Positions 1-39,517 of a stretch of 39,517 nucleotides of DNA are shown here, piece by piece. Source of the DNA: Deltaproteobacteria bacterium (GTDB taxonomy: Bacteria > JAEEML01); assembly GCA_016283195.1 (NCBI GenBank), contig JAEEML010000133.1, forward strand, positions 1 to 39,517, read 5' to 3'. The notes beneath the pieces were generated by a model, which saw only the letters and a list, made by a program, of their open reading frames with translations, was not told the DNA's origin and made no database searches. The translations under genes and the position numbers were made by a program. Numbering within the stretch: position 1 is the stretch's first letter; each line of letters begins with the position of its first letter.

Positions 1-545
1 AAAATACCGCCATCTAAAAGCAGCTCTATTTGGTGGCCAAAATCATCGGCTATTTCATCTGGATCTTCATAAGAAGCTTTGGGTGTTACAGTCACCCGCT
101 CAGTTTTGGCCACGGTGGTGGTGATGAGCGGATGGCCCAGCTCCTTCACCAGGGATAAAATGGCCTGGTTGTCCGGCACTCTTATACCCACGGTTTTGGA
201 TTTGGTCATCACGAGGCGCGGCACCTCTTTGGAAGCCGGGAGCACAAAGGTATAAGGACCTGGCAGATATTGGCGCAAAATGCGGTAGTGAATATTATCC
301 ACCTGGGCATAAGCGGCGATATCAGCAATATCTGAGCAGATAAAACTCAGGCGCTGCTTAGGATCCATGCCCTTTATCTGATAAATGCGCTCAATGGACT
401 TTTTTTGAAAGAGGTCGCAGCCGAGGCCGTAAGTGGTGTCGGTAGGATAGACAGCCACTCCGCCATCGGCCAGAATCTGCGCCGCCCGCTCAATGTGGCG
501 CGGCTGCGGATGTTCCATGTTGATTTTTAAACGGAGCATATTCAT
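1..545 (-). CDS. yciO: YciO-type Sua5/YrdC family protein (3' end cut by window edge)
   Basis: Translating the minus strand from an ATG at 545 gives an open frame that runs off the left edge (about 181 residues visible). Near the N-terminus it carries YPTDTTYGLGCD, the nucleotide-binding signature of the Sua5/YrdC fold used in L-threonylcarbamoyladenylate synthesis for tRNA t6A. The pattern of the flanking residues (PQPRHIERAAQIL, LPGPYTFVLPASKEVPR, VGIRVPDN) follows E. coli YciO better than YrdC. YciO-type members are related to the t6A enzyme, but their own role is less certain. A GGGGA Shine-Dalgarno lies about 8 nt upstream, and the gene begins 19 nt after the mutase stop, so the two are probably co-transcribed. 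The family call is firm; the exact reaction is inference. Confidence 0.85.
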   Translation of the reverse strand, partial: MNMLRLKINMEHPQPRHIERAAQILADGGVAVYPTDTTYGLGCDLFQKKSIERIYQIKGMDPKQRLSFICSDIADIAAYAQVDNIHYRILRQYLPGPYTFVLPASKEVPRLVMTKSKTVGIRVPDNQAILSLVKELGHPLITTTVAKTERVTVTPKASYEDPDEIADDFGHQIELLLDGGI

Positions 546-564
546 GGTAAATCCCCAAAAAAAC

Positions 565-2298
565 TTAGATTTTAGCGAGCTCTGCCTGGTGCTCGGCTAT
601 GAGCTTTGCCAGGCGCTCTTTAGTTGTGGCGGTGATTTTGACAAAATCATCACTAGGAGCTACTGGCGTCACTACTTCATAATAGCATTTAACTTTGGGC
701 TCGGTGCCGGAGGGGCGGATGATAACGCGGCTGCCATCGGAGAGCTCAAAGACTAAAACATCGCTCACCGGGAAATCGAGCGGGCTCTTTTGGCCATCTT
801 TGGTGGTGCGCACTTGGTTTTGAATATCGTTTACAGCCACCACCTCCTGGCCGGCGATGGTTTTGGGCATATTAGCTCTTAGGCGGCTGCCGATGGAGGG
901 GCCGGCCATCATTTCCGGAGTTAGAGCCAAACTCTTTTGCCCGCCGAGGTGCAGGCCCACTTCGCGGCAGAGCTCTTCCCATTTATCCATAACGCTCTTG
1001 CCAGCTGCTTTGAGTTCGGCAGCCATCATGGAAAAAGCGCAAAGGGCGGAGATGCCGTCTTTATCGCGCACTAATGTGCCGATAGTGTAGCCCAGAGCCT
1101 CTTCGTAGCCAAAGATGAACTCTTTGCCTTCGGCTTCATATTTCATGCCCACATTGGTGATCCATTTAAAGCCGGTGAGCGATTCATAATGGTGCACACC
1201 GCGCTTTTTGGCAATAGCGCCCAGCATGCGTGAAGATACTAGGCTGTTGCCCATGGTGCGCTCGCCTTTACTGCTCTCGATAGTCCAGTTGCCGAGGAGC
1301 GCGCCCACCATGTCGCCGGTGAGCATTTGATATTCACCGGCGCCCACCTTTACGGCTACTGCTAGGCGGTCGGCATCAGGGTCATTGGCTATGGCTATAT
1401 CGGCATCGATTTCTTTGGCTTTAGCTAAGAGCAAATCGGTGGCCCCCGGCTCTTCCGGGTTAGGGAATTTCACGGTAGGGAAGTCGCCGTCGGGCTTTTC
1501 CTGCGAGGCCACGATGTGGGCGTTTACAAAGCCGGCCCGTTTAAAAACCTGCATGGCAATTTTGGCACCCACGCCGTGCATGGGAGTGTAAGCGATTTTT
1601 AAATCGCGATAAATGGCTTTGGGAGCAGCCTTGCAGAGTTTCATAACATCTTGAATATATTTCTCTTCTATATCGCCGCCATGAATATGCAAAAGGCCCT
1701 TCTCTATAGCTTCTATTAAATCCATAAAGGGAATTTCTTTGGTGGCGGCTACATCAATAGCGGCAGCAATGCCCTTATCGTGCGGGGGGATAATCTGTGC
1801 ACCGTTGCCCCAATACACTTTATAACCATTATATTGCGGGGGGTTATGGCTGGCGGTTACCATGACTCCAGCTGCGGCACCGCTAGCCAGAACCGTGTAA
1901 GCCAGTAGCGGTGTGGGTTCGGTCATTTGGTAAGTAAAAACATGAAAACCCTTGGCGCAAAAGACAGCAGCGGCATCCTGAGCAAATTCTTCGGAAAAAT
2001 GGCGCCCGTCATAAGCAATGGCAACGCCCTTTTTCTTAGCATCCGGAACTGTTTCGATTAAATAATCGGCCAGACCGGCAGAAGTTTCGCGCACCACCAG
2101 GCGGTTCATACGCATGGGGCCGGCGCCGAAAAAGCCGCGTAAGCCGGCGGTGCCAAATTCCAGGCGCCCGGCAAAGCGTTTTTCAAGTTCGCTCTCATTA
2201 CCTTCAGCCAAAAGCTTTTCGAGTTCGGCTCTTGTCCAATCTTCGGGGTCACGGGAGATCCACTTTTGAACTTTTTCTTTCAGCGCTTCACTAATCAT
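565..2298 (-). CDS. Phosphoglucomutase/phosphomannomutase (alpha-D-phosphohexomutase family)
   Basis: A 577-residue cytoplasmic enzyme that should interconvert hexose 1- and 6-phosphates (glucose or mannose), feeding glycolysis and sugar-nucleotide synthesis. All four active-site loops are visible. The phosphoserine loop is TASHNP (Ser150), the Mg-binding loop DPDADR (306-311), the sugar-binding loop GYEEALGY (397-404) and the phosphate-binding loop RPSGTEPK (528-535). An N-terminal GTAGLRG segment is also present. The length matches the longer PGM2/PgcA-type group, which includes phosphopentomutase-like members, so the preferred sugar cannot be fixed from sequence. The start has GGAGG 5 nt before ATG. 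The gene lies downstream of trmD-maf after a 105-bp gap that has its own -10-like element, with yciO following. Confidence 0.93.
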   Translation of the reverse strand: MISEALKEKVQKWISRDPEDWTRAELEKLLAEGNESELEKRFAGRLEFGTAGLRGFFGAGPMRMNRLVVRETSAGLADYLIETVPDAKKKGVAIAYDGRHFSEEFAQDAAAVFCAKGFHVFTYQMTEPTPLLAYTVLASGAAAGVMVTASHNPPQYNGYKVYWGNGAQIIPPHDKGIAAAIDVAATKEIPFMDLIEAIEKGLLHIHGGDIEEKYIQDVMKLCKAAPKAIYRDLKIAYTPMHGVGAKIAMQVFKRAGFVNAHIVASQEKPDGDFPTVKFPNPEEPGATDLLLAKAKEIDADIAIANDPDADRLAVAVKVGAGEYQMLTGDMVGALLGNWTIESSKGERTMGNSLVSSRMLGAIAKKRGVHHYESLTGFKWITNVGMKYEAEGKEFIFGYEEALGYTIGTLVRDKDGISALCAFSMMAAELKAAGKSVMDKWEELCREVGLHLGGQKSLALTPEMMAGPSIGSRLRANMPKTIAGQEVVAVNDIQNQVRTTKDGQKSPLDFPVSDVLVFELSDGSRVIIRPSGTEPKVKCYYEVVTPVAPSDDFVKITATTKERLAKLIAEHQAELAKI

Positions 2299-2336
2299 GC
2301 ATTCCTCCAGTTGTGTTTTAGACAGTTAAAACGAAC

Positions 2337-2375
2337 CGCTAGGCGCTTTTACCATGACTAGCGCTCGTTAGTATA
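2337..2375 (-). promoter_or_regulatory. Possible promoter -10 and leader inverted repeat before the hexomutase gene
   Basis: Read on the minus strand, the gap between maf and the mutase has a TATACT hexamer at 2375-2370. No convincing -35 is visible. An inverted repeat CTAGCG/CGCTAG lies at 2337-2342 and 2358-2363 with a 15-nt loop, inside the predicted leader. It could be a leader hairpin or a protein site; this is a weak call. Confidence 0.3.
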
Positions 2376-2403
2376 GAAAAAAATGCTAAGAAATAATTTG
2401 CTT

Positions 2404-2997
2404 TTAAGCCGATAATTTTATGAGCCCGGAAATGAGCGAGAGGGCGGGAAGACCAATAATTCCGCTGTAATCTCCGCCTTTTATCTCCGAAAAAAGCCCC
2501 AGCCCGGCACTTTCTATTTTGTATGAGCCGGCGCAGTCTAGGGGGAAATCGCAACTTAAATATTCCTGTAATTGCTCTTTATTAAAGGTGCGCATGGTGA
2601 GTTCATATATATCGGTAGTAATAATTTCGCTACCGCTATCGGCATCTATCAGGCAGAGAGCAGTGATGAGGCGGTGCGTCTGGCCGTTTAACATCATAAG
2701 CTGGGTGAGAGCTTTCTCAAAACTGCCCGGTTTTTCCAGCAGCTTGCCCTGAAATTCGCCGGCCTGGTCGCAGCCGATGATGATATGGCCGGGATAGTCA
2801 GCTTTGAGGCTCTTTGCTTTGCCCCGGGCCATGGCTTTGGTGAGCTCGGCTGGTGCTAGATTAAGTGAATGATTTTCTTCATATTTTGGCTTTATGGCTT
2901 TATATGATAAACCAAGCTGATCCATTATTTTTCGCCGGTAAGCCGAGGTTGAAGCCAAAATCAGGGGCTTTTTTAATGTGAGAGGAAAGGAGTTCAT
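2404..2997 (-). CDS. Maf/YceF-type nucleoside triphosphate pyrophosphatase
   Basis: A 197-residue member of the Maf family, which hydrolyses non-canonical or modified nucleoside triphosphates to the monophosphate and pyrophosphate. The N-terminal signature LASTSAYRRKIMDQLGL is present. It is followed by the conserved IIGCDQ segment and the C-terminal CAGSYKIES...GIIGLP motif. Spacing and these motifs resemble YceF, the 7-methyl-GTP pyrophosphatase subfamily, more than the dTTP/UTP type. The start codon overlaps the trmD stop (ATGA at 2994-2997) and AAAGGTGA lies just upstream, so translation is probably coupled to trmD. The family is certain; the substrate is inferred. Confidence 0.9.
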   Translation of the reverse strand: MNSFPLTLKKPLILASTSAYRRKIMDQLGLSYKAIKPKYEENHSLNLAPAELTKAMARGKAKSLKADYPGHIIIGCDQAGEFQGKLLEKPGSFEKALTQLMMLNGQTHRLITALCLIDADSGSEIITTDIYELTMRTFNKEQLQEYLSCDFPLDCAGSYKIESAGLGLFSEIKGGDYSGIIGLPALSLISGLIKLSA

Positions 2998-3728
2998 ACC
3001 GGGTCACCTTTAGTCAGTAGTTTTAATTCTTCGGCGCTTAAGGGCTCTTCTGTTATCAAATCCGGGCGCCTTTCCATAGTTTTTAAAAGGGCTCTACGGC
3101 GGCGCCAGGCGGCTATTTTTTCATGATGGCCGGAGAGCAGCACTTCGGGCACGCCGTATTTGCCTAGGCGTTCCGGGCGGGTATATTGCGGATATTCCAG
3201 GCGGGCATGGCTGTGCGACTCCTCTTCCAACGATTCGCTATTGCCCAAAACGCCGGGCAACTGGCGGATGACGGCATCCATTAGCACCATGGCGCCGTAT
3301 TCTCCGCCGGTCAGCACATAGTCGCCGATGGATATTTCCATATCCACAAAATGGCGCACTCTTTCATCGAAACCTTCGTAGCGCCCGCAGAGCAAAACGA
3401 GGCGCTCATGACTAGAAAGCTCGCGCACGCGTTTTTGTTTTAAGAGTTCGCCCTGGGGGGTGAGCATAATCACTGTGCTTTTTAGGGAACTGGCCGCCCT
3501 GGCATCGTTAATGGCTTTTACTGTGAGCTCCGGTCTTAGCACCATGCCGGCGCCGCCGCCGTAAGGCGTGTCATCCACAGATTGGTGCACGCCGTAGCCG
3601 TAATCGCGCAGATTTCTAAAAGATATTTTGGCCTTACCGCTCTCTATAGCTCGGCCGGTGAGGCCGGCATCAGGCGAAATAAATGAAGAAAAAATATTAG
3701 GGAAGAGGGTGATTATCTCTATTTCCAT
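2994..3728 (-). CDS. trmD: tRNA (guanine-37-N1)-methyltransferase
   Basis: TrmD is a dimeric SPOUT methyltransferase that uses S-adenosylmethionine to methylate G37 next to the anticodon and so prevents +1 frameshifts. The 244-residue product has PYGGGAGMVLRPE (55-67), GRYEGFDERV (115-124) and the trefoil-knot stretch EISIGDYVLTGGE (131-143), all diagnostic. By alignment with E. coli TrmD, the position of the catalytic Asp169 (TEDSF) appears to be Glu170 here (EEESH); some family members may tolerate this. AAGGTGC precedes the ATG. The usual neighbours rpsP, rimM and rplS are absent; maf follows instead. The region upstream is divergent with the esterase gene. Confidence 0.97.
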   Translation of the reverse strand: MEIEIITLFPNIFSSFISPDAGLTGRAIESGKAKISFRNLRDYGYGVHQSVDDTPYGGGAGMVLRPELTVKAINDARAASSLKSTVIMLTPQGELLKQKRVRELSSHERLVLLCGRYEGFDERVRHFVDMEISIGDYVLTGGEYGAMVLMDAVIRQLPGVLGNSESLEEESHSHARLEYPQYTRPERLGKYGVPEVLLSGHHEKIAAWRRRRALLKTMERRPDLITEEPLSAEELKLLTKGDPV

Positions 3729-3919
3729 TATGCACCTTGCGGCAGGTGGCGCTTAATTTAACCGGCCCCGGCTCGCCGCCCCATAGCTAACACGCTTTAA
3801 AGGTGACTAAAAGTCCTTTTATTTTGCTTTTAATTTAGGGCTCATAAAAAAGAGCTCTTGACGCCCCGCTATAAGATAAAGGAAAAGAAAAAAGGGCAGG
3901 GTGCCCGAAGGAGATAAAG
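3729..3919. other. Divergent intergenic region between trmD and esterase
   Basis: This 191-bp spacer must carry the start signals for trmD (leftward) and the esterase (rightward). A TTGACG hexamer at 3858-3863 and TATAAG/TAAGAT-like bases just after it are too close together to form a sigma-70 pair. The esterase has a good GAAGGAGAT ribosome site. No terminator or RNA gene is visible. Confidence 0.4.
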
Positions 3920-4669
3920 ATGCAAGTTGAGTATCATGCATGGCAAAGCGACCACCTTGGCCGCTGGATGGAATTAAAAACTTTTGGGAATCGCGGCGTG
4001 CCGTTTATTGTCTTTCCCTGTTCACGCGGGCGTTTCTACGATTACGAGAGCTTCCACATGGTGGATGCCATCAGCCAGTTTATTGAGCGCGGCTCTATTA
4101 TGCTGGTATGCGTTGACAGCTTGGACGAAGAGACATGGTACAATTTTGGCGTGGATCCCGGTGCCCGTAACTGGCGCTATGAACAATGGGATCAATATCT
4201 AACGGCCGAGGTGGTGCCTTTTATTCGCGATCACTTCCCCGAGGCTGCTTATAATCCCATGACCACCGGCAACAGCATGGGTGCTTATCACGCAGTGAAT
4301 ATCTTTTTAAAACACCCGGATATCTTTGCCGGCACCATTGCTCTTTCCGGCCTTTATACTTTGCAGCGTGATGAATTTGGTCTCGCTGGCCAGGATATTT
4401 CACCGGTTTATTTTAATTCGCCCATTAATTATCTTGAAAACCTCAGCGATAGTTTCTTTATCGACTTATACCGCCAGCGCGATATTATTGTCTGCACTGG
4501 CCAGGGCGCTTGGGAAGAAGCTTCGGTGGAAGATGCTCGGGCTCTCGATAATCATTTCCGTCGCCTTGGTGTTCCGGCCTGGGTTGATTACTGGGGCTAT
4601 GATGTCAATCACGACTGGCCCTGGTGGTTTAGACAGATGAATTACTTTTTGCACTGTCTGTTTGGCTAA
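3920..4669 (+). CDS. Esterase-D/PF00756-like alpha/beta hydrolase
   Basis: A 249-residue cytoplasmic alpha/beta hydrolase with no signal peptide. The nucleophile elbow is GNSMG (117-121, Ser119) followed by AYHA, as in the putative esterase family that includes S-formylglutathione hydrolases and siderophore esterases. The C-terminal VNHDW supplies a likely catalytic His231; the acidic residue is probably in the EASVEDARAL segment. GGAGAT sits 6-7 nt upstream of the ATG. It points the same way as the KS-NRPS genes and ends 145 nt before them. It could therefore be a trans-acting hydrolase for that pathway, since the NRPS has no terminal thioesterase, but the KS gene has its own promoter-like element and the link is only positional. 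Composition is close to the housekeeping genes rather than to the AT-rich KS. Confidence 0.8.
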   Translation: MQVEYHAWQSDHLGRWMELKTFGNRGVPFIVFPCSRGRFYDYESFHMVDAISQFIERGSIMLVCVDSLDEETWYNFGVDPGARNWRYEQWDQYLTAEVVPFIRDHFPEAAYNPMTTGNSMGAYHAVNIFLKHPDIFAGTIALSGLYTLQRDEFGLAGQDISPVYFNSPINYLENLSDSFFIDLYRQRDIIVCTGQGAWEEASVEDARALDNHFRRLGVPAWVDYWGYDVNHDWPWWFRQMNYFLHCLFG

Positions 4670-4775
4670 TTATCTGTAATCTTTCGCTATTAAAATCAGC
4701 TTGGAATTTTTTCTGCGTAATTGCAAATTTGCCGCTGGTGGGGAATATAAAAGTGTTCTCTAAGCTGGCACCTAA

Positions 4776-4784
4776 TGCTATAGT
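4776..4784 (+). promoter_or_regulatory. Extended -10 promoter candidate for the KS-NRPS operon
   Basis: TG at 4776-4777 followed by C and TATAGT (4779-4784) makes an extended -10 element. The -35 region is poor (TTCTCT-like), which extended -10 promoters tolerate. Transcription would start near 4791, leaving a leader of about 24 nt that contains the GGGGGAGGG ribosome site. This is a sequence match only. Confidence 0.4.
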
Positions 4785-4814
4785 GCGCTGGGCGCTTGGG
4801 GGAGGGAAAGCAGA

Positions 4815-6740
4815 TTGGAAGCAAATAAGCAAATCGCGGTTATTGGTATGGGTCTGCGCTTTCCTGGAGCCAGCTCGCCGGGGGAGTTTTGGGATCTTCT
4901 GATAAGCGGGCGAGATGTGCAGCAAGATTTGCCAAAATCGCGCTGGGATAACAGTGAATTTTATAATAAAAAAAATCCTTCTTACGGTCTGATTTGCTGT
5001 GAACGTGGCTATTTTTTAACAGATTATTCTGGTTTTAACCCCACTTTATTTAATATTAAACCCAATGTGGCTAAAAAGATGGACCCCCACCAATGGCTGG
5101 TACTGGATACTGCGCGCGATGCCATACTTGATGCCGGAATATCAGCTGAATTATTACCAAAGCGCACGGCAGTTTTTGTTGGGGCCAGTAGTTCAGATAG
5201 TTATTCCCAAGTAGCGTTGGATGCTGTCGAAGACTATACTCCGCATACAAGTTTTGCTTGTGATCAAAGCCAATTGGCCGCTAATGTCGCTCGGTGTTTT
5301 GATTTGCGCGGACCAGTATTTACCATTAATTCAGCCTGCTCATCGGCATTGCATTCCATAATTTTGGCAAGTAACGCTCTTCTTGCCAGTGATTGTACTA
5401 TGGCTCTTGCCGGTGGAGTTCATCTCTACTTGAATCCCACGTCGGCTATTCTTCGCAGTAGAACAGGCATTTTATCGCCCGATGGATACTGCCGCACATT
5501 TGATGCCAAGGCTAATGGCTATGCTCTTGGTGAAGGAGCAGCTATGGTGCTTTTGGAATCTTTGGAAAATGCTCTTAAAAATAAACATAAAATATATGGC
5601 ATTATTTCCGGATATTATCAAAACCATAACGGTAGTTTGGCAACTATTGGCCAAAGCTCTTCCAAAGCTATTGAGGAGGTAATATTGGGGGCATTGCAGC
5701 ATGCCGGAATAACTGTTAGTGATTTGGCTTTTATGGAGTGTCATGGCACGGCAACAGCTAATGGTGACAGAGCCGAATTAACCGCTTTATCAGCTCTTAC
5801 CAAAGATAGCCACGATAAACAACTCTATCTTACAGCCAATAAAACTCATATTGGCCATTTGGAATCTGCCGCTGGTGTGGCCAGTTTTATCAGTGCTCTC
5901 CTAGCTCTAAATAAAGGAGATATTCCGCCTGTTTTGCACCTGCGACATCCGCATGAAATTTTGCAAAATTGTAAAAATATACAAGTAGTTGCAGAAAAAA
6001 TGCCTTTGCCTGCCGATAAAAAATATGCCGGAGTTAGTGCCTTTGCCATTAATGGTAGCAATGCCCACATTATTTTGGAAAAATATGTAGGTGAGCAAAA
6101 AGCTAATATTTCTTACAAATTATCGGCACCTGGTTATACTAAATACACAATTGGCTGCCCTAAAAAGGTTATTCACCGTATTGCTAATCAAAAAGAATCT
6201 TTGGATAATAACCTGGCAGATAAAATAGCTGATATCTGGGGCAAAAAATTAGGCTTTGCCGATGTTCCCCGCGATGTTACTTTTTTTGAACTTGGCGGCG
6301 ATTCTTTAGAAGTGCAAATGTTACTTTTGGAGTTGGAAGAGAATTATGATCTGCAACTTGATTGGGATACACTTAACAATTATCCCACAGTAAATAGTTT
6401 GGCAGAATATTTGCAAAGTGCTCTTCATACGAAACAAAAGGATTTGCTATTGCTACCGGAGACAGGTGAAAAGTTAACCAGAATACTCTTATTTGTCCTT
6501 GGTGAGATTATAGGCAAAAAAGTTACTCCAGATATGGCTTTTTCCACTTTTAATATGACCGAAAATGCGTATGCTGAATGTCAAAAAATTGTTGAACAAA
6601 TATTTCATATAAACATCGATATTGCTGAGTGGAAAAAGTTTTTAACTATTGATGATTTAAATTGTTTTTTGCTGAATAACATTGCTTCTGAGCAGCTTGA
6701 GCTATATATAAAAACATTTTCTGAGGTGTCTGGTTTATGA
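4815..6740 (+). CDS. AT-less polyketide synthase: ketosynthase, carrier protein and decayed second carrier domain
   Basis: A 641-residue protein that should catalyse a decarboxylative Claisen condensation on an assembly line. The ketosynthase covers about 5-425 with a full triad: Cys175 in SACSSALHS, His310 in ECHGTATANGD and His348 in KTHIGH (Lys343 also present). A carrier domain at about 465-540 has Ser497 in LGGDSL for phosphopantetheine. The last 100 residues (about 545-630) have the length and helix pattern of another carrier domain, but the serine motif is replaced (FNMTENAYA). There is no acyltransferase, ketoreductase or dehydratase, so the extender unit must come in trans. The start is TTG at 4815 with GGAGGG 8 nt upstream; the next ATG would cut into the KS fold. 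The stop overlaps the NRPS start. The gene is much AT-richer than its flanks, suggesting transfer. Confidence 0.9.
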   Translation: MEANKQIAVIGMGLRFPGASSPGEFWDLLISGRDVQQDLPKSRWDNSEFYNKKNPSYGLICCERGYFLTDYSGFNPTLFNIKPNVAKKMDPHQWLVLDTARDAILDAGISAELLPKRTAVFVGASSSDSYSQVALDAVEDYTPHTSFACDQSQLAANVARCFDLRGPVFTINSACSSALHSIILASNALLASDCTMALAGGVHLYLNPTSAILRSRTGILSPDGYCRTFDAKANGYALGEGAAMVLLESLENALKNKHKIYGIISGYYQNHNGSLATIGQSSSKAIEEVILGALQHAGITVSDLAFMECHGTATANGDRAELTALSALTKDSHDKQLYLTANKTHIGHLESAAGVASFISALLALNKGDIPPVLHLRHPHEILQNCKNIQVVAEKMPLPADKKYAGVSAFAINGSNAHIILEKYVGEQKANISYKLSAPGYTKYTIGCPKKVIHRIANQKESLDNNLADKIADIWGKKLGFADVPRDVTFFELGGDSLEVQMLLLELEENYDLQLDWDTLNNYPTVNSLAEYLQSALHTKQKDLLLLPETGEKLTRILLFVLGEIIGKKVTPDMAFSTFNMTENAYAECQKIVEQIFHINIDIAEWKKFLTIDDLNCFLLNNIASEQLELYIKTFSEVSGL

Positions 6741-9700
6741 GTCTCGAAAATCTTACAGAGTTACTCGATAAATACAAAACGTCCTTAGCTGAAAAAAATA
6801 CTATGTCGCCGCAGCTTTTTCCGGCAACTCCACAGCAAAAGGCCATTTGGGCCATAGAGCAATATCAAGATAAGCATTCACTTTATTTGGCACGGCGTTT
6901 TGTGGTTACCGGCCATTTTGCTGCAAATGAACTTGAAAAGCTATGTCTGACAATCATACATGAAGAACCGATTCTTCGCACTGTTTTTACTTATAAAAAC
7001 GGGGTATTATATCAATATGTGAGTTCCGATTTTAATTTTTCCGTTACGCATAAAGTTTTTGAAAATAATGCTGAAGTTACCAGCTATTGGAATTTTTTTC
7101 GAGAGCAAAAGGCCAATTTATTTCAGGGACCACTTTGGGAAATAGCACTTATAGATTGTGTCGGTGAACAGCAACTTTTTTTTAAATTACATCATATAAT
7201 TGGAGATGCCTATTCTGCACATTATTTTATTAAAAGATTGGCAGAAATAGCGGAAGGTGTACCGCCCAAAAAACATAAATCAACATATTTTGATTATGCC
7301 AAAGAGTTAAATAGTAAAAAGAGTCTTTTAGAAAAAAAAAGTTATGAAGTTTTAAATTCCGTAATTGCCAGAGAGCCATTGGTATTACCTTTTGCTCACG
7401 ATGCAGCAAATAATATATCCCTAAAGAGATATGCGTTTAAGTGGAATAATAATTTAATTCTATCTCTCAGGCGTTTGGCCAGAGAAAGTTCTGCTACGCT
7501 TAGTGCTCTTTATTTAGCTGCCTGGTCAATGCTGCTAGCCAGAATTTCTGGACAAAATAAGTTTGCGATATCAATGAATTATCATGGCAGATATGATAAA
7601 AGCTATGCTCAGACCTTGGGCGTTTTTACTACGCTTTTGCCACTTCTCATTGATTATGATGATATGCCAATAGCGGCTTTTTTTAAAAAAATATGCTCCT
7701 TGCAAAGTGAGGCAGAAAATAAAGCTATTTCTATTGATATGTTATTGGAATTGGCGGAAAAGCAGGAAGAATTAAATGTTTTACAACGTGTCTCAAGTAT
7801 AGATTTTAATATTATTTTAGGTAATACATCAAAATTTAAAATAGCATCTCACATGCTGACAGCTATTGCCGAAGAAGAATTAATAGATGCTATTTCATTG
7901 GGATTACAGCTTTTACCGCAGAGCGATGAATCTCTTGTGCTTTCACTCGTTTATGATGCCAATGCTTACTGCGAAAAACATATTACATACATTGCCGAGC
8001 TGTTGACTTCTATAGTCAAAGAGTTGCCTATAGCGCAATCAACAGGTGATATACTTACGCAAAATCTACCTGTTTTGCCATCTTATACTCCGCATCCTAC
8101 CATAGTGGAGCTTATTGCCAGGCAAGTGGAAAAATCACCGGATAGTGTGGCTCTTATCCATGGAAATTTTTGTGTAACTTACCGTGAACTTTGGGATAAG
8201 GCCACTATTTGGGCTGAGAGACTCTGGCAATTGGGAGCTCGTCCCCAAGGTCTTGTGGTAACATTCAGAGCGGTGGATATAGAGCAAGTGGCTATAATTT
8301 TGGCTATTTGGCGATTAGGAGCTTATTATTTACCGCTAGATTTTTATAACCAGCGGCCACTTCTTGCTGAGCTTGATTTTTTAGGTGAACCATTTGTGTT
8401 AATAAATAACGAAGATGTTTTACCGAATATAACTACATATACACATGAGGAAAATTGGCCAAAACCTAGTGATAAGGCATACTTAATTTATACTTCCGGC
8501 AGTACCGGAAAACCAAAAGCGGCTATTAATACCCACATGGGGCTTTCAGCTCAAATAATCGGCAAGTGCGAACGGCTTGGTTTAACTGGCCAAGATAATA
8601 TGGCATTTTCGTCTTCTTTGGCTTTTGATGTAACTTTTTTTCAATTATTTTCTGAGCTTACCATTGGCGGTCGAGTTACTATTCTGGAACATGCTACGCC
8701 AATTTTTGACCCCAATGCCTTATTATCGGAAATTATAACTTATGCAGTTACTGTTTTGCCTCTGGTTCCCAGCCAATTAGAAATACTTTGTATAAGAGGA
8801 AGCCATGAACTTTGGCAAAAAATAAAGCTAAAAATTCTAATACTTTCTGGTGAACGCTTTCCTACTTATTTGGCTAAAAAATGGCGTAATCTGTACCATC
8901 ACGGGGTTATATGGAATTTTTATGGTGTTACCGAGTGTAGTGATGATGTATCGGCGCAGCTAATAGATGAAAACATACTTACCAATTGGAGACATGATAC
9001 TTTACCGGCCGGTACGCCATTTAGAGATGCCTATGTTGATGTAGTTGATAATTGCCATCGACTTTTAAAACCGCTTTGTCCTGGAGAAATCTTGATTCGC
9101 GGTCCATTTGTCGGCCTTGGCTATCAAAATGATCCCCAACGTACGGCCTTATCTTTTAAGAAAGAAGGCTATTATACAGGCGATATTGGTTATAAAGATT
9201 TAGATGGTAATCTTGTTTATATGGGGCGGGGTGACAGTTTAGTAAAATTCCGTGGTTATCGCGTAGAACTTGCTGAAATAGAAAGAGCTTTGCAAAATCA
9301 GGAAGGGGTTTTTCTGGCGGCTGTTTCTCTTGTGAAATATGGTAATGAACAATTTATTCGGGCACATTTAGTGCCACAGAATGGGATAAAGCTTAACGCT
9401 ACTGTAATCATAAAAGGTCTTTTGACAGTTCTCCCCAATTATATGTTGCCCAAAGAGCTTATTTCTTGTCCAACTCTGCCTTACCTCCCCAGTGGCAAGC
9501 TTGATCGCCAAGCATTGGCTACTTGGCCCGGCGAAAAACTGGCCATTGCCAGTGGTAGGGCTCCGCAAGGGGAGGTTGAAAAAAAACTTGCTGATATTTT
9601 TAAAGAAATTCTGCACCTTGACAGCGAAATAGATGCCGAAGCCTCCTTTCTGGAGCTTGGGGGCTCATCGCTCTCGATGCTGGAGCTTAAAAACCGCTTG

Positions 9701-12700
9701 GCTGAAAGCTTTGGTTATGAAGTCCCAATTAATAGCCTTTTTAACGAAAATTCTATAGCTCTTCTTGGTAGTTTAATAACCAGCGGTTCTTTAAAAAAGC
9801 ATCTTACTATTAAACACGAAGAGCGGGAAAAAGCGCCTGCTCCAATGGGTGAGCTGCGCCTTTTTACCCTGGAACAAACTGGGAAACTAGCTGATCTTAT
9901 ATTGCGAGTAACCATAGAGTTGCCAAGGGGTCTTGGAGCTGATGAGTTGCAAAATATAATAAGCAAGTTACTGGAGCGCCACCCAATTTTGGATGCCCAC
10001 TTTGTTTTGGAGGGCGGAGAACTTTGGCTTAAAAAGGGCCATTTTACCTCGGCCGATATTTTGCGGCCACATAAGCTGGAACCGCTACAGGGGCCGTTAT
10101 GGCAGGTTGAGCAATTTAGCCAGGATGGCAAAGAGTTACTAACACTAGCCATTCATCACATAATTACCGATAATTACTCGCAAAATATTTTGGGAGAAGA
10201 GGTGTCGGTTCTTTTGAAAGGGGAGAAATTGCCACCTGTTTCTCCTACTGCGTTTGATTATTTTGATTTTGCTGCCTGGCAAAAGGAGTGGCTTGCCGGG
10301 CAGGATATAAAACTTTTGGCGCAAAAAACAGCTAATAAGGCTATTCAGGTTGCACCGCTGGTTTTGCCGGAGGAATATTGCGGCCAAGGAGAAAACGGTA
10401 ATTATTATTTTGTATTTCAACCGCAACTAGTGAGAATTTTAGAGATTTATGCGCAGAATAAGCAAATTACCATGGCGCAGTTGTTACTGGCTCTCTGGGG
10501 CCTCTTTTTACGCCTAATATGCGGCAGCGAAAATTTCGCCATAACCACATTATTAAGTGGTCGGGAGATATTGGGTGCTAATTCCCTGATGGGTTATTTT
10601 GTAAACAGTTTTCCACTCTTTTTTATAAATGTGCGCCCCATATTGAGCGAGATTTTACCTTCGGCCAAAGAGGAACTGGAAGGCGCTTTGGCTAATGAGC
10701 TGATCCCATTTGAATATTTGTCGGCCAATTTGCCGGAGCAGACAACGCCTCTGAGTTCCTTTACCAATGTTGGCTTTAATGTGCTTTCTTATGCAGAAAT
10801 ACCCTTGGAAATTACTTCCGGTGGCCATAATACCTATTTTGATCTTGGGCTTAATATTGTGATAAACGGCCATAAAATAGGGGCCAATTTGGAATATAGC
10901 CATAGATGTTATCGTGATACTACTGCAGCATATCTAGCGGAATTATTTATAAAAGTGGCTCAAAAAGCCCTGGAAGAGCCGGAAAATGTAATATCTTTGG
11001 CAGATTTTGCCCCAATAGATTTGCCTGCACTTATTTCACCAGCGCCGCCGCTTTTACCGCAAAAATTGGCAGAAAGCGGGAAAAATAACGCTGCTCAGAT
11101 TGCCATTACCGCCAGCGGCAAAGAACTTACATATCAAGGACTTGCCGCCGCCGCTCTCGCTCTTGCTGCGCAGTTATCTACTTATGGGGTCAAAGCCGGT
11201 GACATAGTATTTACTATGCTCCCGCGTTCGGCCTACTATCCGGCCGCCCTTATGGCCATTTGGCAAATAGGCGCTATTTACTGGCCGCTCGATATTAATA
11301 ATGATGAGCCGCGCTTAAAGACACTCTGGGAAGATGTCTCTGGCGCCTGGCTGTTAGCTGAAAATATTCAGCCATATATTGCTAAAGAGCGCGCTATTGT
11401 GCCTGATTACAGCTATAGCGGTGCGCTGCCGGAATATGTTACTTCACCTAAAGATATTGCTTATATTATAAGTACATCCGGCTCTACCGGCCGGCCCAAG
11501 GGGGCGATGAATTATCATGAAGGTCTCGCGCGCCATGTGTCCGCCAAGATAGCTTCGCTGGGGCTAGGCAGTGGCGATAGAGTGCTGGCTACAGCGGCTT
11601 TTAGTTTTGATGTTTCTTTGTGGCAAATGCTGGCTCCTCTGGCAGTGGGCGGTCAGCTCTATATATCGCAAAAAACTACTCCGGTTTTTGACCTGGCCGG
11701 ACTCATAGAAGAGCTTTTAAGCTATGAAATTGATTACTTAGAACTGGTGCCCAGCCAGCTGGAGATGCTGGTAAAGTATCTGAATACATTGGAGAAAAAG
11801 CCAGAATTAAAGCTTAAAAAGCTCCTTTTGGTGGGGCAAATTCTTTATAAAAACCTGGCTGAAAGCTGGCTTAATATTTATCCAAAAATTCCGCTTTTAA
11901 ATGTCTATGGCCCTTCGGAATGTGCCGATAATGTAGCCGAGTGCCTAATAGAACAAAAACTATTAACTTCTTGGAATAATAATATTTTACCCATAGGCAA
12001 GCCACTTCCAGGCTGCCATTTGGCGATAGTTGATGAAGAAATGCGGCCGCTGCCGCCGCTCTGTCCCGGCGAGCTTCTTATTTGCGGGCCATTTGTCGGC
12101 GCCGGCTATTATAATAATCCAAGTCTTACGGCAAACTCTTTTGGCACTTATAACAATTTGCCCTGTTACCACACCGGTGATCTCGCTGTTAAAACTTTGG
12201 CAGGAGATTTTGTTTGCCTGGGGCGTAAAGATAGCCAAATAAAGCTGCGCGGCTACCGCCTGGAACTGGGGGAAATCGAAAGCCATTTGCGTGAAATCAA
12301 AGGAATTTTAGCCGCTGCAGTAATAGCTTCCGAGACTGGAGCCGCAATGCAGCTTAAAGCCTATATTGTGGCCGAAGAGGGGAGTAAACCAAGTCGCCAG
12401 GTTATAGTGCGGGAACTTGGGCAAGTGGTGCCATATTATATGATTCCTCAGGAATTTTATTTGGTTAAATCATTGCCATATCTGCCTAGTGGCAAACTTA
12501 ATCGCCGAGCTTTAGCCACTTTAAGAGGGGAGCTTTTATCCGGTAGCGGCGGGCGAAAACCAAAAGGCGAGGTAGAAGAAAAAATAGCAACTGTTATTAA
12601 TGATATTCTTAAAACGGATGAAGAGATAGATGCTGAAGCACCTCTTTTTAGCCTGGGAGTGGATAGCTTTATTTTGCTGACGCTCTTTACGCGACTAGAA

Positions 12701-13618
12701 TCTGTTTTTGGCCATCATCTTCCAGCCCGCCTTTTTGCTCCCGATACTACTATTGTGGCTCTGGCTGATAATATTTCGGAATTAAGCAATGTAGGAGGTG
12801 AAATACTTCCTCTGGCATCTTATCGCCTTTTGGACGAGGCCGATTATCAGCTTATTCGGAATTTTTATCATACTCTGCCGCTTAAAGAAAAACTCCTTTT
12901 TCCCCAGCCCCTCCGCGAAAACGGCAAAAGCCTTATTAGTAAGGCACGTTACCTAGAACTTTTAAATAAAAACCAACTTCTCTTATTGGCTGTTTTGGAT
13001 CAAGCCGGCGAGCTTATCGGCTTTTCCTCTTATGCCGAAAATGCCCCGCAAATAGCCGTAAAAGAAGGAGTTTGGGCCACTCATCCGCCGACTTTGCAAG
13101 ATTTTCATTATCTTATTCCCAAGTGGCGCGGGCACATTCTTAAGCTTCCGGATTTTGTTGAATTTTTGCGCCAAAATGGCGTTGATAATGTTAAAGCGGC
13201 CGGGCGCCCGCATAGCACCGGCCTGATTGTAAAGCCGGAGATTCACCGCTACCAAGCGCGCCTTATTGCCGCCAGTATGACCAGCGACGGGCGGGCAGAA
13301 GAGGAGCTTTATAAGGCCCTCTTGCGCGAAGAGTCTTGGGCTCTTAAAGAAGCAGCTGGTTTCCCGGCAGAAATTTCCTGGCAAAAGCGCTATTTGCATC
13401 TCGTAAAGGGCAATAATTTTGCCGCCCGGCCCATAGAAGAATTTATTTCCGTACATGGTGACAGCGAGAGCCTTTTGGCGCTAAAGCCGCTGATAAATCC
13501 CCATTATCTTTTTACTTTTACTGCGGCCAGAGAGCGGGTTATGCGCGGTGAGCAGGAGTATGTGGGCCTCTCATTTTTCCACTTTGAGCCGCTCTTTTTG
13601 GGGGCGATTAATCTTTAA
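6737..13618 (+). CDS. Two-module nonribosomal peptide synthetase (C-A-PCP-C-A-PCP) with unassigned C-terminal domain
   Basis: A 2293-residue assembly-line enzyme. Condensation domain 1 is at about 25-440 (HHIIGD, His152-His153-Asp157). Adenylation 1 is at about 455-930 (YTSGSTGKPK at 585-594, LPSGK Lys921). Carrier 1 is at about 945-1015 (LGGSSL, Ser978). Condensation 2 is at about 1040-1430 (HHIITD, His1140-His1141-Asp1145), shortened at its first core motif. Adenylation 2 is at about 1455-1930 (TSGSTGRPK at 1580-1588, Lys1920), and carrier 2 at about 1945-2015 (LGVDSF, Ser1977). Residues 2025-2293 match no release domain I know. Their start (YRLLDEADYQLIRNFY, then LAVLDQAGELIGFSSYA) resembles a GNAT acetyltransferase, but the acetyl-CoA loop is not evident. 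There is no thioesterase, reductase or epimerase. Predicted role: add two amino acids to an acyl or ketoacyl chain handed on from the KS protein. The start ATG overlaps the KS stop, with GAGGTG 8 nt upstream. GC content rises markedly after adenylation 1. Confidence 0.93.
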   Translation: MSLENLTELLDKYKTSLAEKNTMSPQLFPATPQQKAIWAIEQYQDKHSLYLARRFVVTGHFAANELEKLCLTIIHEEPILRTVFTYKNGVLYQYVSSDFNFSVTHKVFENNAEVTSYWNFFREQKANLFQGPLWEIALIDCVGEQQLFFKLHHIIGDAYSAHYFIKRLAEIAEGVPPKKHKSTYFDYAKELNSKKSLLEKKSYEVLNSVIAREPLVLPFAHDAANNISLKRYAFKWNNNLILSLRRLARESSATLSALYLAAWSMLLARISGQNKFAISMNYHGRYDKSYAQTLGVFTTLLPLLIDYDDMPIAAFFKKICSLQSEAENKAISIDMLLELAEKQEELNVLQRVSSIDFNIILGNTSKFKIASHMLTAIAEEELIDAISLGLQLLPQSDESLVLSLVYDANAYCEKHITYIAELLTSIVKELPIAQSTGDILTQNLPVLPSYTPHPTIVELIARQVEKSPDSVALIHGNFCVTYRELWDKATIWAERLWQLGARPQGLVVTFRAVDIEQVAIILAIWRLGAYYLPLDFYNQRPLLAELDFLGEPFVLINNEDVLPNITTYTHEENWPKPSDKAYLIYTSGSTGKPKAAINTHMGLSAQIIGKCERLGLTGQDNMAFSSSLAFDVTFFQLFSELTIGGRVTILEHATPIFDPNALLSEIITYAVTVLPLVPSQLEILCIRGSHELWQKIKLKILILSGERFPTYLAKKWRNLYHHGVIWNFYGVTECSDDVSAQLIDENILTNWRHDTLPAGTPFRDAYVDVVDNCHRLLKPLCPGEILIRGPFVGLGYQNDPQRTALSFKKEGYYTGDIGYKDLDGNLVYMGRGDSLVKFRGYRVELAEIERALQNQEGVFLAAVSLVKYGNEQFIRAHLVPQNGIKLNATVIIKGLLTVLPNYMLPKELISCPTLPYLPSGKLDRQALATWPGEKLAIASGRAPQGEVEKKLADIFKEILHLDSEIDAEASFLELGGSSLSMLELKNRLAESFGYEVPINSLFNENSIALLGSLITSGSLKKHLTIKHEEREKAPAPMGELRLFTLEQTGKLADLILRVTIELPRGLGADELQNIISKLLERHPILDAHFVLEGGELWLKKGHFTSADILRPHKLEPLQGPLWQVEQFSQDGKELLTLAIHHIITDNYSQNILGEEVSVLLKGEKLPPVSPTAFDYFDFAAWQKEWLAGQDIKLLAQKTANKAIQVAPLVLPEEYCGQGENGNYYFVFQPQLVRILEIYAQNKQITMAQLLLALWGLFLRLICGSENFAITTLLSGREILGANSLMGYFVNSFPLFFINVRPILSEILPSAKEELEGALANELIPFEYLSANLPEQTTPLSSFTNVGFNVLSYAEIPLEITSGGHNTYFDLGLNIVINGHKIGANLEYSHRCYRDTTAAYLAELFIKVAQKALEEPENVISLADFAPIDLPALISPAPPLLPQKLAESGKNNAAQIAITASGKELTYQGLAAAALALAAQLSTYGVKAGDIVFTMLPRSAYYPAALMAIWQIGAIYWPLDINNDEPRLKTLWEDVSGAWLLAENIQPYIAKERAIVPDYSYSGALPEYVTSPKDIAYIISTSGSTGRPKGAMNYHEGLARHVSAKIASLGLGSGDRVLATAAFSFDVSLWQMLAPLAVGGQLYISQKTTPVFDLAGLIEELLSYEIDYLELVPSQLEMLVKYLNTLEKKPELKLKKLLLVGQILYKNLAESWLNIYPKIPLLNVYGPSECADNVAECLIEQKLLTSWNNNILPIGKPLPGCHLAIVDEEMRPLPPLCPGELLICGPFVGAGYYNNPSLTANSFGTYNNLPCYHTGDLAVKTLAGDFVCLGRKDSQIKLRGYRLELGEIESHLREIKGILAAAVIASETGAAMQLKAYIVAEEGSKPSRQVIVRELGQVVPYYMIPQEFYLVKSLPYLPSGKLNRRALATLRGELLSGSGGRKPKGEVEEKIATVINDILKTDEEIDAEAPLFSLGVDSFILLTLFTRLESVFGHHLPARLFAPDTTIVALADNISELSNVGGEILPLASYRLLDEADYQLIRNFYHTLPLKEKLLFPQPLRENGKSLISKARYLELLNKNQLLLLAVLDQAGELIGFSSYAENAPQIAVKEGVWATHPPTLQDFHYLIPKWRGHILKLPDFVEFLRQNGVDNVKAAGRPHSTGLIVKPEIHRYQARLIAASMTSDGRAEEELYKALLREESWALKEAAGFPAEISWQKRYLHLVKGNNFAARPIEEFISVHGDSESLLALKPLINPHYLFTFTAARERVMRGEQEYVGLSFFHFEPLFLGAINL

Positions 13619-14765
13619 TCAGGCTAGCAAAAAGGCGCGTATATTCTTTTACCTGTTTTTCCAGGGCAAAGCGCTCATTAAATGTGATAAGGCTCTGGTG
13701 ACTTAGCCTTTCTCTAAGCGCCTTATTTTTGGCCAGTTTTATCATGGCGGCACTAAGTGCTTCCGGGCTGTCGTCGCATAAAAGCGCTTCATGCGGCAAG
13801 AGCAGCTGCGAGAGGCTCTTTTTGAGGCCGATAACCGGAGTGCCAGCCCGCAAAGCCTGCAAAACTTTGATGGGAAAACCGAAAGAGGCGCTGCGTGGCA
13901 CTACCAGAGCCAAAGCGTTATTTAATAAATCTACCATTAAGCGCTGATTATTAAGCGGAATATAGCGACCGCCGCTTTTTAAGAACTCTTTGGGAGGCGG
14001 CGCGGAGGTTAAAAATATGAGCCTGCATTTTGGCAGGCTTTTTTGCACTAAGGCAAAGGCTTTGGCCAAAAGTGCAAGATTTTGATAACTGTCGCAGTTG
14101 CCGGTGTAGAGAAAATAGGGCGCTTCCGGCACCTTATAAGGTTGCTCTTTAGGCTCTTTTTGCCAAAAGAGGTCCGGCGGCTCTTTGGCCAAAAGGCCGG
14201 GCGGAATAATGGCAATTTTTTCTTCCGGCACAAAATGAGCGCTTAAAAGGTCGGTTTGCGTTTGGCTAAAGAGCAGAATTTTAGCCGCCATGGCCGGCAA
14301 AAAATCGAGAGCCTTGCCGCCAAAGCGGGCGAGCAATTTGCTTTCAAACGAGCTAAAATAGTGTGGCAGTTCTTCACTCATTACATTATGTGCATGATAT
14401 AACACGGGAATATTGGCCATAAAACCAATTAAAAGCCCTAAAACAAGAGCTTCGTAATTATGCACATATAAAAGCTCGGGGCGTTTTTGTGCGAGCTCGC
14501 TAAGGGTGTTTTTTAAAAGTAAAATATCCTGTCCGGCCTTGGCTACAGAAGGGCCGGAGCGCAAAATTTTGCCTTGCCCCCGGTTGATAGCGGTGAGACG
14601 GCCATCGGCAATGGGATAAGTTAAAAAAGTAATGTCGTGTCCGGCTTTTTTTAAAGCATAAACCAAACTGCCGATAAAGACTTGCGAGCCCTGAGGTGTG
14701 GGGTAGGGCATGGCGGCCAAAACGGCTATTCTGTATTTTTTAGCGGCAATACTAGCCATCGTCAT
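13608..14765 (-). CDS. Family-4-like glycosyltransferase
   Basis: A 385-residue GT-B fold glycosyltransferase, probably cytoplasmic or peripheral on the inner membrane and acting on a surface glycan or glycolipid. The N-terminal half starts with the donor-fold pattern IAVLAAMPYPTPQGSQVFIGSLVYAL and contains LYHAHNVMSEELP. The C-terminal half has YTGNCDSYQNLALLAKAF and the acceptor/nucleotide region SFGFPIKVLQALRAGTPVIG. The last is a variant of the family EPFGxxxxEAMAxGxPV motif, with the first Glu of the E-x7-E motif not obvious. The start overlaps the end of the radical SAM gene by 14 bp (ATG at 14765, with another ATG at 14759), so the two are translationally linked. Its stop overlaps the convergent NRPS stop by 11 bp. 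Sugar and acceptor cannot be deduced. Confidence 0.85.
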   Translation of the reverse strand: MTMASIAAKKYRIAVLAAMPYPTPQGSQVFIGSLVYALKKAGHDITFLTYPIADGRLTAINRGQGKILRSGPSVAKAGQDILLLKNTLSELAQKRPELLYVHNYEALVLGLLIGFMANIPVLYHAHNVMSEELPHYFSSFESKLLARFGGKALDFLPAMAAKILLFSQTQTDLLSAHFVPEEKIAIIPPGLLAKEPPDLFWQKEPKEQPYKVPEAPYFLYTGNCDSYQNLALLAKAFALVQKSLPKCRLIFLTSAPPPKEFLKSGGRYIPLNNQRLMVDLLNNALALVVPRSASFGFPIKVLQALRAGTPVIGLKKSLSQLLLPHEALLCDDSPEALSAAMIKLAKNKALRERLSHQSLITFNERFALEKQVKEYTRLFASLIKD

Positions 14766-17343
14766 CCCCGGATAAATCTAAGAAAACAGGCAAATTTTCA
14801 GCAGTTTTTTGGGCTACAGGCCGCCCTTTGGAGCTAATGGCCACATCGACTTTTTTCGTTAAAAGCACATCGGCCGGAGTTAGGCCGATAAGAGCGAGCA
14901 TCTCACTCATTCTCAGGCCGCTGTCGCGGTAACTATTCATGGTGTAAGTTAAAACATTATCTTTTAAACTTAGGGCATTTATAAAAATGCGGGCATCAAT
15001 GAGGCGCTTTTTGCCCTTGCGCGTAATCATGACCCCGAGGTGCGGCGCATTAAGTACCGCGCTTATGGCCGTATGCAAACTCGCCAAATCCACGGCCTGG
15101 CTTAAGGTGAGGGCATAGCGGGTAGCGGCCACCGCCTCGCAGGCCGGGCTGTCGCCGGTTTCGAGAGGCCAAACGGCCAGGGGCACCAAATCTTCGGGCA
15201 AAGTGGCCTTTAATCTGGCCAAAATATCAGCCGAACTTACATATTCTCTCAGGCCGATATCAACGAGTTCGGCCTCACTAAAGACGCCCAGAGAGAGAGC
15301 CGGCCCAAAGCCGATGCGCGGGCTGGGGTGGTGGCCGCCGCTCATGGTAAGCGGTAAGCCGGCGCGGCGCATGGCCTGTGTTAAGTGGGTTACGGTCTCC
15401 AAATGGCCGAGTAGGGCGGCCCGGCCCCGCTTGGCATAGCGCAGGCGCACCAAATAGGCGATAGCTTCGCCATCTATTTGGCCTTCTTGGGTCTGCTCAG
15501 CCTCTACTTCTCCGGCGGCCTCTTCTTCGGCTTTATCGCGCTGTAACATTTCGTTTTGCCATTTGGTGCAGAGGCCGCCGATGGTGGCTTCGGCTTTTAG
15601 GGCCTTTTGATATTCTTTGCGCAAATAGCCGGCCGGCACCGCGCTTATCAGGTGTTCCCAGGGGAGAGTTTCATCTAAAACGCGCTCGCCCAAATAGGTA
15701 GCGAGGTCCGGCACTTCCGCCGGCCACTCATTAAGGGCCTTTTCCCAGGCCTCGCGCTTAAAATGCTCTGTCCAGTTGTCTAAATAGGCGCCGCTATCGA
15801 GAGCGCTTAACAGTATGGCGGAAAGGCGCCTGTCGCCACGGGAGAAGAGGCCTTCCAAAAGGGCCTGATCGCCCTGTGAATAGCTGAGGCGCACTTCGCG
15901 CATGGGTTTAATAGCCTCTTTTAAGAGCTTAAAGCGGCGCTCCAATTCGCTGCCCGTTACCTGGGCGGCATATTGAAAAGGAGTGTGAGCTTTGGGGATA
16001 AAAGCGGCGCAGCTTATCTCAATATTAAGGCGCTTTTTGGTGGAGCGCAGCACTTTGCGCACCAGCTCGGCAATGGCCAGAATGTCCTCATCGGTCTCGG
16101 TGGGCAGGCCCAGCATAAAATAAAATTTAAGGCGCTGCCAACCGGCATCTATAGCACTTTTTACCGCTGTAAAGAGCTCCTCTTCGCTGTTGCCCTTATT
16201 GATAACGCGGCGCATACGCTCTGTTGCCGCCTCCGGAGCCATGGTAAAGCCGGTGCGCCGGCCGCTGGCGGCAATGGCCCGCGCTACTTTGGGGCGCAAA
16301 CTCTCCAGGCGCAAAGAGGGCAGGGAGACAGCAATACCCAGCTCATGGCCCCACTCGGTTAAGCTGGTGATGATTTCCTCTATTTGCGGATGGTCGGCTG
16401 CCGATAGCGAGAGCAATCCCACCTCTTCCTGGCCGCTCTCTTTGACGCCGATTTTGGCCCGCTCCAGCACCTCCTGTGCCGAGCGGTGGCGCACCGGCCG
16501 ATAGAGCATACCGGCAGCGCAAAAGCGGCAACCGTGGTCGCAGCCGCGCTGAATTTCTACTGTCACTCTGTCATGTACCGGGCGGGCCCAGGGGATGATA
16601 TTCACCGGCAGCGGCGCCTTTGATAAATCCTTTAAGCGGCGGGCTTTAACCAGTGGCGGCGCTATTTTTTCGCCCTCGCCATTAGTCCAAAAGTCCACAT
16701 AAAGCCCAGCATAGTGGGGCTTTGCAGCATTGGGTAGATATACGCCTTTTATGCCCGAAAGGCCGCTTAGGCGCTCTTTCCTGGAGAGCCCTTTTTTCTT
16801 GGCCGCCAGTAAATAAGCGGAAATTTCCAAATTCAGCTCTTCGCCATCGCCCAGTAAAAAGGCATCCATAAAAGGAGCGAGAGGCTCGGCATTAAAAGCT
16901 TGCAAACCGCCGGCCACGATGAGCGGCGCCTCTTCGCCGCGCTCAGCCGGATTAAGGGCAATGCCGCCCAGGCGGAGCATAGTGAGCACAGTGCTGTAGC
17001 ACATTTCATGGGGCAGGCTAAAGCCCACTATGTCAAATTCGTTAAGCGGGCGCAGAGTTTCCAGCGACCAAAGGGGCCAATTGGCCTCTTTTATAGCCAT
17101 TAATAAATCTGGCCAGGGCGCATAAACGCGCTCGGCGGCGCACTCATCTTTACTGTTTATGGCTTTATAAAGTATTTTTAGGCCGAGGTAACTTTCGGCC
17201 GTTTCATAGATATCCGGGAAACAGAGAGCCCAGCGCAAAGCGGCCTCTTCCTTAGGCATAGAGCCCACTTCGCCGCCAATATAGCGAGCCGGTTTTTCCA
17301 CATTTTTTAAAATAGCGTTTAGCGCTTCCGGACTTATGCGCAT
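14752..17343 (-). CDS. B12-binding-like radical SAM protein fused to DUF2344
   Basis: An 863-residue protein. Residues about 1-220 look like the B12-binding-type N-terminal domain of the TIGR03960 radical SAM family. The radical SAM core follows with Cys268, Cys272 and Cys275 in CDHGCRFC, which should bind a 4Fe-4S cluster and S-adenosylmethionine. From about 640 to the end it matches the DUF2344/TIGR03936 type (YAKRGRAALLGHLETVTHLTQAMRRAGLPL...HHPSPRIGFGPALSLGV). In Clostridia and others this tail is often a separate gene near rnaseG and rplU; here it is one polypeptide. The linker around 590-640 is Glu/Ala-rich. No experimental function is known to me for the family. It begins at ATG 17343 with GGGAGG upstream and is translationally linked to the glycosyltransferase. 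Confidence 0.9.
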   Translation of the reverse strand: MRISPEALNAILKNVEKPARYIGGEVGSMPKEEAALRWALCFPDIYETAESYLGLKILYKAINSKDECAAERVYAPWPDLLMAIKEANWPLWSLETLRPLNEFDIVGFSLPHEMCYSTVLTMLRLGGIALNPAERGEEAPLIVAGGLQAFNAEPLAPFMDAFLLGDGEELNLEISAYLLAAKKKGLSRKERLSGLSGIKGVYLPNAAKPHYAGLYVDFWTNGEGEKIAPPLVKARRLKDLSKAPLPVNIIPWARPVHDRVTVEIQRGCDHGCRFCAAGMLYRPVRHRSAQEVLERAKIGVKESGQEEVGLLSLSAADHPQIEEIITSLTEWGHELGIAVSLPSLRLESLRPKVARAIAASGRRTGFTMAPEAATERMRRVINKGNSEEELFTAVKSAIDAGWQRLKFYFMLGLPTETDEDILAIAELVRKVLRSTKKRLNIEISCAAFIPKAHTPFQYAAQVTGSELERRFKLLKEAIKPMREVRLSYSQGDQALLEGLFSRGDRRLSAILLSALDSGAYLDNWTEHFKREAWEKALNEWPAEVPDLATYLGERVLDETLPWEHLISAVPAGYLRKEYQKALKAEATIGGLCTKWQNEMLQRDKAEEEAAGEVEAEQTQEGQIDGEAIAYLVRLRYAKRGRAALLGHLETVTHLTQAMRRAGLPLTMSGGHHPSPRIGFGPALSLGVFSEAELVDIGLREYVSSADILARLKATLPEDLVPLAVWPLETGDSPACEAVAATRYALTLSQAVDLASLHTAISAVLNAPHLGVMITRKGKKRLIDARIFINALSLKDNVLTYTMNSYRDSGLRMSEMLALIGLTPADVLLTKKVDVAISSKGRPVAQKTAENLPVFLDLSGDDDG

Positions 17344-17376
17344 TAAAAACCTCCCTTTGCCCAGAGGGCGGGCGTT

Positions 17377-17405
17377 ACCCTAGCAGAATAGCTAATTAGC
17401 TTCAA
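17377..17405 (-). promoter_or_regulatory. Sigma-70-like promoter for the radical SAM/glycosyltransferase operon
   Basis: On the minus strand, TTGAAG (17405-17400) is followed after exactly 17 nt by TAGGGT (17382-17377), about 33 nt upstream of the ATG at 17343. The -35 is good and the -10 weak. The rest of the 174-bp divergent gap has TATAAATAATT near 17487 as a possible -10 for the MFS gene, without a clear -35. Confidence 0.4.
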
Positions 17406-17517
17406 TAAGTTGCCTTTTCATTTTTTCCATTGCCCGCAGCTATTCTTTAACCTATAACCCTTTTCCCGTAGTACCCTGGAGGGCGCTATAAATAATTATG
17501 ATTTTAGGAGAGATATA

Positions 17518-18876
17518 ATGACCAGCGAAAATAAAACAAAAACTCTGCGCGACAGACCGGCCATGCGCTGGCTGGCTCTCGTCATTGTGGCGGCCACCAT
17601 GATGTTTGGTTACTTTTTTACCGATATCATGTCCCCGCTCGAAGAGCTCTTAACCGCCCCCAAAGGCGGCGCGGAAGGCCTGGGCCTCGGCTGGAGCAGC
17701 GATGATTACGGCTTTTTCTCCGGCTCTTACAGCTTTTTTAATGTCTTTCTTTTGATGCTCTTTTTCGGCGGCATCATTTTAGACAAATTCGGCATTAGGA
17801 TTACCGGTATCATCAGCACGGTGCTCATGTTTTTGGGCGCTATTATTAAGTGGTATGCCGTTAGTAACACCTTTGAGGGCACCATGTTTGGCTACCAGAT
17901 GCAGGTAATTGTTGCCTGCCTCGGCTTTGCCACTTACGGTGTGGGCTGCGAAATTGCCGGCATCACCATCAGCAAAGTTATTGTCAAATGGTTCACCGGT
18001 TATGAACTGGCTCTGGCTATGGGTATTCAGGTGGCTCTTGCCCGTCTCGGTACCGCCGCGGCTTTTGGCCTCGCTCTGCCCTTTGCTAAAGCTTTCGGCG
18101 GGGTGAGCGCCAGTGTGGCTCTCGGGGCGGCTCTCCTGTGCGCCGGTGTTATTGCCTTTATCGGCTACTGCTTTATGGATAAAAAACTGGATGCCCAGGC
18201 GGCCGCGGCCAGTAGCGAAAAAGAGGAGGGCTTCAAATTTGCCGATCTCAAAAAGCTCTTTACTTGCAAGGGCTTTTGGCTCATTACCTTGCTTTGCCTC
18301 ATGTTCTATGCCGGCGTTTTCCCCTTCTTGAAATTTGCCACCAAGCTGATGATCACCAAATACGGCGTGGCCGAAAATATTGCCGGCCTTATTCCCGCCA
18401 TGCTGCCCTTTGGCACCATCATTTTGACACCGCTCTTTGGCGCTCTTTACGACAAGAAGGGGAAAGGAGCCACTTTGATGCTCATCGGCTCCATTTTAAT
18501 GACTCTCGTCCATGTGGTCTTTGCTTTGCCCAATCTGGGTTCCTGGGTGCTGGCTGTAGTTGTTATTTTGGTCCTCGGTGTGGCTTTTGGTCTGGTGCCC
18601 TCGGCCATGTGGCCCTCTGTGCCCAAAGTTATTCCCATGCAGCTTTTGGGCACCGCTTATGCCCTCATCTTTTATATCCAGAATATCGGCCTCGCGCTGG
18701 TGCCTATTTTGATTGGCAAAGTCAATGGCGCGAGTACGGAAAACGGTGTCACCAACTATACGCCCAGCATGGCTATTTTTGCCGCTTTTGGTATATGTGC
18801 CATCATCATCGCCTTCTTGCTCAAAGTGGAAGACAAAAAAGCCCATTACGGCCTGGAAGAGCCCAATAAAAAGTAA
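17518..18876 (+). CDS. Major facilitator superfamily transporter
   Basis: A 452-residue inner-membrane carrier with about 12 hydrophobic segments, starting with LALVIVAATMMFGYFFTDI after a short charged cytoplasmic N-terminus. The loop between segments 2 and 3 has the MFS signature in the form GGIILDKFGIRITG (G-x3-D-K/R-x-G-x-R). A polar Lys/Glu-rich central loop (about 218-240) separates the two halves. In my judgement the sequence is most like the uncharacterised MFS proteins common in gut Bacteroidetes, related to the MFSD1/dipeptide-type carriers; the substrate is unknown. AGGAG lies 8 nt before the ATG. It stands alone, with no catabolic genes beside it. A short inverted repeat GTAAGC/GCTTAC (18873-18890) overlaps the stop codon but has no T-run, so it is not a good terminator. 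Confidence 0.85.
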   Translation: MTSENKTKTLRDRPAMRWLALVIVAATMMFGYFFTDIMSPLEELLTAPKGGAEGLGLGWSSDDYGFFSGSYSFFNVFLLMLFFGGIILDKFGIRITGIISTVLMFLGAIIKWYAVSNTFEGTMFGYQMQVIVACLGFATYGVGCEIAGITISKVIVKWFTGYELALAMGIQVALARLGTAAAFGLALPFAKAFGGVSASVALGAALLCAGVIAFIGYCFMDKKLDAQAAAASSEKEEGFKFADLKKLFTCKGFWLITLLCLMFYAGVFPFLKFATKLMITKYGVAENIAGLIPAMLPFGTIILTPLFGALYDKKGKGATLMLIGSILMTLVHVVFALPNLGSWVLAVVVILVLGVAFGLVPSAMWPSVPKVIPMQLLGTAYALIFYIQNIGLALVPILIGKVNGASTENGVTNYTPSMAIFAAFGICAIIIAFLLKVEDKKAHYGLEEPNKK

Positions 18877-18945
18877 GCACCATTGCTTACCCAGCCGCTA
18901 AAACGACGATAGCAAACAGGGGCGCAAGATTTTACGCCACTGCTG

Positions 18946-18974
18946 TTGAAAATAGAGGAAAATTTCACTATACT
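18946..18974 (+). promoter_or_regulatory. Sigma-70-like promoter for the SpmA-SpmB-like gene
   Basis: TTGAAA (18946-18951) and TATACT (18969-18974) are separated by exactly 17 bp, one of the best matches to the consensus in the window. Transcription would begin near 18981 and give a leader of about 130 nt that includes the palindromic repeat at 19066-19104. It lies in the 234-bp gap after the MFS gene, which has no other recognisable content. Confidence 0.6.
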
Positions 18975-19065
18975 CCCGCACCCGGTCGCTTAGGGCGCCC
19001 ACCCTCGCCATTTGGATGATGAAGAGGGTAAATTGGCCAGAATTAGCCATATATGCTCAGAAAAT

Positions 19066-19104
19066 TCCCCCTCGCTGCATGGGAGAGGGGGTTAGGGGGT
19101 GAGG
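19066..19104 (+). repeat. REP-like palindromic repeat, copy A
   Basis: The sequence has CCCCCTC (19067-19073) followed by GAGAGGGGG and then GGGGGTGAGG, the same order as the inner and outer right arms of the copies near 27400 and 27500. The outer left arm is missing. The right end GGTGAGG is 6 nt before the ATG at 19111 and is the only Shine-Dalgarno-like sequence there. Confidence 0.7.
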
Positions 19105-19110
19105 TCAGCT

Positions 19111-20415
19111 ATGCTTAATTATATTTGGTTTGGGCTACTGGCTATCTCTCTTTTGGCCGGGGCCTTTCATGGCAATATGGCTGCTGTCAGCACGGCCTCT
19201 TTTGAGGCGGCCAAGGGGGCCGTCACTCTGGCCCTCGGCCTTGTTGGCGTTATGGCTCTTTGGTTGGGCGTTATGCGCGTGGCTCAGGATGGCGGGCTCA
19301 TGCAGCGCCTGGCCCGGCTCATCCGCCCGCTAATGGTCCGCCTCTTCCCCGATGTGCCCAGCGAGCACCCGGCCATGGCGGCCATGATTATGAATATCAC
19401 CGCCAATATGCTGGGGCTCGGCAATGCCGCCACCCCCTTTGGCATCAAAGCCATGAAGGAGCTCGATACTTTAAACCCGCGCAAGGGGGTGGCCACCGAC
19501 GCCATGGCCCTCTTTTTGGCTATCAATACTTCGAGTGTCACCATTTTGCCGCTGGGCGTCATCGGCATCCGCGCCGCCGCCGGCTCCAAAGATCCGGCTA
19601 TTATTACCGTCACCACCATTTTTGCCACCATCTGTTCAACTATTGTAGCTATTACGCTGGCTAAGCTCTTTAGCCGCTTACCCGCTTATTCTCTCGAAAA
19701 ATTTCCCGGTGAGCCGGCGGTGGCCGCTGAGCCCAAAAATGAAGCCGCGCCGGAAGTAATGGAGCTTGGAGAAGCGCCCACTGCCGTTAAGTGGCGCAAG
19801 TGGCTGGTCTTGGCCTTAATACTGACTTTTTTAGGCGCCATGGGCTATCAAATCCACCTCATGGCCGCCACGATGACTCCCTTTGCCATTTTGTCGGCTC
19901 TCGCTTCTGGTTGGCTTATCCCGGCTATTTTGGTGGGCCTTATTGCTTATGGCTTTGTCTATGGGGTCAAAGTCTATGACAGCCTGGTAAAAGGGGCCAA
20001 AGAGGGCTTTGAAATTGCTATAAAAATCATCCCTTTTTTGGTGGCTATTATGGTGGCTGTAGCCATGTTCCGGGCAAGCGGCGCTCTGGCCGATTTACAG
20101 GCTTTTCTGGCGCCGGTGTTAGACCCCTTGGGCTTGCCGGCCGAGGCACTCGCTATGGCTATTGTGCGCCCACTTTCGGGGAGCGGCGCCATGGGCATCA
20201 TGACCGAAACCATCAATACCATGGGGCCGGATACTTATGTGGGCCAGCTGGTCTCCACTCTTAACGGCTGCACCGAAACCACCCTTTATGTCATGGCGGT
20301 CTATTTTGGGGCCGTGGGCATCACCAAAGTGCGCCATAGCTTATGGGCGGCGCTTTTAGCCGATTTAACCGGCGTCATTGCCTCGGTATTTATTTGCCGC
20401 ATATTCTTTCTGTAG
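19111..20415 (+). CDS. Fused SpmA-SpmB-like nucleoside-recognition (Gate) membrane protein
   Basis: A 434-residue polytopic membrane protein in which two Gate-domain halves are joined. The N-terminal half resembles spore maturation protein A (NITANMLGLGNAATPFGIKAMKELD, then TDAMALFLAINTSSVTILP). The C-terminal half resembles SpmB (AIKIIPFLVAIMVAVAMFRASGALADL, RPLSGSGAMGIM, GQLVSTLNGCTETTLYVMAVYFGAVGI). A Pro/Glu-rich cytosolic linker lies between them. In Bacillus the two separate proteins are needed for spore core dehydration; fused forms occur widely in non-spore-formers, probably as transporters of unknown substrate. I take ATG 19111 rather than an in-frame GTG at 19099, because GAGG precedes it by 6 nt and the hydrophobic start follows at once. 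No sporulation gene is nearby. Confidence 0.85.
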   Translation: MLNYIWFGLLAISLLAGAFHGNMAAVSTASFEAAKGAVTLALGLVGVMALWLGVMRVAQDGGLMQRLARLIRPLMVRLFPDVPSEHPAMAAMIMNITANMLGLGNAATPFGIKAMKELDTLNPRKGVATDAMALFLAINTSSVTILPLGVIGIRAAAGSKDPAIITVTTIFATICSTIVAITLAKLFSRLPAYSLEKFPGEPAVAAEPKNEAAPEVMELGEAPTAVKWRKWLVLALILTFLGAMGYQIHLMAATMTPFAILSALASGWLIPAILVGLIAYGFVYGVKVYDSLVKGAKEGFEIAIKIIPFLVAIMVAVAMFRASGALADLQAFLAPVLDPLGLPAEALAMAIVRPLSGSGAMGIMTETINTMGPDTYVGQLVSTLNGCTETTLYVMAVYFGAVGITKVRHSLWAALLADLTGVIASVFICRIFFL

Positions 20416-20437
20416 GAGTTGATAGTGGCTAAAATTT

Positions 20438-20519
20438 CCCTCACCCTGACAGGCAGTGAAAATTATGCCAACGCGCTCTTCTTTATTTGTCATGCCCTCA
20501 CCCCGACCGGTGGTGAGGG
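20438..20519 (+). repeat. REP-like palindromic repeat, copy B (plus a half copy)
   Basis: A perfect 8-bp inverted repeat, CCCTCACC (20495-20502) and GGTGAGGG (20512-20519), encloses a 9-nt loop. A further left half-arm CCCTCACCC lies at 20438-20446. This is the short form of the family without the inner CCCCTCTC/GAGAGGGG hairpin. It lies in the 123-bp gap upstream of znuA, whose own ribosome site (AGGAG) is downstream of the repeat. Confidence 0.7.
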
Positions 20520-20538
20520 ATGAAAATAGGAGCTGATA

Positions 20539-21486
20539 ATGGTTAAAAGTTTTATGATGGTTATAGTTAATAAGTGCGCTTTAGGGCTAATCTTTGTCTT
20601 ATTTGCGCTTTCGGCTTGCTCGCCAAGTAAAGCTCCGCAGGATAGCCGCCTCAAAATAGCCGTAGCTATTGCCCCTGAGGCCTGGCTGGCCGAGCAAATA
20701 GGCGGAAATGAAGTAATAGTCACCACTTTGGTGGAGCCTGGTGTTTCGCCGGAGACTTTTGACCAATCGCCAAAAAATATGGCCGCCATTGCCGCCGCCG
20801 ACCTCTTTTTTGTCAGCGGTTTTACCTTTGAACACCGCCTGATTGACAAAATGGCCAAAAATAGTGCGACGCGCTTTATCGAACCCAGCGCTACCTTGCC
20901 GCTGCGCCATTTTGACGCCGCTGAAGCGCACCACCACCATGATGGCAGCGACCATAAAGAGGCTAAAGATGACGATTTAGATCCCCATTTTTGGTTCTCA
21001 ATAAAGCACATGACTCACCATGCCAAGGTGATGACCGAGGCTATGATAGCGGCCCGCCCGCAGCAAAAAGCCAATTTTTCAGCTAACTTACAAAAAGTTT
21101 TAAAAGAACTTGAGCTTTTGCAACAAGAAGCCACCGGCCTCCTTGCCCCGTATAAGGGGCGGGCCTTTTTGGTCTTTCATCCCACTTATGGCTATTTGGC
21201 CGAAGAATTTGGGCTCACCCAGGTGGCTATTGAAGCCGAGGGCAAAGAGCCGGCGCCCAAGCAACTGGCAGCCATAACAGAAGAAGCCAAAGAGCACAAA
21301 ATCAGCACCATTATTGTGCAACCGCAATTTCCCTTTAGTGCTGCCAGCGCGGTGGCCGAGGCCATTGGCGGCCAGGTGATAGTGGTGGATTCGCTCTCAG
21401 CCGATTATCCGGCTATGTTTCGCCGCCTGACAGAGACTCTCTCTGTCTCTTTTAAAGACACTTCCGAGCAGGCCGCCAATGAGTAA
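20539..21486 (+). CDS. znuA: ZnuA-like zinc/manganese ABC transporter substrate-binding lipoprotein
   Basis: A 315-residue cluster A-I solute-binding protein. The N-terminus is a lipoprotein signal peptide ending in the lipobox LSAC, so the mature protein is anchored in the periplasm. It captures Zn(II), or possibly Mn(II), for the permease. A His/Asp-rich stretch AEAHHHHDGSDH, followed by more acidic residues, is typical of the flexible zinc-collecting loop of ZnuA. The motifs VEPGVSPETFDQSP, DPHFWFS and VFHPTYGYLAEEFGL fit the family, with the metal-binding His residues in DPHFW and VFHPTYGY. The stop overlaps the start of the ATPase gene by 8 bp. AGGAG lies 6 nt upstream of ATG. No clear Zur box is visible upstream. 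Zinc is favoured over manganese because of the His loop. Confidence 0.9.
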   Translation: MVKSFMMVIVNKCALGLIFVLFALSACSPSKAPQDSRLKIAVAIAPEAWLAEQIGGNEVIVTTLVEPGVSPETFDQSPKNMAAIAAADLFFVSGFTFEHRLIDKMAKNSATRFIEPSATLPLRHFDAAEAHHHHDGSDHKEAKDDDLDPHFWFSIKHMTHHAKVMTEAMIAARPQQKANFSANLQKVLKELELLQQEATGLLAPYKGRAFLVFHPTYGYLAEEFGLTQVAIEAEGKEPAPKQLAAITEEAKEHKISTIIVQPQFPFSAASAVAEAIGGQVIVVDSLSADYPAMFRRLTETLSVSFKDTSEQAANE

Positions 21487-22243
21487 TATCCCGGCTATTT
21501 GTATAAAAGATCTGGCCTTTTCCTACGAGGACGGCCGCGCTATTTTGCAAGAAGTGAATTTAGATATTCTCCCCGGCACTTTTACCGCCATGGTGGGGCC
21601 CAACGGCGGCGGCAAAACAACGCTGCTCCGCCTTATCTTGGGTCAGCTTACGCCGGCTAAGGGCTCTATCAGCATCTTTGGCCGCTCTCCGCGCGCCGCC
21701 CGGGAAAAAATCGGCTATGTGCCACAGCAACTGCGCTATGATCAGCTTTTTCCCATTACGGTGAGCGAGGTAGTCTTAATGGGCACTTTAACAGCCAAAA
21801 CATCCTGGGGCTTTCGCTATAGCACGGCCCAAAAAGAGGCGGCCAGAAGGGCGCTTAACGAAGTTGGCCTTACCCACTGGTCCGAGCCCTTTAAGGCGCT
21901 TTCCGGCGGCCAAAGGCAAAGGGTGCTGATTGCCCGCGCGCTGGTGGGGCGGCCGGAGCTTTTGCTTTTAGATGAGCCGACTGCCAATCTCGATGCGGCG
22001 GTAAGTGCAGAATTTTACGAGCTTTTATCAAGGCTTAACCAGGAAATGACTATTCTCCTTGTCTCCCACGATATGGAGTATGTCTCGCAAAATGTGAATA
22101 ATGTGGTTTGTGTCAATCACACTGTTGATGTCCACCCCACCAGCGCGCTGGAATTTGTGCAAAGCGGCCATCTTATGGCCGGCGGCCTGAAGAGAGTGCG
22201 CCACGATATTTCCGCGCCCGCTCCGGAGCATCATCATGATTGA
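21479..22243 (+). CDS. znuC: ZnuC-like metal ABC transporter ATP-binding protein
   Basis: A 254-residue ABC ATPase that powers the metal importer from the cytoplasmic face. Walker A is GPNGGGKTT (about 37-45), the Q-loop is GYVPQQ, the signature is LSGGQRQRV and Walker B is LLLLDEPT, with the H-loop in LLVSHDMEYV. The C-terminus ends in a short His cluster, EHHHD, which could sense or bind metal but is not needed for the ATPase. It overlaps znuA by 8 bp and znuB by 8 bp, so all three should be made from one transcript with coupled translation. Confidence 0.92.
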   Translation: MSNIPAICIKDLAFSYEDGRAILQEVNLDILPGTFTAMVGPNGGGKTTLLRLILGQLTPAKGSISIFGRSPRAAREKIGYVPQQLRYDQLFPITVSEVVLMGTLTAKTSWGFRYSTAQKEAARRALNEVGLTHWSEPFKALSGGQRQRVLIARALVGRPELLLLDEPTANLDAAVSAEFYELLSRLNQEMTILLVSHDMEYVSQNVNNVVCVNHTVDVHPTSALEFVQSGHLMAGGLKRVRHDISAPAPEHHHD

Positions 22244-23066
22244 ATTTATTAGTGCGCTTATGGAGCATAGCTTTTTGCAAATGGCCCTTCTGGCCGCTGT
22301 GCTCACGGCTATTCCCTGCGGCATAGTCGGCAGTTATGTGGTGACTAAGCGCATCACCTATGTGGCCGGCGGCATTGCCCATTGCGTCTTGGGCGGCATC
22401 GGTCTTGCCCATTATTTAAACCATGTCCACGGCCTTAGCTGGATGAGTCCCATGTTGGGCGCTCTTCTGGCCGCACTTTTAGCCGCTCTTATTATCGGCC
22501 TGGTCACCACCCGCCAAAATGAGCGCGAGGACACCATCATCGGCGCCCTCTGGGCCATCGGCATGGCCGGCGGCCTCTTCTTTATGGCCATGACCCCCGG
22601 CTATAATGCCAGCCTGGTGAGCTATCTCTTTGGCAATATTCTTTTGGTAACTCAGCAGGATATTTATCTAATCATAGCTTTGGATATAGCCATAGCCATC
22701 CTGATCCTGCTCTTTTATCGCCACCTCCTGGCCGTGAGTTTTGACCAGGAATATGCTGCTCTGCGCGGCCTTTCGGTGAAGCGCTTTACCTTTATTTTGC
22801 TCTTTATGGTGGCCATCACCGTGGTGCTGCTCGTGAGCGTGGTGGGCATTGTTTTGGTAATAGCTTTACTCACTTTGCCGCCGGCCATTGCCGCCCGTTT
22901 TTCTAAAAATCTGGGCCAGATGATGGCCATTTCCACGCTGGTTTGTCTCTTTTGTTCTGCCGGCGGCCTGGCTATAAGTTACAGCCCCAATTTGCCGGTA
23001 GGGGCCACTATTGTGCTTTTGGCTGGTGGGCTTTATCTGCTTAGCACTTTGCTCAGAAAGAAATAG
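22236..23066 (+). CDS. znuB: ZnuB-like metal ABC transporter permease
   Basis: A 276-residue inner-membrane protein with seven to nine hydrophobic helices, of the ABC-3 family (ZnuB/TroC/MntB). Typical pieces are the early GIVGSYVVTKRITYVAGGIAHCVLGGIGLA, the central ISYLFGN-like VSYLFGNILLV and the late VGIVLVIALLTLPPAIA. It forms the membrane channel of the importer with the preceding two genes. There is no further gene in the operon; a short intergenic region without a clear terminator separates it from a convergent toxin-antitoxin module. Confidence 0.92.
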   Translation: MIEFISALMEHSFLQMALLAAVLTAIPCGIVGSYVVTKRITYVAGGIAHCVLGGIGLAHYLNHVHGLSWMSPMLGALLAALLAALIIGLVTTRQNEREDTIIGALWAIGMAGGLFFMAMTPGYNASLVSYLFGNILLVTQQDIYLIIALDIAIAILILLFYRHLLAVSFDQEYAALRGLSVKRFTFILLFMVAITVVLLVSVVGIVLVIALLTLPPAIAARFSKNLGQMMAISTLVCLFCSAGGLAISYSPNLPVGATIVLLAGGLYLLSTLLRKK

Positions 23067-23111
23067 TCGCCTTTTGTGAATAAAATCATATTAATACAGC
23101 TTGCATCGACG

Positions 23112-23324
23112 TTAAGCGCTTAGAATGCTATGCTCTTTACCATAAGCTACGGCTGCCTGATGAAACTCGTCTGACGTAATATTAGCAAAATATTGTTGTC
23201 GCCATTTGGTATAATCGGATTTTTCTTTGATAATAATGGATATAAAACGTTCAGCTTCTACGGTTCCCAGCCTTTCAATAAGATATTTCATACCGGTATC
23301 CATCAGCTCAATAGTGCTAGTCAT
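23112..23324 (-). CDS. Small protein of a PIN-domain module (probable antitoxin)
   Basis: A 70-residue acidic/amphipathic protein without a recognised fold. The motifs YLIERLGTVEAERFISII and DYTKWRQQYF recall a family of short proteins often encoded beside PIN-domain genes of this type. Its start overlaps the end of the upstream PIN gene by 8 bp, so it is the second gene of the pair; most VapBC modules have the antitoxin first. A role as antitoxin is inferred from partnership and size only. Confidence 0.6.
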   Translation of the reverse strand: MTSTIELMDTGMKYLIERLGTVEAERFISIIIKEKSDYTKWRQQYFANITSDEFHQAAVAYGKEHSILSA

Positions 23325-23763
23325 TGAAGGCCTCCAATTTATAAATAAAACTTAGTGGATTTATTAGTGCTATTCTGTCTGTACGATATTTTAACAATCT
23401 GTTGTCGGTTGTTAAAAAATATGAAGCGCCACCTATAATAGCACCAGCTACATGGTGAGCATCAGCTGCTTTTATTCCGGTTAAGGTAATTTCATCAGCC
23501 AGTACTTTAACTTCAGCGCTTTTTTCAATATCGACATAAATGGTGCTATTTTCCTTTATAAAAGTTAGTATGGAATTTCGCCTTATTTCATAAGGATTGC
23601 GACTGTTTTCGTATAATAAAACATAGGAAGTAACCAGTTTAAAGCGCTTGTCTCGAATAAGAGCCTGAATATGTAATTTTGCTTGTGCCTCCAGAGATAC
23701 TCTAAGCTGAGACTGATCATCGTAAGGGCGATTATAGCAGCAATTATCGAGATATATCAGCAT
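23317..23763 (-). CDS. PIN-domain protein, probable toxin RNase
   Basis: About 148 residues from ATG 23763 (MLIYLDNCCYNRP). PIN domains are Mg-dependent RNases and are usually toxins in bacteria. The acidic residues are visible: Asp in IYLDNCCYN, Glu in LLYENSRNP, Asp in IKAADAHHV and Asp in LTTDNRLLK. An upstream in-frame ATG at 23817 would add 18 residues but lies only 6 nt from a TATACT -10 (23828-23823). The transcript would then start at about that codon, so the internal ATG is preferred; its ribosome site (AGGAAG, 12 nt away) is only fair. The product pairs with the 70-residue protein. The pair is AT-richer than znuABC, consistent with mobility. Confidence 0.75.
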   Translation of the reverse strand: MLIYLDNCCYNRPYDDQSQLRVSLEAQAKLHIQALIRDKRFKLVTSYVLLYENSRNPYEIRRNSILTFIKENSTIYVDIEKSAEVKVLADEITLTGIKAADAHHVAGAIIGGASYFLTTDNRLLKYRTDRIALINPLSFIYKLEAFND

Positions 23764-23822
23764 ATTGAAACCGCGCTTCCTATTGTGTGCCGACATATTA
23801 CAAAAGAAATGCCGCAATTTTT

Positions 23823-23828
23823 AGTATA
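23823..23828 (-). promoter_or_regulatory. -10 element of the PIN-domain module
   Basis: TATACT reads on the minus strand at 23828-23823. The -35 region is not convincing. Transcription would start near 23816, and this argues against the ATG at 23817 as the start of the PIN gene. Confidence 0.35.
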
Positions 23829-23886
23829 GCGCTCTAAATAATCGAAAGCGAGCAAAAACATTGTATTTGTCTGCGGATTATGGGGC

Positions 23887-24843
23887 TTAGCGGATGGAAA
23901 CGTTGATATTTTCCACTTTGCCGTGGCGGGTGATTTCCACCCCTAAGTTGGAAGTCTCTTTGAGTTTTTGGTAAAGCTCCAGCGCCTTATCCGGGCTATT
24001 CATCTCATAGCCGTTGACTTTTTGGATAATATCGCCGTTTTTGAGGCCCAGTTTGCTAAAAATGCTGCCCGGGCGGATAGAGAAAATCTTAAAGCCGTTG
24101 GATTTGCCGTTTTTGAAGTTGGGCACCAGGCGAGCCTGGCTGGCCACTTGCGAAAGGTTATTCATCACCTTGTCCACTTCGCCTTTTTCCACCACATAAT
24201 TAAATTCATCAACTTTTTGCACCGAGGTGCCGATTTCTTCAGAAGCCGGCTCAGCAGCGGCTGTTGTAGTAGCTGCCGGTTTGGGAGTTTTGGGCTTTTT
24301 GCTATACTCTTTGCCCAGCTCGCATAGCTCATATTCGCTATCGCTATTCAGCACCACAATGGCTTTCTGGCGAATATCCATAACGGTATATCCGTCGTCT
24401 ATTTTGGCCGCATCGCCGCCTATGCCAAATACTTTGGGCTCACCTTTTTTGCCCGGTGAGTAAATAACCATAGACCAGGCAGGGTCATTGGCGGCAATAG
24501 TGGCTACAAGCTCACCGCCAAGTGAGCATTCGTGCATACTTTCATCAGGCGGCAGCTCGCCGTCAGCCAGTTGCGCTTTGGCTTCAATAGCCGCTTTATC
24601 TTCTTTTACTTCCTCTTTGGGCTCCAAAATTTCCTTTTTGGCATCCAGCAAATTGCGCTCACTAATGATTTCCAGAGGGCGGGGCTCATTTTTAGCTGTG
24701 GTAAGCGTTTGCGGGCGGCTGGCTGCCGCCGGCTCAATAGAGGGCTCCACGGCATCGGCAATCACGCTACTCGCGCTCTTAGCGGCAAAGAAAGAACAGA
24801 GACTAACAAAAACCAAATTTATGGCCCAAAGGTAACTAAGCAT
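23887..24843 (-). CDS. gspC: GspC-like type II secretion inner-membrane protein with PDZ domain
   Basis: A 318-residue bitopic protein. The short N-terminus and one hydrophobic segment (about 4-22) would anchor it in the inner membrane. A Pro/Ala/Glu-rich spacer follows, then a homology-region-like part at about 105-190 (EYELCELG, VFGIGGDAAKIDDGYTVMDI) and a C-terminal PDZ domain at about 225-318 (SIFSKLGLKNGDIIQKVNG). This is the layout of GspC, which contacts the secretin and helps choose substrates. The call rests on architecture. No other gsp gene is in the window, which is unusual because gspC normally starts a gsp operon; other PDZ proteins of this topology cannot be fully excluded. A strong GGAGGAGGG ribosome site precedes the ATG. 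It sits between two toxin-antitoxin modules. Confidence 0.7.
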   Translation of the reverse strand: MLSYLWAINLVFVSLCSFFAAKSASSVIADAVEPSIEPAAASRPQTLTTAKNEPRPLEIISERNLLDAKKEILEPKEEVKEDKAAIEAKAQLADGELPPDESMHECSLGGELVATIAANDPAWSMVIYSPGKKGEPKVFGIGGDAAKIDDGYTVMDIRQKAIVVLNSDSEYELCELGKEYSKKPKTPKPAATTTAAAEPASEEIGTSVQKVDEFNYVVEKGEVDKVMNNLSQVASQARLVPNFKNGKSNGFKIFSIRPGSIFSKLGLKNGDIIQKVNGYEMNSPDKALELYQKLKETSNLGVEITRHGKVENINVSIR

Positions 24844-24937
24844 TTTCCCTCCTCCAGAGGAGAAACCAACGGCATATTATAGGGCAAAAGAGCAGGTGGC
24901 TGCAAGAAAATTTGCTGTTTTTGCAGCAGGCGCTTGG
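24844..24937. other. Spacer with an inverted repeat downstream of vapC
   Basis: GCTGCAA (24899-24905) and TTGCAGC (24921-24927) form a perfect 7-bp inverted repeat with a 15-nt loop. It lies just after the vapC stop in its direction of transcription. No T-run follows on either strand, so a terminator role is doubtful. Confidence 0.35.
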
Positions 24938-25354
24938 CTATATGTTTTTCCAATTCTCTATTATAATGTTAGGAAGTCGTTTAAGGTGCTTCACATTATC
25001 GGTTACCATCACGAGGTTGTTTTTAATTGCTGTTGAACCAATTAGAATGTCAAAATCATCAATTCGCTCGCCGGTAAGCTCAAGGCTTGTTTTTATGTCT
25101 CCAAATAGTTCAAGAGCCGGAAAAATCGGGAGTACATCAAAGTTATTAGTAATAAACTCAATATCTTTTGCGCGTGCAGACTTGTTGTTGCTTTTGGAGG
25201 CTCCATAATATAGCTCTGCTATGGTTATTTCAGAAACATAGCAATTTCTTGGATCAACTTCGATAATTCTCTCGCGGATGCCATATTTGTTTTTGAGTAA
25301 CGAAATGCAGATATTTGTATCAAGCAAAAAGCCGCGTTCCTGTTTCCGTCTCAT
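24938..25354 (-). CDS. vapC: VapC-like PIN-domain toxin
   Basis: A 138-residue PIN-domain RNase, probable toxin of a VapBC pair, expected to cleave RNA and stop translation when free. The conserved acidic residues are Asp12 in LLDTNICISLLK, Glu in EITIAELYYG, Asp in DDFDILIGSTAI and Asp in VTDNVKHLKRL. The FitB/VapC-like arrangement and length are normal. It starts 3 nt after the stop of the antitoxin gene, with GAGGA 11 nt upstream. Toxin activity is inferred from the family. Confidence 0.88.
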   Translation of the reverse strand: MRRKQERGFLLDTNICISLLKNKYGIRERIIEVDPRNCYVSEITIAELYYGASKSNNKSARAKDIEFITNNFDVLPIFPALELFGDIKTSLELTGERIDDFDILIGSTAIKNNLVMVTDNVKHLKRLPNIIIENWKNI

Positions 25355-25357
25355 AAA

Positions 25358-25612
25358 TCAGAAGTCCTCTAAAATACGTGAATTTCCCTGTACCCTTGCC
25401 GCACGGATTGCCGCTGTCTCTTCCTCGGGGGAGATATCGTCACACCAAGAGTTGCTTAGACCATCAAAAAAAGACATATTCTTTTTTGTTTGCTTTGATT
25501 TCTCCAAAATAGAGGCCGAAAGCTTATTTATTAAGGTGATTTTTATACTATTTTCAAGAGGCATGAGCATTTGTGCATACCAATTTGCCGTTTCTCTGGT
25601 TATTGCATTCAT
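25358..25612 (-). CDS. vapB: VapB-like antitoxin
   Basis: An 84-residue protein directly upstream of vapC with 3 bp between them. The C-terminal half (DISPEEETAAIRAARVQGNSRILEDF) is acidic and likely binds the toxin. The N-terminal half does not show a DNA-binding motif I can name with certainty. GGGGTG lies 4 nt before the ATG. Assignment rests on position, length and composition. Confidence 0.7.
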   Translation of the reverse strand: MNAITRETANWYAQMLMPLENSIKITLINKLSASILEKSKQTKKNMSFFDGLSNSWCDDISPEEETAAIRAARVQGNSRILEDF

Positions 25613-25643
25613 TTTTCACCCCGGAAACTTTCCTCGTTTAGAT

Positions 25644-25673
25644 ATCATAAACAAACGATAATGGGCTTATCAA
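25644..25673 (-). promoter_or_regulatory. Promoter of the vapBC module
   Basis: On the minus strand, TTGATA (25673-25668) and TATGAT (25649-25644) are 18 bp apart, and the -10 is 31 bp upstream of the vapB ATG. A perfect inverted repeat ACTAG-N5-CTAGT lies further upstream at 25696-25710 and might be an operator for the antitoxin. The rest of the 263-bp gap to 25875 shows nothing recognisable. Confidence 0.5.
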
Positions 25674-25875
25674 GATGCCAAAGCCTAATATCTATACTAG
25701 CATAACTAGTCTACGTTAGCCAGTTCTTATTTACTGGCCATATCTCATCTCGCAAAATATTTCTGAAGTCCGGTATGAGTGAAGTTAGCTTCGCCCTTGG
25801 CGGTAATCCCCAAAAAGAGCGGGCAAGGTGTAAGATGGTTTATGTGGTGATTTTAATGAGAGGAGAGGTTAGAAC

Positions 25876-27204
25876 TTACTTCTCAACTGCGGAGCCATGG
25901 GCAATTAAGTCGATGTCCAAAGCTTCGGCTTCGCCGGTGGGGTTATCGGCAATGATTTTGCCGTTTATATTATTTTGGCTGGCATTGGGTTGATTGAGTT
26001 TATCCATAGAAAAGTTTTTATCGCTATCAACAGTGGCAAAAGAGCCGGCAGTTTGCAATTTAATAACGCCGAGATCGGTGACGCTGGATAACCATTCATC
26101 AACTTTGGTACCGCCGACAGTAGCAACGGAGTCAAGGATTGTTTTAATGGTATCTTTCTTAAAAGAGAGCCAAGTATAATCCTGTGAAGGTGTCCATTTA
26201 CCATCGTCTCCATCTTCGTCGCTGGCGCATATTGCTGTGGCCAAAGACTCGGTATCAAGGAGCCATTTGATGAGGGCAGCACTGCTTGTGGCGTTGGTGT
26301 CACCGGTTACCACAGGAATAATCTTGTTCTTATAGACATACATAATAATGGCGCCGTATTCCATGGAGAAATTGCGGCCTTCAAATTGTGCTAGATCTTG
26401 TTGTTCAAAGAAATCCATATTATATTCGGCACTTAAATTGCTGGCACTGGTGAGGCCCATCTCCGCAACTTTGAGCTCTTGAGTACAATTTGCGGTGCAA
26501 TTATAGGACCAGTCAAAAGAGATGGTGTTCCAGCTTTCGTTAATTTTATTGGCAGTGCCTTGGCCTTTGGTCACTTTCATGTTGCTGGTGACAGTAAAAT
26601 CTTTCATGGCACCGGCAAGAGCATCCATAGCTTCGCCGGCCGGTTTTATTTTAGCTTTAGTTGCTTCGGTAGCAACGTATGTTTGGATTACTCCGCCTAT
26701 TTTTTCTTCGGCAATTGGTACGACAATAAGTTTAGCGGCACCCCATAACACATTCGTACCAAATTCATTATCTCCGTACTCGACAATCTTCTGAACAGCC
26801 CAATCGGTCAGATAGTCATCGGGGGCGTTTAAAAATTTGGCTACTTCATAAAAATTCTCCGGGATAACACCGCTCAAATCATAGTGCACGGTGGCATCGT
26901 ATGCTTTGGCTAAAACAGGGGTGCCTTTACAATCAGAAGCATCATACTTACAGGCAGTGCATTTAACAGTGCCGTCGATATCCTGGCCGGTGACGCTCTT
27001 ACAAGTGACGCCGGTCATGCCGAGTTTGCCATCGCATTGCTCACCCCTTTCCCAAATACCGTTGCCACATTCGGCCGAACCGGTATCAACTGGGCCTTCA
27101 CCCTCTTCTTCTTCTCCCTCTACAGCCGGGGGATCGTTCTTGCAGGCGGTGAGGCTCAAGGCGGTGAGAGCTAACAACATACTTAAATATTTTATGCGTT
27201 TCAT
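25876..27204 (-). CDS. Cysteine-rich lipoprotein with Myxococcus-type disulfide segment
   Basis: A 442-residue secreted lipoprotein. The signal peptide ends in LSLTAC (lipobox), followed by an acidic Glu/Gly-rich spacer and a Cys-rich segment (ECGNGIWERGEQCDG...CKSVTG...CTACKYDASDC). That segment has the form of the Myxococcus cysteine-rich repeat found on surface and secreted proteins of myxobacteria and relatives. The rest (about 90-442) is not a family I recognise; it has paired cysteines in YNCTANCTQ and no catalytic motif. I choose ATG 27204, because an upstream ATG at 27216 overlaps the GGAGG ribosome site that lies 6 nt before 27204. It is probably on the cell surface or facing the periplasm. 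No partner genes adjoin it. Confidence 0.75.
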   Translation of the reverse strand: MKRIKYLSMLLALTALSLTACKNDPPAVEGEEEEGEGPVDTGSAECGNGIWERGEQCDGKLGMTGVTCKSVTGQDIDGTVKCTACKYDASDCKGTPVLAKAYDATVHYDLSGVIPENFYEVAKFLNAPDDYLTDWAVQKIVEYGDNEFGTNVLWGAAKLIVVPIAEEKIGGVIQTYVATEATKAKIKPAGEAMDALAGAMKDFTVTSNMKVTKGQGTANKINESWNTISFDWSYNCTANCTQELKVAEMGLTSASNLSAEYNMDFFEQQDLAQFEGRNFSMEYGAIIMYVYKNKIIPVVTGDTNATSSAALIKWLLDTESLATAICASDEDGDDGKWTPSQDYTWLSFKKDTIKTILDSVATVGGTKVDEWLSSVTDLGVIKLQTAGSFATVDSDKNFSMDKLNQPNASQNNINGKIIADNPTGEAEALDIDLIAHGSAVEK

Positions 27205-27316
27205 ATTTTCCTCCATTCGTTTGGTTCCAAAACGCCAACTTCTATATTACTATTGATTGCAAGTTGGAGTAAAGAATAAAACGCAGGTGGGGCATTTTTC
27301 TCTACTTTGTGAGGAG

Positions 27317-27399
27317 CCCTCACCCCGACTGGTAGTAATAATTATTGGATCTCGCCCCTCTCTATTTGTTAAAATGGAGAGGGGGCCGGGGGGTGAGGG
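27317..27399 (+). repeat. REP-like palindromic repeat, copy C
   Basis: Outer arms are CCCTCACCCC (27317-27326) and GGGGTGAGGG (27390-27399). Inner arms are CCCCTCTC (27355-27362) and GAGAGGGG (27377-27384) around a loop with TATTTGTTAAAATG. The two nested hairpins in one element are characteristic of this family. It is the most complete copy in the window. Confidence 0.75.
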
Positions 27400-27407
27400 A
27401 AAACTGG

Positions 27408-27437
27408 TTGACTATATGAAAGACAAACAGGTAACTA
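27408..27437 (+). promoter_or_regulatory. Weak promoter candidate between repeat copies C and D
   Basis: TTGACT (27408-27413) is a good -35, followed after 18 bp by TAACTA (27432-27437), a poor -10. It could drive the operon beginning at 27510. Low confidence. Confidence 0.25.
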
Positions 27438-27455
27438 CTTGAATTTACAAATCTC

Positions 27456-27503
27456 CTCCCCCTCTCTATTTGTTAAAATGGAGAGGGGGCCAGGGGGTGA
27501 GGG
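27456..27503 (+). repeat. REP-like palindromic repeat, copy D (supplies the ribosome site)
   Basis: The copy has CCCCCTCTC, the loop TATTTGTTAAAATG and then GAGAGGGGG and GGGGGTGAGGG, nearly identical to copy C but without the outer left arm. Its right end GGTGAGGG touches an ATG at 27504 and is 6 nt before the ATG at 27510, so it probably works as the Shine-Dalgarno of the following gene. Confidence 0.75.
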
Positions 27504-27509
27504 ATGAAA

Positions 27510-28775
27510 ATGTACGATGACCTCTATATAACCGGCGGAGCAGAGCTGGAAGGGCGTAGCGGGGTGCCCGGTTCTCTGCCGGAAACCATCTATTTGATGA
27601 GTTTGGCTCTGATGGCACGCGGGCAGCATCGCCTCGGCGGTATCTCGAGTGCCAGTGAAGTGGCTGATTTTCAACATATTTTAGAAAAAATGGGCCTTAT
27701 TTTCGGTGATACAAGGCGCTATTTTATGGATATTGATAGCCGGCAAATCGCGCCGGCGGCGCTCACTTTTAAAGATACCTATCCGCTAAAAGGCGCATTT
27801 TTGCTAATTTTTCCGCTCTTGCATGCGTTTGGCCAGGTGGCTATTTATTTGCCCGATACAGCCAGAAAACCCTGGTTTATGGACGAAGTGCTGAATTTAT
27901 TGAACCTTTTTGGCGTGCGGGCCCGCTATAGCGGCGGCAAGCTGGAAGCCAAATGCCGTTATTTAAAGGGCGCTAAAGTGCGCTTGCCGCCCGGTGAGCC
28001 GATTTTGAGTGCTATGGCCATTTTGGCCGCTGCCCTGGCCAGAGGTAATTCGGAGATAAGTAATATTTCCGCCGGCAGCGAAATTTTTGCTCTTTGCCGC
28101 GCTTTGCAAAAAATGGGTGCTCTGGTGGAAATCCCCGGTAGCGGCCCGCTCAATATTACCGGTGTTGATGCTCTCTCCCCGCTGGAATACCAGATAGCGC
28201 CGGATAACCGCCAGCTCCTGCTTCTCTTTTTTGCGGCGCTTTTAAACGAGAGCGCTATTACTTTGCAAGATGTGCCGCAGGAGGCCAAAGAGCTCATTAT
28301 TTCTCTTGCCTCTCTGATTGGCGCCGAAGTGCACGCTATTGCCGGTGATGAGCTTTTTATCGACGGCCATAAATTTAGCTTGCCGGCAACCACCTTTATC
28401 GAGTGCCGCTATCCGGAAGTTACTTTGCCGGCCCTTATTTTGCTGGGCAATCGCTTTTGTCACCAATACCGCCTGGTTTCCACCGGCCTTTGGCCCTTAA
28501 GGAGCGAGCTCACTATTTTGAAGCGCCTTAATTTGCAATATACACTGGAGGGTAATGAGCTCTTAGTGCGCAGCACGCCGCTGGCTCCCACCGAGCTTTT
28601 GCCCCAAACGGCGGCTCAAGCCGCTTGGCTCATTTTGGCCGCTTGCTCCGCCGCCGGAGAGAGCGTTATTTATGACGGCGGCCTTATCGATCGCCGCTTT
28701 TCCGCTTTGGATCTTACACTAAATCGCCTTGGGGCTCATATTCGCCGTGTAAAAGCAACAGAGCAGGATAAATAA
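27510..28775 (+). CDS. MurA-like enolpyruvyl transferase homologue lacking catalytic residues
   Basis: About 421 residues with the two-domain inside-out barrel pattern of MurA/AroA (LYITGGAELEG at the start, ILSAMAILAAALARGNSEISNIS, ALQKMGALVEIPGSGPLNITGV, IAPDNRQLLLLFFAALL, LWPLRSELTILKRLNLQYTLEG). MurA transfers enolpyruvate to UDP-GlcNAc in the first committed step of peptidoglycan synthesis. Two signatures are missing. The Lys-Asn pair of GAKN is replaced in PGSLPETI, and the Cys loop (PGGCxIGxRP) is replaced by LPDTARKPWF. It is therefore unlikely to be an active MurA; it could be a regulator, a transferase of altered chemistry or a decaying copy. The first ATG (27504) abuts the repeat arm; 27510 has normal spacing. 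It heads the operon and overlaps yraN by 1 bp. Confidence 0.75.
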   Translation: MYDDLYITGGAELEGRSGVPGSLPETIYLMSLALMARGQHRLGGISSASEVADFQHILEKMGLIFGDTRRYFMDIDSRQIAPAALTFKDTYPLKGAFLLIFPLLHAFGQVAIYLPDTARKPWFMDEVLNLLNLFGVRARYSGGKLEAKCRYLKGAKVRLPPGEPILSAMAILAAALARGNSEISNISAGSEIFALCRALQKMGALVEIPGSGPLNITGVDALSPLEYQIAPDNRQLLLLFFAALLNESAITLQDVPQEAKELIISLASLIGAEVHAIAGDELFIDGHKFSLPATTFIECRYPEVTLPALILLGNRFCHQYRLVSTGLWPLRSELTILKRLNLQYTLEGNELLVRSTPLAPTELLPQTAAQAAWLILAACSAAGESVIYDGGLIDRRFSALDLTLNRLGAHIRRVKATEQDK

Positions 28776-29146
28776 TGAATAATTTTGCTCATGCCAATAA
28801 AAGATCCTTGGGCAATAGCCAGGAAGAGGCCGCCGCTGCTTATCTAATAGAACGGGGCTATCAAATTATAGAACGTAACTATTTATTAAGAGGCGGCGAA
28901 ATCGATATAATCGCGAAAGATGGCGAAACGCTCTGCTTTGTTGAAGTGCGCTCACGGAAAAACGCCGACCTGGGGCACCCGCTGGCGAGCGTTACTCTTA
29001 GTAAGCAGCGCCACCTGGTGCGCGCCGCCAAACATTACCTTATGACCCACCCGGGCCTCGATTGCCCAATGCGCTTCGATGTGGTGGGCATTGTTCTTAA
29101 CCCTTATGAAATTACATTGGTGCAAAATGCCTTCTATGCCGAATGA
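28775..29146 (+). CDS. yraN: YraN/UPF0102 family nuclease-like protein
   Basis: A 123-residue protein of the endonuclease-like UPF0102 family. The signature is complete: AAAYLIERGYQIIERNYLLRGGEIDIIAKDG, then CFVEVRSRK and a Gln-His pair in KQRHLVRAAKHYL. The Glu/Asp/Glu residues of the GEID...FVEVR block match the metal-binding core of PD-(D/E)xK-type folds, but no cellular role is established. It overlaps the MurA-like stop by 1 bp (TAATG) and the start of rsmI by 20 bp. yraN and rsmI are frequent neighbours in bacteria. Confidence 0.92.
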   Translation: MNNFAHANKRSLGNSQEEAAAAYLIERGYQIIERNYLLRGGEIDIIAKDGETLCFVEVRSRKNADLGHPLASVTLSKQRHLVRAAKHYLMTHPGLDCPMRFDVVGIVLNPYEITLVQNAFYAE

Positions 29147-29972
29147 ACAGGGAATTTTATACATAGTGCCCACACCGCTCGGTAATTTAGCCGATCTCTC
29201 ACCAAGAGCCATAGATACTCTAGGCTCTGTGAGCCGTATTTTGGCCGAGGATACACGGCACACCGGCGAAATGCTTAATCATTTTGGCCTAAAAGTGCCC
29301 ATGATTAGCCTGCACGATCACAACGAAAGAGAACGAGCCGGCCTGGTAAGCGGCCTGCTTGATGAGGGCAACTCATTGGCTCTGGTTTCCGATGCCGGCA
29401 CCCCCACTATTTCCGATCCGGGGTATCATCTGGTAAGCGCTTTGAAAGAAGATGGCTATAAAGTGGTGGCTCTGCCCGGGCCCTGCGCGGCCATCACTGC
29501 CCTCTCCGCCTCCGGCCTTGCCAGCGACACTTTTACCTTTATTGGCTTTTTGCCGCAGAGCGGGGCAGCGCGTAAAAATGCTATTAGTGAAATACTTAAT
29601 AAAAAAGAGACGTTAATCCTCTATGAATCCCCAAAGCGCATTCACACTCTTTTAGAGGAGCTGCGCCCGGCCGGGCACCGCCAGCTAGCCATTGCCCGCG
29701 AGCTCACCAAAGTGCATGAAGAGATAATCCGCTCCTTTTGCGATACTGTTACAGCGGAGGAGGTGCGCCCGCAGGGAGAATTTACGCTCATTTTGGGGCC
29801 CAAAGCTGCGGATGAAGCAGCGGAGAGTGCGGCAGTTATGGATATGCGCCGCCTTGTAGAACTGGCACTAAAAGAGGGACTTTCGGTGAAAAGCGCAGCT
29901 GCTCTGGCCAGTAAATTTTTGGATTGTTCAAAAAAAGAGGCCTATCAGGCGGCGCTGGAGCTGGCTGGTTAA
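29127..29972 (+). CDS. rsmI: 16S rRNA (cytidine-1402-2'-O)-methyltransferase
   Basis: RsmI adds the 2'-O-methyl group to C1402 at the ribosomal P site using S-adenosylmethionine. The product of about 281 residues contains ILYIVPTPLGNLADLSPRAI, AEDTRHTGEML, LVSDAGTPTISDPG (the SAM-binding region), FIGFLPQSGAAR and the C-terminal ARELTKVHEE. ATG 29127 is chosen because the conserved region begins right after MPSMPNEQG; a longer open frame from 29079 would lie inside yraN. An ATG at 29136 is equally possible. The start overlaps the end of yraN by 20 bp, so translation is probably coupled. Confidence 0.94.
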   Translation: MPSMPNEQGILYIVPTPLGNLADLSPRAIDTLGSVSRILAEDTRHTGEMLNHFGLKVPMISLHDHNERERAGLVSGLLDEGNSLALVSDAGTPTISDPGYHLVSALKEDGYKVVALPGPCAAITALSASGLASDTFTFIGFLPQSGAARKNAISEILNKKETLILYESPKRIHTLLEELRPAGHRQLAIARELTKVHEEIIRSFCDTVTAEEVRPQGEFTLILGPKAADEAAESAAVMDMRRLVELALKEGLSVKSAAALASKFLDCSKKEAYQAALELAG

Positions 29973-30031
29973 AAGATAGTGCTACTTGCGCTCTAATATG
30001 CTATCTTTTCGCCGCTATGGGGGTGCGCTTT

Positions 30032-30574
30032 ATGCCCGGGTTGCGTTACTTGATATTTCTTTTTTTGCCTTTGCTCTCTGCTTGTGGCTACCGCTTATTG
30101 AATAATGCCCCCTTTAAAGAGTGTGCTGCTATTTATGTAGCAGCTGTTGCCGATGAAGGAGAAGAGAGCGGTATGGCTCTGGCTCTTCGCGAGGCCTTGG
30201 CCGCCGAGCTTGCCGGGCGCGGGCTTATTGTGGCTGCAAAAGATAGTTCTAAATACTGCCGCTTGACCGCGGCGGTAAAAAGTTTAAAAACTACCTTGGG
30301 CGGCACTTCATATGGCGATAATGAAGTCAATAGTTATATTGAAAGTTTTAAAGGCGAGTGTCAATTAAGCGCCCATGACGGCCGGCGCCTTTTTGCCAGC
30401 GGCGCTGTTTCCGGGCGGGAGATATTTTTGGCCACCCGCGATTTGGGTAGTAGCGAGCTTGAGATTTTGGCCGCCGAATCCAGCCGCCGCCGGCTTATAA
30501 AGATACTTGCCGAAAATTTTGCGGCCGAGTGTTTGGAAAGAGGAGAGGAACAGTGGCTGAGCTCAAAACAGTAA
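30032..30574 (+). CDS. lptE: LptE-like LPS-assembly lipoprotein
   Basis: About 180 residues. The N-terminus is a short signal peptide ending in LLSAC, followed by GYRL, the typical start of mature LptE. LptE plugs the LptD barrel that places lipopolysaccharide in the outer membrane. Sequence identity outside this region is low, as usual for LptE. The position directly before holA, as in E. coli, supports the name. ATG 30032 has GGGGGTG 6 nt upstream and begins the signal peptide at once; in-frame codons further upstream add an atypical leader. The stop overlaps the start of holA by 22 bp. lptD is not in the window. Confidence 0.75.
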   Translation: MPGLRYLIFLFLPLLSACGYRLLNNAPFKECAAIYVAAVADEGEESGMALALREALAAELAGRGLIVAAKDSSKYCRLTAAVKSLKTTLGGTSYGDNEVNSYIESFKGECQLSAHDGRRLFASGAVSGREIFLATRDLGSSELEILAAESSRRRLIKILAENFAAECLERGEEQWLSSKQ

Positions 30575-31653
30575 GCCGCCTTGATGAACTGACGAGCTAC
30601 CTCAAAAAGCCTTTGCCCCGAGGCGGTGTGGTGCTCATTTTGAGCGAGGACGACCAGCTAAGAGAGCTGGCCATTGCCGCTCTCGAAGAGGCGGCGGCCA
30701 TTGATTACAGCGATGACTTTAATGTGAGCCGTTTTGATGCTCGGGAAAACCTGGAGGGCGCTATTTTAGCTGCAAGGAGTTATCCTATGATGGCTGAGCG
30801 GCGTTATGTGCGCATCGACCACCTTGAGGGGCTGAAATCCATCAAAGTTAGCGATAAGCCGCCCGCCAAAGTGGCTAAAGCCAAAGCCAAAAAGAGTGCC
30901 GAAAAGGGTGATAGAGAGGGTGATGTTCTAAGCTCCTATTTGCAAGATCCAGCCGACAGCACGCTGCTTGTCTTTTTGGCCTCCAAGCTCGATCAACGAA
31001 CAAAACTATTTGGAATTTTAAAGAAAAGTTCCTTTCTTGTGGCCGACTTAAAAGTGCCAACCAGGCGCGAACTTCCGGCCTGGATTAGAGGGCGCTCTAA
31101 TTTTTACGGCCTGAAAATAGCTCCCGATGCCGAATCGCTTTTGGCTGATGTGGTGGGTTCCAATTTGCAGCTGATTGAGCGCTCTTTAGAGCAATTGCGT
31201 GATTATATTTATCCCGATAAAGCCGTTTCCGCGGCCGCCATCGAAGAGATGATTTGTCGCAGCAAGAGCGAATCGATTTTTGATATGACCGATGCCATCG
31301 GCCAGGGTGACGGGGCCAGGGCACTGGCACTTTTGCGCAATATGGAAGAAGACGGCGAGCCGGCTCTTATGATTTCGGCCATGATAACCCGCCATTTTCG
31401 CCAGCTTTTAACAGTGGCTGCCGCGGCCAGGCATGGCGGAAGCTCAAGCAGTATTGCCGGCGCTCTGGGCCTAAATCCCTTTGTCGCCGCTAAACTCTTG
31501 GATCAAAGCCGCAACATGAATATAAAAGGGCTTTTAGGGGCCTTCCCCAAACTTTTGGATTTGGATATAGCCCTTAAAAGCGGAGCGGCCAGCCCTTACG
31601 GAGCCATTGAGGATACGCTTTTGGAGTTGCTCCAGACCTTAAAAAGGAGATGA
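30553..31653 (+). CDS. holA: DNA polymerase III delta subunit
   Basis: About 366 residues. The delta subunit of the clamp loader opens the beta clamp. Recognisable parts are the N-terminal P-loop-like fold without a Walker motif (GGVVLILSEDDQLRELAIAALEEA), FDARENLEGAILAARSYPMMAERRYVRI, the central LVFLASKLDQRTKLFGILKKSSF and the C-terminal collar helices (SESIFDMTDAIGQGDGARALALLRNM, MISAMITRHFRQLL). A basic Lys-rich insert sits near 105-125. The start is GTG at 30553 with AGGAGAGGAA just upstream, inside the end of lptE. The gene is in the order lptE-holA conserved in many Gram-negative bacteria. Confidence 0.9.
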   Translation: MAELKTVSRLDELTSYLKKPLPRGGVVLILSEDDQLRELAIAALEEAAAIDYSDDFNVSRFDARENLEGAILAARSYPMMAERRYVRIDHLEGLKSIKVSDKPPAKVAKAKAKKSAEKGDREGDVLSSYLQDPADSTLLVFLASKLDQRTKLFGILKKSSFLVADLKVPTRRELPAWIRGRSNFYGLKIAPDAESLLADVVGSNLQLIERSLEQLRDYIYPDKAVSAAAIEEMICRSKSESIFDMTDAIGQGDGARALALLRNMEEDGEPALMISAMITRHFRQLLTVAAAARHGGSSSSIAGALGLNPFVAAKLLDQSRNMNIKGLLGAFPKLLDLDIALKSGAASPYGAIEDTLLELLQTLKRR

Positions 31654-31654
31654 A

Positions 31655-32740
31655 ATGAAACCTAAAAATATTTTATGGCCGGGAAGCCGGCTATTTTTAA
31701 TGAGTCTCATCTCTCTCCTGCTTTTTTGCGCTTGCCCGGGCCGCGGGGTAGTTGTTTTGCCGGCTGCCACGAGCGCCGAGGAGCCGGCTTGGGCTAATTT
31801 GCCCAGCGGTTCGCTTACAAGTGGCCCGCGCGGTGAAGGATTTTATGGTTTTGGCCGAGCCGAAAGCGGCAAAGATACCACTAATAAACCGGATGATTTA
31901 TTGGCCGAGGCCGATAACAGAGCTATGGAAATGCTCTCACTTACCATCGATCGTTTTTGGAATCGCTCTCTTTCGTATTTGACAAAAAAAACAGGGGCTT
32001 ATGGTCTCTTTCGTACTTTTGAAGGGGCGCCGTGCCGGGTCTCTTTTAATAAAGAACACCATCAGGTAGTGGAGCACTGGCACCATATAAACGGCGAGAA
32101 GAGCATGGCTATGGCTTTTTTGTCGCGCGAGGATTTGGCCAATCAGCTCACCGCTTGCAAAGGGTGCAAAGAGCATCCGCTATGCAAGATGATGGGAGCC
32201 AATTTGGATTTACTCCTCACTGATTTCACTGCTTGGAGTGAAGTTTCCTGGACCAGTGATGAAGCGGTTCTCTCTTGGGTGAAGCGTGGCCCCGGGCCCT
32301 ATGTGGACGGCCCGGCCGGCCGGGGCTTTTATGGCGTTGGTACGCTTGATGACCCTACAGATTTGGCCATCAGCACTCTTGATTTGCAATATAGAGCTGC
32401 TCTCTCTCTCCGCGAAACACTTTTGGACTTTTTGCGTAAGGCCACCGGCAAAGATGTGCGCCTGGACAACACTTACGACAGCATTACTCCGCCCTGTATT
32501 ACCGCTATCCAAAAATTGAGCGGAGATATTATTGAAATGGGGCGCCTGCCCGACGGCCGGCCGGTGGCCTCGTTGGCTTTTGTCCCGGCCGATCGCGTGC
32601 GGGCGGCCACAAAAGATTGCCCAGGTTGCCAGGAATATAATATCTGCCGGGCTTTATATGACCGCTTTGACGAACTTTTTATGACTTCATCCAAACAGCA
32701 TCAGATAAAAGTGTTTAACAGTGGTCGCAAGGCGCTATAA
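31655..32740 (+). CDS. Internally duplicated Cys-rich lipoprotein (LPP20-like repeats)
   Basis: A 361-residue putative lipoprotein: an N-terminal hydrophobic segment ending in LLLFCAC, a variant lipobox with Cys27 as the likely anchor. The mature part is two copies of one domain, about 45-185 and 205-340. Each has a GFYGxG loop (62-67 and 224-229), a helix rich in Ala/Glu, a single Cys (127 and 281) and a C-x2-C-x5-C motif (168/171/177 and 322/325/331). The GFYGxG plus Ala-rich helix recalls LPP20/DUF4136-like outer-membrane lipoproteins, but the paired cysteine motif is not something I can name. It begins 1 nt after holA, so it is co-transcribed. It might bind a metal or form disulfides in the periplasm. 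Confidence 0.65.
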   Translation: MKPKNILWPGSRLFLMSLISLLLFCACPGRGVVVLPAATSAEEPAWANLPSGSLTSGPRGEGFYGFGRAESGKDTTNKPDDLLAEADNRAMEMLSLTIDRFWNRSLSYLTKKTGAYGLFRTFEGAPCRVSFNKEHHQVVEHWHHINGEKSMAMAFLSREDLANQLTACKGCKEHPLCKMMGANLDLLLTDFTAWSEVSWTSDEAVLSWVKRGPGPYVDGPAGRGFYGVGTLDDPTDLAISTLDLQYRAALSLRETLLDFLRKATGKDVRLDNTYDSITPPCITAIQKLSGDIIEMGRLPDGRPVASLAFVPADRVRAATKDCPGCQEYNICRALYDRFDELFMTSSKQHQIKVFNSGRKAL

Positions 32741-32848
32741 TATTTCCGAATCGGCTTTTAATAAATCATAAAAGGCTCAAAAACGCCAAAAGAGGCAGCA
32801 CGGTAAAAAAGGTGGGCAAGATATAATAGCTGCCTAGCCATTCCGCTC

Positions 32849-32878
32849 TTGAAAGCAAAGCGCCGCCTGATGTATGTT
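32849..32878 (+). promoter_or_regulatory. Promoter candidate for the NYN-domain gene
   Basis: TTGAAA (32849-32854) and TATGTT (32873-32878) are 18 bp apart, about 82 bp upstream of the GTG at 32960. The 219-bp gap after the duplicated lipoprotein gene holds nothing else recognisable. Confidence 0.35.
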
Positions 32879-32959
32879 CCCCGGCGTTGTCTTTACTTAC
32901 CTCATATTTTGTAAGTGGCAGACAACATAGTTTGTTTTGATAAAAAAGAGAGGAAAATT

Positions 32960-33808
32960 GTGCTTAGTCAGGAACCACTTATTGCCGTTTTTGTCGATTA
33001 CGACAACTTGGCTATCGGCGCCCGCGACTTAAAAGGTGGCGGCGATTTTAAAATTCAACTCGTCTTAAAGCGCCTTTTGGAAAAGGGGCGCATTGTTTAC
33101 AAAAGGGCCTATTGCGATTGGAGCAAACACCAAAACGCCATGCGCGAATTCCACGCTTCCGGCATGGTGATGATTGATATTCCCCAATCTTTAAGCGGCA
33201 AAAACAACGCCGATATTCACATGGTCATCGACGCGCTCGAACTCTGCTACGCCAAACAACATATTGATATATTTGCTCTTTTGTCTGGTGATAGCGATTT
33301 TACTCCGCTCATTTCCAAGCTCAAAGAGAATAATAAATATGTTATAAGCTGCGGCGTAAAGAGCTCCACCAGCCACCTTTTAATCAATTCCTGCGATGAG
33401 TTTATTTACTACGACGACTTGGTGCGCGAAGAAGAACAAAAGCTCAAAAAGAAAAAGAAAAAATCCTCTCGCGAGAATACGGCGGAGACTAACGAAAATA
33501 AAAATCAGGAGCTGGCTGATCATAATAGCGGCGAAAACGGCCAGGAGCTCACCAAAGAGCAGCGCGAAAAAGCCGAAGTGGCCGACCTTTTGGTGGAGCT
33601 TGTGAGCAATCTGGAAAAGGATTACGAAACAGTATGGAGCTCCATGTTAAAGCAGGCAGTGCGCCGCGTGCTGCCAGGTTTTAATGAGGCTTATTACGGC
33701 TATAAAAGCTTTACCGAGCTTTTAATGGAGCTTAAAAATAAGGGGCTTTTGGAGGTATCTTTTGACGGCGGGCGCAGTAACTTTAGAGTGCACACTCCGG
33801 AGAATTAG
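32960..33808 (+). CDS. NYN-domain (LabA/DUF88-like) RNase-like protein with C-terminal LOTUS-like domain
   Basis: About 282 residues. The NYN fold of PIN-type RNases occupies about 5-145, with acidic residues in VDYDN (Asp13, Asp15), KNNADIHMVID (Asp85) and SGDSDF (Asp111, Asp113), all of the expected metal-binding set. A highly charged Lys/Glu/Asn linker (about 150-195) follows. The C-terminal 80 residues (KAEVADLLVELVSNL...SSMLKQAVRRVLPGFNEAYYGYKSFTELLMEL) look like an OST-HTH/LOTUS RNA-binding domain, a common partner of NYN. GTG 32960 is preferred because GAGAGGA lies 6 nt upstream; an in-frame GTG at 32915 has a poor ribosome site. It probably acts on RNA; the target is unknown. Confidence 0.85.
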   Translation: MLSQEPLIAVFVDYDNLAIGARDLKGGGDFKIQLVLKRLLEKGRIVYKRAYCDWSKHQNAMREFHASGMVMIDIPQSLSGKNNADIHMVIDALELCYAKQHIDIFALLSGDSDFTPLISKLKENNKYVISCGVKSSTSHLLINSCDEFIYYDDLVREEEQKLKKKKKKSSRENTAETNENKNQELADHNSGENGQELTKEQREKAEVADLLVELVSNLEKDYETVWSSMLKQAVRRVLPGFNEAYYGYKSFTELLMELKNKGLLEVSFDGGRSNFRVHTPEN

Positions 33809-33828
33809 GCAATTTTAATAATCTTTGA

Positions 33829-33874
33829 TTGAATCATGAGAATTTTCTGTGTATGCTGTGGCCCGCGAGCGGGC
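33829..33874 (+). promoter_or_regulatory. Promoter and leader hairpin before the kinase gene
   Basis: TTGAAT (33829-33834) and TATGCT (33852-33857) are 17 bp apart, a good sigma-70 match. Transcription would start near 33864, at the edge of a G/C-rich inverted repeat GCCCGC-GA-GCGGGC (33861-33874). The ATG follows at 33900. The ribosome site is poor, and the hairpin might influence initiation. Confidence 0.5.
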
Positions 33875-33899
33875 ACCTAAGTTGCCCATGGGACTATAG

Positions 33900-36116
33900 A
33901 TGAGCGACCTCACAGGGCTTTTGGATGAGCTTGAAGGCGAACTGGATGATGTTCTTGCCCCGGAAAGCGCAGCCATAAACGACATTGCCAATAAAGAAGG
34001 CCACGCTAGTGAACACCGCTTTTTCGGCCCATATGAGCTGATCGAGCTGGTGGGGCAGGGCGGAGTGGCCGAGGTCTATCGCGCTACCCATGTCAATCCC
34101 GCTTATGCCGGCCAGGTTTTTGCTGTTAAACTTTTGCATGAGGATGTCTCCCGCAATGCGCAAATAGTGGAGTTTTTCCGCGCCGAGGCTTATTTGCTCT
34201 CCCTTTTGCGCCATCCCAATATCGTGCGCACTTTTGAAGCCAGCGCCATTGATTCCACTCTATATCTCGCCATGGAATATATTGAGGGGCGCAATTTGGA
34301 AGAGCTCAATGTGCAGCTCATCCGCGCCGGCCTCTCCATGCCGCGTTCCATCATTTTGTATATTGTTTCCGAAGTTTCCCGCGCTTTGCAATTTGCCCAT
34401 AATTTGACCGACAGCGAAGGTCATCGCCTGGGTGTGGTGCATCGCGATGTCAATCCGGCCAATATCTTTTTAGATTTTAACGGCCGGGTGCTTTTGGGCG
34501 ATTTCGGCGTGGCGGTTATTAATAACGCCAGTGTTTCAAGCGCCCAGAAGGAGCAAGTGGCCATGGCCGGTAAAGCCGGCTATTTTGCCCCTGAGCAATT
34601 TGAAGGCCAGAGCGATTATCGGGCCGATATTTACGCTCTCGGCATTGTTCTTTATGAGCGCCTGGCCGGCCATTTACTCTTTGAAGGTGAGAGCACAGAG
34701 CAAATTTTGAAGGCCAACAGGCGGGGTAAAATCCCACTTTTGCCGCCCGACAAAGCCTCGCCGGAAATAAACGCTATTTTGCAAAAGATCCTGGCGCGCT
34801 CCCCGAAAGATCGTTACCAAAGCGCCGGCAGAGTGCAAAAGGCACTGGAACCTCTTTTGCCACCGCCGCCGGTTATGCGCCTTGCTGTGGCCGTTTTGAT
34901 GCGTTCGCTTTTTGTAAGCGAATATAGCCATGAGCTTTTACTCAAAGAGCAGCATTACGGCAATGAGCTAAGTCCAAGTAAAAACCCGGTACTGGTTATT
35001 TCCCATGATGAAAGAACCCGTCTCGCTTTTCGTGATTTGCTCATCTCCAAGGGCTATCCCACCGCCACTATTGCCGGCATAGACAGCTTGCAAACAGTTT
35101 TAGAAGCCGCTACTGTGCCTGAAGTAATTTTGGTGGATATCCATAGTCCCACCTTTTCACCGCTTTTGTTTCGTTCCAAACTTTCCGCCTATAAACACAC
35201 GCCGGCTATTGTGGCTTTAAGTAATGATTTTTCTTTGACTTCTATTGAGGCTGCCCATGCTCTTGGGGCTATAGATTTGCTCTTTAAGCCCTATAGTATT
35301 GAGCGCGTTATTTGCTCTATTATCGAAGCGGCCATGAAGGCCCATCCTTTGCAAAATAATACTATTTCGGCCCCTATTAATAACGAAAACAGTTTTGCTA
35401 CCAGTGTGGCTATTATTTCCCAAAATGATGAGCTGGTGGAGCATTTTAAAAATAGCTTGAAACATGCCGGCTATAATCTGGAATATTTAAAAAATTCCGC
35501 TGCTTTGGTGGAAGCTATTCACCACAAGAGCTTTAAAGCGGTTATTTATGACGCTATGAGCCCGCTTTTGGCGCAAGAAGCGCCTACTTTGCCGGCTATG
35601 TTCCATGATTTACCCGGCTTTGAGTCTCTGCCGCTTATTTATTTGGCTGAAGGAAAAGAGGCTATAGATTTAGCCAATTTGAAGACGCTCAAAAGGACGG
35701 CCGTTACTTGCAGTGATGTGCGCCCGGTGCACCTGGCCAGAGTTATTGAGCGCCTGCTTTCCGGCGAAAAATATGGCCGCTGTTTTACCCGTTATGCCCA
35801 AAAATGTGCTGTTTCCTTGCGCCACGGCGGGCAGATTTTTGAAGGAGTTACCGAAAATATTAGTCGCGGCGGCCTTTTGGTGCGCTGCGGCGCTGTGCCG
35901 GCTCTTGAGGCCACCATCGGCATTACTCTAAAATTGCCTATTTTTTCCGAGCCTATTGAAGTGCGCGGCAAAGTAGTGCGCGTGACACCGGCCAGTGCCG
36001 CTTTTGACGGTAAACCTGGCACCGGTGTCTCTTTCCTCTCTTTTGCCGGCGACAGCGAAGAACTCCTCGTTTCATATATTATTTATATGGAAGAAAAGAA
36101 CGTGCCCAAGGTTTAG
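33900..36116 (+). CDS. Ser/Thr protein kinase with two receiver-like domains and a PilZ domain
   Basis: A 738-residue soluble signalling protein. The kinase spans about 45-320: glycine loop GQGGVAEVY (52-60), Lys77 in FAVKLL, Glu96, HRDVNPANIF with Asp183, DFG 201-203, and the APE-like PEQF. It should be an active Hanks-type kinase, although the glycine loop lacks the usual second Gly pattern. A receiver domain at about 362-478 has the phospho-acceptor Asp413 (ILVDIHSP) and Lys463. A second receiver-like domain at about 502-620 keeps Asp551 but lacks the Lys at the expected place. A PilZ domain at about 628-716 has RYAQK (631-635) and NISRGG (653-658). The second Arg of the canonical RxxxR c-di-GMP motif is Lys, so binding may be altered. 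The stop overlaps the convergent metallophosphoesterase by 4 bp. Such kinase-receiver fusions are common in myxobacteria. Confidence 0.92.
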   Translation: MSDLTGLLDELEGELDDVLAPESAAINDIANKEGHASEHRFFGPYELIELVGQGGVAEVYRATHVNPAYAGQVFAVKLLHEDVSRNAQIVEFFRAEAYLLSLLRHPNIVRTFEASAIDSTLYLAMEYIEGRNLEELNVQLIRAGLSMPRSIILYIVSEVSRALQFAHNLTDSEGHRLGVVHRDVNPANIFLDFNGRVLLGDFGVAVINNASVSSAQKEQVAMAGKAGYFAPEQFEGQSDYRADIYALGIVLYERLAGHLLFEGESTEQILKANRRGKIPLLPPDKASPEINAILQKILARSPKDRYQSAGRVQKALEPLLPPPPVMRLAVAVLMRSLFVSEYSHELLLKEQHYGNELSPSKNPVLVISHDERTRLAFRDLLISKGYPTATIAGIDSLQTVLEAATVPEVILVDIHSPTFSPLLFRSKLSAYKHTPAIVALSNDFSLTSIEAAHALGAIDLLFKPYSIERVICSIIEAAMKAHPLQNNTISAPINNENSFATSVAIISQNDELVEHFKNSLKHAGYNLEYLKNSAALVEAIHHKSFKAVIYDAMSPLLAQEAPTLPAMFHDLPGFESLPLIYLAEGKEAIDLANLKTLKRTAVTCSDVRPVHLARVIERLLSGEKYGRCFTRYAQKCAVSLRHGGQIFEGVTENISRGGLLVRCGAVPALEATIGITLKLPIFSEPIEVRGKVVRVTPASAAFDGKPGTGVSFLSFAGDSEELLVSYIIYMEEKNVPKV

Positions 36117-37495
36117 GCTAGGGCGCAGGTAGCTTCAAGTTCAATGTATGGCAATTTTGTGCTGGCATTTTCACCGCTATCGGGCCCCAGCCATTTGTAG
36201 AGGTGGCTCCCTTCCGGAGTAATAATGGCAAAAGTTGCGCCGTTGCCTTTGGGCCCCTGTTCTACCTCGCGGCTTACCCAAGAGCCACTATTTATATAAG
36301 TATAATTATGGCCGCTGGTATTAGTGGCAGTTAAAAACTCAGCTTGGTGGCTATGGCCAAAGATGACAACTCTGGCTCCGGTGATAGTGGCTATTTTTTC
36401 GGCCGTTTGCCGTAAATCCCGGGGACCGTTGCGATCTTCCAAAAGATTGGAAACTGTTTGGCGCACTGAGAGTTCAAAAGGCTTTTGGTTAAGAGCAGAT
36501 AAAGCTTTTAAAACCGGCTGGCCATAAGGAGATTCATGGATAAAATCCTCGCGGGCCTTAGCCGCCGCCTGCGTGAGCGTTTCTGTCTCGGTGAGGGCGC
36601 TCAGATCTTTTACCGCACTATTTAAAGCTTTAATGACAGCGTAGCGCTCTCTAATGGTTAGATTCTCTAAAAGCTTTGTAATATTCAGACCTTCTATCCC
36701 GTGAGTAGAAAAGTCCGGCAAAAGATCGGCGATATAGGGCAAAGAGCGTTGAATAATTGGGGTGGCAATGAGCGGCGGATCAAGCCGGGCGAGCGGCAGG
36801 AGCGGCTCTTTTACGCTGCACATATTATCAAACATGTGACCATGCTCGATATGGTAATATCCCGGTTTAGCCAAAAACCATGGCTTAAAATCTATAGCGG
36901 CCAAAAAAGCGTCGCGCTCTTCGGCGCTTAGAGGATTCTCTTTTTGCGCTCTAAAACGCAGCTCAAGCTTTTCAAGTAAAAAATCTTTAAATGCCAATCT
37001 AACATCCGAAAGATAAAGCTCTAAATCATGATTCCCGGATATAAAAGTGATTTTGTGGCCGGCCAGAATAAAATTAACTAGGCTTTCCATCAGTGGGAGG
37101 TAGGCCTGGCAAAGCGAATTCATTTTTTCGGCTATTTTGGCCGGTGTTTCGTCGATATTTACCTTTTGAGCCTCCCGGGCCGTGTTGTAGAGCCACTCCG
37201 GATCGGCAGTCGGAGCGGTGGCCCGCAAGCTGATTTTTAAAAAATCAAAAGCATCGCCGTTAAAAACCAGGTGCCAGGGGTGCCCGGCCTGGGTATTTTC
37301 CGCAAAATAGTTAATAAATTCGGAAAATTTTTGATTAAGCGCACTAATTAATTTTAAAAGTCCGGCCGAGCCGAATTCGCTTAAATCCTCACCGAGATGG
37401 AGGTCGGAAACTATAAGCAAATTAGCGACTTCACTGCCGTTATCTATGGTTTTAATGCGTTTTTTGGCCTTTAAAAATGGCAGAAAATTAAGCAT
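36113..37495 (-). CDS. Calcineurin-like metallophosphoesterase
   Basis: A 460-residue cytoplasmic phosphoesterase with a two-metal centre. The five signature blocks are DLHLG (31-35), GDAFDF (80-85), GNHD (154-157), HGHMFDN (218-224) and GHSH (380-383). A long insert of about 150 residues between the last two blocks is helical by composition. The general style (DLHLG, GNHD, HGH) is similar to UDP-2,3-diacylglucosamine hydrolases (LpxH/LpxG group), but the length is much greater and the activity is not assigned. It begins 16 nt after the acyl-ACP thioesterase stop and is likely co-transcribed. Confidence 0.85.
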   Translation of the reverse strand: MLNFLPFLKAKKRIKTIDNGSEVANLLIVSDLHLGEDLSEFGSAGLLKLISALNQKFSEFINYFAENTQAGHPWHLVFNGDAFDFLKISLRATAPTADPEWLYNTAREAQKVNIDETPAKIAEKMNSLCQAYLPLMESLVNFILAGHKITFISGNHDLELYLSDVRLAFKDFLLEKLELRFRAQKENPLSAEERDAFLAAIDFKPWFLAKPGYYHIEHGHMFDNMCSVKEPLLPLARLDPPLIATPIIQRSLPYIADLLPDFSTHGIEGLNITKLLENLTIRERYAVIKALNSAVKDLSALTETETLTQAAAKAREDFIHESPYGQPVLKALSALNQKPFELSVRQTVSNLLEDRNGPRDLRQTAEKIATITGARVVIFGHSHQAEFLTATNTSGHNYTYINSGSWVSREVEQGPKGNGATFAIITPEGSHLYKWLGPDSGENASTKLPYIELEATCALA

Positions 37496-37511
37496 TAAAT
37501 TCTCAATTACT

Positions 37512-38246
37512 TTAGCCGGTAATGCGGGCTAAAAGTGCCGTTTGACCGTCTTCTTTAAAAAGCGCCGCCTCATGGCCGTTATCTATTTTACGAACCATGA
37601 TTTTTAGTCTTTCGCCTTCAAAGCACTGAGCTCTATAAGCCACTTCAATATCTTTTATGGCCAGTTCCTTTTGCTCTTTTACGGAAAAAGCATCCATAAG
37701 TACGCGGATATAGGCAGTGTTATTCATGTGTTTGCTGCCATCGATATCGGTGGCGCGCACAATATATTCGCCGCGCTCTTCTTCGGGGGCAAAATCGGGC
37801 TCTATGTGTGAAAAGTCGCCGGGGCATGACGTGCGTTCAATTGCTTTAAAATCCGGTGGATAGGCTAGGCTGATGGGCGGCGGGCGGCCACTGGTTATGC
37901 TAAGCGCTGCCCACTCATTTTTAGCTTCTATGATGAGGCTGCCGCTTTGGTCTTTCATTTCATAGTAGCGCATACAGCGATAGGCTCTTTCTTCCGGTGC
38001 CGCCGGCCAGGTGGAGAGAGTAACTCTTTCCAAAAGGCGCGGGCGCAAATGAAAGTGGACTTTGGTGCGCACAGCTACCCAAAAAAGCCCCTTTTGTGCC
38101 ATTTCGGTGAGGCCAAAAGATGATTCTTCGCTCTGTACGGTGGCTATATCCATTAAAAGATTAAAGGTGTGATAAATACCCAGGCGGAAATCGTAATCGC
38201 AAAAGCTGGTAGTTATTTGCAAATCTTTGGTGAGAATGTTGCTCAT
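37512..38246 (-). CDS. Acyl-ACP thioesterase
   Basis: A 244-residue double hotdog enzyme that should hydrolyse acyl-ACP to release fatty acids. The N-terminal hotdog has FCDYDFRLGIYHTFNLLMDIA and FWVAVRTKVHFHLRPRLLERVTLSTWP, typical of the FatA-like family. The C-terminal hotdog holds the catalytic region RATDIDGSKHMNNTAYIRVLMDAF with the expected Asp/Asn and His. AAGG is 9 nt upstream of the ATG. It precedes the metallophosphoesterase gene by 16 bp. A role in releasing acyl chains for the KS-NRPS locus is conceivable but that locus is 24 kb away; general lipid metabolism is more likely. Confidence 0.88.
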   Translation of the reverse strand: MSNILTKDLQITTSFCDYDFRLGIYHTFNLLMDIATVQSEESSFGLTEMAQKGLFWVAVRTKVHFHLRPRLLERVTLSTWPAAPEERAYRCMRYYEMKDQSGSLIIEAKNEWAALSITSGRPPPISLAYPPDFKAIERTSCPGDFSHIEPDFAPEEERGEYIVRATDIDGSKHMNNTAYIRVLMDAFSVKEQKELAIKDIEVAYRAQCFEGERLKIMVRKIDNGHEAALFKEDGQTALLARITG

Positions 38247-38329
38247 AGAATTATACCTTACAGCGCCATGATACTTCGAAACGGCGCAGAAAATGCTTTA
38301 TCCGTTTTGTGGGGAAGACTGCAAGAAAA

Positions 38330-39517
38330 TTAGTTAGCCGGGTTCAAAACGCGGCCGACAAAGAGGGGAGTTTTGCTTTCTTTTTCATAGATAGCAAAGA
38401 AGAAGGGCCGATCGATGATTATAGAGATAATTTCCGGCTCGTCTGTTTCACCATCTATGGCGCCCTCGTTCGAAACAACTGCCGTAGCTGCCGCGGCTTC
38501 TACCCCTTTTTCGTCCAGGCCAACAAAGGTTTTATGATATATTTCGTCAATATAAAGCAGATTCTTTTCTTTGGTCATTAGGGAGAAATTGGCCTTCCCT
38601 GTCATATCAAAGGCCTCAACCATGCCTAGAGATTTTAGAGGTGCGCTAAGAGAGAGCGAAGTATCAAAAGTGAAGGGGGGAAGCTCAACGTATACCTCTT
38701 TTTTGTTACTTAATGAGCTAAAAATATTGCTAACGAGGCTGCCATTTAGTTTGTTGGCGATAGTGCTGAATGAACCGGCATCAGGCACCACAAATAGCAC
38801 CTCAAAACTCTTATTATACAAAGGCAGAGAAACAGCGGCAAAACTATCTCCCTTCATATATTTGAAATTATTAGAGGCATATAGCTTGTCAAGTTCTTTT
38901 TTGTTCCCATCAAGATTGTTAAAGGAAATGTGACCGTCTTTTTTTATTTCGTCGTCCCAAGGTGCTTTAAAAAAGAGAGCATTGGTGATTACCGACATGG
39001 TGGCCGCTGTAATGCCCTTTTCAGGAATCAGGTTTTTGATGCGGCTATTGGTATCTTTTTCAACAACACTATTGATGTACTTGCGGGCTTTTTCCGGGTC
39101 GGCGGCAAAATCAATTTCCTCGAGACCGGCGCCGTAATTTTCCGCCAAAAGGTCGAGCCAAGCTGTAGCCCAGGTATATTTTTTGGTGGAGAAGTACAAA
39201 TTATTAGAGCTCTTTATCTCCACGGCGTCGTGTTTATTATATTCGCTATTATCGGCCGGTTCGTTTTTAGACATAACGAGGGCTTCCAGCTTGTTTAGGG
39301 CATCGTGGGTATTGCTACCAAAATGGAGCACATTTTTCATCTCATCGGCAGTGTTACCGGCCGCGCCACCCCAGGTCATGCCAAGAGCCATCTGAATACT
39401 AAAGGTGGAAATCATGGCATTTTGACCTTCTATTTGCTCTTCCGCAGCTTTTAATAGCTCAAAATTAAGGTCGTATTGACCTTCTACAAATGAGGCCAGG
39501 GCACTTTCGCTAATTGC
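38330..39517 (-). CDS. Serpin (N-terminus cut by window edge)
   Basis: The open frame enters from the right edge and ends at 38330, giving at least 396 residues. Its beginning lies outside, so an ATG at 39415 is internal. The serpin landmarks are clear: NAMISTFSIQMALGMTWGGAAGNTADEMK, NALFFKAPWDDEI, VLFVVPD, VELPPFTFDTSLSL and the C-terminal DRPFFFAIYEKESKTPLFVGRVLNP. The reactive-loop hinge reads EKGVEAAAATAV, which is the small-residue pattern of inhibitory serpins, so it should trap serine (or cysteine) proteases. The scissile P1-P1' pair cannot be set by eye. Whether it is secreted cannot be told without the N-terminus. Bacterial serpins occur in few lineages, often host-associated or with secreted proteases. 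Confidence 0.93.
   Translation of the reverse strand, partial: AISESALASFVEGQYDLNFELLKAAEEQIEGQNAMISTFSIQMALGMTWGGAAGNTADEMKNVLHFGSNTHDALNKLEALVMSKNEPADNSEYNKHDAVEIKSSNNLYFSTKKYTWATAWLDLLAENYGAGLEEIDFAADPEKARKYINSVVEKDTNSRIKNLIPEKGITAATMSVITNALFFKAPWDDEIKKDGHISFNNLDGNKKELDKLYASNNFKYMKGDSFAAVSLPLYNKSFEVLFVVPDAGSFSTIANKLNGSLVSNIFSSLSNKKEVYVELPPFTFDTSLSLSAPLKSLGMVEAFDMTGKANFSLMTKEKNLLYIDEIYHKTFVGLDEKGVEAAAATAVVSNEGAIDGETDEPEIISIIIDRPFFFAIYEKESKTPLFVGRVLNPAN

What the first reader, a model, noticed from the sequence alone, without database searches (positions are those of the whole stretch)
4815..13618. Compact KS-ACP plus two-module NRPS locus without acyltransferase or any known release domain
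The two genes form a whole, ATGA-coupled assembly line with intact KS triad (Cys175, His310, His348), two C domains, two A domains and three carrier serines (497 of the KS protein, 978 and 1977 of the NRPS). There is no AT, KR, DH, thioesterase, reductase or epimerase domain and no phosphopantetheinyl transferase nearby. By ordinary logic the product is an acyl or ketoacyl dipeptide, but the origin of the extender and the way the chain leaves are not explained. This combination is not one I can name.
Basis: partly seen in the sequence, partly recalled or inferred. Interest (0 to 1): 0.8.

Follow-up and report, generated by a model that had tools for sequence, protein, structure and literature searches.

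The report
Minimal AT-less polyketide–dipeptide assembly line
Two overlapping genes from a bacterium of a barely sampled phylum encode a very small hybrid enzyme line, predicted to join one fatty-acid-like unit to two amino acids; it borrows its missing loading steps from elsewhere in the genome, and the place where the finished chain should be cut off is taken by an unrecognised protein region.

Summary
In detail: a TTG-start KS–ACP gene (4815-6740) overlaps by ATGA a C-A-T-C-A-T NRPS gene (6737-13618). KS Cys175/His310/His348 and carrier Ser497/978/1977 are present; AT, TE, R and E domains are absent. Four corrections. (1) The KS protein ends in a second carrier fold without the serine (pseudo-ACP). 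(2) The NRPS does not end at its last carrier: about 260 further residues match nothing in Pfam, NCBIfam, PHROGs, solved structures, plasmids or 385 other genomes. (3) The parts missing locally exist elsewhere in the genome: a 270-aa phosphopantetheinyl transferase, malonyltransferase domains in a PUFA synthase and another PKS, and a free thioesterase. No discrete FabD was found. (4) The KS groups with cis-AT/hybrid KSs, not classical trans-AT KSs, and has lost the KS-AT linker. AT-less PKS–NRPS hybrids are a known kind, and loading by primary-metabolism FabD has been demonstrated. The pair looks horizontally acquired (GC3 0.32-0.37 against about 0.5-0.6 for most neighbours) and no close relative was found. 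Verdict: a new, reduced variant of a known kind. Chain release and the function of the C-terminal region are the open points.

The parts
4815..6101 (+). Ketosynthase domain (aa ~5-429), divergent, of cis-AT/hybrid ancestry; triad C175/H310/H348, K343 kept
6102..6218 (+). Short linker of ~40 aa between KS and ACP; no AT, KS-AT linker domain or AT-docking domain
6219..6413 (+). Active carrier domain (aa 469-533), LGGDSL, S497
6453..6737 (+). Second carrier-fold domain lacking the phosphopantetheine serine (pseudo-ACP, aa ~547-641; helix II starts FNMT-ENAYAEC); possibly a docking element
   Evidence: AlphaFold2 mean pLDDT 72, best of five models; all 50 listed PDB fold hits contain ACP/PCP folds, best E 0.02, probability 1.00
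6779..8056 (+). Condensation domain 1 (aa ~15-440), HHIIGDA
8057..9556 (+). Adenylation domain 1 (aa ~441-940); pocket code by motif anchoring D-V-F-P-I-S-F-D-D-K
9557..9826 (+). Carrier domain T1 (aa ~941-1030), S978
9827..11008 (+). Condensation domain 2 (aa ~1031-1424), HHIITDN
11009..12541 (+). Adenylation domain 2 (aa ~1425-1935); pocket code by motif anchoring D-V-W-E-L-V-V-D-N-K; 39% identical to A1
12542..12823 (+). Carrier domain T2 (aa ~1936-2029), LGVDSF, S1977
12824..13615 (+). Unassigned C-terminal region (aa ~2030-2293) in the position of a release domain; no Cys, no GxSxG, no GxxGxxG, no HHxxxD
3920..4669 (+). PF00756-type esterase upstream on the same strand (145-base gap); possible but unlikely trans hydrolase: GC like the host, 50% identical to an esterase of Peptoclostridium acidaminophilum

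Best explanation
A horizontally acquired, reduced PKS-NRPS hybrid assembly line of one KS-ACP module followed by two NRPS modules. Proposed working: (i) a genome-encoded Sfp-like PPTase arms the three carriers; (ii) the ACP is malonylated in trans, most likely by the malonyltransferase domain of the host's PUFA synthase or of the second iterative PKS, since no discrete FabD was found; (iii) the KS takes an acyl group from host acyl-ACP or acyl-CoA and condenses it to a beta-ketoacyl-ACP, which stays unreduced; (iv) C1 and C2 add two amino acids chosen by A1 and A2; (v) the beta-ketoacyl-dipeptide leaves T2 through the unassigned C-terminal region, a trans thioesterase or self-cyclisation. Shown: domains, intact catalytic residues, absence of AT and of known release domains, presence of the trans parts in the genome, foreign composition; the pseudo-ACP is a fold prediction. 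Inferred: activity, trans malonylation, acyl starter, product and release route.
For: Intact 8.8-kb translationally coupled pair with the catalytic residues of KS, C and carrier domains present. Low GC3 (KS 0.32, NRPS 0.37) against mostly 0.46-0.64 for neighbours and other host genes. The KS lies in the cis-AT/hybrid clade (27 rows, 100/100), outside the clade of Bacillus velezensis and Methylosinus trichosporium AT-less KSs (11 rows, 98/89); it lacks the KS-AT linker seen after most other type I KSs. A PF01648 PPTase is encoded at contig C37. The only PF00698 acyltransferases are in a PUFA-type synthase (GHSYG) and an iterative PKS (GQSFG), while FabH and an AcpP are present, so malonylation of carriers by a domain of another enzyme is probably already needed in this cell. 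PfaA's MAT replaces FabD in vivo (PMC8174602), and FabD serves AT-less hybrid PKSs (PMC13096860, PMC12828459).
Against: No expression or product evidence. The KS is highly diverged (end branch 1.79; 10 of 53 highly conserved columns changed, median 1) and may not elongate. The first carrier has a PCP-like GGDS motif and has not been shown to accept malonyl. The genome is a 190-contig assembly, so a discrete FabD could be missing from it. No homologous locus tests conservation.
Confidence: 0.5

Rival explanations
1. The KS does not elongate: it acts as a transacylase that moves an acyl group onto its carrier, and the line makes a plain N-acyl-dipeptide, so no extender unit and no AT are needed.
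For: No AT, KR or DH; several highly conserved KS positions are changed (DPQQR to DPHQW, DTACSSS to NSACSSA, HGTGT to HGTAT, KTNIGH to KTHIGH); PCP-like GGDS carrier motif; long branch.
Against: C175, H310, K343 and H348 are all retained; non-elongating KSs usually lack the HGTGT histidine (general knowledge).
Confidence: 0.25
2. A decaying remnant of a larger hybrid cluster that has lost its AT, linker and thioesterase and no longer makes a product.
For: Missing AT, linker and TE; serine-less second ACP; divergent KS; C-domain motif changes (DG to DA and DN); no transporter, regulator or MbtH gene recognised directly next to the pair.
Against: Both frames are open over 8.8 kb with the catalytic residues intact, ATGA coupling and a plausible ribosome-binding site.
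Confidence: 0.17
3. A classical trans-AT PKS-NRPS system whose discrete AT and TE lie elsewhere in the genome as dedicated proteins.
For: AT-less module; free-standing PF00975 thioesterase at contig C115.
Against: KS not in the trans-AT clade; no AT-docking or linker domain; no discrete AT in the genome; the C115 thioesterase follows a gene of unknown family.
Confidence: 0.08

Closest known systems
Barnesin A assembly line BrnE/BrnF (Sulfurospirillum barnesii; PMC13096860)
   Same: Compact hybrid with two NRPS modules and a single AT-less KS module; no AT in the cluster, loading attributed to FabD
   Different: Order is reversed (NRPS then PKS); the PKS has KR, DH and a TE; the cluster has its own PPTase and transporter
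Detoxin/rimosamide-type PipC (pseudotetraivprolide, Pseudomonas entomophila; PMC12828459)
   Same: AT-less KS module in an NRPS hybrid, loaded in trans by primary-metabolism FabD in vitro
   Different: PipC keeps an AT-docking domain, a KR and a TE; here all three are absent
Algal PKSs whose integrated AT domains were displaced in trans (PMC4661987)
   Same: Proposed route from a cis-AT ancestor to an AT-less module
   Different: Eukaryotic giant PKSs; no NRPS pair of this form
PfaA malonyltransferase replacing FabD (PMC8174602)
   Same: Precedent for a PUFA-synthase MAT acting on other carriers; the host here has such a synthase and no discrete FabD detected
   Different: Shown for the fatty acid synthase ACP, not for a hybrid PKS-NRPS carrier

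Membership tests
PKS-NRPS hybrid assembly line | KS and carrier domain together with C-A-T modules in coupled genes | tested here: met
PKS-NRPS hybrid assembly line | Intact catalytic residues in KS, C and carrier domains | tested here: met
Trans-AT PKS (classical clade) | No integrated AT | tested here: met
Trans-AT PKS (classical clade) | KS phylogenetically within the trans-AT KS clade | tested here: not met
   Window KS in the cis-AT/hybrid group (100/100); small reference set and long branch
Trans-AT PKS (classical clade) | AT-docking/linker domain after the KS | tested here: not met
   40-aa linker only
Trans-AT PKS (classical clade) | Discrete AT encoded in or near the cluster | tested here: not met
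   No PF00698 or TIGR00128 match in the window contig; only multidomain ATs in the genome
NRPS with known release domain (TE, R, terminal C) | Recognised C-terminal TE, reductase or condensation domain | tested here: not met
FabD-dependent AT-less hybrid (barnesin/PipC kind) | ACP malonylated by a primary-metabolism transacylase | not testable with these tools
   Needs a transacylation assay; no discrete FabD over cut-off found

The most novel reading that the evidence does not exclude
The ~260-residue C-terminal region is a new type of chain-release or transfer domain of an NRPS, paired with a pseudo-ACP docking module, in a line that draws its extender unit from a PUFA synthase.
Probability: 0.15. 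Interest if true: 0.72.

Novelty: new variant of a known kind. Interest (0 to 1): 0.38.

Why it matters
It shows how little an assembly line may need to carry if loading enzymes are shared with lipid synthesis, and it offers a small expressible system (two genes, 8.8 kb) to test two open points: whether a PUFA-synthase malonyltransferase can feed a hybrid PKS–NRPS, and whether the orphan C-terminal region releases the product. It comes from a lineage that is the only genome of its phylum in the set searched.

Tried and rejected
A hidden AT or TE: no family match and no motif. Identification of the C-terminal region by fold: the single-sequence AlphaFold2 model had mean pLDDT 34 and was not searched; PDB sequence hits were low-complexity matches to designed alpha-repeat proteins; by eye a GNAT-like start was suspected but no GNAT family matched, so it is not claimed. 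Homologues of that region in 385 other genomes: only chance-level scores, best E 0.004 over 102 residues. Homologous pair in 84,980 species by peptide patterns: none for the KS; the A-domain query gave 20 loci at 23-37% identity from unrelated bacteria. L008 (a 600-aa KS ORF without AT) was examined as a possible parallel, but it keeps the KS-AT and post-AT linkers and shows no carrier. Upstream esterase as dedicated thioesterase: judged unlikely, host-like GC and an ordinary relative. C118 A-ACP protein as starter loader: it carries a glycerolipid-type acyltransferase domain, so probably lipid metabolism. In one search I fetched 50 kb of Mycobacterium ulcerans plasmid pMUM001 as a cis-AT yardstick; as it is a pathogen's virulence plasmid it should not have been fetched, and it was excluded from all analyses. 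AT presence in the tree labels was judged by a GHSxG-type pattern within 480 aa of the KS end, so some 'noAT' labels may be wrong. Substrates of A1 and A2 are not predicted: the codes match nothing I can assign.

Full report
What is there. Two + strand genes form the finding. The first (4815-6740, TTG start preceded by GGGGGAGGG) encodes 641 residues; the second (6737-13618) encodes 2293 and overlaps the first by ATGA. Pfam finds KS N and C parts and one carrier in the first, and two condensation, two adenylation and two carrier domains in the second. The stated residues are right: C175, H310, H348 and S497, S978 and S1977, with HHxxxD in both condensation domains. No AT, KR, DH, TE, reductase or epimerase is recognised by Pfam or NCBIfam, and neither protein contains a GxSxG or GHSxG motif.

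First, KS-protein residues about 547-641 are predicted as a helical bundle (mean pLDDT 72 in the best of five models; the other four 45-49), and all 50 listed PDB matches contain acyl or peptidyl carrier folds (probability 1.00, best E 0.02). The start of helix II reads FNMT-ENAYAEC, with no serine at the attachment site, so this is most likely an inactive second carrier. Sequence comparison alone does not show it. Second, the NRPS continues for about 260 residues after its last carrier. That region matches nothing in Pfam, NCBIfam or PHROGs even at E 5, no meaningful PDB chain, no plasmid record and nothing above chance in 385 other genomes. It has no cysteine and no release-domain motif. Its fold could not be predicted (pLDDT 34).

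Origin. GC3 is 0.32 for the KS gene and 0.37 for the NRPS gene, while most neighbours and other host genes lie at 0.46-0.64. Within the NRPS it rises from about 0.28 (C1-A1) to about 0.42 (T1-C2-A2) and 0.5 in the C-terminal region. The flanks are genome-backbone genes: trmD, maf and a phosphosugar mutase on one side, a glycosyltransferase and a radical SAM protein on the other. The pair therefore looks acquired. A1 and A2 are 39% identical to each other, more than either is to its best-ranked plasmid match (32% and 35%), which suggests module duplication.

KS ancestry. In a 58-row tree the window KS falls in a group of cis-AT and hybrid KSs (27 rows, support 100/100), while AT-less KSs of Bacillus velezensis and Methylosinus trichosporium form another group (11 rows, 98/89). 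Its end branch is the longest (1.79), so its exact place is unsure. It departs from 10 of 53 columns that are at least 90% conserved in type I KSs, against a median of 1. Most other type I KSs are followed by a recognisable linker ('LSAK...'); the window KS has only about 40 residues before its carrier. The simplest reading is loss of AT and linker from a cis-AT ancestor, as proposed for algal PKSs (PMC4661987).

What the genome supplies. The window lies in a 3.2-Mb, 190-contig assembly, the only genome of its phylum in the set; the lineage was not named. It encodes a 270-aa PPTase. PF00698 acyltransferases occur only in a PUFA-type synthase locus (KS-AT-ACP-ACP; KR-DH; KS-AT-FabA; ER-like) and in an iterative KS-KS-AT-ACP-KR-DH protein. 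No protein reaches the FabD cut-off, although FabH and a free ACP are present. If the assembly is complete in this respect, the cell's fatty acid synthase already depends on a malonyltransferase domain of another enzyme. This has precedent: PfaA's MAT compensates for FabD loss in Photobacterium profundum, and pfa genes complement an E. coli fabD mutant (PMC8174602). A free PF00975 thioesterase lies at contig C115 and acyl-ACP or 4HBT-type thioesterases at window 37512-38246 and contig C189; none is tied to the pair.

Comparison with the known. Barnesin's AT-less PKS is served by FabD, and FabD malonylates the ACP of PipC in vitro. A survey lists 860 trans-AT PKS–NRPS hybrids among 8799 assembly lines, 95% of which are orphans. 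So the AT-less hybrid as such is known. What differs here is the ancestry of the KS, the lack of a linker or docking domain, the pseudo-ACP, the unreduced single extension, and the unassigned C-terminal region instead of a TE. No close relative was found in 84,980 species by peptide patterns (these reach only fairly close relatives), nor in whole-genome searches (best KS matches 36-40% identity, best NRPS matches about 30%).

Mechanism and confidence. The best-supported account is trans-phosphopantetheinylation, trans-malonylation, one KS extension of a host acyl group, two amino acid additions and release by the C-terminal region, a trans enzyme or cyclisation. The domain anatomy and the presence of the trans parts are shown; activity, substrates and release are inferred. 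The chief rivals are a non-elongating KS and a decaying locus. All need biochemistry or orthologues to decide.

Noticed in passing
genome G000 (contigs C57, C189, C31, C22): No discrete FabD reaches the family cut-off although FabH and AcpP exist; the only malonyltransferases are domains of a PUFA synthase and an iterative PKS. Possible natural case of a PUFA-synthase MAT feeding fatty acid synthesis.
   Followed up: partly
L031:3253-10956: Iterative KS-KS-AT-ACP-KR-DH protein with a neighbouring 4HBT-type thioesterase gene, unlike the PUFA locus.
   Followed up: partly
L118:4882-7392: Fusion of an AMP-binding ligase, a carrier and a glycerolipid-type acyltransferase, next to a CDP-alcohol phosphatidyltransferase gene.
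   Followed up: partly
L105:4580-8971: 1463-aa ORF without any Pfam match directly upstream of a free PF00975 thioesterase.
   Followed up: no
window 33900-36116: Protein kinase, response-regulator receiver and PilZ domains in one 738-aa protein.
   Followed up: no
window 38330-39415: Bacterial serpin (serine protease inhibitor), next to an acyl-ACP thioesterase gene at 37512-38246.
   Followed up: no
window 9400-9700: GC3 steps from about 0.28 to about 0.42 near the A1/T1 boundary of the NRPS gene, suggesting a mosaic origin of the two modules.
   Followed up: partly
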